A stretch of 64,000 bases of DNA from contig JBCBSM010000001.1 of NCBI GenBank assembly GCA_039819165.1, positions 1,922,001 to 1,986,000 on the forward strand. Direction: 5' to 3'. The position numbers and the translations under genes were made by a program. Source of the DNA: Planctomycetota bacterium (GTDB taxonomy: Bacteria > Planctomycetota > Phycisphaerae > Phycisphaerales > UBA1924). A model generated the notes under the pieces. It ran no database searches and was not told where the DNA came from. It saw nothing but the letters and a program-made list of their open reading frames with translations. Below, one piece after another: positions 1 through 64,000 of the stretch; the first letter of the stretch is position 1; every line of letters begins with the position of its first letter.

Positions 1-303
1 ATCGTGGGCCGCGACCACGCGGGCGTGGGCAGCTACTACGGCACCTACGACGCGCAGAACATCTTCGATGAGTTGGAGGCGGGCGACCTGCTGATCGAGC
101 CGCTGAAGTTCGAGCACGCCGCCTGGAGCCACAAGGCCCAGGGCATGGTCAGCGGCAAGACCTTCCCCAAGATCGAGGGCGACCAGGTCTTCCTGAGCGG
201 CACCAAGGTCCGCGGCATGCTGCAGGAGGGCCAGCGGCCGCCCGCGGAGTTCACGCGGCCGGAGGTGGCCGACGTGCTCATCGCGTGGGCGACGAGCGGC
301 TAG
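1..303 (+). CDS. sat: Sulfate adenylyltransferase (ATP sulfurylase), C-terminal end only
   Basis: This is the last 100 codons of a gene that begins before the window; the frame is open from base 1, so the GTG at base 4 is not its start. ATP sulfurylase makes adenosine 5'-phosphosulfate from ATP and sulfate, the first step of sulfate activation in the cytoplasm. The segment opens with GRDHAGVGSYYGTYDAQ, the conserved GRDHAG block of the catalytic domain. It continues with the FPKIEGDQVFLSGTKVRGML stretch typical of the C-terminal part and ends in a short RPEVADVL tail seen in bacterial Sat. The family assignment is firm. Whether it lies in an assimilation operon cannot be judged because the upstream side is missing. 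Confidence 0.93.
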   Translation: MVGRDHAGVGSYYGTYDAQNIFDELEAGDLLIEPLKFEHAAWSHKAQGMVSGKTFPKIEGDQVFLSGTKVRGMLQEGQRPPAEFTRPEVADVLIAWATSG

Positions 304-332
304 CAGGCTTCCCTTGAGCGGTCCGGCCGGGC

Positions 333-728
333 CTAGGCCGCAACGCGGCCGTCGGTCCAGTAGCCCAGGGCCCCGCGGATGGCGTCCAGCAGCTCCGCGG
401 TCTCGAAGGGCTTGTGGACCACCGCAAAGGCGCCCTTCTCGATGGCCTGCGAGTCGACCGCCTCGGCGCTGGCGCCGGTGACGTACACCACGGGGATGCC
501 GGCGATCTCCTCGATCTTGTCGGCCCGCTGCTGCACGCTAAACCCGTTGCCCGCGGGCATGTTGATGTCCAGCACCAGCACGTCGGGCTGGCGGGTCCGC
601 GCCTGCTCGAGCGCCTGGTAGGCGTCCTGCACGGCGATGACCTCGAAGCCTTCGGCCTCGAGGCGGGCCCGGACGGCCTCCAGGAAGAGGCGATCATCGT
701 CGGCGATCAGAATGGTGTGGCTGCTCAT
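333..728 (-). CDS. Single-domain response regulator (CheY-like receiver), third of a tandem set
   Basis: The 131-residue protein is a stand-alone receiver domain with no output domain. The acidic pocket is ADDD near residue 10, the phospho-acceptor is Asp54 in LVLDINMP, the conserved Thr is in VYVTGAS and the conserved Lys is in VHKPFE. It probably acts as a phosphorelay intermediate or by protein-protein contact. Its ATG shares bases with the TGA of the receiver gene upstream (ATGA overlap), so it is probably translationally coupled. It is the distal gene of a kinase-receiver-receiver-receiver cluster. The partner kinase is most likely the one encoded at 1543-2841, inferred from gene order only. 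Confidence 0.9.
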   Translation of the reverse strand: MSSHTILIADDDRLFLEAVRARLEAEGFEVIAVQDAYQALEQARTRQPDVLVLDINMPAGNGFSVQQRADKIEEIAGIPVVYVTGASAEAVDSQAIEKGAFAVVHKPFETAELLDAIRGALGYWTDGRVAA

Positions 729-1156
729 GGCGACTCTCCTTCCAGCACGCTGGCCAGCTCCCGACTCGATCCAAATGCACTCGATCCGTTGGGCCGTCCT
801 AGCGCATGCAGCACTAGGGCTACGAGGGCCTCGCCCGCGATGGGCTTCTGGAGCACGGTGGCGTCCCGGATGCCCCGCAGCGTGCGGCGATAGTCGTGCG
901 TGCGGCCGGTGAGCACGAAGATCGGCACGCTCGATTCGGCGCGCACCGCGTCGGCGAGCGCGACGCCGTCGCCCATGGGCATCGACAGGTCGGTTATCAC
1001 GAGGTCGACGTCGCTCGAGCGGAAGGCGGCGATGCCCTGCGCGCCGGTGGATGCCGTCACGCAGGCGATGCCGCGGGCCTCGAGCCGCGTGCGGATGGCC
1101 GCGATGAGGCCCGGATCGTCATCGACGACGAGCACGGTGCATGCGGGGTCAGGCAT
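725..1156 (-). CDS. Single-domain response regulator, second of a tandem set
   Basis: This 143-residue receiver domain has VVDDD at residues 10-14, Asp56 in LVITDLSMP as phospho-acceptor, FVLTGRT for the switch Thr and LQKPIA for the conserved Lys. The open frame runs further upstream, but that part is arginine- and serine-rich shadow sequence, so I start at the ATG at 1156, where the receiver fold begins. This start overlaps the end of the upstream receiver gene by 8 nt. A tail of about 25 residues after the receiver is low complexity with no recognisable output domain. It is probably part of the same phosphorelay as its neighbours. Confidence 0.88.
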   Translation of the reverse strand: MPDPACTVLVVDDDPGLIAAIRTRLEARGIACVTASTGAQGIAAFRSSDVDLVITDLSMPMGDGVALADAVRAESSVPIFVLTGRTHDYRRTLRGIRDATVLQKPIAGEALVALVLHALGRPNGSSAFGSSRELASVLEGESP

Positions 1157-1550
1157 GGCCGACCTCGCCATGGATCTCGGGCTGGTCGGCCATGGCGCTC
1201 TCGAGCGCGGCGATGACGTCGGCCGCCTCGTAGGGCTTGGTGAGGAAGCCCGCGGCCCCGATCTCCATCGCCTGCCGCCGCGCGGACTCCTGGGCGTGGG
1301 CCGACAGGAAGACGATGGGCGTGCGCTCGAGCTGGGGCAGCCGGCGGATCCGCTCGAAGGCATCGAAGCCCGAGATGTCGGGCATGCGGATGTCCATGAC
1401 GATGGCGTCGGGCAGGTGCAGCGCGGCGGCCTCGACGCCCGCCAGACCGTTGAGCGCGTGGTTTACCTCGTAGCCGTGGGCCTGGAGGCGGGTCATGAGC
1501 GCCACCGTGATGGCGGGCTCGTCGTCAACGATCAGCACGGACCTAGGCAT
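1149..1550 (-). CDS. Single-domain response regulator, first of a tandem set
   Basis: This 133-residue receiver domain has the acidic cluster VDDEP at residues 8-12, phospho-acceptor Asp53 in IVMDIRMP, the Ser/Thr switch position in VFLSAHA and the conserved Lys in LTKPYE. It has no DNA-binding or enzymatic output domain. The start overlaps the 3' end of the histidine kinase gene by 8 nt and its 3' end overlaps the next receiver, so all four genes look like one polycistronic unit read leftward. Three adjacent receivers behind one kinase suggest a branched relay or sinks for phosphate. That role is inferred, since nothing in the sequence names the signal or target. Confidence 0.9.
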   Translation of the reverse strand: MPRSVLIVDDEPAITVALMTRLQAHGYEVNHALNGLAGVEAAALHLPDAIVMDIRMPDISGFDAFERIRRLPQLERTPIVFLSAHAQESARRQAMEIGAAGFLTKPYEAADVIAALESAMADQPEIHGEVGHA

Positions 1551-2841
1551 GAACGGCCTCCTGGGTTCGGGTCACGATGGCAAGAAGCGGCGGCTCGGCG
1601 CTGGCCAGGTCCCACCGTCCCAGGTGCTCGCACCGCATCGCGCCCGGGGGCTGCCCGGGGCCGGCCTGCGGCCGAGCGCGATCGAGCGCCAGCAGGCGGG
1701 TCCGCCAGCCGGCGGGGTCCTGGGCGGGGCCCAGCAGGATGACGCCGTCGCCCGCGGGATCGGGCAGTTGCAGGTCGTGGGCCCGGGATTCGGTCGCGAG
1801 GAACGCGAAGAGCGCGTCGCGGTCGCCCGCGGGCTCGTCCCGCTGCACGCGGAGGGCCGCGACCTGCTCGTGCCGCTGCTCGCGGGCGAGCCACCGCAGG
1901 TAGTGCCCGAGCACGCTCCGTGGCTGCGGCGTGGGCAGCGTGAAGGAGAAGGTGCTGCCCTCGCCCAGCCGGCTCCGCACGTCCACCGCCCCGAGGTTGA
2001 TGTCCACCAGCTCCTTCACGATGCTCAGCCCGAGGCCGAAGCCCTTGCTGCCGAAGGTCTCCATGGCGTCGGCCTGCCGGAACCGCTCGAAGAGCTGCGT
2101 CTGCTGCTCCTCGGTCATGCCCGGGCCCTGGTCCTCGACGGCGATGCGGATCGCATCGTCGCCGTCGCGCCGGACCGACACGGCCACCTCCGTGCCCGCG
2201 CCCGAGAACTTGATGGCGTTGATGACCAGGTTGATCAGCGTGCGGCGGGCCTTGTCCGGGTCGCCGAAGGCATCGCGGACATCTGCCGCCAGATGCCGCT
2301 CGAGCGTGATGCCGCGGGCCCGGGATTCGAGCATGGGCCAGGCGGAATCCAGCAGCGCGTCGACGCCGATCGGCTGCCGGGCGACGCGGAGCGTGCCGGC
2401 CCGCAGCTTGCCGCCGTCCAGGAAGTCGTCGACCAGCTGGGTGAGATCACGTGTGGCATCGACGATGAAGCCGAGGAACTCGCCGTGCTTGGGGCTGATC
2501 TCGCCGCCGATGCCATCACCCATGATGGAGGCGAATTCCTGGATGACCGCCAGCGGCGTGCGGAACTCGTGGGCGACGTCCTCGACGAAGCGGTGCGCCG
2601 TCTCGGACATGGCCGCGAGCCGTTCGCCCTTGGTCGTCAGATCGTTGTTGGCCTGCTTGAGCCGCCGCGTGAGCTCCCGGGTGGTGTGCTCGAGGTCGTA
2701 GCGGCGCAGCGATTCGAGCAGCGCCCGGCGGAAGTTGGCCTCATCGCCGAACGCCGTGTCCTTGCGGATGTAGTCCGCGGCACCCAGGCGGAACACGCGG
2801 GCGGCTATATCCTCGTTGCCCGACGAGGTGACGACGATCAC
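1543..2841 (-). CDS. Sensor histidine kinase, surviving kinase core of a broken receiver-kinase
   Basis: The open frame begins at GTG 2841 inside a receiver domain: its first 30 residues (VVTSSGN, then ADYIRKD) are the last two strands and helix of a REC fold. Next come a linker coiled coil (about 45-80), a DHp domain with His91 in VAHEFRTPL and a HATPase domain with NLVINAIKF (N box), EDQGPGM (G1) and GFGLGLSIV (G2). A C-terminal extension of about 130 residues after FSFTLP resembles a degenerate, non-catalytic nucleotidyl-cyclase-like fold at most; I do not recognise it firmly. The missing N-terminal half of the REC domain lies just upstream but is cut off by a frameshift and a stop. The kinase core itself looks intact. 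Confidence 0.85.
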   Translation of the reverse strand: MIVVTSSGNEDIAARVFRLGAADYIRKDTAFGDEANFRRALLESLRRYDLEHTTRELTRRLKQANNDLTTKGERLAAMSETAHRFVEDVAHEFRTPLAVIQEFASIMGDGIGGEISPKHGEFLGFIVDATRDLTQLVDDFLDGGKLRAGTLRVARQPIGVDALLDSAWPMLESRARGITLERHLAADVRDAFGDPDKARRTLINLVINAIKFSGAGTEVAVSVRRDGDDAIRIAVEDQGPGMTEEQQTQLFERFRQADAMETFGSKGFGLGLSIVKELVDINLGAVDVRSRLGEGSTFSFTLPTPQPRSVLGHYLRWLAREQRHEQVAALRVQRDEPAGDRDALFAFLATESRAHDLQLPDPAGDGVILLGPAQDPAGWRTRLLALDRARPQAGPGQPPGAMRCEHLGRWDLASAEPPLLAIVTRTQEAVHA

Positions 2842-3101
2842 GGAGCCGACGCCCGCGCGGATGAAGTCGGGCAGCCAGTCGACGGCGGTCTCGGTCGCCA
2901 GGCGGTAGTCGCACAGGATGATCGTGCGCTAGGTGGGCACCGACGCGAGCGCTTCGGCGGGCGAGTGGTAGGCGTTCACCCGGAGGTCGGGTAGGTCTCG
3001 CGGAGCGCCGATCGTACGGCGTTCTTGGTCAGCTCCGAGTGGTCCGCGTCATCATCGATGATGAGCACGTGGAGTTCGCCAGCGTTCGATGATGTAGCCA
3101 T
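2842..3101 (-). pseudogene. Detached N-terminal half of the kinase's receiver domain (frameshift plus TAG)
   Basis: From ATG 3101 the minus strand reads a normal receiver start (LHVLIIDDDADHSELTKNAV) and runs on to ALRETYPTSG before a TGA near 2979. Shifting frame at the TACCCGACC stretch restores receiver sequence, PDLRVNAYHSPAEALASVPT. This is followed by an in-frame TAG near 2932, then RTIILCDYRLATETAVDWL, which contains the expected phospho-acceptor Asp. It then runs without a break into the kinase frame at 2841. Two independent lesions, an indel and a nonsense codon, therefore separate the receiver start from the kinase. A single read error would not explain both. The kinase may be re-initiated internally without phospho-receiver control. 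Confidence 0.8.
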
Positions 3102-3696
3102 GCCGGAGCCTCCCGATCCCGACCGGCTATCGGGGAATCAGATTCACGGCTCCACCATGCGGGTGGCAAAGGCACCGGCGGATCCCGATCGATCCGGTTC
3201 GGTGGTTGCTGGGCGTCCAATAAGCCGATAGCTGGCGTTGCCGAAGCGGCGGCGCCCTCGTGTTCGACGCCGAGTGCACGGATGCGCGATTCACCGCCAT
3301 CCCGGCCCCGGGGCCGCGTCGATCGCCGCCATCGCCGGCCTCGTCGCCACTCGACGCCGCCGACGCAACTGATCCAAGGGCGCGGCGAGCCGGCGGCTCC
3401 GCATCGAATGGCGATCGACCCGAATGGGCGGGCGGGGACTCGAACTACCCCATGATTCCCCGACGAAAACTGAATCCAAGCTCGAGTGCGGCGCGGAATC
3501 CGGCGCATGCTCGGCCGCGGAGTATGCGACCGTGGCGCGGCTCATCGCTGCTCGCTAGCACGTAGCGATACGACATATCTGTGCTCGGCGTGGTTTCAAC
3601 GATCACCCTGGCGATTGGCGGCGGAATCAAGATCTCGCCTAGCGGCCACTCTAGAGGATCATGAATACGCCGATGGCATTTCGATCGGCGTTCCGC
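3102..3696. other. Intergenic stretch at the left island boundary
   Basis: No open frame here has convincing protein character. The stretch holds the left copy of the 28-bp tRNA-derived direct repeat (3418-3445). Just right of it, plus-strand codons from 3484 to a TAG near 3558 read ECGAESGACSAAEY and on to LIAAR. This resembles the poorly conserved tail of planctomycete tyrosine integrases (compare DGAESGALTAQEAAQ in the integrase at the right boundary). It may be the 3' scrap of a second integrase, but it is too short to call. Confidence 0.5.
3418..3445. repeat. Left copy of a 28-bp direct repeat, candidate attachment site
   Basis: The 28 bases from ACCCGAATGGGCGGGCGG through GGACTCGAAC are identical to 14473-14500. 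In the right copy, 21 of these bases are the 3' end of tRNA-Val (discriminator base, acceptor 3' strand, T-stem 3' strand and T loop). Here the match stops in the T arm and no tRNA follows. This is the pattern left when a tyrosine integrase uses a tRNA 3' end as attB: one end keeps the whole tRNA and the other keeps only the identity block. Confidence 0.75.
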
Positions 3697-4332
3697 CTAG
3701 TAGCGTCGCCGACTGCCAAAACAGATCGCCCCGAGTCCCGCCAGGCCAAGCACACCGCTGCCCGGCAGCGGAATCAGCACCGCTTCGACCGGCTCGTATC
3801 GGATGGTGTCGATGAGGACGTCGCCCCCCGCACCGGAGATCTCCACGCTCGCGATCCCGCCCACCGAGAATGCGAATGTCTGCCAAGGCGCGCCCGAGCC
3901 GAGCGTCATGCCGAGATCGATCGTCTCCAGCACGCCGCCGGAGCTGTCCAGGGCCGACATCGTGACGCCGGAGGTCGTCAGCGCAAGCACCTCGAACGCG
4001 TCCCAGGTCGTGCCCACGGCGGACATCTCGATTGTGGTGAACGTATCCACGCCGGCCGTCCGGAAGGCGTTGACCAGGCTGACTCCCCCGTCGGCGCCCG
4101 CGAGCCCGGGCAGGACGGCGTCGTGGTTCCACCCCGATGCGGTGCCGTTGAAGTCGATGCCCGCGCCGGCGAACAGGTCGTCTATCGCCACGGTGTTCAT
4201 GCCGTCCCAGCCCGCGCCGGCGTAGATGCCGGGCTGGTCCAGGCCCTCGAAGTCGATGGTGACGGGGCCGGCCGCGGCGGCCGCGGCAACGGCCAGTGCT
4301 GCCGCGCCGCTTGCTGTGGTCGTCTGCTTCAT
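3697..4332 (-). CDS. Exported protein with PEP-CTERM-like sorting tail
   Basis: This 211-residue protein has a short Ala-rich signal segment (residues 5-22), a beta-rich body beginning VTIDFEGLDQPG and the C-terminal signature LIPLPGSGVLGLAGLGAI followed by SRRRY. That layout (PLP/PEP motif, hydrophobic helix, basic end) is the PEP-CTERM/VPLPA class of sorting signal handled by exosortase in Gram-negative envelopes. The body resembles the galactose-binding-like sandwich common in these proteins (VDTFTTIEMSAVG, WDAFEVLAL, VSVGGIASVEI-like strands), without catalytic motifs. No exosortase gene is in the window. The ATG at 4332 has a purine-rich AGAAGAGA stretch about 10-15 nt upstream. Confidence 0.8.
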   Translation of the reverse strand: MKQTTTASGAAALAVAAAAAAGPVTIDFEGLDQPGIYAGAGWDGMNTVAIDDLFAGAGIDFNGTASGWNHDAVLPGLAGADGGVSLVNAFRTAGVDTFTTIEMSAVGTTWDAFEVLALTTSGVTMSALDSSGGVLETIDLGMTLGSGAPWQTFAFSVGGIASVEISGAGGDVLIDTIRYEPVEAVLIPLPGSGVLGLAGLGAICFGSRRRY

Positions 4333-4356
4333 CGTTGCGTCTCTTCTCGTGCTGAA

Positions 4357-5955
4357 CTACTCGCAGCCCGCGGCGAACCGGGTCTGGAACGCCAGGAAAT
4401 CGAACAGGTTCAGGATGCCGTTCGCGTCCAGGTCGGCGGCCGGATCACCGCTCGTGAACAGGTTCAGGAACGCCAGGAAGTCGAAGATGTCCAGCACGCA
4501 GTCGGGCTCGAAGTCGATCACGCACGGCAGCACGGGCGCCAGGCCGTCGTAGATGATGGTGTCGGAGAGGGTCCGCACCGACTCGAGCGCGAGCGTGCCA
4601 TCCGGCCGGATGTCGAAGGCGTAGAGCTTCGTGCCCGCGTCTGGGAAGGGGGGTGTGAAGCCGATGGCGAACAGCGTTGCGTCGTCGCCCTCGCCAACGA
4701 CCGTGAGGTCGCCGACGGACCCACCGAGTTCGGTCGTCTGCGAGAACAACCCGATCCCGGCCACGGTGATGGGATCCAGGCCAACCTCGTAGAACTCCGC
4801 GTTCAGCGTGCCCTGGCCGTCCGCCGCGACGAGGCCGTCGAGGCCTCGGCCGAGGCCGTCGAATTCTCCGCCGTCCAGCGTGCTGCCGCCGGGGACCAAG
4901 CCGATGGGCGTGGCGACGCCATCGAGCCCCAGCGAGAACAGGCCGTTGCTGAAGGTCGTGCTCGGCGAACTCGCCAGCACGAGCGAGCCACTCGATGCAT
5001 CGAAGGCGAGGCCCTCCGCCACACCGATCGTGCTGCCCGAGGTGATCGGGAGGAGCGACACCAGCGGGGTATCGACCGCCGGATGGACCAGCGTAAGGAG
5101 CGGCGGCCCCGGAAGTGTGTTGCTCAGGCTCACGCCGGCCAAGCAACCCGAGATCGAGGCGAGATCCTGGTTGATGTCCGGGATGAGACCGTCGACCGGA
5201 TAGTCCGCGACTTCATCGACAATGCCCGTCGTCGCGTCGATCCGCACAAGCGTGCCGGCGAGCACGTCCACGCTGTACAGGAACGGACCGTCCGAGGGTT
5301 CGACCACCAGCACGCCGTCGTCGGCAAAGTGGCCGTCGAACTCTGATCCGCGCGCGCCGTCCAGGACGTTCTCGATGGCCGATGCGGTGACCGTGAGGAA
5401 CGTCGCCCCGGGCGGGAGTGCCAGCTGCACCTCGGCCCGCTCCCAGGTCGACGGGTCGCCGTCGGTGATGATCCTGGTTTGTGCGCTCGCCAGAAAGTCC
5501 ACGCGGGTCCTGTCACACGCGATCGGGAAGGTGCTTGGATCGCCATCCAGCACGTTGACGAAGACGCCGAACTCCGTGTCGGTGTCCGCGTCGCCCGCGA
5601 CGCGGTTGAAGGCCATCGAGAACCTGGCGACGGCTCGACCCGTCGCGATCAGGTCCGCAAACGCCGACAGGTCGACGATCTGCCCCACATCGCCGCCGAT
5701 GCCATCCGTACGGAACGGTGGCGTGCACACCGGCAGCGTGCCTTCGAAGCGGAGCATCCTGTCTCCGACCAGGGGCGTGACCCCCAGCGTGGGCCCAACC
5801 GAGCTGCCGGGATCAATGCCCCAGACACCCGGAACGTCCGGGATCAGGCCGGTCGATCCTGCCGTCTCGAAACCCGGGTCGACGATGGACTGGGCATGGG
5901 CTCCGCTGGCGGCCCCCATGAAGGCGGCAATGGTGGCGCGGCTTGTTTTTCTCAT
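4357..5955 (-). CDS. Secreted protein with C-terminal dockerin-like repeats
   Basis: The start is taken at ATG 5955, where the signal peptide begins (MRKTSRATIAAFMGAASGAHAQ) behind an AGAGAGA purine tract. The frame is open 29 codons further upstream but without signal-like sequence. The 532-residue product has an N-terminal jelly-roll-like section (about 25-230: DPGFETAGS, DFLASAQTRI). A beta-propeller-like middle follows, with repeated VDVLAGTLVRID and LYAFDIRPDGTL elements. It ends in two dockerin-type Ca-binding repeats of the form DxxxDGxLxxFDFLAFxxxF, the second ending in AAGCE. Such tails are typical of secreted Phycisphaerales proteins. The ligand or partner is unknown and no cohesin is seen nearby. 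Confidence 0.85.
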   Translation of the reverse strand: MRKTSRATIAAFMGAASGAHAQSIVDPGFETAGSTGLIPDVPGVWGIDPGSSVGPTLGVTPLVGDRMLRFEGTLPVCTPPFRTDGIGGDVGQIVDLSAFADLIATGRAVARFSMAFNRVAGDADTDTEFGVFVNVLDGDPSTFPIACDRTRVDFLASAQTRIITDGDPSTWERAEVQLALPPGATFLTVTASAIENVLDGARGSEFDGHFADDGVLVVEPSDGPFLYSVDVLAGTLVRIDATTGIVDEVADYPVDGLIPDINQDLASISGCLAGVSLSNTLPGPPLLTLVHPAVDTPLVSLLPITSGSTIGVAEGLAFDASSGSLVLASSPSTTFSNGLFSLGLDGVATPIGLVPGGSTLDGGEFDGLGRGLDGLVAADGQGTLNAEFYEVGLDPITVAGIGLFSQTTELGGSVGDLTVVGEGDDATLFAIGFTPPFPDAGTKLYAFDIRPDGTLALESVRTLSDTIIYDGLAPVLPCVIDFEPDCVLDIFDFLAFLNLFTSGDPAADLDANGILNLFDFLAFQTRFAAGCE

Positions 5956-6071
5956 GTTCTCTCTCTGTTTCCAATGTCCCGTGAGGCTCCGGCGTCCGTC
6001 CTCGCGAGACAAGGTGCGATGCGCCGATCCATCGGAGGCCACGAATCCTGCACAACGAAGGAGATTCGTAG

Positions 6072-6113
6072 AAAAAACGCGGTCGGCCGGCTCTGGGACG
6101 CCGGCCGACCGCG
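6072..6113 (-). terminator. Rho-independent terminator of the dockerin gene at 6134
   Basis: On the minus strand, CGCGGTCGGCCGGC pairs perfectly with GCCGGCCGACCGCG (14 bp, 8-nt loop) and is followed by TTTTTT. It lies about 20 nt past the stop codon of the gene at 6134-7126. It is the strongest intrinsic terminator in the window. Confidence 0.93.
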
Positions 6114-6133
6114 TTGCCCAAGAGAGGCTCGTG

Positions 6134-7126
6134 CTACGGGCAGCCCAGGGCGAAGATGTTCTGGAACTCGAGGAAGTCGAAGATCGTCAAATCGCCGTCG
6201 CCGTCGAAGTCGGCAGCTAGGTCGCCCATGGCGAACAGGCTCTGGAATTCGAGGAAATCGAACACCGTGAGCACGCCATCGCCGTCGAGGTCGGCGGGGC
6301 ACGGGCTGCCCAACGGCGGCGCCAGCCACCCCGCCACTGCGGAACTGACGATGTTGCCGGCGAAACCCGGGCTCGGCGATGGCGTGAAGGCCTCCCAGTC
6401 GCCGCCGGCCGAGATGCTCCCCCGGTACGACGGGAAGGCCGAGCTCTCGCGGATCGCGTACACGTCGTCGCCCCAGACGGCGGTGGCAAAACGAACGAAG
6501 CTCTCGGGCGTGGGCGCGACGAGTTCGACGGCTCCGTCGCCCAGGATGTCGATCGAGTACACGCCCGCGCCGCCGGGGGACGCGGTGTTCTGATTGAAGC
6601 CGTAGAACAGCCCGTCGCCGGGGTTGTAGCTCAGGTCGTCGATCCCCAGGTCCGTGCCGATGTCCAGGATCTCGACCGCCGAGGTGGATCCCGGCGTGAT
6701 GCGGAAGATCCGCCCGCGACCGAAGCCGCCGGTCATGCCGTACAGGTTGCCCTCGGCAAAGGCCAGCGACTCGACCGGCGCCGGCAGGCTGCCCGGCGCG
6801 AAGCCGTAGCTGCCCGCCGCGTTGTCCCACCACGCGATGCTGTCGCCCCTGCCCAGCGCGAAATAGATGCGCTCGAGATCCTGGTCGACCGCGAGCGCCC
6901 GCGTCGGACAGGCGCACAGCTGGCCTGCGCCGCCGGGCGGGATGCACCAGGGCTTGGCGTACAGCACCCGCCACGCATCGTCATCGAAGACGAGGGTGGG
7001 CAGGGCAGCCGTGGCGCAGCCCGGCTGTTCTTGAGCGGCGAACAGCACGCCCTGCTGCGCAACCGCCGAGCCCGCGCACGCCAGCACCGCGGCGAGTGGG
7101 CCTACCAGCAACTTCGGATCGTTCAT
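6134..7126 (-). CDS. Secreted beta-propeller-like protein with C-terminal dockerin-like repeats
   Basis: A strong AGGAGGAA site sits 7 nt before ATG 7126. The 330-residue product starts with a signal peptide (KLLVGPLAAVLACAGSAVAQQ). It then has blade-like repeats in which phrases of the type LAVDQDLERIYFALGRGDSI, VESLAFAEGNLYGM and LSYNPGDGLFYGF recur, as in streptavidin-like or YncE-type propellers. The last 55 residues hold two dockerin-type repeats (DLDGDGVLTVFDFLEFQ and DFDGDGDLTIFDFLEFQ) ending ALGCP. It is paralogous in layout to the gene at 4357 and transcribed the same way, with a terminator in between. Function beyond extracellular placement is unknown. Confidence 0.87.
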   Translation of the reverse strand: MNDPKLLVGPLAAVLACAGSAVAQQGVLFAAQEQPGCATAALPTLVFDDDAWRVLYAKPWCIPPGGAGQLCACPTRALAVDQDLERIYFALGRGDSIAWWDNAAGSYGFAPGSLPAPVESLAFAEGNLYGMTGGFGRGRIFRITPGSTSAVEILDIGTDLGIDDLSYNPGDGLFYGFNQNTASPGGAGVYSIDILGDGAVELVAPTPESFVRFATAVWGDDVYAIRESSAFPSYRGSISAGGDWEAFTPSPSPGFAGNIVSSAVAGWLAPPLGSPCPADLDGDGVLTVFDFLEFQSLFAMGDLAADFDGDGDLTIFDFLEFQNIFALGCP

Positions 7127-7196
7127 CGTGTTCCTCCTGGGTCTCCACTGGGGTCGATCCAAGAGGCGTCGGCCGCGACCATGAGGGGCCACGCCG

Positions 7197-9749
7197 CTAG
7201 CGCATTTCGTCGAGCTTCCGCTCAAGATCCACGATGTGGGCCTCCAGCCGATCGACGAGCGCCCGCTGACCCTCCAGTCGTTCGAGCAGCCCCTGGATGG
7301 CGGCGAGCGCCACGCCGTCCAGATCGCCGGACGCGACGTGGCCGTCTCGGCCCAGACCGAGGGTGGCGAGTGCTTCGGCCGTCGGTCCGATGTGCTCGAT
7401 GTCGTCCTGCCCCTCGCGGGCGTACCGGGCGATCTCGATGCCGGCGACCGCATCGAGGACGCTCGATGGGTCGACCGGCCGGCGGTCGAGCTGGGAGCCC
7501 TCGGCCAGGTGCTGGCTCCACGAGCCGGCACCCGGCCGCAGCATCGCCTTGGTGCCCATGCCCGTGAAGAAATGGAAGCCACCGCGGGCTCGGGCGGTAA
7601 AGCTGCCCCGGCCCTGCGAGACGAGGGGAACGGTCTCGCCGAGCAAGGTGGGCCGCCGCCTGTCGAAGATCGAGCGATCGGAATCGGCCCACACGAACGA
7701 GCCGTCGTCGATGGCCTCGGCGGCCACGCCGGCCGCGAACGAGCCGAGGCCCGCAGCCTTGTTGCGTGCGCCGCCGGGGACGGCGGCGAAGGCGCCGTCG
7801 AATCGAGAGTCGCCTCCCGCGACGTTCTCGCCCCCACCAGCAACGACGGCGTAGCTGCCGATGGCCTGATTCTGGTACCCACCGCCGATCGCACCCAGGT
7901 TGCCAAAGGCGGTGTTGCCGATCCCACCGGCGATGGTCGCACCATCTGCGCCGCGAAAGTCTGCATCAAGCTTGCCAATGATGTTTCGGCTTCCGCCACC
8001 TATCGTCGCGCGCATGTCGTGTGCCTGATTGCTTTGGCCACCACCGATCGTCGTGCCCGGCCCGTGCACGTTGTTGGACTGGCCACCGGCGATTGTGGTG
8101 GCGCGCGCTAATGCATGATTGTTCCTACCGCCGCCGACGAACGATGCATCGCCGTTGATGGTGTTCTGCATGCCACCCGCGATGATGGACTGTTCCCCAT
8201 TCGCGGTATTGCCCCGCCCGCTACCGACAGACGCGCTGTTGCCGGATGCGCTGTTCATCGTGCCGCCGCCAACCATCGCGTAGTCCGAGGCTGCGGTGTT
8301 GTGGCGACCCCCACCCACGAGGGAGTACACCCCGCCCGCACGGTTGGTCCGCATGCCGTTGACCCACGCGCCCTCCGGCAATCCATATCGCCGCCCGCTG
8401 GCGTACTCCTCGACGCCCCGCTGCACGATCTCGAGCACGCCGGGCACGCCGGGAATCCGACCGGTCGCCCAGACCGCGGCCACCAGCAGGACGCCGGCGG
8501 CGATGCCCGCCCACCGCAGCCGCCGCGCGTTGCGGCGCACCAGCCGGGAGGCCGCCGACATCGGTCGGCCGGCGGGCCGCGCGTCGACCGCCCGTCCATC
8601 CAGCCAGCGTTCAAGATCGTCGGCCAGGGCCCCGGCGTGCGCGTACCGCGCCTGCGGCTCGCGATCCAGGGCCCTGCCGCAGATCCAGTCCAGCTCGTCG
8701 CGCACGAGGCGGGTGATGCCGCTGCTCTCGGCGTTTCGCTGCCTTGCGATGGAGCGCAGCCCGTCGCCCAGCTCCGCGAGCCGCTCGCTGGGCGGCACGT
8801 GTTCCCTCTCGGTGATCGCGCGATGCACCTCGCCCAACGCGGCGCCACGGAGCTGCATGGAATCGATCGGGGTCGTGCCCGTCAGCAGCTCGTACAGCAC
8901 GCAGCCCAGCGAGTAGACGTCGGCCCGGGTGTCGACGTCCGCTCCGCCTCTGGCCTGCTCGGGGCTCATGTACGCCGGCGTGCCAAGCATCTGGCCGTGC
9001 AACGTCTGGGCCGTGGAGTCGAGCGAGGCCCGTACCGCGCGGGCGATGCCAAAGTCGATCACTCGGGCCGTGGCCCGGTCATCGCGGACCTCCACGAGGA
9101 TGTTCGCCGGCTTGAGGTCGCGATGCACGATGCCGGCATCGTGCGCATGCTGCACGCCGCGGCACGCGCCGATGAGCAGCCGCACCCGCTCGCGGATGCT
9201 CAGTCGATTGGCGTCGGCGTGCTCGGTGATGCGGATGCCGCGGACCAGCTCCATCGCGAAGAAGGGGCGCCCTTCGTCCGATGTGCCCGCATCGAGCAGC
9301 CGCGCGATGTTCGGGTGGTCGAGGATGGCCAGCGCCTGGCGCTCGGCCTCGAAGCGGGAGAGCACGTACCGCGAGTCGAGCCCGGGACGCAGCAGCTTGA
9401 CGGCGACATCCCGCCGCACGGGCTCGACCTGCCGCGCGAGGAAGACCTGCCCGAACGCGCCCTCGCCGATGCGTCGGACGAGCTCAAACTGCCCCAGGCG
9501 TTGGCCCGCGATTTCGTCCCGGAGCTCGTGCGCAGGGGGGACGTCCACGCTTCGCCCGCCGCCCCCGGTGGGCGTCCGCATGAACGTGCCCGCATCCTCG
9601 TGCGCCCTGAGCAGCCGCTGCACGAAGTCGAGCAGTTCGGGACGATCCGCGCAGGCCCGCTCGACGTACGCGGCACGCTCGTCCGGAGCCCGCTCGATGG
9701 CCTCGGCGAAGATCAGCTTGGCATCAATCGTCAGCCGTCTCTCGTCCAT
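7197..9749 (-). CDS. Transmembrane Ser/Thr protein kinase fused to adhesin-head-like repeats and a tail-fibre-chaperone-like end
   Basis: The 850 residues divide into four parts. Residues 1-80 are an N-terminal helix bundle typical of planctomycete kinases. A kinase domain spans 85-385, with GEGAFGQVF, VAVK (Lys118), HRDLKPAN (Asp211), DFGIAR (Asp232) and GTPAYMSPEQA, all catalytic positions being present. One membrane helix lies at about 411-429. An exterior of roughly 420 residues follows. Residues 470-690 are repeats of the form GGGxxNxAxGxxAxVGGG, like YadA/Hep_Hag trimeric-adhesin heads. The end (DPSSVLDAV, EHIGPTAEAL, DGVALAAIQGL, then a coiled coil) matches the intramolecular-chaperone region of tail-fibre proteins, but the usual SD-x-x-K autocleavage motif is not visible. 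The start overlaps the sigma-factor gene by 26 nt. The signal sensed and the substrates are unknown. Confidence 0.88.
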   Translation of the reverse strand: MDERRLTIDAKLIFAEAIERAPDERAAYVERACADRPELLDFVQRLLRAHEDAGTFMRTPTGGGGRSVDVPPAHELRDEIAGQRLGQFELVRRIGEGAFGQVFLARQVEPVRRDVAVKLLRPGLDSRYVLSRFEAERQALAILDHPNIARLLDAGTSDEGRPFFAMELVRGIRITEHADANRLSIRERVRLLIGACRGVQHAHDAGIVHRDLKPANILVEVRDDRATARVIDFGIARAVRASLDSTAQTLHGQMLGTPAYMSPEQARGGADVDTRADVYSLGCVLYELLTGTTPIDSMQLRGAALGEVHRAITEREHVPPSERLAELGDGLRSIARQRNAESSGITRLVRDELDWICGRALDREPQARYAHAGALADDLERWLDGRAVDARPAGRPMSAASRLVRRNARRLRWAGIAAGVLLVAAVWATGRIPGVPGVLEIVQRGVEEYASGRRYGLPEGAWVNGMRTNRAGGVYSLVGGGRHNTAASDYAMVGGGTMNSASGNSASVGSGRGNTANGEQSIIAGGMQNTINGDASFVGGGRNNHALARATTIAGGQSNNVHGPGTTIGGGQSNQAHDMRATIGGGSRNIIGKLDADFRGADGATIAGGIGNTAFGNLGAIGGGYQNQAIGSYAVVAGGGENVAGGDSRFDGAFAAVPGGARNKAAGLGSFAAGVAAEAIDDGSFVWADSDRSIFDRRRPTLLGETVPLVSQGRGSFTARARGGFHFFTGMGTKAMLRPGAGSWSQHLAEGSQLDRRPVDPSSVLDAVAGIEIARYAREGQDDIEHIGPTAEALATLGLGRDGHVASGDLDGVALAAIQGLLERLEGQRALVDRLEAHIVDLERKLDEMR

Positions 9750-10347
9750 CGGGATCGCCCCCCGGAACCTCTCGGCCGTCCGCCGGATCGCGCGGCACGG
9801 CTTGCAGCAGGTCGAACAACCGCGCCCGCGCGAAGGCCCACTCGCGCTTCACCGTCCGGGGGCTGATGGACAGCACCGCCGCCGCGTGCTCCACGCTCAG
9901 CCCCGCGTAGAAGCGCAGGCGGACCACGGCCGCTCCGCGCGGGTTCTCTTGCACGAGGCGACAGAACGCCTCATCGAGGGCCAAGATCTCCTCCGGCGAG
10001 GCCTCGGCCGCCGCGATCGAGAGATTTTCCAGTTTCGCAATGTCCAGCCGTATGGCGGCCGATCGACCGTCGCCTCCGCGCTTGTGGCGCGCGCGACCGC
10101 GGGCGTGATCAACCAACACCCGGCGCATGGCTTCGGCGGCGGCAACAAAGAAATGGGCTTCTCCGCCCCAGCCGCCTTCCGACTGCGGACGCCCGGCCAG
10201 ACGGAGGTACGCTTCGTGAACAAGTGCCGTCGCGCCGAGCGTGTGATCAGCACGCTCGCCCGACATCGCCCGCCGCGCGATCATGCGAAGGCGTTCATAG
10301 ACGTCCGGCACCAACGCCTCGGCACTAACGTGTCTGGTCTCTCTCAC
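9724..10347 (-). CDS. ECF-type RNA polymerase sigma factor, planctomycete family
   Basis: Region 2 is seen in DVYERLRMIARRAMSG and LVHEAYLRLAG, and region 4 in VVRLRFYAGLSVEHAAAVL followed by SISPRTVKREWAFARARLF. These fit the ECF family usually paired with Ser/Thr kinases in planctomycetes. The frame is open to 10536, but the upstream part has no family character. I choose GTG 10347, which gives 207 residues and a normal N terminus; ATG 10404 is an alternative and no clear Shine-Dalgarno decides. The 3' end overlaps the kinase start by 26 nt, so the two are probably co-translated. The kinase may regulate the sigma factor by phosphorylation, as known for other ECF/kinase pairs. No anti-sigma gene is present. 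Confidence 0.85.
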   Translation of the reverse strand: MRETRHVSAEALVPDVYERLRMIARRAMSGERADHTLGATALVHEAYLRLAGRPQSEGGWGGEAHFFVAAAEAMRRVLVDHARGRARHKRGGDGRSAAIRLDIAKLENLSIAAAEASPEEILALDEAFCRLVQENPRGAAVVRLRFYAGLSVEHAAAVLSISPRTVKREWAFARARLFDLLQAVPRDPADGREVPGGDPDGRETADD

Positions 10348-10613
10348 TCGGTGTCTACTCGGGGATTCGGCTTTCGGCTGGCATGCATGCCGCCGCAACA
10401 GCATAGCGTCGATCGAAAGACGGCGGGAGCGTCCATGACATTCCGAGCCGGCACCCCATCCAACACGGCCATTGGAGGTCGGTGTCCTTGCCGTAGATCG
10501 ATCCACGATGGCAACATAGAGCGCAGCATGCATCAACGAGCCGGAGAGCGAACTCTCCTAGTTGCGGCAGCTGCTGGACTTGTTGCGGAGCTTTCTATAT
10601 GTGATCGACGAAG

Positions 10614-11081
10614 ATGATCTCTATCGCATGGCGAACAACCCAAATACGGCCGGGGCCTGTGTTCGCCGGCTGGAACCAGCCCGCCCATGCGACGGGTGGC
10701 GAATTCTGTGACTGGTTCAATGCTCCGAACGGCGCGACAGACACTCTGCTCGGTGATGTTGCCGGCCACGGCATCGGCCCGGCACTCATCGCCGCCATGA
10801 TTCGTGCGTATGCGTGCCGTGTTCCGCGATGACGCACTGCTGCAGGATCTTCTGTCGCGACCAAAGGCACGCCGCATGCCGAGCTCCCATCGGGCTACTT
10901 CGTGACCCTGGCGATCGCCATCCCGCCGCGAGGCGGCGACGGCATCGTCCGGCTCATCTCGGCGGGGCACGGCCCGAGTTTCTTCCGGGGCGCGAACTAC
11001 ATCCACGACATCGGGAGCGGTGGTCCATCGCTCGCCGACCTGCCGAAGGTCGCATTCGAAGGTGCCGACGTAATCAGTTGA
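10614..11081 (+). pseudogene. Decayed SpoIIE/RsbU-type PP2C phosphatase
   Basis: Three plus-strand frames in succession give one phosphatase domain. First comes FAGWNQPAHATGGEFCDWFN with LLGDVAGHGIGPALIAAMIRAYA (10614 to about 10815). Then comes VFRDDALLQDLLSR in another frame (about 10816-10875). Last is ELPSGYFVTLAIAIPPRGGDG with LISAGHGPSFFRGANYI, to a TGA at 11081. The metal-binding GGEF/GDVAGHG and SAGHGP motifs are those of SpoIIE-type Ser/Thr phosphatases of partner-switch systems. At least two frame changes and a missing 3' end (no DG(V/F)xEA motif) mark it as dead. It lies divergent from the ECF/kinase pair and may once have opposed that kinase. Confidence 0.8.
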
Positions 11082-11170
11082 ATGGACATTCACACCACCT
11101 CTTCCCGGCACATAACTCGCAGGTTCAAACCGTTGGCCTGACATTGCAGATGCAAGCCAGGACCGGCGTG

Positions 11171-12124
11171 CTACATCCCGGATACGTCCGCACCCGCGAT
11201 GCTTGGAGCCCGCAGCCGACGGATCGCGTTCGCGATCGTGATTGCACGGTCTAGGTGGAAGAACGCGAGGATCGATGCGATCAGCCCGAACGGCAGGCCC
11301 GCGTAGGGAATCACCGAGATTACCAGCAGCACGCTGACTGCCGTCGCCAGCCCGACGTTCGATCGTGGCGCTTCGACCCCATGCTCCGCGACGAAGCGGT
11401 TTGCCTCGACGGACCAGCCGCGATACACCCGGAAGACCCAGTACAGGTTGAAGAACGGGATGAACAGAAGCCCGATTGCTCTTCCTGCGCTCGTACTGGC
11501 AGGCTGGATCGTTGCCCACAGCTTGTACAGCAGGACCATCAGCATCGCCGCGCTGTAGACCGTGAGCAGGACAACGAAGCACGACAGGCCAAGGAGGACG
11601 CTCTCCGCATCCCGGTCGTTCTGGACCATCAGCACGACCAGCGGAACCATCGTCGCCCAAACCGCGATCGCCGACCCGTAGATCGAACCAAGGAAGAGTC
11701 CCTTGGAGATTCGCGAGGACACCCCCGGGGGCAAGCCGGTGCTGGCGCCGGTTGCTGCCTCCGAGTGATGCGGGTGGGCGGCAGCGGTGCGCCCGGACAA
11801 CGCGGCGAACACGAGCAGGCCCAAGGCGCCCGCACGGATCAACGTCGTCCCGACGGCGAGCGCGGTGAACCATGGAGCAAAATCCACCACGAACTCCTCG
11901 GTGTACATCCGGTGGGACAACCACGCGTACCCAAAGACAAACACGAACTCGTTCAAGAGCGATGCGGCGCACGCGATGACGACGAGCACGCCCGCTCTGT
12001 GCGCCCGATGCATGTATGCGAATCCAAGAATCAGCCCAAGGATCTCAACGATCAGCATCGGCGAGGCGCCGACCAACTGCCCGAACACCAACGACCAGAA
12101 CGACGCGGGATCGACCGGAAACAT
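11171..12124 (-). CDS. Multi-pass membrane protein of unknown function
   Basis: This 317-residue protein has about eight hydrophobic segments: SPMLIVEILGLILGFAYM, VLVVIACAASLLNEFVF, a third near TTLIRAGALGLLVFAAL, then four to five more after residue 140. The motif GLLFIPFFNLYWVFRVYRGW occurs in many uncharacterised planctomycete membrane proteins. No transporter or enzyme motif is visible. Composition is less GC-rich than the core genes, in line with its place in the island. It stands alone: a phosphatase relic lies on one side and a 500-nt stretch without a gene on the other. Confidence 0.75.
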   Translation of the reverse strand: MFPVDPASFWSLVFGQLVGASPMLIVEILGLILGFAYMHRAHRAGVLVVIACAASLLNEFVFVFGYAWLSHRMYTEEFVVDFAPWFTALAVGTTLIRAGALGLLVFAALSGRTAAAHPHHSEAATGASTGLPPGVSSRISKGLFLGSIYGSAIAVWATMVPLVVLMVQNDRDAESVLLGLSCFVVLLTVYSAAMLMVLLYKLWATIQPASTSAGRAIGLLFIPFFNLYWVFRVYRGWSVEANRFVAEHGVEAPRSNVGLATAVSVLLVISVIPYAGLPFGLIASILAFFHLDRAITIANAIRRLRAPSIAGADVSGM

Positions 12125-12630
12125 GTTCGTCCTCCTGCCGCACCAAGTGCCATGCCCGGATTGGGCCTATTCGAAGTGCCAGAGCCTATGGCAGCGCTGT
12201 TCCGTGGCTTCCCCCACCGGAGGAGTGCGTGGATCGACCCTCCGCAAGTGCACTGGCTGGAGGCTCATGCCGCGATACAGCGTGGATTGTATCGGATTCG
12301 CATATTCGCTCATTAGGGGCGGCCGTTCGGAGCGCGCATTGACTCCGGACGCGGATCGCATGCCCGTCTCCTTGTCCATGCTCGGGAACTGGCCGAGAAG
12401 GCCAGGCGGACGACATCGCGGCGATCCGGAGCTTCCTGGATCGACTGGTGGAAAGGCGATCTCCGTCGTCCGAGATGCGCAGAACGGGATATCGCTTGTC
12501 CCTGTCGGATACGGGTCAAGTGGCCGTCGCGCTCGGCAGATCCCTCCATCTCCGCCTGCACCGTACATTGCAGTAGATCGCATGGATGCGACCGGTGGCG
12601 GCAGCGTCGATCCAGTAGTCAGCGGGAGCT
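12125..12630. other. Gene-free stretch, probably decayed coding sequence
   Basis: No frame here is convincing over its length. One plus-strand run from about 12400 to a TAG near 12576 reads ADDIAAIRSFLDRLVERR, then LSLSDTGQVAVALGRSL. It looks protein-like but has no usable start and no relative that I recognise. I regard the stretch as remnants of an island gene. Confidence 0.4.
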
Positions 12631-13296
12631 ATGAACGCTGAACAACCATGGAAGCGCGACGATGAACTCACCCGGAACTTGCATCGGAAGGCCAAGATGT
12701 ATCTCCGCGTGCTGCAAGGTTGCACACGGCCGCACCCCGAGGGACGGGAGGTGGTACACCCACTTCCACTCTGCGAGGTTGGGGACGATCTTCGGATCTC
12801 ATTGGGCACCTCTGGCCTTCCGAGCAAACCGACATGCGAGTTCATCACCAATCAAGACGGCAGCACGAGCATGCAGATGGCCACCGGCCGAAGAGTCGAT
12901 TCCTCTGCGATAGCGGCATTCATCGACTTGATGCACGTCATTGCAGTTCGATCCGATGAGGATATCCACAAGCGGTACCCTCGCGGATTCCGCTTCTGCC
13001 AGGCAGACATCGAAGCCGTTGAGCGAGCAATTGTGCTGACGCAGCCTCTTGAATCTACGCTGGCCACCCAATCCATGGAAGGGCGCGGGCCGGAGCAGCA
13101 AGGAACCGCCCCCGAATCCGAACCGCTGGATCGAGAGAGGAAGCGACGCCCACAACGTATTCCAGAGGATGTCGACGAGGACCATCGCAGAATCGCGGCA
13201 TATCTCGCATTGCATCGTGACGACGCCACTCGCGATGGCGTCGCGAGAGCCCTTGGCATCTCCAAAGCGTACGTATCGCAGTCGCGGTCGTGGTAG
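12631..13296 (+). CDS. Hypothetical island protein with C-terminal HTH-like segment, possibly cut by a nonsense codon
   Basis: The 221-residue frame starts at ATG 12631. The first 150 residues are not recognised. The C terminus (EDHRRIAAYLALHRDDATRD, then GVARALGISKAYVSQS) has the shape of a helix-turn-helix as found in small proteins next to planctomycete integrases. The frame closes with TAG after QSRSW, but the same frame stays open and protein-like beyond it (LAVAAKRNAKARERVVKQG). That suggests the stop is a recent nonsense mutation and the parent protein was longer. It precedes the integrase in the same direction. A role as excisionase or element regulator is possible from position alone. 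Confidence 0.5.
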   Translation: MNAEQPWKRDDELTRNLHRKAKMYLRVLQGCTRPHPEGREVVHPLPLCEVGDDLRISLGTSGLPSKPTCEFITNQDGSTSMQMATGRRVDSSAIAAFIDLMHVIAVRSDEDIHKRYPRGFRFCQADIEAVERAIVLTQPLESTLATQSMEGRGPEQQGTAPESEPLDRERKRRPQRIPEDVDEDHRRIAAYLALHRDDATRDGVARALGISKAYVSQSRSW

Positions 13297-13447
13297 CTCG
13301 CCGTCGCCGCCAAGAGGAACGCGAAGGCAAGGGAACGAGTCGTCAAGCAGGGCTTGGGCGGCGTCGGCGACCCGACCGTCGATCTCGGTTCATTCGACGA
13401 CGATGCGATTGGATCGCCATCGAGCACGCGACCGATGTGCTCCGTCA

Positions 13448-14520
13448 GTGACGGCCCCCAGAAAGGTCGATATTGCTCGTGCAGTACCGATCCTACCTCG
13501 GGGCGCGGGAGGTGCGTTCGCCCGCTCCTCAAGCACCGTCGTGCGCTACGGCCAGACCCGCCGCCTGCTCACCGAGCACTTCGGCGAGGACCTCGATCTA
13601 GAAGCTATCGGCCCGCGCGATGCCGAGGGCTGGCGGTCGTGGCTCGTGGACGCCGAGTACGCGCCAGCTAAGGTCTCCCGCGAGGCTGGCATCGCACGGA
13701 TGGTCTTTCGCGCGGCGGTCCGTTCGTGCTGGATCGACACAAATCCCTTCGAAGACGGGAAGGCGGGCTCGCAGCAGAATCCCGAGCGTCTGCACTACGT
13801 CACGCCCGAGGACACGGCCCGGCTGCTCGACACGACGGCCGACCACGATCGGCGGTGCATCATCGCGCTGGCGCGGTGGGGTGGGCTGCGTACGCCATCC
13901 GAGACGCAGCTCGTCCGCTGGATGGACGTGGATTGGGACCGTAATCGGATGCGCGTTCGAAGCCCCAAGACCGAGGCCCACGCGGGCAAGGGCGTGCGCA
14001 CCATCCCGTTGTTCCCCCGGCTGCGCGCCGTGCTTGTAGACGCCTTCGCGGCAGCCGAGGACGAAACCGAGCACGTGATAGCTCGCTATCGGAACTCCAA
14101 GCGGACGAACCTTCGCACCCACTTGCTGCCGCTGATTGACCGCGCTGGCTGTCCCCCTGGCCGCGGCTCTTCAATGCTCTCGGAGCGAGTCGGGCGCCTG
14201 AGCTTGCCGCGGAGTATCCCTCGGCGGTCTGCACCGCGTGCATGGGCCACACCGCCGCAATCGCCGCAATCTCCGAGCAGCATTACCACATGGTCCGCGA
14301 GGAAGACTTCGAGCGCGCCGCCACGATGCACGACGGCGCAGAATCCGGCGCACTCACGGCGCAAGAAGCGGCGCAGGGAGCGGCGGCAACCTCCGGCGGC
14401 ACACGGAAGCACGGATCGCCGTGGCAAGAAGTTGTGCCGAGGCAGGCCGAATCTCGCACCGGATTGCAGCCAACCCGAATGGGCGGGCGGGGACTCGAAC
14501 CCCGGACCCTTCGCGTGTAA
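13448..14520 (+). pseudogene. Tyrosine recombinase (integrase), frameshifted and catalytically altered
   Basis: From GTG 13448 the frame reads a core-binding domain (VVRYGQTRRLLTEHFGED, GIARMVFRAAVRSCW) and the first half of the catalytic domain: ALARWGGLRTPSETQL with the box I Arg, then KTEAHAGKGVRTIPLF. At a run of five C (14153-14157) the frame breaks; the next frame continues PWPRLFNALGASRAPELAAE, then GHTAAIAAISEQHYHMV with the expected nucleophile Tyr. In relatives the first of these segments reads NLRAS...TEL, so the box II Arg is Gly here and Thr is Pro. The last codons run into the tRNA-Val gene and stop at 14520. Both the indel and the Arg loss indicate an inactive enzyme. It is probably the recombinase that inserted the island. 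Confidence 0.82.
14473..14500. repeat. Right copy of the 28-bp direct repeat, overlapping tRNA-Val
   Basis: It is identical to 3418-3445. Twenty-one of its bases (14480-14500) are the 3' end of the minus-strand tRNA-Val, and eight lie beyond the tRNA. It also lies within the last codons of the integrase relic, as expected of an attachment site regenerated at the tRNA side of an island. Confidence 0.75.
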
Positions 14521-14553
14521 GGCGAATGCTCTAGCCAGCTGAGCTACCCGCCC
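14480..14553 (-). tRNA. tRNA-Val (anticodon TAC)
   Basis: The 74-nt minus-strand cloverleaf has acceptor GGGCGGG pairing with CCCGCCC and discriminator A, D arm GCTC/GAGC, anticodon stem TTCGC/GCGAA with loop CTTACAC (anticodon TAC), a 5-nt variable loop, and T arm CGGGG-TTCGAGT-CCCCG. No CCA is encoded, so it must be added after transcription. It reads Val GUA/GUG codons. Its 3' end is the presumed insertion site of the neighbouring island and is intact. Confidence 0.97.
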
Positions 14554-14601
14554 GGTAGCCGCAGAGTCTAGATCGCTCCGCCGCGGGCTGGGGCGCCGCG
14601 G

Positions 14602-16311
14602 TCAGAACGGCGGCGTGTCGTCGTCGGGCTCGAGCGCATCGCCGCCCGACGGCGTCCGCTCGTCGAAGGGGCGATTGTCGATGGCGCGATCGGCCGTCGA
14701 GGGGCGGCCGCCGAACGCCGATCCGAAGCCATCGCCGCCTTCATCGCCCGGGTGCTGGGGTGGCGCGGGAGGCTTGGCCTCGACGCCGCTGGGCACGTCC
14801 GAGGCCCAGGCATCCGGACGCTGCTGGTGGGCGCGGCTGCGGAAGCGGGTGATGCGGTCATCCCACACCAGCCGCACGATGCCCGTCGGCCCGTTGCGCT
14901 GCTTGGCGATGATCAGTTCGGCCTCGTTGGCCCGCTCCTCGTTCTCGGCCAGCCACTCGGCGTTGCCCTGGTGGTAGTACGCCTCGCGGTGCAGCAGCAG
15001 CACGACGTCGGCGTCCTGCTCGATCGACCCCGATTCGCGGAGATCGCTCATGCGGGGACGGTTGCCCTCCCGCTGCTCGCTGCTGCGGTTGAGCTGCGCC
15101 AGGCAGATCACCGGCACGCCCATCTCGCGGGCCATCGCCTTGATGCCCCGGCTGATGGCGCTGACCTCCACCTGGCGGCTCTCGCGGCCGTGGCCCGGGC
15201 TGGTCAGGAGCTGGAGGTAGTCGATCACGAAGCACCGAACGCCCCACCGCTGCACCATCCGCCGCGCGCGGGCCCGCAGCGCCGTAGCACTAAGCGCGGG
15301 CGTGTCGTCGATGTAGATCGGTGCGTGCTCCAGCACCTCGCACGCCGGCCGGATGTGTCGGTGCACGTCGGCATCGCGGAATTGGCCGGTGCGGAGCTTG
15401 TGACTGTCGATGCCCGAGGCCGCGCTGATGAGCCGCTGCACCAGGCTGGCCTTGCTCATCTCCAGGCTGAAGATGCCGACGGGCACGCGCTCGCCCGTGC
15501 TGGCGGACCGAGGCGTGATGTGCCCGCCCTCCATCCGCGCGCCACCCAGTGCGATCTGCTCGGCCAAGTTCAGCGCCAGCGCCGTCTTGCCCATGGACGG
15601 CCGTGCCGCCAGGATGATCATCTCGCCGTCCTGCAGCCCGCTGAGCAGGTTGTCGAGGTCGGCGAAGCCCGAGGCCGCCCCCGTGACCGCGCCGCTGTCG
15701 CGATCGAGGATCCGCTGGAACTCGGCCTTGAGCAACTCCTCGAGCCGCGCGATGTCGGCCGACTGGTCGTCGTCGGCGATCTCGAAGATCGCCTGCTCGG
15801 CGCGGTCGATGAGCTGGCGGGCCTCCTCCGGCTCGTCGCGGCCGGCGTGCATCGCCTCGTAGATCATCTGGTTGGCGGCGGCGATCAGCTTCCGCAGCCG
15901 CGCCTTGGTCTGCACGATCTTGGCGTACAGGTGCGCGTTGGCGGGCGTGGAGACCGACTCGGCCAGGCTCGCCAGATAGGCCGCCCCGCCGATGCCCTCG
16001 TACTCGTCCCGCTCGCGGAGGCGGTCGGCGACGATGTTCAGGTCCGCGCTGGGCTCCCGCTCGTAGACCTCCTTCAGGGCGCGGAACACCGCGACGTTCG
16101 ACTGGCGGTAGAAGTCCTCCGGGTCGGCGACGAGCGGCAGCACCTCGGCCAGCGTGTGCGGGTCGAGGATGATCGACCCCAGCAGGGCCATCTCGGCCTC
16201 GGGCGAGTGCGGCGGCAGCTTGTCGTAGACCTGGGCCAGGTCCACCGTCGAGGCCGAATTGCCCCCGCGTGCGCGCCGCGGCGTCGCCGCGGGAGACCCA
16301 TTCGCATCCAT
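14602..16311 (-). CDS. dnaB: Replicative DNA helicase DnaB
   Basis: The 569-residue product has the N-terminal helical domain (LPPHSPEAEMALLGSIILD, residues about 35-140), a linker and the RecA-like helicase domain. The Walker A motif is ARPSMGKTALAL, Walker B is CFVIDYLQLL, and SLEMSKASLVQRL and LAQLNRSSEQRE are the other family blocks. DnaB is the hexameric ring helicase that opens the fork and recruits primase. I start at ATG 16311; the frame is open 15 codons further with no family sequence. About 75 extra C-terminal residues are Pro/Gly/Asp-rich and presumably disordered. No intein is present. It diverges from pdxH across a 62-nt gap. Confidence 0.96.
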   Translation of the reverse strand: MDANGSPAATPRRARGGNSASTVDLAQVYDKLPPHSPEAEMALLGSIILDPHTLAEVLPLVADPEDFYRQSNVAVFRALKEVYEREPSADLNIVADRLRERDEYEGIGGAAYLASLAESVSTPANAHLYAKIVQTKARLRKLIAAANQMIYEAMHAGRDEPEEARQLIDRAEQAIFEIADDDQSADIARLEELLKAEFQRILDRDSGAVTGAASGFADLDNLLSGLQDGEMIILAARPSMGKTALALNLAEQIALGGARMEGGHITPRSASTGERVPVGIFSLEMSKASLVQRLISAASGIDSHKLRTGQFRDADVHRHIRPACEVLEHAPIYIDDTPALSATALRARARRMVQRWGVRCFVIDYLQLLTSPGHGRESRQVEVSAISRGIKAMAREMGVPVICLAQLNRSSEQREGNRPRMSDLRESGSIEQDADVVLLLHREAYYHQGNAEWLAENEERANEAELIIAKQRNGPTGIVRLVWDDRITRFRSRAHQQRPDAWASDVPSGVEAKPPAPPQHPGDEGGDGFGSAFGGRPSTADRAIDNRPFDERTPSGGDALEPDDDTPPF

Positions 16312-16373
16312 GCGGTTCTCCAGAATCGAGACCGTCGAAACCGTCGAGGCCGGCAATCAGGATACCGTTGCCC

Positions 16374-17114
16374 ATGGCTTCGACGCAAGACGAACGGTCC
16401 CAAAAGGAGCAAGCCACAGCAAGCGCCAGCCCGCTCGATGCTGTCCACGCGTATTCCACGACGCACGGCGAGCCGCTGCCCGATGCGCTGCCCGCCGAGC
16501 CCTTCTCCACGCTGCACGCCTGGCTGGACGAGGCGACGCGGCGGAAGCTCCAGCCCAACCCCAACGCCATGGCGCTGGCCACGGCGAGCGCGAACGGCCA
16601 TCCCTCGGTCCGCATCGTGCTGTGCCGCACCATCGACGTGGAACGCGGCGCCCTGTGGTTCTACACCAACTACGACAGCCGCAAGGGCCGCGAGCTGGCC
16701 GCCAACCCGCGGGCCGCGGTGGTCTTCCACTGGGACGCGGTTGAGCGGCAGGCCCGCGTGGAGGGCGTCGTCGAGCGGCTGAGCGACGCCGACAACGACG
16801 CCTACTTCAGTTCCCGCCGCTGGGAGAAGCGGGCGGGCGCCTGGGCCAGCGACCAGAGCCGGCCGATCGAGTCCCGCCCGGCGCTGCTGGACAAGGTCGA
16901 GCGATCGCTGCGGCGCTTCGACATCGATCCGGCCGATCCGCCGCCCGCCGACGCCGACCTCGACATCCCCCGCCCGCCGCACTGGGGCGGGTTCCGCCTA
17001 GTCGCCGACGCGGCGGAGCTGTGGGTCGGCAGCCCGGCCCGCATCCACGACCGCGCCCGCTGGACCCGGCCGACGCCCGATGCGCCGTGGACGGCAACCC
17101 GTTTGCAACCCTAA
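16374..17114 (+). CDS. pdxH: Pyridoxamine 5'-phosphate oxidase
   Basis: PdxH oxidises pyridoxine or pyridoxamine 5'-phosphate to PLP using FMN and O2, the last step of vitamin B6 salvage and synthesis. The 246-residue product has the FMN-binding NAMALATAS, then PSVRIVLCR, and WFYTNYDSRKG (FMN/substrate contacts). Also seen are EGVVERLSDADNDAYFSSR and the C-terminal ARIHDRARW with the conserved substrate-binding RxHDRxxW-type end. The first 40 residues are a variable lead. The start is ATG 16374, where the frame leaves a shadow region shared with the dnaB leader. It is a single gene. Confidence 0.95.
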   Translation: MASTQDERSQKEQATASASPLDAVHAYSTTHGEPLPDALPAEPFSTLHAWLDEATRRKLQPNPNAMALATASANGHPSVRIVLCRTIDVERGALWFYTNYDSRKGRELAANPRAAVVFHWDAVERQARVEGVVERLSDADNDAYFSSRRWEKRAGAWASDQSRPIESRPALLDKVERSLRRFDIDPADPPPADADLDIPRPPHWGGFRLVADAAELWVGSPARIHDRARWTRPTPDAPWTATRLQP

Positions 17115-17159
17115 CCGAGCGCCCATCGCGCGGGTTATCGACGCCTGCTCCGAATAGGC

Positions 17160-18494
17160 ATGATCCCCAGCCGCGTGCAGGCCCGCAAGCCGATCCGCAG
17201 CCGCGTCGATCTTGGTAGAGCGTGGGCCGCGGTGCGGCACGCCGGGGAGATGCGGGCCGTGGCCAAGGTGCGTTCCAGCCTGACGAGCGGCGAGGTCGAG
17301 GCGCTGACCGAGCGGCTCGTGAATCGGCTCGACACGGTCATCATCGAGACGCAGCCCGAGGTGGCGGCGCGGCTGCTCGAGCTGGTCTCCGATGCCGACG
17401 CCGGCCTGGCCGACTTCGCCGACGTGATCCGCTCGGACGTCTCGCTCAGCGGGCGGCTGCTGCGGATGGCCAACTCCGCGTTCTTCGGCCAGCGGCAGGC
17501 GGTCACCTCCCTCGAGCGGGCGGCGGTGCTGCTGGGCTTCAACCGCATCCGCTCGCTCGCGCTGGGCTTCTACCTCAGCCGTTCGGTGGACTCGGGCGGC
17601 GATCCGCAGTTCAACCGCCGGCTCTGGGGCGTGTCGCTGCTGAGGGCGTGCCTCGCGGCGAAGCTCATGGAGCGATTCGACGCCAAGTTCTACGCCGAGG
17701 CGTTCCTGGTGGGCCTGATGCTGGACGCCGGCATGCCGCTGGCCCGCGTGCTCCAGGATTCGGCGGCCTACGACGCAGTGTGCCCCGCGGACCATCCGCC
17801 GTCCCGCGCATTCAAGGCCGAGGAGAACGCGCTGGCGTTCACGCACGTGGACGTCGCCCGGGCGCTGGTCCGGCGGTGGCGGATCCCCGATCTGCTGGCC
17901 AAGCCCATCGTCTGGCACCACACGCCGCCCAACGACACGACCTCCGACGAGCCCATGCAGGTGTTGCACCGCATCGCGTTCTACGTGGGCTCGATGCACG
18001 TCGAGCACGTGCCGCCCAAGAGCACCGCGGTGCCGCTGCCGTCGCTGGGCGAGCGGCTGCTGGGCATCACGCGGGCGCAGCTGGGCGACGATTTCGCTGC
18101 CGCCTGCGCCGAGTACCGCACGCTGGCGGACTTCTTCGGCCAGGTGGCCGAGAGCCTGCACGACGTCGAAGCGCTCGGGCAGCGGGTCCACCGCACGCTG
18201 ATGCAGCAGATCGAGCGATCGATGGAGGCCCAGATCGCCCAGGAGGCAAGCAAGGGCCCCGCCTCGTTCGAGTTCCAGAGCGGCCGCCTCGAGGTGGAGC
18301 ACGACGGCCAGCAGGACGACATCGCCGTCGCCTACCTGCTCGACCAGGGGGGCGTGCGGCAGGCCATGCACCGCTTCCACATCGGCACGGTGACCGCGGG
18401 CGACCTGCTCCGCGAGCTCTCCATAGAACCGAACGACCTCAGCTCCACCGAGATGGAGAGCATGGACGACTACCTGCGGGCGCTCGCGGCCTAG
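17160..18494 (+). CDS. HDOD-domain signalling protein
   Basis: This 444-residue cytoplasmic protein has the HDOD domain at about 60-270. Visible blocks are TQPEVAARLLELVSDADAG, IRSDVSLSGRLLRMANSAFF with the hallmark MANSA.F, and ERAAVLLGFNRIRSLALG. The LMLDAGMPLAR and IVWHH segments replace the metal ligands of active HD phosphohydrolases. HDOD proteins are non-enzymatic regulators in chemotaxis, development and c-di-GMP signalling. The C-terminal 170 residues are helical and not recognised. ATG 17160 gives an N terminus with a basic lead; an in-frame ATG at 17250 (MRAVAKVR) is a plausible alternative. It converges with the next gene, with a 10-nt gap. Confidence 0.88.
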   Translation: MIPSRVQARKPIRSRVDLGRAWAAVRHAGEMRAVAKVRSSLTSGEVEALTERLVNRLDTVIIETQPEVAARLLELVSDADAGLADFADVIRSDVSLSGRLLRMANSAFFGQRQAVTSLERAAVLLGFNRIRSLALGFYLSRSVDSGGDPQFNRRLWGVSLLRACLAAKLMERFDAKFYAEAFLVGLMLDAGMPLARVLQDSAAYDAVCPADHPPSRAFKAEENALAFTHVDVARALVRRWRIPDLLAKPIVWHHTPPNDTTSDEPMQVLHRIAFYVGSMHVEHVPPKSTAVPLPSLGERLLGITRAQLGDDFAAACAEYRTLADFFGQVAESLHDVEALGQRVHRTLMQQIERSMEAQIAQEASKGPASFEFQSGRLEVEHDGQQDDIAVAYLLDQGGVRQAMHRFHIGTVTAGDLLRELSIEPNDLSSTEMESMDDYLRALAA

Positions 18495-18504
18495 GGCCCG
18501 AGCG

Positions 18505-21042
18505 TCACGCGGTCTCTGGTCGCTCCGTCGCGTCGCGGACCTCCTGGTGCCGCCGCGACATGCGGATCAGCTCGATCGGTCCGACGGGCCGTACCCCCAG
18601 CTCCCGACGCATGGCGCCCAGCCGGTAGGCGTGGGCCCACTGCCTGCTCATCACGTTGATGGCCCACCACCACGTGCGGCGGGGGTCGTAGACGTTGGTC
18701 GCCTCGGCCGACGAGCCATTGAGCTCCACGATCGAGAAGCCCTCGCCCCGCATGAGTGACTCCTCGTCGGCGTAGCGGATGTCGAAGCGGCCGATGTCCA
18801 GCCCGCCGGGCGTACCGTCCGCGTCGGGGTATTGTCGGCAGACGCGGTCGATCGCATGCGTGAGCGCGTCGGTGATCAGCTCGGCGGCGTCCTCGAAGCG
18901 GCAGCCCATCGAGTGGTTGCCCGCGAGCCCTAGCCGCACGACCTCGCCTCGCGGCGGCACCAGGTCGATCGCGCGGCCGAACCGCCGGGCGAACACCGGC
19001 TCCTGCACGCGGAAGCGGTCGTCGTCGAGCACCAGCTCCCGCAGCGTGTGCACGCCGTCGCCCTCGATCCGCGGGAAGACCTTGCGGGTGATCGCGAAGA
19101 TCTCGCCCTCGAGCCCGCCTGCGTCGGGTCGCCCCGGCGGCGTCTGGCGGACCCAGAACAGCCCGATCTCGTGCGGCGCGGGATCGAAGCGCTGCAGGAT
19201 GATCGCCGCGGGCACGCCCTCGATGTGGGCCCGCAGCTCAGCGGCGTCATCGCACACGCGGACCGCCAGCCCACGCTCGCCGACGTCGGGCTTGCACACG
19301 ATCGGATAGCCACCCAGTTCGGGCCGCTCGGCGATCGCCCGCTCGGCGTACCGCACGCGCGCGTCGGCGTCGCCGCCGGCGGGGATGAGCTCGACGGGGA
19401 GCACGGGCGCGCCGGCGGCCTCCAGATCGCGCACGATCAGGGACTTTCGCTCGCCGACGAAGCCCCCAGCGCCCGGGATGCCGGGGTTGGCGGCCGTGAA
19501 CAGCACCGGGTGCCCGTAGCGGATGTACTGGCGGATGTAGGTTGGCGCGAGCAGCACGTGGTTGAGCCATGTGGGCCAGAACTCGTGCCCCGCCCAGCGA
19601 CCGATGCCCGCCCGCAGACGCTGGCGGTTGGTCCGCGTCCACAGCCGGGGCAGCACCCAGGTCATCGGCATCGTGATCAGCACGACGGCGAGGAGCGCGG
19701 GCGTGCCGTATTGCTCGACCGCCCACCACCCGCCGAAGCGCACGAGCATCCACGCCGGCGTGAGCGCCAGGATGCCCAGCACCAGGCAGAGCGCCCGCCG
19801 CCACACGCCCGGCCCGCGGATCGCGATCGCCAGGGCCAGGCCGACGCTCGCGACGCCAAAGTCCACGTGCATGCCGGCCACGAGCACCGCCGCCAGCACG
19901 AGTCCCAGCCGCCAGGACAGCAGCGCGAACGCGAGCACCACCGCCGCCTCGAGCGTCCAGTGCCGGGTGCGGAGCCACGAGCCCAGCGCGTCGAAGCCGC
20001 GGTACAGCGGGTCGAGCGCCGGCTCGACCGCCAGGTCGGCGGCGCTGCGGACCGCCGGCGTCGCGGGATCCTCGTGCCGGCGCACGAAGGCGGCGATGTG
20101 GTCGACGGCCAGCCCGGGACGCAGGAAGGGCATGAAGTGGTCGGCGTCGGTCATCACGAGCGTCGAGCGGGGCGCGAGGGCGTGGTGCTCGTCGGCGGCC
20201 CAGGGCGCAATCAGGAAATCGTGGCGGCCGTGCAGGATGAGCAGCGGCTCGTCCATCGTCCGAAGCACGTCCGCGAGCGGCCGCTGGTCGGTATCCAGGA
20301 AGCTGCGGATGAACGCGTGGCGGAAGCTCGTGGGCCCAAGCAGCCCGAAGTGCGGCACGGCCTCGACGCCCGCGACCAGCGACGCGAATCCCAGCAGGTA
20401 CTTGGCCCGCTCGAAGTAGAAGTTGCCCGAGCCCTCGGTCCGCTGCGCGCCCGTGGCGAGCATGAGCGTGAGGCTGGCGAGATCGACGGCCGCCGGATCG
20501 TCGCGGGTGATGTCGGCCATGTTGAGCAGCACCGAGCCGCCGTTGGACCAGCCGACTAGGTGCACCCGCTCGGGCACGTCGCCGCGGGCCCGCAGATCGT
20601 CGAGCAGCGCCAGGCAGGTGCGGGCGTAGCTGCGGGCCGAGTAGTCCGCCACCCAGGGCTCGGACCCGCCGAAGCCCGGCAGATCGACGGCGATCGCGTC
20701 GATGCCCCGGCCGGTGAGCACCGGCGCGAGGGCCTGGAAGTTGGTCGCGTCGCCGGGCGAGCCGTGCACCAGCAGCACCAGCGGCGCGTCCGCCACTCCC
20801 GATCGCCACTCCATATACGCGACATCGATGGTGCGGCCGCTCTCGTGCGGACCGTCGGCCGTCATCTCGGGCAGCTGGACGACGCCGGTGGGCCGTGGCA
20901 CCGGCAGCACCGCGCCGCCGCTGGTGCGTTGCACGGCATGCGACGCGATCAGCAGCACCGCGTAGATCGCCAGTGCGATGGCGAGCCGCCGCCGCGTGAC
21001 CCAGGGCCTGGGCTTCGTCCAGTGCTCCGTGCCGCGGACCAC
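18505..21042 (-). CDS. Alpha/beta hydrolase - membrane - ATP-grasp fusion protein
   Basis: These 845 residues carry three modules. One N-terminal membrane helix (about 19-36) is followed by an alpha/beta hydrolase at 75-335 with the oxyanion block LLVHGSPGDATN, nucleophile Ser166 in GWSNGG and catalytic His301 in TDADHFMPF. Then come three or four membrane helices at 365-465. An ATP-grasp-like domain spans about 525-810 (GYPIVCKPDVGERGLAVRV with the nucleotide-binding Lys, EIGLFWVRQ, GGLDIGRFDIRYADEES, VELNGSSAEATNVYDP). The ATP-grasp half should join a carboxylate to an amine or thiol, and the hydrolase half could act on a related ester or amide; the substrate is not evident. GTG 21042 follows the rlmN stop by 3 nt, so they are probably cotranscribed. 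Confidence 0.82.
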   Translation of the reverse strand: MVRGTEHWTKPRPWVTRRRLAIALAIYAVLLIASHAVQRTSGGAVLPVPRPTGVVQLPEMTADGPHESGRTIDVAYMEWRSGVADAPLVLLVHGSPGDATNFQALAPVLTGRGIDAIAVDLPGFGGSEPWVADYSARSYARTCLALLDDLRARGDVPERVHLVGWSNGGSVLLNMADITRDDPAAVDLASLTLMLATGAQRTEGSGNFYFERAKYLLGFASLVAGVEAVPHFGLLGPTSFRHAFIRSFLDTDQRPLADVLRTMDEPLLILHGRHDFLIAPWAADEHHALAPRSTLVMTDADHFMPFLRPGLAVDHIAAFVRRHEDPATPAVRSAADLAVEPALDPLYRGFDALGSWLRTRHWTLEAAVVLAFALLSWRLGLVLAAVLVAGMHVDFGVASVGLALAIAIRGPGVWRRALCLVLGILALTPAWMLVRFGGWWAVEQYGTPALLAVVLITMPMTWVLPRLWTRTNRQRLRAGIGRWAGHEFWPTWLNHVLLAPTYIRQYIRYGHPVLFTAANPGIPGAGGFVGERKSLIVRDLEAAGAPVLPVELIPAGGDADARVRYAERAIAERPELGGYPIVCKPDVGERGLAVRVCDDAAELRAHIEGVPAAIILQRFDPAPHEIGLFWVRQTPPGRPDAGGLEGEIFAITRKVFPRIEGDGVHTLRELVLDDDRFRVQEPVFARRFGRAIDLVPPRGEVVRLGLAGNHSMGCRFEDAAELITDALTHAIDRVCRQYPDADGTPGGLDIGRFDIRYADEESLMRGEGFSIVELNGSSAEATNVYDPRRTWWWAINVMSRQWAHAYRLGAMRRELGVRPVGPIELIRMSRRHQEVRDATERPETA

Positions 21043-21045
21043 GGG

Positions 21046-22203
21046 CTACCCGGGAACGCTCACGGTGACGGGCATCGCCGGCGGCTCCACGACGCGGCGT
21101 CGCCGGATGCGCGGATTGCCCAGCTGGCCGCACGCCGCCATCGTGCCGCGGCCCTTGGTCCGCCGCCGCTTGACGAACACGCCCCGCGACGACAACCGCT
21201 CGACGAAACGCGCCACGCTCGATTCCTCGGGCGCGGGCCAGGGCGAATCACGCCGGGGGTTGTAGGGAATCACGTTGACCATGCACCGCAGCGGAGCGAC
21301 CCACTCGGCCAGCTCGTCGGCGTGCTCCATCGCGTCGTTGAGGCCCGGGATGAGCACGTACGCGATCAGGTAGGGCTTGCCGGTGCCCAGCGGGAAGTCG
21401 AGCAGCGCCTCGCGGAGGCGATCCATGGGCATGGCGCGGTTGATGGGCATGATCTGGCTGCGGATGGCGTCGTTGGGCGCGTTGAGGCTGATCGAGACGC
21501 CCAGCCGATGCCAGCCCGGCTGCAGCACCGCCTCGCGGAGCCGCGCGAGCCCGTCGAGCCGCCCCACGGTCGACACGGTGACCTTGCTCATCGCCAGCCC
21601 CGGGCCGTTGTGGTCGGTGAGCACGGCGATGGCCTGCAGCACGGCCTCGGTGTTGTCCAGCGGCTCGCCCATGCCCATGAACACCAGGTTGCTTGGATCG
21701 GCGCCGAGCTGGTGCCGGGCGGCGTGCCACTGGCCGACGATCTGCGCGGGCGTCAGCGAGGCCATCAAGCCCATCTGCGCGGTCTCGCAGAACGCGCAGC
21801 CCATGGCGCAGCCGACCTGGCTGCTGACGCACAGCGAGTGCGCCAGCCGGCCCCGCCGCCCGATCATCGGGATGACGACGCTCTCGGTCTCCAGCGCGTG
21901 GCCCTGCCGCTCGATGTCGAGCCGCTGGATGAACTTGGTGATGGGCCCCTCGGGCGTGTCCTCGCGCATCTCGCGGGTGATCGGACCGACCGCGGGCGCC
22001 CCCACCTGTGCAAACACGAGATCGTCGACGCGGCCCTCGCGGTAGAACGCGCGGTAGGCCCGCAGCGCCCACAGGCGGCCGCCCTTCACGCGTGGACCGA
22101 CCGCGGCGACCCAGTCGTCGGCGGTGGCCCCCAGCGGCGAGGGGATCTCGCCCGCGGACGGCAGGGCGGCGGTCTGACGCACGTGTGCGGCCATTGCCGC
22201 CAT
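21046..22203 (-). CDS. rlmN: Dual-specificity RNA methyltransferase RlmN (radical SAM)
   Basis: RlmN methylates C2 of A2503 in 23S rRNA and A37 in some tRNAs through a radical-SAM mechanism with a methyl-cysteine intermediate. The 385-residue product has the cluster motif VGCAMGCAFC (CxxxCxxC), preceded by the conserved Cys in LCVSSQ. It also has MGMGEPLDNTEAVLQA (GEP motif), GLAMSKVTVSTVG (SAM site), ISLNAPND, and the second catalytic Cys in MAACGQLG. All catalytic cysteines are present, which separates RlmN/Cfr from other radical-SAM enzymes. The N-terminal HhH-like domain is short. ATG 22203 is used; an in-frame ATG three codons later is equally possible. Confidence 0.93.
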   Translation of the reverse strand: MAAMAAHVRQTAALPSAGEIPSPLGATADDWVAAVGPRVKGGRLWALRAYRAFYREGRVDDLVFAQVGAPAVGPITREMREDTPEGPITKFIQRLDIERQGHALETESVVIPMIGRRGRLAHSLCVSSQVGCAMGCAFCETAQMGLMASLTPAQIVGQWHAARHQLGADPSNLVFMGMGEPLDNTEAVLQAIAVLTDHNGPGLAMSKVTVSTVGRLDGLARLREAVLQPGWHRLGVSISLNAPNDAIRSQIMPINRAMPMDRLREALLDFPLGTGKPYLIAYVLIPGLNDAMEHADELAEWVAPLRCMVNVIPYNPRRDSPWPAPEESSVARFVERLSSRGVFVKRRRTKGRGTMAACGQLGNPRIRRRRVVEPPAMPVTVSVPG

Positions 22204-22343
22204 GGTACGGGCTGCGGCCCCGGCACAGGGCGGCGCAGGACAACCCGGCCAACCCGCCTGAAGTCGCGCCCGGGGATCGTCGAAGCACGGGTCGGTGCAC
22301 GGAGTGCCGGCGGGGCGACGCCCGATGCCGGCGGGAGAACGGC

Positions 22344-23180
22344 ATGCGACCGACCAGACCTGGCCGCCGCGGCTTCACGCTCATCGAGCTGCTGATCGTC
22401 ATCGGCGTCATCGCCGTCCTGGCGGCCCTGATCGTGCCCGCGGCCGCGTCGGCGCGGCAGACCGCCCAGAGCACCGTCACGCTCCAGCGGCTCGGCCAAC
22501 TCGCGACCGTCGGAACCCTCTATGCGACCGATAATCGCGACCGCATCTGGACCGCACGGGACTGGCTCAAGACCATCGAAGGCGACCGGGCCCTTCCCGG
22601 GCTGCTCGTGCGGGGCGAGTACATCACCGACGGCGGCGTGCTGGAGTGCGCGATCAATCGACGCCGGCTGCCGCTGGACCGCACGGGCGAGCCGGCCAGC
22701 CCGCCGCCGTCGCTGTTCGCGAACGCCGAGATCGATACGGACTTCGCGTTCGTGCACCAGGTCGAGGGCGCACGACTCGGGCTGCACACGCGGTTCGCCT
22801 ACTACCGCCAGCCGCGGGAGCGGGGCTGGTCAGCGGGCGTGTGGCTGGACGACGGGGCGGCCCTCGAGCCGCTGCCCGGCGTGCCCCTGTTCGTCGAAGA
22901 GCACCTCCGCTTCGCGCACGCCTGGGACGAGATGGCGACCTTCAAGGGCTTCGACCAGCTCGAGCGGCGGCACGGCGGCGCCCGCGGCGGGCAGACGCAG
23001 ATGGCCTTCCTCGACGGACACGCCGCCGCCATCGCGCCCCCGCCCACCGAGGACGACCGCGGGCTGGACGTGGGAGACCTGACCGCCGGCCACTTCTACC
23101 TCAGCGCCGCCGGCGGCCGCTGGCGGGCGATGACGCTCTCGGACCGCTATCGCTACGGGTGGGTCAACGACCCCCGCTGA
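22344..23180 (+). CDS. Type IV pilin-like / type II pseudopilin protein with H-x-DG tail
   Basis: The 278-residue product starts with the prepilin peptidase signal GRRGFTLIELLIVIGVIAVL: cleavage before Phe, Glu at +5, then one hydrophobic helix. The globular part ends in QMAFLDGHAAAI, the DG motif of the planctomycete family of abundant pseudopilin-like proteins (DUF1559 type or its relatives). A GGGAGAAC site lies just before ATG 22344. It is a lone gene, divergent from rlmN and convergent with dps. The body has no recognisable enzyme motif. It is likely a component or client of a type II secretion or pilus-like system encoded elsewhere. Confidence 0.88.
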   Translation: MRPTRPGRRGFTLIELLIVIGVIAVLAALIVPAAASARQTAQSTVTLQRLGQLATVGTLYATDNRDRIWTARDWLKTIEGDRALPGLLVRGEYITDGGVLECAINRRRLPLDRTGEPASPPPSLFANAEIDTDFAFVHQVEGARLGLHTRFAYYRQPRERGWSAGVWLDDGAALEPLPGVPLFVEEHLRFAHAWDEMATFKGFDQLERRHGGARGGQTQMAFLDGHAAAIAPPPTEDDRGLDVGDLTAGHFYLSAAGGRWRAMTLSDRYRYGWVNDPR

Positions 23181-23198
23181 ACGCGCAATCGCGGCGCG

Positions 23199-23666
23199 CT
23201 ACGGCGCGCCGTGGTGCCAGGACCGCAGCATCCAGGTCTTCTTGGCGATCTCGTCGCAGATGTCGTCCACCAGGTTGACGCTCGTGCGGTCGCCCGCGGA
23301 CTCGGCGGCGTCGATGACGTCCCGCGCGGCGGCATGGATGGTCAGCAGGTCGGCGATCGTCCGCTCCACCATCGTGCGGGCCTCGGGCTGGCCCTCCTCC
23401 TCGGCGAGGCGCGATTGCTGGACGCACCGAGAGAGCGTCGGCAGCGGCGTGGCCTCCTTGGCCCGGATCCGCTCGGCGATCGCATCGATGTGGTCCGTCC
23501 ACGCCGTATAGAGCACCTCGAACTGCTCGTGCAGATCGAAGAAGTGTGGCCCGCGGACGTTCCAGTGGTAGCTCTGGAGCTTGTAGCGGAGGACCACGGC
23601 GTCGGCGAGCAGGCCGTTGAGGCCCTGGACGATGGTGGCTTCGGCTTCGGGCGAGGGCTGGCTCAT
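23199..23666 (-). CDS. dps: DNA-binding ferritin-like protein Dps
   Basis: Dps forms a 12-mer that stores iron and protects DNA from peroxide. The 155-residue product has the family signature SYHWNVRGPHFFDLHEQFEVLY, here with the inter-subunit ferroxidase ligands His (HWN), His and Asp/Glu further on (TDHIDAIAERI). A final helix pair ends EIAKKTWMLRSW. The start is ATG 23666, behind GGAGACC; the open frame upstream has no Dps sequence. The N terminus is short and acidic, so DNA binding through a basic tail is unlikely. It is a single gene. Confidence 0.94.
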   Translation of the reverse strand: MSQPSPEAEATIVQGLNGLLADAVVLRYKLQSYHWNVRGPHFFDLHEQFEVLYTAWTDHIDAIAERIRAKEATPLPTLSRCVQQSRLAEEEGQPEARTMVERTIADLLTIHAAARDVIDAAESAGDRTSVNLVDDICDEIAKKTWMLRSWHHGAP

Positions 23667-23754
23667 GGCGGTCTCCGGGTCTGGGGCACTCGGGCATGGG
23701 GCAATACGGACGGGGCGGCGGCGTTGCAACTCGGTCCCGAATGGGAGGAACCGA

Positions 23755-24987
23755 ATGGGGGCCCCGATGACCTCGCTCCGATGCGCGTCCCGCTGCACGC
23801 TCGCGGGCCTCGCCGCCCTGTGCGCCGCTCCGGCCGCCCGTGGCCAGGCGTGCGATTACGCGGCGACCGATGCCGCCGCCCGGGCCATCGTAGATGCCCG
23901 CCCGCTGATCGCCGGGGGCGGCCTGCGACTCGAGGATCCGCTGCTGCCCGGGCCATCGCTCGAGTCGTTCTATGGCGGCTACGACGCCTCGACGGCCATC
24001 CCGATCGCCAGCGCTACCAAGCTGCTCTCGGCGATCGTGGTGATGACCTGCGTGGAGCGCGACGGGCTCGACCTCGACGAGCCCGTCGCGACCTACCTGC
24101 CCGAGTTCGTGGGGCTCAAGGGCACGATGACCGTGCGGCAGATGTTCAGCCACACGTCCGGCCTGCCCGGCCAGAGCCCCTTCGTCGGTGCCACCGACAT
24201 CACGCTGGCCGAGGCGGTCCGCCGGATCGCCGCCGAAACGCCGCTGGAGGCGATGCCCGGCACCCGCTTCTGCTACGGCGGGGTCTCGATGCACGTGGCG
24301 GGCCGCGTGTGCGAGGTTGTGAGCGGCACGGACTGGGACACGCTCTTCGCCGAGCGCGTGGCGATCCCCCTCGGCATGACCGCCACCGACTACGACGGCC
24401 TGGCCGTCACCACCAATCCCCGCATCGCCGGCGGCGCGCAGAGCTCGCTGCGGGACTACGCCCGCGTGATCCGGATGCTCGTCGACGGCGGCGTGTACCG
24501 GGGCACGCGGATCCTCGAGCGGGCGTCGATCGACGCCATGTTCGCCGACCAGACCGCGGACTTCCCCTTCGCGTGCACACCGCCGAGCGTCGGCGATCGT
24601 CGCTACGGGCTGGGCGTCTGGGTGCTCGATCGGGCGGACGGCACGGCAATCGTCGAGAGCCCCGGCGCCTTCGGCTGGACGCCCTGGGTGGAGCTGGACA
24701 CCAACGGTGCGCCGATCCTGGGCGGGGTCTTCATGGTCCAGGACAGCTTCGCAAGGCTGGCGGCCGACATCGAGGGCGTGCAGGCTCGGGCGCTCGCCGA
24801 TCGGAGCGCTTGCACGCCCTGCGCCGCGGACCTCGACGCCGACGGGAGGCTGACGCTGTTCGACTTCCTGGCGTTCCAGGTCGCGTTCGCCGTCGGTGCC
24901 CAGGCCGGTGACTACGACCGCAGCGGTGCGCTGGACCTCTTCGACTTCCTGGCGTTCTCGAACGACTTCGCGCTCGGCTGCCCCTGA
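23755..24987 (+). CDS. Secreted serine beta-lactamase-fold hydrolase with C-terminal dockerin-like repeats
   Basis: ATG 23755 is preceded by GGGAGGAA at ideal spacing and starts a signal peptide (CTLAGLAALCAAPAARGQA). The 410-residue product has the class C beta-lactamase/D-aminopeptidase motifs: SATK as the SxxK nucleophile/base (IPIASATKLLSA), then FSHTSGLPG. YGGVSM stands where the family has YxN, with Gly instead of Asn, so activity may be altered. The last 50 residues are two dockerin-type repeats, each DxDxDGxLTLFDFLAF-like, ending ALGCP. The domain join is uncommon: most family members are cell-wall or ester hydrolases without a dockerin. Its 3' end overlaps the convergent glycosylase gene by 76 nt. 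Confidence 0.87.
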   Translation: MGAPMTSLRCASRCTLAGLAALCAAPAARGQACDYAATDAAARAIVDARPLIAGGGLRLEDPLLPGPSLESFYGGYDASTAIPIASATKLLSAIVVMTCVERDGLDLDEPVATYLPEFVGLKGTMTVRQMFSHTSGLPGQSPFVGATDITLAEAVRRIAAETPLEAMPGTRFCYGGVSMHVAGRVCEVVSGTDWDTLFAERVAIPLGMTATDYDGLAVTTNPRIAGGAQSSLRDYARVIRMLVDGGVYRGTRILERASIDAMFADQTADFPFACTPPSVGDRRYGLGVWVLDRADGTAIVESPGAFGWTPWVELDTNGAPILGGVFMVQDSFARLAADIEGVQARALADRSACTPCAADLDADGRLTLFDFLAFQVAFAVGAQAGDYDRSGALDLFDFLAFSNDFALGCP

Positions 24988-26012
24988 CGCTTGCGGGGCT
25001 TCGGGCGCTCGCGGGGCGTCTTGAGCTGGGCGGCCGTGAAGTCGCGGCCGGTCGTCCGCTTCTCCCAGGTCGTCGCGGGCCCCTTGGCCTGCTCGTAGTG
25101 CATCCACAGATCGAACCAGTAGCTCCGGAAGGCCTGGCCGCCGTCGCCAAGGCCGAACTTGGCGTAGAACTCCTCGACCCGCTTCATGATCGCCCGATCG
25201 GTGCCGTCGAAGCCCAGCACCGTCCGGCCGTGGCGGACGCTCTCGGTATCCAGGGGGATGCGTCCGTAGCGGCCCAGCAGCTGCATGATGTTGTTGGCCG
25301 CGAACGGGCCGATGCCCGGCAGTTCGAGCAGGAAGCGGCGGACCTCGTCGTCGGGCGTGGCGGCGTCCTCGAGCCATGCCTCGTCGATCTCGCCCCGCAC
25401 GAAGAGCTTCGCGAGGTCGACCAGCCGCTGGTCCCGGTAGCCCACGCGGCAGCGGGACCGCAGGAAGCCCGGCGTGCGGCGTGCGAGCTGCTCGGCCGTG
25501 GGGAAGGCGTGCCGGCTCGACGCCGACTTGCTGCCCACCCGGGCGCACAGCGCCGCGTTCATGTCGATGGTGCCGGGCCAGCGGACGTTGCAATTGGTCA
25601 CCGTCTTGGCGACGTCCTCGAAGAGCGTCGGCGAGCGCACGAGCCGGCCCCGCCCGCTGAAGCGCCACCGGGGATCCACGTCGTGGAATGCCGCGATCGA
25701 CTCGGCCGACTCGTCGAGGCGGAGCATCCGCCGCAGCATGCCCCGCGCCCGCGCGGACTCGCGCCGGCTGAGCATCCGGTCCGCCGCCGCGACCACCGGC
25801 ATGCCGATCCGCTGCTGGCGGAGCACGAAGGCCGCGGCCCCATCCTCCAGCGCGAGCACGGTGGCGAACCGCTTGGAGGCCGGATCCCAGTCGTTGGGAT
25901 CCAGCAGGAAATAGCCGTAGGAGCAGACGTCCCGCGCCAGGTCGTAGTCGTCCGGCGGCGCGAGCCGCAGCGTGCTGCCGCGCGGGTTCTGCTTCGTCGC
26001 CCGGGCCGCCAC
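24912..26012 (-). CDS. HhH-GPD DNA glycosylase (AlkA/OGG-like base excision repair)
   Basis: The helix-hairpin-helix block ELPGIGPFAANNIMQLLGRY is followed by IPLDTESVRHGR with the catalytic Asp of the HhH-GPD superfamily. The N-terminal part (SYGYFLLDPNDWDPASKRF, VLRQQRIG) fits the AlkA/OGG N-terminal sheet. It should remove damaged bases; 3-methyladenine or 8-oxoguanine cannot be distinguished from sequence. The Lys of bifunctional enzymes is not at the expected place, favouring a monofunctional enzyme. GTG 26012 starts 1 nt after the TAG of the upstream amidotransferase, suggesting coupling. The last 25 codons are read from the opposite strand of the dockerin repeats of the convergent gene and are Lys/Arg-rich. 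Confidence 0.85.
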   Translation of the reverse strand: MAARATKQNPRGSTLRLAPPDDYDLARDVCSYGYFLLDPNDWDPASKRFATVLALEDGAAAFVLRQQRIGMPVVAAADRMLSRRESARARGMLRRMLRLDESAESIAAFHDVDPRWRFSGRGRLVRSPTLFEDVAKTVTNCNVRWPGTIDMNAALCARVGSKSASSRHAFPTAEQLARRTPGFLRSRCRVGYRDQRLVDLAKLFVRGEIDEAWLEDAATPDDEVRRFLLELPGIGPFAANNIMQLLGRYGRIPLDTESVRHGRTVLGFDGTDRAIMKRVEEFYAKFGLGDGGQAFRSYWFDLWMHYEQAKGPATTWEKRTTGRDFTAAQLKTPRERPKPRKRQGQPSAKSFENARKSKRSSAPLRS

Positions 26013-26013
26013 G

Positions 26014-26742
26014 CTACACCGCCAGCAGCCGGTTGAACGGGAACGCGAAGGACGCGATGTTGATGCACAGCCGATCCGCGGCGCGGGCAAAGGCGGCGTA
26101 GTGCTCGTCGAGATCGCGCTCGAGCGACGCGAGCGTCATCCCACGCTCCCGCATCTTCGCCAGCCGCGCCGCGACGTGCGCGGTGATCGCAGGGCGATCG
26201 AACTCGAAGTGGTACTGGAAGCCGTAGGTGCGGATGCCGACGCGGAACGCCTCGACCGGGCACCGCTCGCCGGAGGCCAGCACGGTCGAGCCCTCGGGCG
26301 GCTGGCTCACGTGGTACTCGTGGCTCTGGAACTGCTGCACGCCCCAGGGCACGCCGGCGAGCATCGTCTCGGTCTGGCCCGCCACGGTGATATCCACCCG
26401 GTCGAAGCCCAGGGCAACCTCGGGCATCCGCTCGAGCGTGCCGCCGAGGGCCCGGGCGATGAGCTGGTGGCCCATGCACACGCCGATGACCGGCAGTTCC
26501 GCGTCGTGGGCCTTCCGCACGAGGTCGAGTGTGCGGTCGATCCAGGGCAGGTCGGCATCGGGAGCGACATCACTGCCCATGACCAGCACGCCGTGGGCGC
26601 CGTCGAGATCCGCGGGGATCGCGTCGCCGCCATCGCGATCGACGCGGCAGATGGCAAGGCGGTACCCGTGGTCCCGCAGGGTGATGCCGAGGCGTCCGGG
26701 GCCGAGGTCGTCGCCGTCCTGGATTACGATGATCGTCGCCAT
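26014..26742 (-). CDS. Class I glutamine amidotransferase-like protein
   Basis: The 242-residue product has the class I GATase core: Cys89 in IGVCMGHQLIARALGG as nucleophile and YGFQYHFEFD, which supplies the His-x-Glu part of the triad. It belongs with the stand-alone GuaA-N-like proteins (MATIIVIQDGDDLGPGRLG start, SHEYHVSQPPEGSTVLA). No synthetase domain is attached. These proteins are usually annotated as GMP-synthase-like, although some act as gamma-glutamyl hydrolases. I start at ATG 26742, although no Shine-Dalgarno is visible. It is upstream of and probably coupled to the glycosylase gene; a functional link between them is not obvious. Confidence 0.86.
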   Translation of the reverse strand: MATIIVIQDGDDLGPGRLGITLRDHGYRLAICRVDRDGGDAIPADLDGAHGVLVMGSDVAPDADLPWIDRTLDLVRKAHDAELPVIGVCMGHQLIARALGGTLERMPEVALGFDRVDITVAGQTETMLAGVPWGVQQFQSHEYHVSQPPEGSTVLASGERCPVEAFRVGIRTYGFQYHFEFDRPAITAHVAARLAKMRERGMTLASLERDLDEHYAAFARAADRLCINIASFAFPFNRLLAV

Positions 26743-26886
26743 GGGAGGCGATGCTAGACGGGCGGCCGCCGGCCGAGCCACGGGGGCGCAAGCCCGATAG
26801 CCTCTGGCATCGCTCTGGTATGGCTCTGGGCGGCCCACGCGGACGTTGGGATTTGCCCCCGAGCCGCACGAACACGGGAGGTTCGA

Positions 26887-28425
26887 GTGCCAGCGTTGTT
26901 ATCGAGCCGGAGGCCCCTGGTGGCGCTCCTCGTCATGGCCGGCGTCGTGCTTGGGTTCGCGGCCACCTCCGCCGCGCAGGACGCCGAGGCCCCAACGGCC
27001 GACAACGGCGGCGCGACCGACCTGCGGCAGTCGGTCGTCAAGATCTTCACCACCGCCCGCGGCCCCGACCTGACCCGGCCGTGGACGCGGCAGTCGCCGC
27101 GGGACTTCTCGGGATCGGGCCTCGTCATCGACGGCGGCCGCATCCTGACCAATGCGCACGTCGTGGAATACGGCCAGCAGATCTTCGTGCAGCCCTACCT
27201 CAGCAGCGAGCGGCTGGCGGCCACGGTGGAAGCCCGCAACTCGGGCGTCGACCTCGCGGTGCTGCGGCTGGAGAACCCCGACGCGATTGCCGGCGTGCCC
27301 CGCGCCGAATTCGCCGACGCGCTGCCGGCCATCGGCGAGACGGTCAACGCCTTCGGCTACCCCATCGGCGGCGACGAGCTGTCGATCACCGAGGGTATCG
27401 TCTCGCGGATCGAATTCGTCACCTATCGCCCCGGCACGCTGGGGCTGCGGATCCAGGTCGATGCGGCGCTCAACCCGGGCAATTCGGGCGGGCCCGTGGC
27501 CGCCGGCGAGCGGGTCATCGGGCTTACCTTCAGCGGCATCGACCAGGCCGACAACATCGGCTACGTCATCCCGACCGAGGAGATCCGGCTGTTCCTGGAC
27601 GACGCGCGGGACGGCTCCATCGCCGGCCGGCCCTTCCTCCGCGAGACCTTCGATACAACCGTCAACGACGCCATCCGCGCCAAGCTGGGCCTGACCGGCG
27701 GCCTCGACGGCGTCGCGGTGCACCGCGCCCACGAGGGATTCCCGCTGCGGTCGTGGGACGTGGTTACGAGCATCGCGGGCCGCAACATCGATAGCCAGGG
27801 CCTCGTCACCATCGATGGCGACCTGCGGCTGTACTTCGAGTACTTCGTGCAGCACGGCCTCAATGACGACGGCACGGTGACGCTGGGCGTGCTGCGCGAC
27901 GGCGAGGCCATCGAGGTCCGCTCGCCCGTGGTCCGCAAGTCCTCCAATATCTTCGCGTCGCTCGACAACGACTACCCGAGCTACTTCGTGTACGGGCCGC
28001 TGGTGTTCACGCCGGTGTACCAGACCCACGTGCTGCGGCTCAATCTCGACGTCTTCTCGTGGCGCAACAGCCCCATCGCGCGGCTGGCCTACTCCGACCA
28101 GGACACCGAGGTCGACGAGTACGTCGTGCTCGCGGGCGGCCTGCTCAACCACCGCATCAACCAGTCGTACACCGTCGCGCCCTTCTCGACGCTCAGGTCG
28201 GTCAACGGCACGACGGTCACCAGCCTGCGGCACCTGGTCGAACTCGTCAAGAGCGCCACCGATTCGTCCGAGCCGTTCATCGTCTTCGAGTTCTACGACC
28301 GCGGATCGGACCGCCTGGTCTACCGCGTGTCGGAGCTCAAGGCGTCGGCCGAGGACGTGCTCGAGGAGAACGGCATCCGCCGGCCGATCTCCCGCGACCT
28401 CGCGGACGCCTGGCCCGGGCTCTAG
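26887..28425 (+). CDS. Deg/HtrA-family periplasmic serine protease
   Basis: GTG 26887 sits behind GGGAGG. The 512-residue product has a signal peptide (PLVALLVMAGVVLGFAATSAAQ) and a trypsin-like domain at about 45-240. The triad is clear: His in LTNAHVV, Asp in SGVDLAVLRL and Ser in NPGNSGGPV. After it come IGYVIPTEEIRLFL and two regions with PDZ character (LGLTGGLDGVAVHRAHEG through VVTSIAGRNI, and LLNHRINQSYTVAPFSTL through VNGTTVTS). This is the layout of plant/bacterial Deg proteases of the DegP9/Deg2 type, which lack the long LA loop. It is probably envelope quality control. It converges with the methyltransferase gene. Confidence 0.9.
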   Translation: MPALLSSRRPLVALLVMAGVVLGFAATSAAQDAEAPTADNGGATDLRQSVVKIFTTARGPDLTRPWTRQSPRDFSGSGLVIDGGRILTNAHVVEYGQQIFVQPYLSSERLAATVEARNSGVDLAVLRLENPDAIAGVPRAEFADALPAIGETVNAFGYPIGGDELSITEGIVSRIEFVTYRPGTLGLRIQVDAALNPGNSGGPVAAGERVIGLTFSGIDQADNIGYVIPTEEIRLFLDDARDGSIAGRPFLRETFDTTVNDAIRAKLGLTGGLDGVAVHRAHEGFPLRSWDVVTSIAGRNIDSQGLVTIDGDLRLYFEYFVQHGLNDDGTVTLGVLRDGEAIEVRSPVVRKSSNIFASLDNDYPSYFVYGPLVFTPVYQTHVLRLNLDVFSWRNSPIARLAYSDQDTEVDEYVVLAGGLLNHRINQSYTVAPFSTLRSVNGTTVTSLRHLVELVKSATDSSEPFIVFEFYDRGSDRLVYRVSELKASAEDVLEENGIRRPISRDLADAWPGL

Positions 28426-28444
28426 CTCCGACCGGGCCGCGTGC

Positions 28445-29119
28445 CTACGCCTTCGGCTCGGGCTGCTGCGCGTACACGGCGATCGTCGCGTCGTGCGGCC
28501 CAAGGTAGTCCTGGCGGTAGAGCATGCGGCCGCTGGCCCGCTGCGCCCAGCGGAAGAGCTCGCCGCTGCGGAAGCGGTTGGCCGGGCCGAGTGCCTCGCG
28601 GCGTCGCCGGCCCGCGCTCGTCAGGAAGTTGAACGCGAGGGTGCCACCCGGCCGGGCGTGCAGCGCATCCCAGGCGCGGTCGAGCACCGCCAGGGCCGTG
28701 CGCTGGTCGAGCGTGTTGAGCGAGCCGCTGAAGACGATGACCGACGCGTCGTGCTCGCGGACGAGCGTCTCGAAGAGCGTGCGATCCCGCACGAAGTCGC
28801 CGGCCAGCCAGCGAGCGGTCTCGTGCTTCGCGTACCGCTCGCGGCACGCCGCCAGCAGCTCCTCGATGCCCTCGACGCCGACGTATCGCGCCGGCGCATG
28901 CCCGGAGGACTCCAGCGCGGGCAGCATGTCGCCCCGGCCGCAGCCGAGATCGGCCACCACCCGGCCGCCGGGGCGGGCAACCTCGGCGAGCACGGCGAAG
29001 CGGGCGTGCTGGAACTCTTCGTTGCGCCATAGCAGCGCTTCGAAGCTCGGGCCGTGCCGGCGGACGGCCTCGCGGTAGGGCTCGAGGTAGCCCGGATCCT
29101 GCTCGCGTCGGCCGGGCAT
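28445..29119 (-). CDS. Class I SAM-dependent methyltransferase
   Basis: This 224-residue Rossmann methyltransferase has motif I VVADLGCGRGDMLPALE, the acidic residue of motif II in YVGVEGIEELL, WLAGDFV for motif III and VIVFSGSLNTLDQ for motif IV. The substrate is unknown, as there is no RNA- or protein-binding domain. The motif IV region (SGSLNTL) is not the NPPY of N6-adenine enzymes, so a small molecule or protein target is likely. It follows the PfkB kinase in the same direction with a 9-nt gap and is probably in its operon. Confidence 0.85.
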   Translation of the reverse strand: MPGRREQDPGYLEPYREAVRRHGPSFEALLWRNEEFQHARFAVLAEVARPGGRVVADLGCGRGDMLPALESSGHAPARYVGVEGIEELLAACRERYAKHETARWLAGDFVRDRTLFETLVREHDASVIVFSGSLNTLDQRTALAVLDRAWDALHARPGGTLAFNFLTSAGRRRREALGPANRFRSGELFRWAQRASGRMLYRQDYLGPHDATIAVYAQQPEPKA

Positions 29120-29128
29120 CGGGCGTCG

Positions 29129-30064
29129 CTAGGCCACGCGGACCATGGCCGCGAACGCCCGGTAGCGCTCGTCGATCTCGCCGCGATCGAGCGTGGCGAG
29201 GCGATCGAGGCTGAACGACTCGATGTTGAAGCTGGCGATGATCGTGCCGTGCGCAACCGCCCGGCGGATGGCGGCGAAGTCGCCCGGGTCCATCGACGCG
29301 TCTGCCTCGGCCTCGCTGGCGATCGAGCCCATCATGCCACCCGCGAAGCTGTCGCCCGCGCCGGTCGGGTCGACGACCTCCTCGGTCGGGTAGGCGGGCA
29401 GCGCGGCGATGCCATCGCGATGCACGATGATGCAGCCGTGCTCGCCCTTCTTGACGACGACGAAGCGGGGCCCCAGATCCAGGATGTGCCGCGCGGCCGA
29501 CACCGTGTTGCGGCGGCCCGTCAACTGCTCGGCCTCATCGAAGTTGAGCACGAGCCCGTCGATCTTCTGGAGCAGCTGCTCGAGCTCGGGACGGGCGGTG
29601 TCGATCCACAGGTCCATCGTGTCGGCCACCGCCAGCCGGCGCTCCCCGAGCTGCTCGAGCAGGCTCAGCTGCACCGCCGGGTGCGTGTTGGCCAGGAAGA
29701 CGTACCGGCTATCGCGGAAGTGCGGCGGGACGGCCGGCGGCTCCTCGGCCAGCACGCCCAGGTCGGTGTAGAGCGTCTCGCGCTGGTCCATGTTGTCGAG
29801 GTACTTGCCGCCCCAGCGGAAGGTCTTGGAGCCCGATCGGACCTCGAGCCCGCTGTGGTCCACGCCCGCGAAGCGGTCGATCGTGGATCGCAGCTGCTCG
29901 GGGAAGTCGTCCCCCACCACGCCCACCACCCGGACGGGCCGGCAGTAGAACGACGCGGCGGCGGCGAAGTAGGTGCACGACCCGCCCAGCACGTTCTCGC
30001 GGTGGCCGTGGTCGGGGGTGTAGACGGTATCGATGCCGACGGTTCCGGTGACGATCAGGGGCAT
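29129..30064 (-). CDS. PfkB-family sugar/nucleoside kinase
   Basis: The 311-residue product has the N-terminal PfkB signature region (LGGSCTYFAAAASFYCRPV) and the C-terminal signature EVVDPTGAGDSFAGGMMG, where DPTGAGD carries the catalytic Asp and the anion hole. NFDEAEQLTG and FVVVKKGEHGCII are further family blocks. The glycine-rich lid and short core are closest to the adenosine kinase/ribokinase-like group with no known substrate. It would phosphorylate a sugar or nucleoside hydroxyl with ATP. Its start faces rarD in divergent orientation. Confidence 0.9.
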   Translation of the reverse strand: MPLIVTGTVGIDTVYTPDHGHRENVLGGSCTYFAAAASFYCRPVRVVGVVGDDFPEQLRSTIDRFAGVDHSGLEVRSGSKTFRWGGKYLDNMDQRETLYTDLGVLAEEPPAVPPHFRDSRYVFLANTHPAVQLSLLEQLGERRLAVADTMDLWIDTARPELEQLLQKIDGLVLNFDEAEQLTGRRNTVSAARHILDLGPRFVVVKKGEHGCIIVHRDGIAALPAYPTEEVVDPTGAGDSFAGGMMGSIASEAEADASMDPGDFAAIRRAVAHGTIIASFNIESFSLDRLATLDRGEIDERYRAFAAMVRVA

Positions 30065-30117
30065 GCCCGAGCATAGGTGCCGCGTGACGCGGACCCGGCG
30101 TCGCTACGCTCGGCCGC

Positions 30118-31026
30118 GTGAACGCGGAGCAGCAGCATTCCGGCCGGGCCGGCCTGGCCTACGGCCTCGCGGCGTACGCCTGGTGGGGCAGCGCCGTGCC
30201 GATCTACCTGCACGCCCTGAGCCAGGGCACGTGGTCGGCCGACCCGATGGAGCTGCTCGCCCAGCGGGTGTGGTTCGGGCTGCCGCTGGTGCTCGGGCTG
30301 CTCGCGCTGCGGGGCCGGATGGGCGAGCTGCGGGCGGCGCTCGGCGATCGGCGGATGCTGGGCACGCTGCTGGTGAGCTCCGCGCTGCTGGTGGCCAACT
30401 GGTTCGCGTTCATCTGGGCTGTGGGCAACGACCGGCTGCTGGATTCGAGCCTGGGCTACTACCTCAACCCGCTGGTGTCGGTGGCGCTGGGCATGCTGGT
30501 GCTGGGCGAGCGGCCCCGGCGGCTGCAGCTCGCCGCCATCGGCATGTGCGTCGTGGCGGTCGCGTGGCTGACCTACCAGCGGGGCAGCCTGCCGTGGGTC
30601 GCCGTCACCGTGGCGCTGAGCTTCGGGATGTACGGCCTGGTGCGCAAGCGAGCGACGGTGAAGCCCATGCCCGGGCTGTGCGTCGAGCTGATCATCCTGC
30701 TGCCGCTGATGGCGGGCATCTACGCGGCCCTGTTCTCGGCCGGCCGCGCCGAGATCCTCGACGGCCGCCCGGTGCAGATGGGGCTGATGGCGCTCAGCGG
30801 CGTGATGATCGTGGTGCCGCTGCTGTGGTTCGCCGCCGCCGCCCACCGGCTGCGGCTGGCGACGCTGGGCATGCTGCAGTACATCGGGCCGTCCGGCCAG
30901 TTCCTGCTCGCGCTGTACTACGGCGAGGCCCTCAACCGCCACACCCTGGCGACCTTCGTGGTCATCTGGATCGCGCTGGGGCTCTACAGCTGGGACGCAT
31001 GGCGGGGCACGCGGGGCACGGGCTGA
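30118..31026 (+). CDS. rarD: EamA/RarD-family transporter
   Basis: This 302-residue, ten-helix protein matches RarD: AAYAWWGSAVPIYLHAL at the N terminus, LVANWFAFIWAVGNDRLLDSSL-type TM3-4 region (LLDSSLGYYLNPLVSVALGM) and TLGMLQYIGPSGQFLLALYY near the end. These blocks are diagnostic of RarD rather than generic EamA drug/metabolite transporters. The transported substrate of RarD is not established. The start is GTG 30118, since the sequence before is the promoter region shared with the divergent kinase. It converges with glnS. Confidence 0.88.
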   Translation: MNAEQQHSGRAGLAYGLAAYAWWGSAVPIYLHALSQGTWSADPMELLAQRVWFGLPLVLGLLALRGRMGELRAALGDRRMLGTLLVSSALLVANWFAFIWAVGNDRLLDSSLGYYLNPLVSVALGMLVLGERPRRLQLAAIGMCVVAVAWLTYQRGSLPWVAVTVALSFGMYGLVRKRATVKPMPGLCVELIILLPLMAGIYAALFSAGRAEILDGRPVQMGLMALSGVMIVVPLLWFAAAAHRLRLATLGMLQYIGPSGQFLLALYYGEALNRHTLATFVVIWIALGLYSWDAWRGTRGTG

Positions 31027-31044
31027 GTCCCGGTACGCTCGCGC

Positions 31045-32865
<1,821 letters not shown>

Positions 32866-32936
32866 GGCGGAGGGTATCGACGCGACGCCGTCCAACGGGC
32901 GCATTCGCCAGTCTCACACCAAGGAGCCGCGAACGC

Positions 32937-33782
32937 CTACGCCGCCCCGTTCTTGGCCTCGATCGCCGCCGCCAGCTGCTCGGTGTTGATCGCGAAGGGG
33001 TTGTCGGGATGGTTGAGCGCAGCGCCGGCGATGGGCGTCTGCGGGTGCTTGGCGCCGTTCTGCAGCACCTCGAGCAGCTGCTCGGGCGTCGCGCGGGCGA
33101 GCTTGAGGTTGGGGTTCTTCTCGTGCAGCGTCGCCAGCCGCTGCGGCTCGCTGAAGACGGTCACCAGCAGCCGCTCGCCGTCGCGGAGGTAGGCGAACTG
33201 GCCGTTGGTGGTGGCCACGCCCAGCATCTCCAGCGACGCCACGACCCGGTGCACCATCTCGATGGCCTGGGGGTGTCGCGTCTTGCGGGCGTGGTCGACG
33301 GCGCAGTCCAGGCACGCCGGGGGCAGGGATCCCTTGACATTGTAATAGAACGCGCACAGATCGGGGAAGAAGTGGCCGTAGCCGTTGGACTCGCCCGGCT
33401 TGGCGTTCACCACGAAGCCGTCGGCGCGGCCGCGGAAGCCACAGACGTACCCCAGGGCGGCGGGCAGCTTGCCCTCCACGATCGCCGGCGGCTCGTCGGG
33501 ACCGAAGACGCCCTGGGCCCGCTCGGGCGAGGTGAACACGGGCACGAGCTTCTTGTCGCCGGCATTGAGCAGCGACAGCGGCAGGCCCGACTGGCCCGCC
33601 TGCACCGCCGCCTGTGCGTCGGCCGGCCGGGCGGCGAAGTACCACGACGGCAGCTCGCAGAACTCCTTCCAGAACTCCTGCTCGGCCGGGAAATCCTGCG
33701 GATTGGCCGAGAGCGTCTGCACGAGTTCGGCCACGCGGGTGTCGTCGGCGGGCTGGGCCGCCTGCGGCTCGGGATCGGTCAC
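32937..33782 (-). CDS. Hypothetical protein with SseB-like N-terminal region
   Basis: GTG 33782 follows an AGAGGAGG site, so I prefer it to the longer frame that begins at 33836. The 281-residue product is soluble, with no signal peptide. Residues 15-130 (ELPSWYFAARP, KKLVPVFTSPERAQGVFG) resemble the SseB N-terminal fold, in which a predicted value is read against a cap such as PVFTS. The region GYGHFFPDLCAFYYNVKG with two cysteines (ACLDC) is not recognised. The C terminus is helical, ending ATPEQLLEVLQNGAKHP then AINTEQLAAAIEAKNG. The function is unknown. It is a single gene between glnS and the OYE reductase, all on the minus strand. Confidence 0.7.
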   Translation of the reverse strand: MTDPEPQAAQPADDTRVAELVQTLSANPQDFPAEQEFWKEFCELPSWYFAARPADAQAAVQAGQSGLPLSLLNAGDKKLVPVFTSPERAQGVFGPDEPPAIVEGKLPAALGYVCGFRGRADGFVVNAKPGESNGYGHFFPDLCAFYYNVKGSLPPACLDCAVDHARKTRHPQAIEMVHRVVASLEMLGVATTNGQFAYLRDGERLLVTVFSEPQRLATLHEKNPNLKLARATPEQLLEVLQNGAKHPQTPIAGAALNHPDNPFAINTEQLAAAIEAKNGAA

Positions 33783-33873
33783 GCCGGCCTCCTCTGCTGG
33801 GCGCACGTTCTGGCTGGACCTAAAGGTAGGGGCCAACCCGAAGCGGCGATCATCGCCAGCGGACGCCGCGGGC

Positions 33874-35034
33874 TTAGGCGTTGGCCAGCGCCGGATAGTC
33901 GGTGTAGCCCTTCTCGGTGCCGCCGTAGAAGGTCGATTCGTCCCATTCCTGCACCGCCGCGCCCGTGCGGTACCGATGGGCGAGATCGGGGTTCGAGATG
34001 AACGGCTTGCCGAAGGTCACCGCGTCGGCCATCCCGTCGCCGATCCGCTGGGCCGCCAGCTCGGCGGAGTAGCTCCCGTTGCCGACGTAGATGCCCGATC
34101 CGCCGGCCTTGAAGGCGTTGCGGATGGCCGACAGCGCGACCTCGGTCTCGGCCGTCCGCCGCGAGGGGCCGAACTCCTCGACGACGTGCAGGAACGCCAG
34201 CCCCATGCCCGCGAGCTTGCCGGCGAGGTAGGCGAAGGTCTCGGCCGGGCTCTCGTCCGCCATGTCGTTGAACTTGCCCATGGGGCTGATGCGGTAGCCC
34301 ACGCGGCCCGCGCCCCAGACGCCGCACACCGCCTCGGCCACCTCCAGGCAGAATCGCGCGCGGCGCTCGAGGTCGCCGCCGTAGCGATCGGTCCGGGTGT
34401 TGGTCGCGGCGCGGATGAACTGGTCGAGCAGGTAGCCATTAGCGCCGTGGATCTCGACGCCGTCGAAGCCGGCGTCCTTGGCCCGCTGGGCGCCGTCGCG
34501 GAACTGGTCGACCACGCCCGGGACCTCGTCGGTGGCCAGGGCGCGGGGCTCGGAGACGTCCACCATGCCGCTTTCGCTATCGATGTAGGTCTTGCTCTGG
34601 GCGCGGATGGCCGACGGCGCGACCGGCTGCCCCCCGCCGGGCTGCAGCGCCGTGTGGCTGATGCGGCCGACGTGCCAGAGCTGGAGCACGATCAGCCCGC
34701 CCTCGGCGTGGACGGCGTCCGTAACCCGCCGCCAGCCCTCGACCTGCTCGTCGCTGTGGATGCCGGGGGTGAAGGCATAGCCCTTGCCCTGCGGGCTGAC
34801 CTGCGTGGCCTCGCTGACGATCAGGCCCGCCCCGGTCCCGGGGTTGGCCCGCTGGCGGTAGTACTCGGCGTTGAGCTCCCAGGGCACGTCGCCCGGCTGC
34901 TTGCTGCGGCTGCGAGTCAGCGGCGCCATCCAGACGCGGTGCGCGGTGCGCAGCTCGCCGGCCTGGATGGGCTCGAACAGGGGTGCAAGGTCCTGGGTGG
35001 AGGTCGCGGACGCGTCGGTGGGTGCAGTAGCCAT
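33874..35034 (-). CDS. Old Yellow Enzyme family NADH:flavin oxidoreductase / alkene reductase
   Basis: This 386-residue FMN TIM-barrel enzyme has APLTRSRS at the end of strand 1 and GLIVSEATQVSPQGKGY. LQLWHVGRISHTALQPGG carries the active-site His, and AGFDGVEIHGANGYLLDQFIR the His/Asn substrate pair (HxxN). RTDRYGGDLERRARFCLE and DAVTFGKPFISNPDL bind FMN phosphate. This places it with NemA/XenB-type enzymes that reduce alpha,beta-unsaturated carbonyls and nitro compounds with NAD(P)H. ATG 35034 is the start. It is divergent from serS with 35 nt between, so the promoters must overlap. Confidence 0.93.
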   Translation of the reverse strand: MATAPTDASATSTQDLAPLFEPIQAGELRTAHRVWMAPLTRSRSKQPGDVPWELNAEYYRQRANPGTGAGLIVSEATQVSPQGKGYAFTPGIHSDEQVEGWRRVTDAVHAEGGLIVLQLWHVGRISHTALQPGGGQPVAPSAIRAQSKTYIDSESGMVDVSEPRALATDEVPGVVDQFRDGAQRAKDAGFDGVEIHGANGYLLDQFIRAATNTRTDRYGGDLERRARFCLEVAEAVCGVWGAGRVGYRISPMGKFNDMADESPAETFAYLAGKLAGMGLAFLHVVEEFGPSRRTAETEVALSAIRNAFKAGGSGIYVGNGSYSAELAAQRIGDGMADAVTFGKPFISNPDLAHRYRTGAAVQEWDESTFYGGTEKGYTDYPALANA

Positions 35035-35069
35035 AAGGCTGGATTGTTGCCGCGTACGATGCCCAACCC

Positions 35070-36548
35070 ATGATCGACCTGAAGCAGCTACGGGAAACGC
35101 CAGATCTCTACCGCGACGGCGCCCGCCGCAAGGGCTCGCCGGTGGACGTCGACCGCGTGCTCGAACTCGACGAAAAGAAGCGGCAGCTGCAGACCCAGCA
35201 GGAGCAGCTCCAGGCCGAGCAGAACAAGCTCGCGAAGGAGATGGGCCCGCAGATGGGCAAGCTGGGCAAGCGGATCAAGGCCGCCGTGGGCGCCGAGCAG
35301 GCCCGCCTCCAGGAGGAGATGGACAACCTCAAGGCCGGCCCGGCGAAGCTCAAGGCCGACATCGAGCGGCTGGACGCCGAGATCGAGGAGATCGAGCCCG
35401 AGCTGCGGGCGCTGCTGCTGGCCATCCCCCAGCCACCCGACCCCGACGTCCCCAACGGCGCCAGCAGCGACGACAACATCGAGAAGAACCGCTGGAGCCC
35501 GAGCTGGTTCGATCCCGCCAAGCCCTTCGCCCAGCAGCGGGGCTTTTCGCCCAAGAGCCACATCGAGCTCGGCGAGCTGCACGACCTCTTCGACGTCGAG
35601 CGGGGCGTCAAGATCGCCGGCTCGAGGAGCTACGTGCTCACCGGCGACGGCATGCGGCTGCACCAGGCCGTGCTCCGCTACGCCTTCGACCAGATCACAC
35701 GGCAGGGGTTCCGCCCCATGTCGGTGCCCGTCGTCGTCCGCGAGGAGGCCATGGTCGGCACCGGGTTCTTCCCGGGCGGCATCGACCAGACCTACGAGGT
35801 CGGCATCCACGAGCGCGGCGACGGCGGCGCGGCCTGGGAGGGCGACGGCTACCTCGCCGGCACGGGCGAAGTGGGCCTCATGGGCCTGCACATGAACGAG
35901 ATCCTCGACGAGGACGACCTGCCGCTGCGGTACTGCACGCTCTCACCGTGCTTCCGCCGCGAGGCCGGCGCCGCCGGCAAGGACACCGCCGGCCTCTACC
36001 GCGTGCACTACTTCGAGAAGGTCGAGCAGGTGGTCATCTGCAAGGCCGACGAGAAGGAGAGCCGCGACTGGCACCGCAAGATGATCACCTACGTCGCCAA
36101 CATCCTGCAAGCCCTCGAGCTGCCCTACCGCCTGCTGCAGTGCTGCGCGGGCGACCTGGGCCAGAAGAACGCCGACATGATCGACGTGGAGTGCTGGATG
36201 CCCAGCCGCGGCGACGCCGGGGCGGACGGCTCGCCGCTGGGCGCGTGGGGCGAGACGCACAGCGCCAGCCGGCTCTACGACTTCCAGTGCCGCCGGCTCA
36301 ACCTCCGCTACCGACCTGGCGGCGCCAACGGCAAGGGGCCCACGACCTTCTGCCACTCGCTGAACAACACGGTGCTCGCCAGCCCCCGCTTCCTCATCCC
36401 GCTGCTAGAAATGCACCAGCAGGCCGACGGCAGCATCAAGATCCCCGAACCCCTCCGCCCCTACATGAACGGCCAGGAATTCATCGGCCAGCGGGCCGCC
36501 GACAGGGCCCCCGAGGACGCGGCCCAGCCCGTCGGCAGCGGCGGCTAG
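35070..36548 (+). CDS. serS: Seryl-tRNA synthetase
   Basis: The 492-residue class II synthetase starts MIDLKQLRETPDLYRDGARR, followed by the long N-terminal coiled coil (about 35-110, rich in Gln/Glu/Lys) that grips the tRNA-Ser variable arm. The catalytic core has motif 2 LSPCFRREAGAAGKDTAGL and motif 3 at NTVLASPRFLIPLLE, with EVGIHERGDGG and AGTGEVGLMGLHMNE before it. It is longer than typical SerRS (about 425) because of an insert around residues 225-265. The start overlaps nothing and no leader ORF or hairpin is visible in the 35-nt upstream gap. Confidence 0.95.
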   Translation: MIDLKQLRETPDLYRDGARRKGSPVDVDRVLELDEKKRQLQTQQEQLQAEQNKLAKEMGPQMGKLGKRIKAAVGAEQARLQEEMDNLKAGPAKLKADIERLDAEIEEIEPELRALLLAIPQPPDPDVPNGASSDDNIEKNRWSPSWFDPAKPFAQQRGFSPKSHIELGELHDLFDVERGVKIAGSRSYVLTGDGMRLHQAVLRYAFDQITRQGFRPMSVPVVVREEAMVGTGFFPGGIDQTYEVGIHERGDGGAAWEGDGYLAGTGEVGLMGLHMNEILDEDDLPLRYCTLSPCFRREAGAAGKDTAGLYRVHYFEKVEQVVICKADEKESRDWHRKMITYVANILQALELPYRLLQCCAGDLGQKNADMIDVECWMPSRGDAGADGSPLGAWGETHSASRLYDFQCRRLNLRYRPGGANGKGPTTFCHSLNNTVLASPRFLIPLLEMHQQADGSIKIPEPLRPYMNGQEFIGQRAADRAPEDAAQPVGSGG

Positions 36549-36549
36549 C

Positions 36550-37830
36550 GTGACGCAAGCACCCCTGCGCCGGGAGCTCTCGCTGCCCGGCGCGATGGGC
36601 GTGGGCCTCGGATCGATCCTGGGGACCGGCGCGTTCGTCGCGCTGGGACTCGCCGCCGGGCTGGCCGGGCCCTGGGTGCTGCTGGCGATCGTGCTCGCCG
36701 GCGCACTCGCGATGTGCAACGGACTGAGCAGCGCCCAGCTCGCCGCCGTGCATCCGGTTAGCGGCGGCACCTACACGTACGGCTACCGCTTCCTGTCGCC
36801 GCTCGCGGGCTTCGCCGCGGGCTGGCTGTTCCTGATCGCCAAGGCCGCCTCGTGCGCGGCGGCGGCGCTGGCCTTCGGCGGGCTGATCGCGTGGGTCGCC
36901 GGCATCCCGGGCGAGGGCGAGGCCATCGTGCTCGCGGGGCTCGGATCGCTCGTGCTCATCACCGCCGCCGCGCTGGCGGGCCTGAGGCGGTCCTCGGCCA
37001 TCAACATCGCGCTCGTGGCCGTCACCGTGGCCTCGCTGCTGCTGCTCGTGGCTGCGAGCAGTCCCGCCATCGTCCGCAACGGCGCGTCGCTGCCCTGGGC
37101 GGACTTCGACGCGCCGGGCGTGCTCGAGGCCGCCGCGCTGTGCTTCGTGGCCTTCACGGGCTACGGCCGCATCGCGACGATGGGCGAGGAGGTCCGCAAG
37201 CCGCGGCGGACCATCCCGGTCGCGATCGTCGGGACGCTGGCGTGCGCGCTGGCGTTGTACATGCTGGTCGCGCTCGCCGGCGTGAGCGTGCTGGGATCCG
37301 CAGCCTTCGCCAGCCGCGCGGAGAACGACGCGGCCCCGCTCCTGGGCGTCGCCGACGCGCTGGGGAGCCCCCCGATCTCGGGTGTGCTGGTCGCCGGCGG
37401 CGCCACCGCGCTGCTGGCGGTGCAGCTCAACCTCGTGCTCGGACTCTCCCGCGTGGTGCTCGCCGCGGGCCGGGAGGGCGACCTGCCGGGGCCGCTCGCC
37501 GGCGTGCGGCGCGGGGTTCCCGTCGCGGCCGTGCTCGTGGTCGCGGGCGCGGTGGCCATCGCGATCGTGCCCGGCCGCCTCGCGATGGCCTGGTCGCTCA
37601 GCGCCGTGGCCGTGCTGCTCTATTACGCGCTCACCAACGCCGCCGCGCTGCGGGTGGTCGAGGGCAGGTTCGTGCCGCGGTGGATCTCTGCACTGGGCCT
37701 GCTGGCGTGTATCGGCCTGGCGGCCTTCGTCGATCCGCTCAGCTGGCTCTGGGCCGGCGGCCTGCTCGCGGCGGGCCTCGCGGTGCGCCTCGCGTGCCGG
37801 GCGTGGCCTCGGGCCCGCGGCACACCGTGA
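36550..37830 (+). CDS. APC-superfamily amino acid permease
   Basis: This 426-residue protein has about twelve membrane helices. The APC signature lies in TM1 (GVGLGSILGTGAFVALG, the unwound GxxxGxG segment) and in AALCFVAFTGYGRIATMGEE in TM6. VRKPRRTIPVAIVGTLA and LGLSRVVLAAGREGDLPG follow. It is likely a proton-coupled amino acid transporter; the substrate is not predictable. GTG 36550 lies 1 nt after the serS stop, so it is cotranscribed with serS. An attractive but unproven idea is that it feeds the synthetase with substrate. Confidence 0.9.
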   Translation: MTQAPLRRELSLPGAMGVGLGSILGTGAFVALGLAAGLAGPWVLLAIVLAGALAMCNGLSSAQLAAVHPVSGGTYTYGYRFLSPLAGFAAGWLFLIAKAASCAAAALAFGGLIAWVAGIPGEGEAIVLAGLGSLVLITAAALAGLRRSSAINIALVAVTVASLLLLVAASSPAIVRNGASLPWADFDAPGVLEAAALCFVAFTGYGRIATMGEEVRKPRRTIPVAIVGTLACALALYMLVALAGVSVLGSAAFASRAENDAAPLLGVADALGSPPISGVLVAGGATALLAVQLNLVLGLSRVVLAAGREGDLPGPLAGVRRGVPVAAVLVVAGAVAIAIVPGRLAMAWSLSAVAVLLYYALTNAAALRVVEGRFVPRWISALGLLACIGLAAFVDPLSWLWAGGLLAAGLAVRLACRAWPRARGTP

Positions 37831-37996
37831 CGGAATCCGCACGCGGCGCCGGCGGGGCTCAAGCGGGCGATCCCGCCGCCCGATGCCGATCGTGCGGGCT
37901 GGAACGATCGTTCGGATACCATCCCGCGCGTTATCGACCCCGCCCCTGGGCACGGGCGCTACGCCCGATGCGCGGGCGGCCCGCGGGAGCCTGCAC

Positions 37997-40390
37997 GTGG
38001 TACTCGGCTCGGTCATCGCGATTTTCACGCTGGCGGTGCTCGCGCCGTCGCTGCATCGCGTGCTGGGGCGGGCCACCGGCTACCTGCTCGCCCTCGCGCC
38101 CGCCACGGCGTGCGTCTACTTCCTGACGCAGCTCGCTTCGGCCGGGGATGGCGAGATCGCCCGCACCGCCTGGACGTGGGCGGCCGACCTGGGCATCGAG
38201 CTGTCCTTCCGCGTCGACGCCCTCAGCACGCTCTTCGCGCTGCTCGTCACGGGCGTGGGCACCTGCATCGTGCTCTACGCCAACAGCTACCTGGAGGGGG
38301 ACGAGCGGCGCGGCCGCTTCTTCGCCTTCCTGATGGGCTTCATGGGCGCGATGCTGGGGCTGGTGCTCGCCGACGACCTCATCCTGCTGTTCGTCTTCTG
38401 GGAGCTGACGAGCGTCACCAGCTACCTGCTCATCGGCTTCGACCACCACCGGGCCAGCGCCCGCAAGAGCGCGCTCCAGGCGCTGATCGTGACCGGGCTG
38501 GGCGGGCTGGCGATGCTCGCGGGCCTCGTGCTGCTGGGCCAGATCGCCGGCACGATGTCGGTCTCGGGCGTGATCGAGAACGCCGAGGCGATCGGCGGCA
38601 GCCCGCTGTCGCTGGCGGCGATGATCCTGGTCCTGGCCGGCGCCTTCACCAAGAGCGCGCAGTTCCCCTTCCACTTCTGGCTGCCCAACGCCATGGAGGC
38701 ACCCTCGCCCGTGAGTGCGTACCTGCACTCCTCGACGATGGTCAAGGCGGGCGTCTACCTCGTCGCCAGGCTCAACCCCGCCTTCGCCGACCAGCCCGCA
38801 TGGCAGTGGGCGCTGGCGGGCTTCGGCGGCGCGACGATGCTGCTGGGGGCCTACCTGGCCACCCGCAACACCGGCTACAAGAAGGTCCTGGCGTACACCA
38901 CCGTCAGCTCGCTGGGCATCATGATCATGCTGGTGGGCCTGGGCCAGCCACAGGCGGCGGCGGCGTACATCCTGGCGCACGCGCTGTTCAAGGGCACCCT
39001 CTTCCTCGTCGCGGGTATCGTGACCCACGAGACCGGCGAGAAGGACACCGAGAAGACCGGCGGGCTGTTCCGCCTCATGCCCGTGACGGCAATCGCCGCG
39101 ATCGTCGCCGGACTATCGATGGCCGGCCTCCCGCCGCTGCTGGGCTTCGTGGGCAAGGAACTGCTGCTCAAGGGCAGCCTGCACGCTCACGGCGGTCCGC
39201 ACGACGTCCCCTGGCTCTGGCCGACGATCGCGACCATCGCCGGCGCCTTCATGGGCGTCGCCGGGCTGCAGACGGGCCTGCGGCCGTTCTTCCTGAAGAA
39301 GACCGCCGAGGACGACTACCCCAAGCCCCCGCACGAGGCGCCCCCGCCGATGCTCATCGGCCCGGTGCTACTGGCGGGGCTGACGCTCGTCGGCGGGCTC
39401 GTGCCGGCCTTGTTCGCGGTGCCGCTCATCAACGGCAGCGCAGGCGTGATCGCCGACGCGCACCACGAGCCCGAGCTCGCGAGCCTGAGCGCCATCGAGC
39501 TGGCCACCAAGCCGAGCCTCGCGCTGCTGCTCAGCGGCGTCGCGCTCGCCGCGGGCGTGGCCCTCTTCGCGGCGCGGCGCATCTGGCGGCGGGCCACCGC
39601 CCCGGCGCACGTCGTGCTGGACCACGTCTCGGGCGATCGCATCTACGACCTGCTCTTCGGCGGCACCCTGAAGCTCTCCGAGGTGCAGACACGCGTGCTG
39701 CAGAACGGCAAGCTGCGGCGGTACGTGCAGGTCACGCTGGCCACGGCGCTGGCGCTCGCGGGCGGCATGCTGGTCGCCTTCGTCGATCTGGGCGCCACGC
39801 TGGAGCAAGCCCTGCCGACCATCCGCGAGCTGACGCTCACCGAGTTCATCCTCGAGAGCGTGCTGGTGTCCTTGATCATCGTGGCGGCCATCGCGGCCAC
39901 GCGGTTCCGCAGCCGGCTGGCGACGATCGCCACCCTGGGCGTCGTGGGCTACAGCGTGGCGCTCATCTTCGTGCTGTTCGGCGCGCCCGACGTCGCGATG
40001 ACCCAGTTCGCCATCGAGACGCTCACGGTCATCATCTTCGTGCTGGTGGTCTACCACCTGCCCAGATTCGCGGTGTACACCAAGAAGCCCGGCAAGATCG
40101 TCGACGCGACGCTCGCCTCGCTCTTCGGCCTGCTGATGGCGACCTTCGTGGTCGTGGCCCACCAGATCGAGGCGCCCGACGGCGTCTCGTGGTACTTCAA
40201 CGCCAACGCCATGCCGGGCGAGGACGGCGGCCACGCCGCCTACGGCCGCAACCTGGTCAACGTCATCCTCGTGGACTTCCGCGCCCTGGACACGCTGGGC
40301 GAGATCGCGGTGCTGGGCCTCGCCGCCGTCGGCGTCTACACGCTGCTGCGGCTGCGGCCGCCCGACCTGGCGAAGGGAGGCCGATCGTGA
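37997..40390 (+). CDS. mrpA: Mrp-type Na+/H+ antiporter subunit A
   Basis: MrpA is the large ND5-like subunit of the seven-subunit Na+/H+ antiporter. This 797-residue protein has [18 protein letters not shown] and the conserved Glu in [32 protein letters not shown] and [11 protein letters not shown] supply the lysine/histidine proton-path residues, and the long hydrophilic loop near 490-520 is present. The C terminus ([37 protein letters not shown]) is the MbhD/MbhE-like part usual in full-length MrpA. I start at GTG 37997: the frame is open much further left, but that is antisense-type sequence over the permease end. The first gene of the mrpABCDEFG operon. Confidence 0.92.
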
Positions 40391-40803
40391 ACTCGGTCAT
40401 CCTCCGCACCGCGACGCGCTTCATGCTGCCGCTGCTGGTGCTCTTCTCGATCGTCGTGCTCCTCCGGGGGCACAACCTGCCCGGCGGCGGCTTCGTCGGC
40501 GGCCTGCTCGCGACGTCGGCATTCGTGCTCTACGGCATGGCCTTCGGCGTGGACTCGGTCTATCGCCTGCTGCGGATCCCGCTGACGGGCTACATCGCCG
40601 CAGGCCTGGGCCTGGCGATCGCCAGCGGCCTGCCGGGCCTGCTCGGCGGCGAGCCCTTCCTCTACGGCCAGTGGACCAGCGTCACCCTCGGGGGCATCGG
40701 AGAGCTGAAGATCGGCACGCCGCTGTTCTTCGACATCGGCGTCTATCTCACGGTGCTCGGCGTGTGCCTCATGATGCTTCTAACCCTGGCGGAGGAGAGC
40801 TGA
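40387..40803 (+). CDS. mrpB: Mrp-type Na+/H+ antiporter subunit B
   Basis: This 138-residue membrane protein has four helices. It matches MrpB/Mnh[21 protein letters not shown], then [21 protein letters not shown] with the diagnostic HNxPGGGFxGG, and [17 protein letters not shown] at the end. It forms part of the membrane core between MrpA and MrpC. GTG 40387 overlaps the mrpA stop by 4 nt (translational coupling). Confidence 0.93.
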
Positions 40804-41150
40804 TGGAGCTGCTGCTGGCCATCGCGGTGGGCGTCTGCTACGCCACGGGCATCTACATGATCCTGCGGCGGAGCTTCGTGAAGCTGATCATCGGCCTCTC
40901 GCTGATCGGCCACGGCGCCAACCTGCTCATCTTCGCCTCGGGCGGCCTCGTGCGGGGCAAGCCGCCGATCATCCCGGGCGACCAGGACGAGCTGCCCCCG
41001 GGCTTCAGCGATCCGCTGCCGCCCGCGCTGATCCTGACCGCCATCGTCATCAGCTTCGCCATCCTCGCGTTCACCATCGTGCTGGTGAAGCGCACGTACC
41101 AGGCCATCGGCACCGACGACCTCGATGCCATGCGGACGACCGACCGATGA
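40803..41150 (+). CDS. mrpC: Mrp-type Na+/H+ antiporter subunit C
   Basis: This 115-residue NuoK-like protein has three helices: [37 protein letters not shown] (with the family GxxLxxHxxNLLI) and [20 protein letters not shown] followed by [14 protein letters not shown]. The loop with [10 protein letters not shown]-like sequence ([16 protein letters not shown]) is typical of MrpC. ATG 40803 overlaps the mrpB stop by one base (TGATG). Confidence 0.94.
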
Positions 41151-42829
41151 ACTTCGCCGTCATTGCGCCCATCCTGGTGCCGCTGACCACGACGGTGCTC
41201 TGCATCGCCGCGTGGAAGGACCGCGCCCTGCAGCGCTGGGTCAGCCTCTCGGGCGCCCTGAGCCTGCTGGCGTCCTCCATCGGGCTGATGGTCGCCACCA
41301 GCGACGGCGAGATCCTGACCACCTACGCCGCCGGCTGGGCCGCCCCCTTCGGCATCACCCTGGTCGCCGACACCTTCAGCGGGCTCATGGTGCTGCTCAA
41401 CGGCGTGATCGCCGTCGCCATCATCCTCTTCAGCATGGGCGCCATCGATCGCCAGCGGGAGAGCTTCGGCTACCACCCGCTCGTGCACGCCGTGCTCGCC
41501 GCCGTCTCGGGCGCCTTCCTGACCGGCGACATCTTCAACATGTACGTCTGGTTCGAGATCATGCTGCTGGCCTCCTTCGTGCTGCTGACGCTCGGCGGCG
41601 AGCGGGGGCAGCTCGAGGGCGCCATCAAGTATGTCACCCTCAACCTGCTCTCCAGCGGCATCTTCCTGGCGGCCATCGGCTTGCTCTACGGCATGACCGG
41701 TACGCTCAACATGGCCCACCTGTCCATCGCGCTCGACGCCGTCGATCGCCCGGGCATCACCACCGCCCTGTCGATGCTCTTCCTGGTCGCGTTCGGCATC
41801 AAGGCGGCGGTCTTCCCGCTGTTCTTCTGGCTGCCCGCGTCGTACCACACGCCGCCGGTGGCGATCACCGCGCTCTTCGCGGGCCTGCTGACCAAGGTGG
41901 GCGTGTATTCCATCACGCGGACCTTCACGCTCATGTTCGACCAGCACCTGGACGCCACCGCAACCGTGCTGCTGTGGATCAGCGGGCTGACGATGGTCAC
42001 CGGCGTCTTCGGCGCAACGTGCCAGTTCGAGATCCGCCGCATCCTGGCCTTCCACAGCGTCAGCCAGATCGGCTACATGCTGATGGGCGTCGCGGTCGCG
42101 CTGCTGGCGATCGCCAACGCCGAGCCCGACGCCCAGGCCGCCACCGCCGTCGCCGCCATGGCGCTCGCGGGCACCACCATGTTCCTGCTGCACCACGGCA
42201 TCGTCAAGGGCAACCTCTTCCTCGTCAGCGGGCTCATCCAGCGGCTGGCGGGCACAACCGAGCTCAAGCAGCTCGGCGGGCTGGTCAAGACCCGGCCCTG
42301 GACCGGCGTGCTCTTCCTGGTGCCCGCGCTCTCGCTGGCGGGCATCCCCGTCTCGACGGGCTTCTGGGGCAAGTTCGTGCTCGTCAAGAGCGGCCTCGGC
42401 GCCGGAGCCTTCGCCCTCGTCGGCGCGTCGCTGTTCGTCGGCGTGCTCACGCTGTACTCGATGACCAAGATCTGGGCCGAGGCGTTCTGGAAGGACGCCC
42501 CCGAGGACATGCCCGAGCCGCCCGGCATCCGCGGGCGGGGTGACCGGGCCCGCATCGCCCTGATCGTGGCGCCCATCGCCGTGCTCGCCGTCGCCACGGT
42601 CGCGCTCGGCGTGTTCGTGCAGCCGCTGTACCGCGTGGCCGAGCAGGCCGGCCGCCAGCTGCTCGATCGCGAAGGCTACCAGCGGGCCGTGCTGGGCGAG
42701 TACTACGAGCCCGCGATCAACGGCGCGCTCGGCACGCTCGAAGTGCGGCAGGCGTCCACGAATTCCGGAGCGAGCGATCTCGACGCCGACGAGATCGACG
42801 AGCAGCACGCAGGCCAGTCCGACGAATAA
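41147..42829 (+). CDS. mrpD: Mrp-type Na+/H+ antiporter subunit D
   Basis: This 560-residue ND4/ND2-like subunit has fourteen or so helices. Blocks seen include [20 protein letters not shown] with the essential Glu of TM5, and [22 protein letters not shown] with the Lys/His proton path. [32 protein letters not shown] and [18 protein letters not shown] with a second Lys follow. The tail of about 50 residues is acidic and probably cytoplasmic ([15 protein letters not shown]). ATG 41147 overlaps the mrpC end by 4 nt. It is a proton-translocating core subunit of the complex. Confidence 0.94.
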
Positions 42830-42896
42830 GCACCCCTCGGGAGATCATGCCATAGGCCTCTTCGTCACCAATCTGATCCTGGCGCTCATCTGGGCG

Positions 42897-43325
42897 ATGG
42901 CCATCGGGCCCTTCACCCCCGAGAACTTCCTCATCGGGTTCGTGCTGGCCTTCGTGACGCTGCGGCTGTGCACCCTCCGCGACGGCCGCAGCCCCTACTT
43001 CGGAAAGGTCTTCCGCACCATCTCGTTCTGCTTCTACGTGCTCGTCGAGCTGGTGATCGCCAACCTCAAGATGGCGTACTACACCGTGCAACCGCTGCGG
43101 AACCTCCGCCCCGGCATCCTGGCCATCCCGCTCGAGGAGATGAGCGAGACCGAGGTGACCATCCTGGCCAACCTCATCACGCTCACCCCCGGCACGCTGA
43201 GCCTGGACGTCTCGGCCGACAATCGCACGCTCTTCGTACACTTCATGCACGTCGAGGATCCCGACGAGATGCGGCGCGACATCAAGCAGGGCTTCGAGCG
43301 CCGCCTGCTGGAGGTCACCCGATGA
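42897..43325 (+). CDS. mrpE: Mrp-type Na+/H+ antiporter subunit E, start damaged
   Basis: The MrpE core is clear: ENFLIGFVLAFVTLRLCTLR, FCFYVLVELVIANLKMAYYTV and LIMLTPGT-like LANLITLTPGTLSLDVS with HVEDPDEMRRDIKQGFERRLLE. The first in-frame ATG (42897) lies inside the expected first helix; the same frame reads IGLFVTNLILALIWA upstream with no start codon. A GGGAG site and an ATG (42847) stand at the right place, but the ATG is out of frame by one base (ATGCC then ATA...). So one C has probably been lost, or the sequence has an indel. As it stands, only a truncated protein of 142 residues starts at ATG. Every other gene junction in the operon overlaps; this one alone has a gap. Confidence 0.8.
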   Translation: MAIGPFTPENFLIGFVLAFVTLRLCTLRDGRSPYFGKVFRTISFCFYVLVELVIANLKMAYYTVQPLRNLRPGILAIPLEEMSETEVTILANLITLTPGTLSLDVSADNRTLFVHFMHVEDPDEMRRDIKQGFERRLLEVTR

Positions 43326-43633
43326 CGCCCCCCGCGATCACCACCGCCGTCCAGGACGGCCCGGACATCATCGAGACCGTGCTCGTCGCGGTGCTGGTGA
43401 TGCTCGCGATCGCGATGATCGGCTGCCTCGCGCGGCTGCTGCGCGGGCCGACGCTACCTGATCGCGTCGTCGCCCTGGACCTCATGGGCATGTTCGCCGT
43501 CGGCGTCATCGCCATCTTCTCGATGCTCATCGGCCAGCCCATGCTGCTGGGGGTGTGCCTCATCATGGGGCTGATCCTCTTCCTGGGCACCGCCGCCTTC
43601 GCGCTGTACCTCGAGCGGAGGGCCAGGCCATGA
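43322..43633 (+). CDS. mrpF: Mrp-type Na+/H+ antiporter subunit F
   Basis: This 103-residue protein has three helices. LVMLAIAMIGCLARLLRGPT followed by LPDRVVALDLMGMFAVGVIA carries the RxxxGPTxxDRVxALD signature of MrpF; its Asp is required for antiport in known systems. The C terminus is FLGTAAFALYLERR. ATG 43322 overlaps the mrpE stop by 4 nt. Confidence 0.94.
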   Translation: MTPPAITTAVQDGPDIIETVLVAVLVMLAIAMIGCLARLLRGPTLPDRVVALDLMGMFAVGVIAIFSMLIGQPMLLGVCLIMGLILFLGTAAFALYLERRARP

Positions 43634-44145
43634 CGGCATGGGAGACCCTCACCGCCGTCGCCACCTGGCTCAACCATGCGCTCACCGCGGGCCTGGTGAT
43701 CGTCGGCGGCCTGTTCAGCCTGCTCGCCGCCGTCGGCCTGCTCCGCATGCCCGACGTCTACACCCGCATGCAGGCGGCCACCAAGGCCGGCACGCTGGGC
43801 GTGGGCTGCATCATCCTGGCCGTCGCGACCCACTTCCTGACGCTGGGCGTGGTGCTCGAGTCCATCCTCGTCATCGGCATGCTCTTCATCACCGCGCCCG
43901 TCGCCAGCCACCTCATCGCACGGGCCGCCTACTTCGTCGACGACGAGATGTGGGACGGCACCGCCTACGACGAGATGCGCGGCTGCTACGACGCCACCAC
44001 CCACGTGCTGCACTCGACCAACCGAGAAGAACGGGACGCCGGCCAGGACGCAGCCGACACGCCCGGTGACCCCACGGTCCGCATGCCCGAGGCGGCCCGC
44101 GAGCCCGGGCGCGACACCCCTCCACCGTCGCAGGCCGCCGGATAG
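43630..44145 (+). CDS. mrpG: Mrp-type Na+/H+ antiporter subunit G
   Basis: MrpG is recognised from [25 protein letters not shown], with the family GxLRxPDxYTRxHA block (here [11 protein letters not shown] in place of HAxTKAxTLG). Three helices follow the normal plan. The 171-residue product is longer than the usual 100-120 because of a C-terminal hydrophilic tail of about 60 residues rich in Asp, Glu and Pro. ATG 43630 overlaps the mrpF stop. It is the last gene of the operon; purE follows 17 nt later and may be cotranscribed. Confidence 0.93.
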
Positions 44146-44162
44146 CGGGCTATTCTCGCGGC

Positions 44163-44693
44163 ATGGCCCGCCCCGCGCGCCAGCCCGATGCACGCACGCC
44201 GCTCGTCGGCGTCATCATGGGCTCCACCAGCGACTGGGAGACCATGCGGCACGCCGTCGACGTGCTGCGGTCCCTCGGCGTGCCCCACGAGGCCCGCGTC
44301 GTGTCGGCCCACCGCACGCCCGACCTGCTCTTCGAGTACGCGAGCACCGCCCGCGAGCGCGGCATCCGCGTCATCGTCGCCGGCGCGGGCGGGGCGGCCC
44401 ACCTGCCGGGCATGTGCGCCAGCAAGACGGCGCTGCCCGTGCTCGGCGTGCCCGTGCAGAGCCGCGCACTCAACGGCATCGATTCGCTGCTGTCCATCGC
44501 CCAGATGCCCGCGGGCGTGCCCGTGGGCACGCTGGCGATCGGCGTCGCGGGCGCCAAGAACGCCGGCCTGCTCGCCGCCCAGATCCTGGCGATCGGCGAC
44601 GAGGCAATCGCCCGCGCCATCAACGACCATCGTGCCGCGCAGGCCGAGGCCGTCCTCGACGCCGAGCTGCCCGAGCCGGACGCCGGCGCATGA
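44163..44693 (+). CDS. purE: N5-carboxyaminoimidazole ribonucleotide mutase
   Basis: PurE class I converts N5-CAIR to CAIR in purine synthesis, needing PurK as its partner. The 176-residue product has [19 protein letters not shown] (substrate phosphate site), [15 protein letters not shown] with the catalytic His, [14 protein letters not shown] and [19 protein letters not shown]. All are diagnostic of PurE I rather than PurE II. It overlaps purK by 4 nt. Confidence 0.96.
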
Positions 44694-45802
44694 CCCGAGT
44701 GCATCGCCTGGGCGTGCTGGGCGGCGGCCAGCTGGCCCGCATGCTCGCCCTCGCCGCCGCTCCGCTGGGCATCCGCGTCCGCGCCCTGGACCCCGACCCC
44801 GACGCCTGCGCGGGCGACGCCTGCGAGCTGGCATGCGGCGGCTTCGACGACGAGGATGCCCTCCTCCGCTTCGCGAGCGGCCTGGATGCCGCGACCTACG
44901 AATTCGAGAACGTGCCCGCCAGCGCCGTCGAGTTCCTCGCCGATCGCCTGTCAATCCGCCCCGGCGCCGCCAGCCTCCACGCCTCGCAGGATCGCGCCCG
45001 CGAGAAGGCGGTGCTCGCCGACGCCGGGTTCGACGTCGCGCCGTGGGCCTGCGTCGACGACCAGGCCTCGCTGCACGACGCCGTGCGGGACATCGGCGCG
45101 CCGGCCATCCTCAAGACCCGCACCGGCGGCTACGACGGCAAGGGCCAGGCCCGCATCGCCCACGCTGGTGACGCTTCCGACGCCTGGGCGTCCATCGGCC
45201 GCCGCCCGGCGATCGCCGAGGCCCGCATCAACTTCGAGCGCGAGCTATCGCTCGTGGCCGTCCGCAGCGAATCCCAGTTCGCAGCCTACCCGCTCGTGGA
45301 GAACGCACACCGCGGCGGCATCCTCCGCGTCACCCGCGCACCCGCGTGCGACGCCGACCATCTGCAGCGCGGCGCCAAGGCCCAGGCCCGCGCGCTCATG
45401 GATGCGCTGGGCCACGTCGGCGTGCTGGCGATCGAGTTCTTCGAGGTCGGCGGCCGGTTGGTTGCCAACGAGTTTGCGCCCCGCGTGCACAACAGCGGCC
45501 ACTGGACCATCGACGCCGCCGCCACCAGCCAGTTCGAGAACCACGTGCGCGCCGTCGCGGGCCTCCCGCTCGGGCCGACCACGCCGCTCGGGCCCGCCGT
45601 CATGCTCAATTGTATCGGCCGCATGCCCGACGCCGCCGCCGTGCTCACCCATCCGGATGCGGCGCTGCACGACTACCGCAAGCGGCCCCGGCCCGGCCGC
45701 AAGGTCGGGCACGTCACGGTGCGGGGCGAGCACGACCCAGCCGAACTCGTGCGAGCATTCGGCATCGATCTCACCGGCAATGACGAGCGCGTTGGCGGGT
45801 AG
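44690..45802 (+). CDS. purK: N5-carboxyaminoimidazole ribonucleotide synthase
   Basis: PurK joins AIR, bicarbonate and ATP to N5-CAIR for PurE. The 370-residue ATP-grasp enzyme has [17 protein letters not shown] at the N terminus and [29 protein letters not shown] is the ATP-binding lysine and glycine loop, and [20 protein letters not shown] carries the Mg/ATP Glu/Asn, followed by [18 protein letters not shown] 44690 overlaps purE by 4 nt (translational coupling). Confidence 0.96.
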
Positions 45803-45829
45803 CAAGCCCGATCGGCTTGCCGGGGCGAG

Positions 45830-46285
45830 TCAGCCGTCGCGGCCGAGCAGCACGTAGAAGGTCCAGCCGCCCTCGCCATCGGCGACGGCGCGGTGCGCCC
45901 GCACGGTGCCGCCGGGCATCGCCGCCGCGGCCTCGCGCATCGCCGCCGCCCGGGCGGCGCGGACGTCACCCGCACGGCCCCGAAACGCCCGGAAATCCAC
46001 GCCGTCGCGCGTGAACGGACCGCTCGTCCACCAGCTCGGAGCCGCCTCCTCGTCGCCCGCCGCAGCCCGCGGGCCGTCCTGCGGCACCGAGTCGGGTGCG
46101 GCCGCACCCCGGGACGCGGGCTGCGTCGGCGGCGCGAGCTCCGCCACGGGATCCGGAGCCGGCCCGCCGGGCGCGAGCGCGGTCCCCCCTGCGCCGCCAG
46201 TTCCGCCGCAGCCCGCGAGCCACGCCGGCCCCGTGCACGCCATGGCGGCCGCGGCAATCCCGATCGTGGTGATGCGCGTGCGCAT
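45830..46285 (-). CDS. Small lipoprotein of unknown function
   Basis: This 151-residue exported protein has a signal segment (TTIGIAAAAMACTGPAWLAG) and the lipobox LAGC, then a low-complexity Gly/Pro/Ala linker to about residue 85. A small C-terminal domain follows (WWTSGPFTRDGVDFRAFRGR, ending GGWTFYVLLGRDG). Its ATG lies within the nrdR stop (ATGA overlap), so the two are cotranscribed. No family is recognised. Confidence 0.78.
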   Translation of the reverse strand: MRTRITTIGIAAAAMACTGPAWLAGCGGTGGAGGTALAPGGPAPDPVAELAPPTQPASRGAAAPDSVPQDGPRAAAGDEEAAPSWWTSGPFTRDGVDFRAFRGRAGDVRAARAAAMREAAAAMPGGTVRAHRAVADGEGGWTFYVLLGRDG

Positions 46286-46800
46286 CAGGATCCGCTCCGT
46301 TGCTCCGCCGCTCCGTCGAAGAGCGGCTGCTGGTCCTTCACCGCTCGCGGCCGCGTTCGGAGCTGATCCAGCTCGCGCTGCAGCTCGTCGACGTTGGCGA
46401 ATCGGTGATACTCGCTCGCGAAGCGTATGTACGCCACCTCGTCGACCTCGCGGAGCTTGGCCATCACCCGCTGGCCGATCGCCTCGGATTCGACCTCCCG
46501 CTCGAACTCGGTCTGCAGCTCTTCCTCGACCTCGCCGGCGATCCGCAGCTTGACCTGCTCGGGTACGGGCCGCTTGCCGCAGGCCGCCTGGATGCCCCGC
46601 AGCACGTTCTCGGGGTCGAACGGCGCCCGCGTGCCGTCCCGCTTGACGACCACCAGCCGCTGCTGCTCGACCCGCTCGTAGGTCGTGAACCGCTTGTCGC
46701 AGCGATCGCACACCCGGCGGCGACGGATCACCCGGCCGCCCTCGGCGGGCCTCGAATCGATGACTCGGTCGTCGTTGCCGCCGCAGTAGGGGCAGATCAC
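46285..46800 (-). CDS. nrdR: Transcriptional repressor NrdR
   Basis: NrdR represses ribonucleotide reductase genes, sensing ATP/dATP through its ATP-cone. The 171-residue product has the N-terminal zinc ribbon ICPYCGGNDDRVIDSRP...CDRCDKRF with four Cys, then the ATP-cone LVVVKRDGTRAPFDPENVL. VASEYHRF-like VAYIRFASEYHRFANVDEL is the family end block. The C-terminal 25 residues are extra. GTG 46800 is the start, since the zinc ribbon begins there. Its target NrdR boxes and nrd genes are not in this window. It is divergent from the thrS leader. Confidence 0.95.
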   Translation of the reverse strand: MICPYCGGNDDRVIDSRPAEGGRVIRRRRVCDRCDKRFTTYERVEQQRLVVVKRDGTRAPFDPENVLRGIQAACGKRPVPEQVKLRIAGEVEEELQTEFEREVESEAIGQRVMAKLREVDEVAYIRFASEYHRFANVDELQRELDQLRTRPRAVKDQQPLFDGAAEQRSGS

Positions 46801-46899
46801 GGGGCTGGGGCTCCATGGGCCACTAGATCTTGGGGATGCTAGCACCGGTCCCGATCGCCCGTGTGGATCGCGATCGAGGATCGCGGCGCCGCCGGCCGA

Positions 46900-46905
46900 T
46901 ATACT
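46900..46905 (+). promoter_or_regulatory. Candidate -10 element of the thrS transcript
   Basis: TATACT lies 6 nt before the ATG of the Thr-rich leader ORF. A start site 7 nt past the box would fall on that ATG, so the leader peptide would be translated from a leaderless transcript. No good -35 hexamer is seen 16-18 nt upstream, which lowers confidence. Confidence 0.5.
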
Positions 46906-46911
46906 GCACCG

Positions 46912-46977
46912 ATGCCCGCCCGAACCACGACGACGACCATCGCGACGACTACGACGGAGAACCGCCCGAGCGGCTAG
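46912..46977 (+). CDS. Threonine-rich leader peptide upstream of thrS
   Basis: A 21-codon ORF starts MPARTTTTTIATTTTENR and closes with TAG at 46975-46977. Nine of its 21 residues are Thr (six ACG, two ACC, one ACT), in two runs of five and four, plus one Ile. This resembles the classic thr operon leader in its use of consecutive regulatory codons. It lies in the nrdR-thrS gap and is followed by a terminator hairpin and an overlapping alternative pairing. Its stop codon directly abuts the antiterminator strand (46968-46974), so a ribosome finishing the peptide would mask that strand. There is no Shine-Dalgarno; translation would be leaderless. A chance ACG repeat is the main alternative reading. 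Confidence 0.65.
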   Translation: MPARTTTTTIATTTTENRPSG

Positions 46978-47021
46978 GTCGGCGTGCATCGCGAGGATGT
47001 GCTTACCGTGCCCGGCCGCTC
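46968..47021 (+). promoter_or_regulatory. Candidate antiterminator of the thrS leader
   Basis: GAGCGGC (46968-46974) at the end of the leader ORF is the exact complement of GCCGCTC (47015-47021), which forms part of the 5' arm and loop of the downstream terminator. The two structures cannot form together. CCGC (46962-46965) can instead pair with GCGG (46970-46973), giving the usual 1:2, 2:3, 3:4 set. Ribosome stalling on Thr codons (46924-46956) would leave 46968-46974 free. Confidence 0.6.
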
Positions 47022-47038
47022 AGGCCGGGCTTTTGTTT
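47010..47038 (+). terminator. Attenuator-type terminator upstream of thrS
   Basis: GCCCGGCC (47010-47017) pairs perfectly with GGCCGGGC (47023-47030) across a 5-nt loop, then TTTTGTTT follows. It points toward thrS, whose ATG is 70 nt further on, and there is no gene between the divergent nrdR start and thrS that it could end. So it can only stop thrS leader transcripts. Confidence 0.8.
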
Positions 47039-47107
47039 GCCCCGATTTGTCTGCCAGAGAAACCCGGACTCGCCCGCCGAGCCCACGCCCCACACGGACC
47101 CCACGCC

Positions 47108-49204
47108 ATGGCCGACCCCATCAAGATCACCCTGCCCGACGGCTCCGTGCGCGAGTTCGAGGCCCCCACCACCCCGCTCGCGGTGGCCGAGTCCATCGGC
47201 TCGCGCCTCGCCAAGGCCGCCGTGGGCGCCCGGATCGACGGCGAACTCGCGGACGTGACCGCGACCATCAACTCCGACTGCGAGCTGGCCATCCTCACCG
47301 AGAAGACCCGCGAGGGCGAGCCCGACGCCGACGCGCTCTACCTGCTGCGGCACAGCACCGCGCACGTGATGGCCGAGGCGATCCAGCGCATCGTGCCCGA
47401 GGCCCAGCTCGTCTACGGCCCACCGCTCGACAACGGCTTCTACTACGACATCGCCTTCCCCGAGGACCGCCCGCTCCGCGAGGGCGACTTCGAGGCCATC
47501 GAGGCGGAGATGGCCAAGATCGTCAAGGAGGACCGGCCGTTCACCCGCTACGAGCTGGAGTACAGCGAGGGGCTCACAAAGCTCCAAAGCGAGGGCAGCA
47601 AGTACAAGATCGACAACGCCCACCGCGCACACGAAGCCGGGTCGCTGCAGCTCTCGTTCTACGCCACCGGCGAGCCGGGGAAGAACTGGGAAGACCTCTG
47701 CCGCGGCCCGCACGTGCCCAGCACCGGGCGCATCGGCGCGTTCAAGGTCATGTCTCTCGCCAGCAGCTACTGGCACGGCGACGAGAACAGCGACCGCCTG
47801 ACCCGCGTCTACGGCACCAGCTTCTTCAGCAAGAAGGACCTCGCCGACTACCTCAACCGCCTCGAGGAAGCCAAGAAGCGCGACCACCGCGTGCTGGGCA
47901 AGCAGCTCGATCTGTTCCACATCGACGACGCGGTCGGCCAGGGCCTCGTGCTCTGGACCCCACGGGGTTCGATCTTGCGGAAGGAGCTCCAGGACTTCAT
48001 CTCGGGCGAACTCACCAAGCAGGGTTACGCCGAGGTCTTCACGCCGCACATCGGTAAGCTGGACCTGTACAAGACCAGCGGCCACTTCCCGTACTACCAG
48101 GACAGCCAGTTCCCTCCCATCATCAGCCGTGATCACATGGCCTCGCTGGTCGGCGACAACAAGTCGTGTGAGGACCTGTCGAGCCTGTTGAAGGTTGGCA
48201 ACGTCGACGGATTCATGCTTAGCCCCATGAACTGCCCGCATCACGTCAAGATCTACGCAGCCAAGCCTCGGAGCTATCGGGAACTGCCGTACCGCATCGC
48301 CGAGTTTGGCACGGTCTACCGCTGGGAACAGTCGGGCGAACTCAATGGCATGACCCGCGTGCGCGGCTTCACCCAGGACGACGCGCACCTGTTCTGCACC
48401 CCCGAGCAGGTCGACGAGGAGGTCAGAGGCTGCCTCGAGTTGGTCAAGATCATCTTCGGGGCGCTCGACATGCACGACTACCGCGTGCGCGTCGGCCTTC
48501 GAGATCCCGACAGCGGCAAGTACACCGGCGACCCCGAAAACTGGGACAAGGCCGAGGAGGCCTGCCGCCAGGCCGCGCAATCACTCGGCGTGCCCTTCAC
48601 CGAGGAGCCGGGCGAGGCCGCGTTCTACGGGCCCAAGATCGACTTCGTCGTGCGCGACGTCATCGGCCGCGAGTGGCAGCTGGGCACCGTGCAGGTCGAC
48701 TACAGCCTGCCCGAGCGATTCGACCTGACCTATATCGGGGCGGACAACCAGCCCCATCGGCCCATCATGATCCACCGAGCGCCCTTTGGCAGCCTCGAGC
48801 GATTCGTCGGCGTGCTCATCGAGCACTTCGGCGGCGCCTTCCCGCTCTGGCTCAGCCCCGAGCAGGTCCGCGTGCTGCCCATCAGCGAGAAGAGCAACGA
48901 CTACGCGACCCGGATGCTCGATGCGCTGCGCGCAGCCAAGATCCGCGCCACCATGGACGACTCGGGCGACCGCGTGCAGGCCAAGATCAAGCACGCCGCC
49001 GACGAGCGCATCCCCTACATGGCCGTCGTCGGACCGCGGGATGCGGAGAACGGCGTCGTGTCCATCCGGGCCCGCGGCGTGCAGAAGGACCTGGGCGCGC
49101 TGCCGCTGGCGGAGTTCGTCGAGGCGCTCGTCGCCGAGCGCGAGAGCAAGGGCGAGAGCTCGGTGAGGGATCGCTTCGAGGTCGCGGAGCCAGCGGGTGT
49201 CTAG
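47108..49204 (+). CDS. thrS: Threonyl-tRNA synthetase
   Basis: This 698-residue class II synthetase has an N-terminal TGS domain (IKITLPDGSVREFEAPTTPL). The editing domain has the HxxxH zinc-like motif in HSTAHVMAEAIQRIVP, plus TLCRGPH-like DLCRGPHVPSTGRI. The catalytic core has the zinc Cys in LSPMNCPHHVKIY, motif 2 TVYRWEQSGELNGMTRVRGF and motif 3 PIMIHRAPFGSLERFVG. The C-terminal anticodon domain begins QVRVLPISEKSNDYA. ATG 47108 begins the TGS domain; an upstream in-frame ATG at 46997 would read through the terminator hairpin and is rejected. No Shine-Dalgarno is visible. Its leader suggests control by threonine-tRNA charging. Confidence 0.96.
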   Translation: MADPIKITLPDGSVREFEAPTTPLAVAESIGSRLAKAAVGARIDGELADVTATINSDCELAILTEKTREGEPDADALYLLRHSTAHVMAEAIQRIVPEAQLVYGPPLDNGFYYDIAFPEDRPLREGDFEAIEAEMAKIVKEDRPFTRYELEYSEGLTKLQSEGSKYKIDNAHRAHEAGSLQLSFYATGEPGKNWEDLCRGPHVPSTGRIGAFKVMSLASSYWHGDENSDRLTRVYGTSFFSKKDLADYLNRLEEAKKRDHRVLGKQLDLFHIDDAVGQGLVLWTPRGSILRKELQDFISGELTKQGYAEVFTPHIGKLDLYKTSGHFPYYQDSQFPPIISRDHMASLVGDNKSCEDLSSLLKVGNVDGFMLSPMNCPHHVKIYAAKPRSYRELPYRIAEFGTVYRWEQSGELNGMTRVRGFTQDDAHLFCTPEQVDEEVRGCLELVKIIFGALDMHDYRVRVGLRDPDSGKYTGDPENWDKAEEACRQAAQSLGVPFTEEPGEAAFYGPKIDFVVRDVIGREWQLGTVQVDYSLPERFDLTYIGADNQPHRPIMIHRAPFGSLERFVGVLIEHFGGAFPLWLSPEQVRVLPISEKSNDYATRMLDALRAAKIRATMDDSGDRVQAKIKHAADERIPYMAVVGPRDAENGVVSIRARGVQKDLGALPLAEFVEALVAERESKGESSVRDRFEVAEPAGV

Positions 49205-49207
49205 GCC

Positions 49208-49660
49208 TCAGCCACCGTCGCTCGAACCACCCTCATCGACCGCCGGCTCGTCCTGAGCCTCCGGCTCGGGCAGCGGCTGCAGGTCGCCCCGCGGCGCCCG
49301 CTCGCGTGGGTACTCGGGGGCCTCGCGGAGGGTCATGTCGAGCCGGGCGGTGCCGTTGGGCGGCGTGGCCATCGAGCCGCGCTCGGTGTCGCCGCCGGGG
49401 TAGCGGACCTTCCACTCCATCTCCATGGGGTAGGTCAGGTTGTCGCTGTCGCCGCTGTTGAAGTCGATGGTGATGGTGCTGCCCACCGGCAGGTCGAAGG
49501 CCCACAGCTCCGAGCCGTCCCGCGTATCGACTAGCGAGAAGGACTTGGGGCTCCACGTCGTGCTCTCGTAGGTCTCGCGGTTGTACGAGGCGCAGCCGGC
49601 AACGCCGAGCATCAACGCGGCGCACAGGCCGAGCAGGATCGTGTTCGTGCGGATCGTCAT
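49208..49660 (-). CDS. Small lipoprotein of unknown function
   Basis: This 150-residue protein has signal peptide TNTILLGLCAALMLGVAGC with the lipobox VAGC. It then has a beta-rich body (SLVDTRDGSELWAFDLPVGS, TITIDFNSGDSDNL, MEMEWKVRYPGGDTERG) and an acidic Pro-rich tail. The phrase pattern is typical of small planctomycete lipoproteins with no assigned role. It converges with thrS, with 3 nt between. Confidence 0.8.
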   Translation of the reverse strand: MTIRTNTILLGLCAALMLGVAGCASYNRETYESTTWSPKSFSLVDTRDGSELWAFDLPVGSTITIDFNSGDSDNLTYPMEMEWKVRYPGGDTERGSMATPPNGTARLDMTLREAPEYPRERAPRGDLQPLPEPEAQDEPAVDEGGSSDGG

Positions 49661-49862
49661 CGTCGTGGCCTCCCAGGGGCATCTCTCGGCGTGGGGGCGT
49701 CGCGGCTCCCCGGCGTCGCTTCCGACCTACGCCCGGGCGGCCGCGGGGTTCTGGCAGGCGAACGCATTCGCCCATCGCCCAAACCCGCGCCCAGCCCCCT
49801 TATCGTCCGCTGCGCCCACGCGGCTGACCCCAGACCGCCCGCGACACTTCCGGCGAGCACGC

Positions 49863-50411
49863 ATGACCCAAACAACACCCGGATTTATGGCCGACGACCC
49901 GCCCTTCCGCGTGGGCCACGGCTACGACCTGCACCGCCTGGAGCCGCGACCGCCCGAGGGCCGGGGCAAGCCGCTCGTCGTCGCGGGCGTGCCCATCCCC
50001 CTGGATGCCGGCCGGGAGATCGGCCCAGTCGCCCACTCCGACGGCGACGCCCTGCTCCACGCCGCCACCGACGCCCTGCTGTCCGCCGCCGGCCTGCCCG
50101 ACATCGGCCAGCTCTTCCCCAACGACGACCCGGCCAATCGGGACCGCGCGTCGGCCGACTTCCTCGACGAGGCGGTCCGGCTCGTCGGGTCGGCGGGCTG
50201 GCGGATCGCCAACCTAGACGCGACGGTGCTGCTCCAATCCCCCAAATTGGGTGTGCACAAGCCGGCGCTGCGGGCCGCCCTTGCCGATCGGCTGGGCCTG
50301 CCGCACGCCCGCGTCAACATCAAGGGCAAGAGCGGCGAGCACATCGGGCCGGTGGGCGAGGGCCGCGCCATCGAGGTGCACTGCGTCGTGCTGCTCTACC
50401 GCGAGACCTAG
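49863..50411 (+). CDS. ispF: 2-C-methyl-D-erythritol 2,4-cyclodiphosphate synthase
   Basis: IspF makes 2-C-methyl-D-erythritol 2,4-cyclodiphosphate in the non-mevalonate isoprenoid pathway. The 182-residue product has FRVGHGYDLHRLEP (Zn ligands Asp and His), HSDGDALLHAATDALLSAAG (second His of the Zn site), DIGQLFPNDDP and VNIKGKSGEHIGPVGEGRAI. It is a little longer than the usual 160 because of an N-terminal lead; ATG 49863 is used and ATG 49887 is an alternative. The IspD partner is not next to it. Confidence 0.95.
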   Translation: MTQTTPGFMADDPPFRVGHGYDLHRLEPRPPEGRGKPLVVAGVPIPLDAGREIGPVAHSDGDALLHAATDALLSAAGLPDIGQLFPNDDPANRDRASADFLDEAVRLVGSAGWRIANLDATVLLQSPKLGVHKPALRAALADRLGLPHARVNIKGKSGEHIGPVGEGRAIEVHCVVLLYRET

Positions 50412-50496
50412 GAATCAACGCGCGGAACGAATACGCCAATTCGTCCGCGATACCGAACAATCAGCGGCGTTGCGACAGCCAGGATCCGCGGCTCGA

Positions 50497-50859
50497 TCAG
50501 CCCGCCGCCGAATTCTCGGCGTGCTCGGGGGCGGCGGCCGACTTGGGCTCGACGATGCCCTCCAGCCGGCCGCTCTCCTTCATCGCCTCGAGCAGGTGGT
50601 CCCGCAGCGCAGGAGCGGGACGGAACACGCAGGTGGCCGACGGCGGGATGACCATCGGCTCGCGGGTCGAGGGGTTAATGCCGTGGCGGGCCTGCCGCTC
50701 GCGCCGCAGGAAGGTGCCGAACCCCGAGAGGGTGACGCGGCCCTCGCTGCGGACGCCCTCGACCAGCGAGGCGAGCACCGCATCAATCATGCGCGCGGAT
50801 TCGATCTTGCTGACGCCGAGCTTGGAAGCCACCCGGTCCACCAGGATGCTCTTGTTCAT
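50497..50859 (-). CDS. HU/IHF-family DNA-binding protein
   Basis: The 120-residue product has the HU fold: MNKSILVDRVASKLGVSKIE, VTLSGFGTFLRRERQARHGI with the conserved GFGTF, then NPSTREPMVIPPSATCVFRP with the Pro of the DNA-intercalating arm. The C-terminal extension of about 25 residues is Ala/Glu/Pro-rich. It is a nucleoid protein that bends DNA; HU versus IHF cannot be decided. ATG 50859 follows a GGAG site. The frame is open 13 codons upstream without family sequence. Confidence 0.92.
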   Translation of the reverse strand: MNKSILVDRVASKLGVSKIESARMIDAVLASLVEGVRSEGRVTLSGFGTFLRRERQARHGINPSTREPMVIPPSATCVFRPAPALRDHLLEAMKESGRLEGIVEPKSAAAPEHAENSAAG

Positions 50860-51017
50860 GGCAGGCTCCGACCTTGCTCTGCCCCGGACAACACACACGG
50901 CATTGCTAGTAGGTACTCGTTCGTCGTCTATCGGCGCGACCGCCCGCCCTCGCTATAGAAGACGCGCCCAGCGACGCGCGAGAACGGCGATCGCCGCCCC
51001 GCGCGTACCATCTATGG

Positions 51018-51410
51018 ATGACCGAGACCCCCACGATCACCCGCGAACCAGTCCGCAACCCGGCCCGGCCCGGCACCCGCAACAGCGAGACCGACCGCCA
51101 GCCGCTGACGCCCTGGAACGTGGTCCTGCTCGACGACCAGGACCACACCTACGACTACGTCATCGACATGCTCGGGCGTATCTTCGGATACGACATACCC
51201 ACCGGCTTTCGCCTCGCGACGCAGGTCGATACCCGCGGCCGCGCCGTCGTCGCCACGCTCCACCGCGAGCTGGCCGAGCTCCGCGTGCAGCAGATCCGCG
51301 GCTTCGGCGCCGACCCGCACCTCGCGCGGAGCAACGGCCCGATGTACGCGGTGATCGAGCCCGGCGAGGGCGGCTCGGCCGACGATGGGCCCGACGACCA
51401 CGATTACTAG
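51018..51410 (+). CDS. clpS: ATP-dependent Clp protease adaptor ClpS
   Basis: ClpS delivers N-degron substrates to ClpA/ClpC-ClpP. The 130-residue product has a variable N terminus, then PWNVVLLDDQDHTYDYVIDML with the conserved substrate-pocket Asp/His region. IFGYDIPTGFRLATQVDTRG and VATLHRELAELRVQQIRGFG, then YAVIEPG, complete the family pattern. Length and domain order are standard apart from a 10-residue acidic tail. ATG 51018 is chosen; an overlapping ATG at 51014 is in another frame. Substrate-binding residues look conserved but the ClpA/C partner is not in the window (clpB is a different unfoldase). Confidence 0.92.
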   Translation: MTETPTITREPVRNPARPGTRNSETDRQPLTPWNVVLLDDQDHTYDYVIDMLGRIFGYDIPTGFRLATQVDTRGRAVVATLHRELAELRVQQIRGFGADPHLARSNGPMYAVIEPGEGGSADDGPDDHDY

Positions 51411-51429
51411 CCGATCCGAGGCCCGCACC

Positions 51430-52383
51430 ATGCCCGGCCCGCTGGTCATCCAGACCGAGGAACTCGAGCCCGAGGCCCAGGCCTGGCTCCGCCGCCACGC
51501 CACCCTTGAGATCTGCCCGCACGACGACCCCCGCCTGCCCACCCTGCTGGCCGACGCGCAGGGCCTCGTCGTGCGGACCTACACCCAGGTCGGCCCCCGC
51601 TTGCTCGACTCGGCACCCGCCTTGCGAGTCGTGGGCCGCGCGGGGGTCGCGCTCGAGAACATCGACGTCCCCGCCTGCCGCGCGCGGGGCGTCGAGGTCG
51701 TGCACACGCCCGAGGCCAACACGCAGGCCGTCGTCGAGTTCACGCTCGCGATGCTCCTCGACGCCCGACGCCCACGCGTCTTCCTCGACGAGCCGCTGGT
51801 CGGCGACGCCTGGCACAGGGCCCGCCGCGACCTGCAGGCCGACGACCACGTCGCCGACCTGCCCGTGGGCATCCTGGGCTTCGGCCGCATCGGCCGCCGC
51901 GTCGGCCGAGCACTGGCCGCGCTCGGCTGCAGCGTGCTGTACCACGACCTCGCCGACGTCCCCGAGTCCGACCGCTACGGCTGCGCGCCCGCCACGCTCG
52001 ACGACCTCGTCGACCACGCCCGCGTGCTGAGCATCCACGTGGACTTCCGCGAGAGCAACCGGCACATGATCGACGCCGGCTTCCTCGCGCGGCTCCGCGA
52101 AGACGCGATCCTGATCAACACCGCGCGGGGGCTCGTCGTCGAGCCCTTCGCGCTCGCCGCCTGGCTCCGCGCCCACCCCGGGGCCCAGGCCCTGCTCGAC
52201 GTGCACGACCCCCACGAGCCCATCGGGCCCGACTACCCGCTGCTGGGCGTGCCCAACGCCCACCTCGCCCCGCATATCGCCGCGGCCACCAAGCCCGCGC
52301 GGCTCAACATGAGCTGGGTGGTCCGCGACGTGGTGGCGGTGCTGGAGGGACGCGAGCCGGCGCACCGGGCGCCGGAGTACTAG
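51430..52383 (+). CDS. D-isomer-specific 2-hydroxyacid dehydrogenase
   Basis: This 317-residue NAD-dependent dehydrogenase has LRVVGRAGVALENIDVPACRARGVEV and the Rossmann GILGFGRIGRRVGRAL (GxGxxG). Instead of the usual DxY it has YHDLADVP. The catalytic Arg lies in LSIHVDFRESNRHMID and DAILINTARGLVVEP, Asp in LLDVHDPHEP and His in LAPHIAAATKPARL. It resembles D-3-phosphoglycerate or glyoxylate/hydroxypyruvate reductases without an ACT domain; the substrate is undecided. ATG 51430 avoids overlap with clpS; the frame is open 15 codons upstream into clpS. It is probably cotranscribed with clpS. Confidence 0.9.
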   Translation: MPGPLVIQTEELEPEAQAWLRRHATLEICPHDDPRLPTLLADAQGLVVRTYTQVGPRLLDSAPALRVVGRAGVALENIDVPACRARGVEVVHTPEANTQAVVEFTLAMLLDARRPRVFLDEPLVGDAWHRARRDLQADDHVADLPVGILGFGRIGRRVGRALAALGCSVLYHDLADVPESDRYGCAPATLDDLVDHARVLSIHVDFRESNRHMIDAGFLARLREDAILINTARGLVVEPFALAAWLRAHPGAQALLDVHDPHEPIGPDYPLLGVPNAHLAPHIAAATKPARLNMSWVVRDVVAVLEGREPAHRAPEY

Positions 52384-52460
52384 CACAGATCAGGCTCGTC
52401 GTGCGTGCATTGCGGCAGTGATTCGACGAGCTTATATCCACGTTTCAGAGGAGGCCGGCG

Positions 52461-53682
52461 GTGACGGCACCCTTTTGGTTGATCGCACTCGTCGCCACCG
52501 CAGGGCTTGCTGGCAGCCCCTCCGCCGTGCGTCCGACCGGCGCGGGGCTCACCGAACACCTCGACGGGATGCCGCACGTCGTGCTGCAACTCCGCGGCGC
52601 CGTCGACGACGATGTAACGGCGCTCGGCGTGCGAGCAGTCCTGACGCACGCACGCGGATCAGATGTCGAGCACGTCATCCTCGTGATGGACTCACCCGGC
52701 GGGCTGCTGGCATCCGGCAAGGCGATTGGCGAGCAACTCCGTGAGTTCGAATCCAGCTTCACGTACCACGCCGTCGTCGAGGAAACGCTCGGCGACTGCA
52801 CATGGATCGTCGCCGAATGTGATCACATCTGGACGCCGCGAGATGGCCGCATCGGCGCCGCCCTCCCATACAGGCGGGATGCGCTAAGCGGTGATGCGGC
52901 CGAGGATGCCAAGCTGAACGCAGTCACCGCGGCACAACTCGCCACGGCGGCCGATCGGAAGGGACACCCTGGCCCGGTCTTTCGCGCCATGATGCAATTG
53001 GAAGCCGAACTCTGGACCTGGACGCGGCCCGATGGGATCCGTGCGTTCTCCGGCCGGCGGCCGACGCCGGACGAACCAGCAAAGAACACACGGCAGATCG
53101 ATACGAAGGAGACAATCGTCTCGTTCTCGGGTGACGTGCTGGTCAATCTCGGCCTCGCTGGCGAGACCACCAAGAACGAGATCTCCGGCCTCCTTCGGTC
53201 CGAGGCATTCCGCTCGACGGGCTCGTTGCGCGCCGGAAGCGGCCGAGGAGCAAACCGTCGCATGGACGACGCGCGTCCGCAGGCACGCGTCCAAGGCTCG
53301 CCAGACGCGAGAGGCGGCCGAGCAGTCCGACCCGAGGGGGCTCAATCTGGTGCATGTCCAGGGGTCGATGCGCTTGACGTCCGAGAGCCAGCGTGCCTGG
53401 CGAGAGCGCACCGACGAGGCCATCCGCCACTGGCGTGCATATCTGTCGCTCCCCAAGGAAGTCGACAAGGCAGAGCAGCGGTATCTCCTCGCAGTCGCTT
53501 CGTACAACGGGCGCATCGAGGGTCTTTATGAATCACTACTCTGGACCGCATCGCCTCGGATGCTCACTGCCGAAGACCTCGTCCGCAAGAGCACTATGGA
53601 CGCCGATTGGAAGACCGCACAGGACGCAATAGCCCGCCTCCAGAAGCGTCGACATCGGCACTGGCTCATTGATCCAGGCTAA
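52461..53682 (+). pseudogene. ClpP-fold (SDH/NfeD-like) serine protease-like protein, frameshifted
   Basis: GTG 52461 stands behind AGAGGAGG and opens a signal-like segment (FWLIALVATAGLAGS). The frame continues with a ClpP/NfeD-like fold: VVLQLRGAVDDDVTALGVRA, then HVILVMDSPGGLLASGKAIGE, in which SPGG matches the oxyanion/Ser region of this family. After about 53200-53240 the family-like sequence changes frame: the first frame degrades into Arg/Gly-rich shadow, while the next gives PEAAEEQTVAWTTRVRRHAS and YLSLPKEVDKAEQRYLLAVA. It ends TAG-free at TAA 53682 (IARLQKRRHRHWLIDPG). A single indel would rejoin about 400 residues. The base composition is less GC-rich than neighbours. Confidence 0.7.
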
Positions 53683-53857
53683 CGCTACCGGTCGGCCGCA
53701 CGACGCCGATCCCATTGTGACTCCACTCTCGCTCCACGCCGTTGGAGCGAGAACTCGAGCGCTCTGCCGGTGGCGACCCGCCACCACCGCGCGACAGCCT
53801 TTGGTGTGCTGAACCCCGCGGCTTCAGTGACACGCTCGGCCGGGTAGTCGGAGCCAG

Positions 53858-54277
53858 CTACTCCGCGCTCCACACCACCTTGCCCTCCGCGTCGTAGAAC
53901 CGCGCCACGGGGTTGCCCGAGCGCATCACGCCAAAGAAGGCGCGGCTGTTGCCCTTGTCGTCGGCGAACCCGATCCGCAGCGCCTCATTGCTAAAGCCCA
54001 GCCAGGCTCGGGTGTGGCCGTCCTCGTCCGACAGGGTCAGGCCCGGCCCCGCCGACCCGAGGGCCAGACGCATCCGGACCGTGCCGACGGTGTCGTGCAG
54101 CACGATGGTCGGCCCGTCCTTGTCGGCCTCGAGCACCGCGCGGGCCTCGCCGTCGGCATCGACGAGCCGCACGCGGCGGGTCGACACGCCCTCGGCCATG
54201 GCGGCCTTGAGGTCCTCGATCTCGCTCTCCAGCCGCTCGATGCGTTCCGCGGCGCTGCGATCCTGCGATGCGGTCAT
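53858..54277 (-). CDS. Hypothetical protein with N-terminal coiled coil and beta repeats
   Basis: The 139-residue product starts MTASQDRSAAERIERLESEI behind GGAGG. A short coiled coil covers residues 10-35. The rest alternates strands with repeated phrases of the type RLVDADGEARAVLE, VRMRLALGSAGPGLTL, DGHTRAWLGF, GNSRAFFGVM and ARFYDAEGKVVW. These resemble repeats seen in bacteriophage or envelope proteins, but I cannot name the family. There is no signal peptide or membrane helix. The longer frame (to 54403) adds a non-homologous lead. Confidence 0.65.
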   Translation of the reverse strand: MTASQDRSAAERIERLESEIEDLKAAMAEGVSTRRVRLVDADGEARAVLEADKDGPTIVLHDTVGTVRMRLALGSAGPGLTLSDEDGHTRAWLGFSNEALRIGFADDKGNSRAFFGVMRSGNPVARFYDAEGKVVWSAE

Positions 54278-54381
54278 GGCCCTGCCCTCCGGTGCGTTCG
54301 TGGCTCTACGCTCAACCATAGAGGACACTCGGCCGCACGCGCCAGGCCTAGCGACCGACGCAGAAAGAAGGAGACTCAGTG

Positions 54382-55434
54382 ATGCCGCCGGCGAGAACCG
54401 CACAACTCCAGAGAAGGGCCCTGGCCCGCACCGACGCCGTCGCCGCGCTCGCGCTCGTCCTTCTCGCGGGGGCGCTGTTGCTGCCCGCCGGCGCGGGTGC
54501 GCGGGATCACGCCGCCCGCACCGCGACGGCGGGCAACATCGCCGGCGTGGCCCGCGCGATCACGCAGATGGCCACCGACGAGGGGCTCTATCCGCTCGCC
54601 TACGCCTACGGCGGCGATGCATCCTCGGCCGCGTGGGATCCGGGCGAGCAGCGGGGCGGGCACCCAACCCCGGCGTATGGCTACGTGCACTTCTCGGGCA
54701 TGCTGCTCGATCGGGGCTACGCGGCCGACGAGTCGCTCTTCGCGTCGCCCGGTGCTCTTCGGGGCGGCGCACCCCGCGCCAACCCGGGCGGCGACCCCGC
54801 AGACTGGGAGCCGGGCCAGGTCGACGAGCTGGGGCGGACCATGCCGGGCGGCGGGCCGACGGACCGCCAGGCCCGCCGGCTGGCGTTCACGGCCAACGGC
54901 GCGATCATGCCGCAACCCAGGCTCGCGCCGTCGGGCACCGAGCGGCACTTCGAGCAAGTGGCGCTACCCCGGCGCGGCGGGGGATCGAACGCCTTCACCA
55001 CGCGCGTGCCGACCGAGGTCGTCCGCGACCCCGCCCGCACCGCATTGCTCACCGAGTGGCTGGCGACGGCCGACGACGGCTGGTTCACGCTGTCGCGCGG
55101 CCTAACCATCAAGAGCCACCGCCCCATCGAGCCGTTCCAGGGGATGACCGCCGGCCGCTCGCCCGAACGCGAGCCGGTGGCGGGCTCGGGTGCGCGCTTC
55201 GTCTATCCGCGGACGGACGAGATCTTCGGAGACGGGGGCTCGTTCCGCGGCGTGCTCACCGGCACCGGCAGCACCGACCTCAACGCCATGGGACGGCAAC
55301 ACGCCGGCGGCCGCACCCACCTGGCGATGGCCGACGGCTCGGTGCTGCTCCGAACGCCGCTCGAGAGCGTCGCGCAGCGGCTGTGGGGCGAGGAGTTCTA
55401 CAGCATCACGGGCAACGACCGCGTACGGCCGTAG
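54382..55434 (+). CDS. Pilin-like protein with DG tail, without a canonical prepilin motif
   Basis: ATG 54382 has AAGAAGGAG about 9 nt upstream. The 350-residue product starts RTAQLQRRALARTDAVAALA then LVLLAGALLLPAGAGARDHA: one hydrophobic helix, but the GFTLIE peptidase site of its relative at 22344 is missing. The body has helix AARTATAGNIAGVARAITQMA as in planctomycete pseudopilins. It ends HLAMADGSVLLRTPLESVA, equivalent to the H-x9-DG block of the DUF1559-like family. It may be anchored by its helix rather than processed. The function is unknown; its placement is unrelated to secretion genes. Confidence 0.75.
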   Translation: MPPARTAQLQRRALARTDAVAALALVLLAGALLLPAGAGARDHAARTATAGNIAGVARAITQMATDEGLYPLAYAYGGDASSAAWDPGEQRGGHPTPAYGYVHFSGMLLDRGYAADESLFASPGALRGGAPRANPGGDPADWEPGQVDELGRTMPGGGPTDRQARRLAFTANGAIMPQPRLAPSGTERHFEQVALPRRGGGSNAFTTRVPTEVVRDPARTALLTEWLATADDGWFTLSRGLTIKSHRPIEPFQGMTAGRSPEREPVAGSGARFVYPRTDEIFGDGGSFRGVLTGTGSTDLNAMGRQHAGGRTHLAMADGSVLLRTPLESVAQRLWGEEFYSITGNDRVRP

Positions 55435-55480
55435 CTCTGGGAAACGCTGGTTATCAATATCATCGTGGGAACGACGCGGC

Positions 55481-55750
55481 CTACCGCGGGATGGGCTCGC
55501 GGGTCAGGCGGCTGGGCCGATCGAGGTAGAAGAATCGGTTGAAGTCCTGGGCCAGCATCCGCCAGTTCTCGTTGTTGGCGAGGGCCGACTGGTTGCGGAC
55601 GTCCGTGGGCCGCTGGTAGAGCGTTGCCAGCTCGGGCGTCAGGTTGCTGCGATACGTGTTCGCCTTGGTGCACCCAGTCAGGACGGCGGCCGTGGAGGCC
55701 AGCAGGGCGACCGGGACGACGAGACGGCGGGCGGTACGGCTGCGGTGCAT
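55481..55750 (-). CDS. Small lipoprotein of unknown function
   Basis: This 89-residue protein has signal TARRLVVPVALLASTAAVLTG with the lipobox LTGC. The mature part of 60 residues has TYRSNLTPELATLYQRPTDV and FNRFFYLDRPSRLTREPIPR. It has no recognised fold, but the signal and cysteine are clean. It converges with the pilin-like gene at 54382. Confidence 0.72.
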   Translation of the reverse strand: MHRSRTARRLVVPVALLASTAAVLTGCTKANTYRSNLTPELATLYQRPTDVRNQSALANNENWRMLAQDFNRFFYLDRPSRLTREPIPR

Positions 55751-56032
55751 CGCGACTTCCTCTGGCTGGCGGGCCCTGCCGACGCACGCAACGCCGGGCT
55801 GCTGTTGTACGGAGGCGGCGACGCCCGGTCAAGCCCTAGGGCCGCCCCTCCGGTGGGCATCGGTTCGCGGACCGGGCCGCATCGGTTGCCAGCCGGCCCG
55901 GTGCGCAATCCCCGCCCATAACCAGAGATCGTCCGGGCCGATAGGACGCTGTCTGGTACATCGGCGGCCGCGGGGGTGATCCGCGACGCCGCGGAGGTCA
56001 ATCGCTCCGCGGCATCGGCCGATGTTCCAACC

Positions 56033-56242
56033 ATGACGACCCCAGGACTCGGCAGCGTGGATACGTCCAGCTCGATCGGCATCGCGGTGGCGAGCAAGCA
56101 ACTCGACGCCACCCGCGAGCAGGGACAGGCCATCAACAACCTGCTCGAGGACGCCGCCCGGGTCGCCGACGCAAGCCGCGGCGCCGTGACGGCCACGCCC
56201 GGCCCGACCGAGAGCGGCCAGACGCTCGACGTCCTGGCCTAG
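56033..56242 (+). CDS. Small YjfB-like putative motility protein
   Basis: ATG 56033 starts a 69-residue protein: a variable lead and then the helix SSSIGIAVASKQLDATREQG with QAINNLLEDA, close in pattern to the YjfB family of short putative motility proteins (a run of small residues, then QQQG-like and LL). The frame is open to 55976, but the upstream part is unlike the family. The family role is uncertain, and flagella genes are not nearby. Confidence 0.5.
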   Translation: MTTPGLGSVDTSSSIGIAVASKQLDATREQGQAINNLLEDAARVADASRGAVTATPGPTESGQTLDVLA

Positions 56243-56297
56243 GGGCCACCGGCCTCCACACCCGACACGCCGGCCCACGCCCTCCCAAGATGGGGGC

Positions 56298-56756
56298 ATG
56301 GATGCTGCGCCCCCCGTGCCCGACGAGCTGCTCGTGGGCTACGTCCGCGCGCGGGACGTGCCGTGCCCGACCTGCGGCTACAACCTCCGCGATCTCGCCA
56401 CGCCCACGTGCCCCGAGTGCGGCGAGGGCCTCGTGCTCCGCCTGGGCGCCACCACGCCGCGGACGGCCCTGCTCGTGGCCGGCCTCGCGCCCATCCTCAT
56501 GAGCGCCGGCTTCTGCGGCATCCTGCTGCTGTACCTGGGCTTCCTGGCGGCCTTCCGCGGCGGGCCGGGGCTGGGCCCCGCCGAGGTGGTGCCGCTGGTG
56601 CTCGGGCTCGTGGCGTTGCTGCCCGTCGCCCGCGTATGGGCCCGCCGCTGGCACGGCCTGAGGCGGGCGCCGCTCGTCCGCCGCTGGGGGCTGCTGGCGA
56701 TGATCTGGGCGTGGTCGATCGCACCGCCGCTGGTGTTCCTCTCGATCGTAAACTGA
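56298..56756 (+). CDS. Zinc-ribbon membrane protein, copy 1 of a tandem pair
   Basis: The 152-residue product has an N-terminal zinc ribbon CPTCGYNLRDLATPTCPECG (two CPxC pairs). It then has three or four membrane helices (TALLVAGLAPILMSAGFCG, PAEVVPLVLGLVALLPVARV, LLAMIWAWSIAPPLVFLSI). This zinc-ribbon-plus-helices layout occurs in many planctomycete genes of unknown role. The next gene is a paralogue with the same order of parts, 7 nt downstream, probably arising by tandem duplication. Confidence 0.78.
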   Translation: MDAAPPVPDELLVGYVRARDVPCPTCGYNLRDLATPTCPECGEGLVLRLGATTPRTALLVAGLAPILMSAGFCGILLLYLGFLAAFRGGPGLGPAEVVPLVLGLVALLPVARVWARRWHGLRRAPLVRRWGLLAMIWAWSIAPPLVFLSIVN

Positions 56757-56762
56757 GGCGGC

Positions 56763-57224
56763 ATGACCGACGACGACGGACCGGGCGAGTTGCTGCGCAC
56801 CTACCTGCGCGACCGCGACCTGCCGTGCCCGACCTGCCGCTACAACCTGCGGGACCTCCGCGGGTCCACCTGCCCCGAGTGCGGCGACGAACTGGAGCTG
56901 CGGCTGTCGAGCGCACGGCCGAGGCTGGGCTTCTTCATCGGCGTGCTGCTGCCCCTCGCCATGGGCTTGGGCTTCTATGGGCTCGTCGGGACGATCGTGG
57001 TCTTCTTCCTGCTCGTCGAGGGGTTCGGTGAACCCGGGCTGGCCGCCGCAATGCTCGGTGGATTCGCGCTGGTCTTCGGCATGCTCGTGCTCGTGTGGTG
57101 CCGGCGATGGCACCGCGCACGGCTCTGGACTGCCGGTCGACGTGCCGGCCTGCTCGCGTGGGCCTGGCTCGGCCTTGCGCTCTCGCTGCTGCTTTTCTAC
57201 CTCCTCGCGGCGTGGCTGGGCTAG
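56763..57224 (+). CDS. Zinc-ribbon membrane protein, copy 2 of a tandem pair
   Basis: The 153-residue paralogue of the previous gene shares the start ELLRTYLRDRDLPCPTCRYN (versus ELLVGYVRARDVPCPTCGYN) and the zinc ribbon with two CPxC pairs. Its helices include LGFFIGVLLPLAMGLGFYGL and AWLGLALSLLLFYLLAAW. The C-terminal half is less alike, so the copies have diverged. It lies between copy 1 and clpB; a tie to ClpB is not evident. Confidence 0.78.
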   Translation: MTDDDGPGELLRTYLRDRDLPCPTCRYNLRDLRGSTCPECGDELELRLSSARPRLGFFIGVLLPLAMGLGFYGLVGTIVVFFLLVEGFGEPGLAAAMLGGFALVFGMLVLVWCRRWHRARLWTAGRRAGLLAWAWLGLALSLLLFYLLAAWLG

Positions 57225-57342
57225 CCCTGCCACTCCGGCAGCACCCCCCGCCCATCTGGCGGACTCGCTCCTCGCAAGGCCCTCCCAGGCCCCGCCAGGG
57301 CGGCTTTCTCGTTCGGCGCGCGGCTTGCCTTCCCTTCCCGCA

Positions 57343-60051
<2,709 letters not shown>

Positions 60052-60139
60052 CTTCTTGCCATGCGCAGCAGCGGTGGGAGCTCAGTAGGATCTCCGAAGC
60101 ACGCCACCATGTGGCAACAGCAACCAGGAGATCCACGCT

Positions 60140-60541
60140 GTGACCAACAAGCCAAGTCCGACTGCAACGTGCATCGCAGGGCTCGTGGCAGGAGTCCTGC
60201 TGGCGAGAATGCCCTCTGCTTGGTCTGATCAAGAGCAGCTCCCGGCGGAGCAGCCAGAAACGTCACCCGTGAGGCTTGAAGGGCACATCGATCGCGCTAA
60301 CGGCGAGCAGGTGCTGCGCACGCTGCACACGAATCTGCCGGGTACGTTCCGCGACGGAATGACCTTCTCGCTGCCACGCAACATGCCAACACCCCACGGT
60401 TGGCAAGTTCGGCAAGCGGTGGTACTCGACGTCGTTGGCGAGTGGGTCATCATCCAGGCAAGCAGTGGTAGTGGCGGAGCAAGCCTCAAGCCGATGTGGT
60501 TCCGCCCCGCCTCGCATCCCTATCTCTACGAAGCAAAGTAA
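60140..60541 (+). CDS. Hypothetical exported protein
   Basis: The GTG at 60140 has AGGAGATCC about 8-14 nt upstream. The 133-residue product starts with a signal-like segment (TATCIAGLVAGVLLARMPSAWS) and a soluble body of about 100 residues (VRLEGHIDRANGEQVLRTLH, VVLDVVGEWVIIQASSGSGG). It ends FRPASHPYLYEAK. Composition is less GC-rich than clpB. No family is recognised. Confidence 0.62.
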   Translation: MTNKPSPTATCIAGLVAGVLLARMPSAWSDQEQLPAEQPETSPVRLEGHIDRANGEQVLRTLHTNLPGTFRDGMTFSLPRNMPTPHGWQVRQAVVLDVVGEWVIIQASSGSGGASLKPMWFRPASHPYLYEAK

Positions 60542-60615
60542 CGATCAGCCAGTCCGGTCCCTCGCCACCCCTGTGGCGCTGCATCTGTTCATCGCTGCGC
60601 GTTCTACCATCCCCC

Positions 60616-61767
60616 ATGGCCACCCTGACCCCGCCCCGCTTCGAGCGCAACGGCATCGTTGAGCTCATGGAGATCGACCGGCCGTTCAACCTGTCGGAGT
60701 CGACGTCGCAGGACTTGGACCTGGGTGACGTGCTCACGCCCGAGGAGATCGCCGGCCTTGCGGGCGTCACGCTGGGCTACGGCACGCTCGAGGGCCTGCC
60801 CGAGCTGCGGGCCGAGCTCGCGGGCGAGCGGGGCATCGACCCCGACTGCGTGCTGACCACGCAGGGGGCGGTGCTCGCGCTCTTCCTGTCGGCCATGGAG
60901 CTGTGCCGCGGCGGCGACAACGTCGTGGTGCTGCGGCCGACCTTCCCGGCCACCATGGACACGCTGCGGGCCGCGGGCGGCGCCATCCGCGAGGTGCCGC
61001 TGCGCTTCGCCGACGGCTATCGGCTCGGCGTCGAGCGCGTGCTGGATGCGGTGGACGGGCGCACGCGGCTGGTCACGCTGGCGTCGCCGCAGAACCCCAG
61101 CGGCGTGGCGTTTTCTCGCGACGAACTCGAAGCGCTCGCCACCGCGCTGCACCGGGCCGCACCCGATGCGTGGCTGCTGGTCGACGAGACCTACCGCGAG
61201 GCGAGCGTGTCGGGCGCCATCGAGCCCAGCGTGGCGGACCTCGCGACGCGGGGACTGCCGGTGATGACCTGTGGATCGATCTCCAAGGCCTACGGCACAC
61301 CCGGGCTGCGGCTTGGGTGGATGACCGTGCCCGACGCCGACCTCTACGAGCGGCTCCGCATCGCCAAGATGAATACCGTGATCACCGAATCGGTGCTGTG
61401 CGAGACGCTCGCCCTCCGCGTGCTGGAGCGGCGCGAGCCCATCCTCGCCCGCCAGCGCGACGTCCTGTCGGCCGGCCTCGCGACAATCGAACGGTGGCTG
61501 CCGACGGTCGAGGGCCTGCTCTCGTGGGTGAGGCCCGACGCCGGCGCACTCTGCTGCATGCGACTCGATCCCGACGCCATCAACGACGACGCGGTGCGGC
61601 GCTTCTACGACCGCCAGGCCGAGTTCGACCTGCAGGTCTCCCGCGGCGCCTGGTTCGGCGACGAGTCCCGGGTCCTCCGCGTCGGCTTCGGCCACCCAAA
61701 GCCCGAGGTGCTGCGGCCGGCCCTCGACGCGCTCGCGTCCCTGGCGCGCAGCGTCGCGAGTTCTTAA
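60616..61767 (+). CDS. PLP-dependent aminotransferase, class I/II
   Basis: This 383-residue fold-type I enzyme has LGYGTLEGLPELRAELA, ASPQNPSGVAFSRDELE with the Asn contacting PLP, WLLVDETYREASV with the Asp to the pyridine N, and CGSISKAYGTPGLRLGWM with the Schiff-base Lys. FGHPKPEVLRPAL ends near the family C terminus. The substrate is not predictable. ATG 60616 is used, behind a C-rich stretch without a Shine-Dalgarno; the longer frame is shadow. It converges with the hydrolase gene, overlapping 4 nt. Confidence 0.93.
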   Translation: MATLTPPRFERNGIVELMEIDRPFNLSESTSQDLDLGDVLTPEEIAGLAGVTLGYGTLEGLPELRAELAGERGIDPDCVLTTQGAVLALFLSAMELCRGGDNVVVLRPTFPATMDTLRAAGGAIREVPLRFADGYRLGVERVLDAVDGRTRLVTLASPQNPSGVAFSRDELEALATALHRAAPDAWLLVDETYREASVSGAIEPSVADLATRGLPVMTCGSISKAYGTPGLRLGWMTVPDADLYERLRIAKMNTVITESVLCETLALRVLERREPILARQRDVLSAGLATIERWLPTVEGLLSWVRPDAGALCCMRLDPDAINDDAVRRFYDRQAEFDLQVSRGAWFGDESRVLRVGFGHPKPEVLRPALDALASLARSVASS

Positions 61768-62609
61768 TCGCCGGCCAGCTCGATCGCCCGCTCGATAGCA
61801 CTTCGGACCACCGCCGGCTGCGTCCACAGGATGAAGTGGTCGCCCTTCTCGATCGTCATGGTCTCGACGGCGGCCGCATTCGTGAACGCCCGCTGCATGT
61901 ACGCCACGTTGGCGTAGGGCACCAGGCCGTCCTTGGTGCCGTGCACGATGACGACCGGGCAGCGGACGCGATCCAGCACGCCGGCGAGCAGTTCGGTCTG
62001 CTCGCGGGCGTCGAAGATCTCGGCGTTGCTGTTCCGCAGCGAGCGCGGCAGCAGCGGGCGGACCATCGCGCCGGCGTAGTTGAACCAGCGCGGATCCTCC
62101 AATTCGGGGTCGAGCGAGCCGGCGATGATCACGATGGCAGCGACGCGATCGGGATAGTCCGCCGCGGCGCGGGCCACGATCGGCCCGCCGAGCGAATGGC
62201 CCACCAGCACCGGCCAGCGACCGTCGCGCTGCACCAGCAGCGGCTCGATCGCCGCGGCCTGCCGCTCGAAGGAGCACAGCGCGGGCCCGCCGGTCTGGCC
62301 AAAGCCCGGACGATCGATGCTGATGGCCTCGGCGCCGTCGATGGGGTAGCGCACGTAGTCCGCGAAGGCGCCGGCGTCGCCCGGCGTGCCGTGCACGTAC
62401 ACGATCCGCCGCGATGCCTCGTCACCGCCGCGGACGTAGGACACGTCCAGATCGTCGCCGGTCCGCAGCGTGGCCCGCGGCAGGTCGGTCGTGCGGACGT
62501 TGGCGTCGCCGAAGGGCGAGCACGCCTGCAGCGGCGCGAGCAGCACGAAACCAGCGACGCCGTAGCGGCGGTGCCTCGGGGCCCGCGGATGCTGCATTGG
62601 GCTGCTCAT
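61764..62609 (-). CDS. Alpha/beta hydrolase lipoprotein
   Basis: The 281-residue product has an N-terminal signal with possible lipobox LQAC (YGVAGFVLLAPLQACSP). It then has an alpha/beta-hydrolase fold: IVYVHGTPGDAGAFADY (oxyanion), ISIDRPGFGQTGG, nucleophile Ser in LVGHSLGGPIVARAA and the acid in IVHGTKDGLVPYANV. The His lies in IEKGDHFILWTQ. It is of the haloperoxidase/esterase-like group and probably acts in the envelope. It shares little with the hydrolase half of the gene at 18505 beyond the fold. ATG 62609 is chosen; ATG 62597 (MQHPRAPR) is equally possible. Confidence 0.87.
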   Translation of the reverse strand: MSSPMQHPRAPRHRRYGVAGFVLLAPLQACSPFGDANVRTTDLPRATLRTGDDLDVSYVRGGDEASRRIVYVHGTPGDAGAFADYVRYPIDGAEAISIDRPGFGQTGGPALCSFERQAAAIEPLLVQRDGRWPVLVGHSLGGPIVARAAADYPDRVAAIVIIAGSLDPELEDPRWFNYAGAMVRPLLPRSLRNSNAEIFDAREQTELLAGVLDRVRCPVVIVHGTKDGLVPYANVAYMQRAFTNAAAVETMTIEKGDHFILWTQPAVVRSAIERAIELAGD

Positions 62610-62682
62610 GCGGCGACAGAACTCCAGGTTCGGGCGGACTATTCCGCCGGGCTACGTGCGCATCGCAGCCCCGTGCGCCGTG

Positions 62683-64000
62683 CTACCGCGGCTCGAGGAT
62701 CCTCTCCAGCAGGTCGGGCCTCGACCCATCCCGCACCATCGTGAGGAAGCGCGGTCCGCCGTCGTACTCGATGGCGATCGATTCGTATCGGTCGTCGCGC
62801 TGGATCATGACCTCCAGCGTGCCAGTCACGATCGCCGCATCGAGCGCGTCCGCCAGCCGCTGGCGGCCGAAGACGTAGCCGCCCACGCCCAGCACCCGCA
62901 CGCCCGGCGCGAGCCCCGCGTTGTCGGCCGGCGACCCCAGCACCACCGATCGCACCGTGCCGTTGGCGGTAAACGATGCGCCCAGCGACTCGCGCGCGTC
63001 CAGCGGATCGGTCCGGCCGAAGCCGCTCCGCGGCGGCTTGGTCGCGTATCCAACCTTGTAGCCGAGCGCCCGGGCCAGCGTCAGCGGTCCGCGGCCCCCC
63101 GCGTTGTCGATGCGTTCCGCGAAGAACCCCGCCCAGTCGTGCGCGAAGACGTGGCCGAGGGCGGCAACAACGTTGGCGCGGCCGAATGGATGAGGATCGT
63201 CGGTGGGCTCGTCGGCGTGGAAGAACGCCCGCACGAAGTCGTCCAGCGACCGCTCGCCATGCGTCCCTGCTCGGATGATCGCGTCGGCTTCCATCCAGAC
63301 GGCGGCGCCCTCGTAGTAGTAATCCTGGCTGCGGCGGAGCTCGCCCCAGTTGGCGCTGGCGGCGCGGAGCGTCCACGACGCGGAGCAGGTATCGACCAGA
63401 GGCCGCCAGTCCCGGCCCTCCCGCAGCTTGAAGTCCCGCAGTCGATCCTGGATGACCCATCGGTACTCGTCGGGCGTTGCCATGCCGCTGCGGTACTCGA
63501 GCACCTCGCCGAGGTACTGCGTCAGGCCCTCGTAGACCCACAGCAGCTCGGTGCCCTTGGGCGTGTGCAGGTCGCCCGTCGCCATGCCCGTCGGCCGGCG
63601 GTACTTGCCGCACCACGCGTGCACGTACTCGTGCGGGATGAGCATGCGGTCCCAGCCGGCCAGGTCCCGCGGGCTCTCGAGGGCGCCCAGCGGGATGACG
63701 TTCATCGTCGACCGCAGGTGCTCCAGGCCGTTGCGGCCCAGCTGGTTGGTCGTCGCGACCAAGATGTCCATGGACGGGAACGGAAAGCCGCCGAACAAGC
63801 GGGCGGCTTGCGTCACCATGCGGCGGTAGTTATCCAGCACGCGCTCGTCGATGTCGATCGCGCCGGGGCTCTCGCTGAACACGTGCAGCCGGTGCGGAGG
63901 CGCATCGACGCCGTCCTCGTTCAGGTCGTACACCCGGTGGTGCCGGCCGACCATGATGGGCGTGTCCACGAGCCGCCGCAGCGAGACGGTGTCGTAGGTG
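62683..64000 (-). CDS. M61-family glycyl aminopeptidase with PDZ domain, 5' end outside window
   Basis: The frame stays open to the right edge (the last bases translate as LTYDTVSLRRLVDTP), so the N terminus is missing. The visible 439 residues have the gluzincin motif HEYVHAWCGK and, further on, the Glu ligand in YEGLTQYLGEVLEY. A PDZ domain follows near VRSVVLGSPADNAGLAPGVRVL with GVGGYVFG. The order beta-rich N domain, catalytic M61, PDZ is that of glycyl aminopeptidase-like M61 proteins. The C terminus ends PDLLERILEPR at 62683. Confidence 0.93.
   Translation of the reverse strand, partial: TYDTVSLRRLVDTPIMVGRHHRVYDLNEDGVDAPPHRLHVFSESPGAIDIDERVLDNYRRMVTQAARLFGGFPFPSMDILVATTNQLGRNGLEHLRSTMNVIPLGALESPRDLAGWDRMLIPHEYVHAWCGKYRRPTGMATGDLHTPKGTELLWVYEGLTQYLGEVLEYRSGMATPDEYRWVIQDRLRDFKLREGRDWRPLVDTCSASWTLRAASANWGELRRSQDYYYEGAAVWMEADAIIRAGTHGERSLDDFVRAFFHADEPTDDPHPFGRANVVAALGHVFAHDWAGFFAERIDNAGGRGPLTLARALGYKVGYATKPPRSGFGRTDPLDARESLGASFTANGTVRSVVLGSPADNAGLAPGVRVLGVGGYVFGRQRLADALDAAIVTGTLEVMIQRDDRYESIAIEYDGGPRFLTMVRDGSRPDLLERILEPR

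Follow-up and report, generated by a model that had tools for sequence, protein, structure and literature searches.

Within the window, by which we mean the whole 64,000-nucleotide stretch of planctomycete DNA that was analysed, the threonine--tRNA ligase gene thrS is very probably preceded by a real and conserved attenuator, the leader of which is probably read from a leaderless RNA. Comparison of sequences makes it highly likely, in our assessment, that this element is a ribosome-mediated leader-peptide transcription attenuator coupling thrS to the charging of tRNA-Thr. The anatomy of the element can be read directly, it is conserved among relatives, and the two folds predicted for it exclude one another. 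Attenuation of this kind is itself known; what is new here is the phylum, the strong Thr runs combined with true terminators, and the conservation across families.

Organization of the thrS upstream region

The product of the regulated gene is identified as ThrRS by TIGR00418, which it matches at 639.5 bits where the cutoff is 383.65, and the conserved elements lie at roughly 70-210 nt upstream of the gene (Table 1). The neighbouring nrdR is divergent, and the terminator at 47010 therefore lies inside the thrS 5' region and cannot end any upstream gene. A sequence-only reading of this DNA had described most of the parts, and its anatomy holds on recounting: the TATACT hexamer with an ATG 6 nt after it, the 21-codon ORF with nine Thr codons in two runs (of five and four), GAGCGGC adjoining the stop codon (TAG, 46975-46977), and the 8-bp hairpin with its U tract about 70 nt (69 nt as counted) ahead of the thrS ATG at 47108 are all in place, and GCCGCTC, the complement of GAGCGGC, is located at 47015-47021. 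Threonine thus accounts for nine of the 21 codons of the predicted leader.

Table 1. Features of the thrS region, in window coordinates
Feature	Position	Strand	Basis and remarks
nrdR	46285..46800	-	Divergent neighbour; TIGR00244 match; GTG start at 46800 read by eye
-10 box TATACT	46900..46905	+	Predicted transcript start ~46911-46913
Thr leader peptide ORF, MPARTTTTTIATTTTENRPSG then stop, predicted leaderless	46912..46977	+	21 codons; Thr-run ORF in 7/7 genus members
Regulatory Thr codons (codons 5-9 and 12-15)	46924..46956	+	Sequence
Segment 2, GAGCGGC	46968..46974	+	Predicted to be ribosome-covered at the stop codon and free on a Thr-codon stall; sequence, with geometry from an assumed footprint
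Antiterminator hairpin, 21 pairs	46968..47021	+	Predicted fold, -33.3 kcal/mol, z -3.92
Intrinsic terminator hairpin, GCCCGGCC-gctca-GGCCGGGC, 8 bp, loop GCTCA	47010..47030	+	-20.2 kcal/mol, z -4.18
U tract, TTTTGTTT	47031..47038	+	Invariant in genus
thrS, threonine--tRNA ligase, regulated gene in this reading	47108..49204	+	TIGR00418

In other bacteria thrS is controlled by T-boxes and by an operator to which ThrRS binds. These precedents speak for direct sensing by an RNA or tRNA (a T-box or riboswitch), or for binding of ThrRS to the leader of its own gene, the mode known from E. coli; such control is exceedingly improbable here, since a run of Thr codons would serve it no purpose and an Rfam scan of 46700-47300 gave no match to a T-box or other leader family, returning only a sub-threshold anti-hemB hit (22.3 of 49.5 bits) over the leader end and the terminator.

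Two alternative folds of the leader RNA

The seven-nucleotide complement noted in the sequence-only reading is present but forms only the base of a far longer antiterminator, in which 46968-46975 pairs with 47014-47021, 46977-46982 with 47006-47008 plus 47010-47012, and 46984-46990 with 46996-47002. When the stretch 46967-47023 was folded, none of 200 shuffles did as well. Because 47010-47021 is common to the terminator and the antiterminator, the two folds are mutually exclusive. The fold of the whole of 46900-47110 is no better than that of shuffles (z 0.20), the signal appearing only when the two alternative segments are folded apart.

Across the seven members of the genus the terminator hairpin is paired in 100% of cells, and an antiterminator-type fold of the corresponding stretch, taken to the terminator loop, occurs in all seven, at -23.0 to -31.0 kcal/mol in the six other than the window; the inner helix is CGTG/CACG in six genus rows as against GTGCATC/GATGTGC in the window. 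With the full stretch folded, terminator 3' arm included, the minimum-energy structure is the antiterminator in the window and in G002, and the terminator in the other five of the seven. As the terminator is favoured at equilibrium in those five, the antiterminator there must win by forming first. A check of relatives for a Thr-run ORF with covarying pairings, which the earlier reading had recommended, found the ORF throughout the genus (7/7); covariation is silent there, with 0 pairs changed on both sides, because the stems are nearly invariant.

In wider comparisons the genus was entered as one row (n=25). The duplexes between segment 2 and segment 3, that is, between the stop-codon stretch and the terminator 5' arm plus loop, beat shuffles (Fisher 2.7e-6, n=25), and partners from the same locus pair better than partners swapped among loci (-16.8 vs -15.2 kcal/mol, p = 0.0017, n=25), a result which suggests that the two pairing strands evolve together; across families the pairing is retained as an architecture. 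Among the loci listed, the stop codon and the terminator arm are 25-47 nt apart.

Proposed operation of the switch

The dynamics of the switch and its response to threonine are what we infer from this arrangement. RNA polymerase would start on the leader ATG or no more than a few bases from it, and so yield a leaderless RNA. When charged tRNA-Thr is ample, the ribosome would reach the stop codon and cover GAGCGGC and the bases next to it; for a ribosome footprint that we take as given, a stop codon in the A site places the leading edge near 46987, with GAGCGGC covered. The antiterminator would thereby be blocked, the terminator and its U tract would form, and transcription would stop. When charged tRNA-Thr is scarce, the ribosome would stall in the Thr runs with its leading edge just upstream of GAGCGGC (near 46966 with the last Thr codon, at 46954, in the A site, on the same assumed footprint), and the antiterminator, the strands of which are made first, would fold and absorb the terminator 5' arm, so that thrS is transcribed.

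An action of the leader on thrS translation or on the access of Rho, rather than on intrinsic termination, would have parallels in the mycobacterial cys leaders, which as far as described in PMC1262725 seem to be without terminators, and in the thrS leader of S. lividans, which has a hairpin and no U-rich stretch (PMC8079986). We judge such an action improbable here, where 31 loci have a hairpin and U-rich tail downstream of the leader, and the terminator loses its 5' arm to the alternative fold.

A predicted leaderless start

In the attenuation of thrS set out above, translation of the leader would begin at a bare RNA end. The -10 box (GATATACT) is kept in all seven genus members, 5-6 nt ahead of the leader ATG, and no -35 box is evident ahead of the leader in the genus; by eye, TTGACC or TTGACA stands 16 nt before the hexamer in L031, L104, L110 and L265. 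Of 31 loci, 28 have a TANNNT hexamer 4-11 nt ahead of an in-frame start of the leader, where 2.6 would be expected from shuffling the 40 nt upstream and choosing starts by the same procedure; with one row for the genus the count is 22 of 25 against 2.0 expected, and none of 200,000 simulations gave more than 10. The three loci not counted are L035, L074 and L254; L254 sits at the limit of the DNA that was fetched, outside the reach of the test.

The same spacing is common in the genome of the window (G000), of which contig C1 and a portion of C2 were scanned. At 5-9 nt ahead of the candidate starts of long genes TANNNT is enriched, with 132 matches at those five distances for 2742 candidate starts and about 2 per 1000 starts and distance elsewhere, and 137 of 992 genes have the hexamer 4-11 nt ahead of some candidate start. 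These figures suggest that leaderless mRNAs are common in this planctomycete and, since leaderless starts look frequent in G000, the thrS leader would follow the same habit; it is probably read from a leaderless RNA. The proposal of a leaderless leader, already made in the sequence-only reading, thus gains support both from the spacing of the -10 box across loci and from the genome-wide peak of -10-like hexamers before starts.

Distribution among relatives

The element was scored as present where an ORF of 7-45 codons with at least four Thr in six codons had downstream of it a hairpin with a folding energy of -7 kcal/mol or lower and a U-rich tail. Among 61 genomes (the window's own and 60 relatives) thrS was found in 59; upstream DNA was obtained for 50 of these, and at least 150 nt of it for 49. 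By this fixed rule 21 of the 49 carry leader and terminator ahead of thrS and 28 do not. The carriers comprise all seven members of the genus, eight of 20 from other genera of the family, and, in the other families, 1/1 (f3), 2/4 (f4), 1/6 (f5), 2/5 (f6) and 0/6 (f2), so that the arrangement, its sequence diverged, recurs in five of the six sampled families. Absence of the Thr-rich ORF or of the hairpin from close relatives, the observation that had been named as counting against the attenuator, is not what was found: both are present in 7/7 genus members. The Thr-run ORFs of the seven genus members have 17-21 codons. The leader peptides of the genus, MPARTTTTTIATTTTENRPSG in the window and MTYTPTTTTTTTETAPGG, MARTTTTTTTTQTASCG, MPRPTTTTTTTTETRPRG, MARPVLLTTTTTTTPANRPRG, MARPTSITTTTTTTHTRPRG and MHRPTTTTTTTTATRHRG in the others, retain the Thr run as the remainder drifts.

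In a collection of named records, 76 of which have at least 150 nt upstream and some of which represent the same organisms as the sampled relatives, 11 planctomycete records carry the element, among them JAEPOJ010000015.1, DLCK01000026.1 and CP087563.1, the last being the complete genome of 'Planctomycetes bacterium syqfu', which is not labelled a MAG; none of the named records titled as archaea has both ORF and terminator by the rule. One Verrucomicrobia record (L074) passes for ORF and terminator, probably by chance, as its run is loose and the -10 spacing is missing; it is included in the pairing, -10 and amino-acid and kinship counts and absent from the ThrS tree. That tree, built from 61 ThrS rows with one batch of the thrS loci fetched for upstream DNA left out, needs 11 gains or losses of the trait; shuffles need 19.6 and none of 500 reached so low a number, and the trait therefore clusters. 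The nine-row clade around the window, made up of the genus and two named genomes, carries the element throughout; several gains or losses are needed outside it.

Five loci with a Thr-dense ORF were dropped because they show no terminator by the rule (L038, L059, L255, L260 and L266); by eye, L260 and L266 have a hairpin with a poor U tract. L095 and L262 were dropped as duplicates, and L088, a near copy of L087, was dropped from the amino-acid table and kept in the kinship table. Some further arrangements were seen by eye. At L258 (G035) a weakened leader, MKARVQPPTRTTMPNLARRG, with three Thr, stands before a strong terminator and thrS, and is perhaps a decaying attenuator. At L254 and L257 (G008 and G026) a frame ending YRCPEC..LRLYA directly precedes thrS, and at L254 a Thr leader with its terminator is found ahead of that frame, some 350-440 nt upstream.

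Threonine against other residues and against chance

Of 130 thrS upstream regions fetched, five of them shorter than 150 nt, 118 distinct regions were used to compare threonine with other amino acids. ORF plus terminator was matched 30 times for Thr, seven for Arg, five for Ala, twice each for Ser and Pro, and once each for Lys, Leu and His; when the terminator was not demanded, Thr had 35 matches and Arg, the next, 22. The antisense strand of the thrS upstream regions gave none for Thr.

These controls bear on the view that the Thr ORF is a by-product of ACN repeats and the hairpin a constitutive terminator, marking the end of an upstream RNA or of a small RNA, with no translational control of thrS. 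ACN runs are no rarity in this genome (37 pattern matches, many of them overlapping; 125 for the backward control pattern), terminators exist elsewhere in it, and many of the single-locus pairing tests are not significant, p being below 0.05 in 7 of 31 loci, above 0.15 in 16 of 31, and 0.056 in the window. We nonetheless regard this view as quite unlikely, since run, frame, stop codon, spacing and terminator are all found again in the seven genus members and in five families while the rest of the peptide changes, threonine stands out over all other residues, and no upstream gene reads in. The recurrence of the element in relatives removes chance.

Within G000 itself only 181 strong terminators were found by rule in 2.84 Mb (C1 and part of C2), and intrinsic termination seems rare in this genome. 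Under the rule of four in six codons the thrS terminator is the only one of the 181 that follows a Thr-run ORF, and a looser scan of 694 hairpins adds three more Thr ORFs, each with TTT only. Other candidate leaders were considered, some residue run being found at 47 of the 181 terminators and in 13 rows among the 694 hairpins under the looser rule; most were rejected by eye, the runs of R, A, S, P and other residues coming from other frames or from the C-terminal tails of upstream genes. Those which survived this reading are Thr before thrS and His before hisG. As a separate observation, several terminators on C1 (for example at 2059495, 1917394, 2279949, 193554 and 194527) come after frames with repeated endings such as LTIFDFLEFQNLF..GCP or VPAPASLALLGLGGLAA.RRRR, which look similar to shared C-terminal anchoring or sorting signals.

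A His leader ahead of hisG

The His leader, VKSAAAIHRHHHPHHSPCRP then stop, lies at C2:307346-307408, with its terminator 60 nt before hisG (307523-308413), and is the only other case among the 181 terminators of G000 in which the residue run of the ORF fits the next gene. Leader and terminator occupy C2:307346-307470, with an antiterminator of the same plan as that of thrS, and the end of the leader pairs with the terminator arm at -22.4 vs -15.3 kcal/mol. The leader GTG comes 5 nt after a weak AATCGT hexamer, which by eye is 17 nt from TTGACC. A His run lies on the coding strand upstream of the hisG match at about 220 nt in G004, 180 nt in G005 and 190 nt in G003, and none was seen upstream of hisG in G012, from another genus, among the matches listed; the pattern is common (50-78 matches per genome), with a chance of well under 1% of falling in a given 300 nt of one strand.

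A wider proposal can be advanced tentatively, at rather less than even confidence: that Phycisphaerae-type planctomycetes have a general regime of leaderless attenuation, acting on thrS through threonine, on hisG through histidine and perhaps on others, in which leaders are read from the 5' end of the RNA. In such a regime the antiterminator would be made first and no strong protector hairpin would precede it, so that a finished leader peptide would mean off and a lack of translation would mean on. The folds of the full stretch, in which the terminator is favoured in five of the seven genus members, lower the odds of this proposal.

Comparison with known systems

Leader-peptide attenuators of enterobacteria control amino-acid operons and pheST. 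The planctomycete element resembles them in having a short ORF with many codons for the regulated amino acid, an antiterminator strand beside the stop codon and an arm common to both folds, and differs from them in its target, thrS, in its predicted leaderless start, in having no strong 1:2 protector hairpin apparent, and in its phylum. Leaderless polycysteine ORFs were reportedly described in mycobacteria by Canestrari in 2020. Together with S. meliloti, where the rnTrpL RNA begins with the trpL ATG (PMC7298713), these share with the thrS leader, as predicted here, the use of a leaderless leader peptide as an amino-acid sensor, and differ from it in amino acid, gene and phylum.

Synthetase genes under leaders for their own amino acid, with an attenuator, are described for trpS and leuS of Streptomyces (PMC1262725) and for hisS/hisZ of bacilli, where the control is by a leader peptide (PMC2965389); in this they are like the present case, and they concern other amino acids and phyla. 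The main texts of both papers are without the word 'thrS'. Leader genes near structural genes have been counted in Planctomycetes in a survey whose available portion does not mention threonine (PMC4833913). Our literature search, which covered open-licence papers only, found no report of an amino-acid attenuator in a planctomycete, in keeping with the sequence-only reading, which knew of no such system from planctomycetes; as the search was limited to such papers, this is weak evidence of absence. If the present reading is true, leader-peptide attenuation specific to an amino acid occurs in a phylum from which that search of open-licence papers found none reported. Leaderless leaders would in that case be found in Actinobacteria, alphaproteobacteria and planctomycetes alike, and with such recurrence one could test whether a bare 5' end is a favourable place of initiation for attenuation, as it may be because the ribosome can load once the RNA emerges. 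A Thr run followed by a terminator also offers an annotation handle for uncultured planctomycete genomes, and strong terminators are so few in G000 that each may merit reading for regulation.

The closest counterpart is found in Streptomyces lividans TK24, for which eight leader peptides, most of them described as leaderless, are reported from RNA-seq, leaderless leaders being mapped before leuS, trpE, trpS and thrS (PMC8079986). It follows that thrS is not a new target, and the account of thrS control elsewhere in the sequence-only reading, which named T-boxes and translational operators, was incomplete in passing over this leaderless Thr leader (PMC8079986). The S. lividans leuL2 before leuS has a hairpin and a U stretch, and its thrL, MKRVRPFLETTPGFVPAR, is described with two Thr codons, one hairpin, no U-rich stretch and no clear terminator (PMC8079986). 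Common to these leaders and the one described here is a leader peptide before a tRNA synthetase gene, leaderless by RNA-seq in S. lividans and predicted to be so in the window (PMC8079986). Unlike S. lividans thrL, the planctomycete element has long Thr runs, a strong terminator and a paired antiterminator, and it occurs in another phylum and in several families, which makes the thrS case much clearer here than in Streptomyces (PMC8079986).
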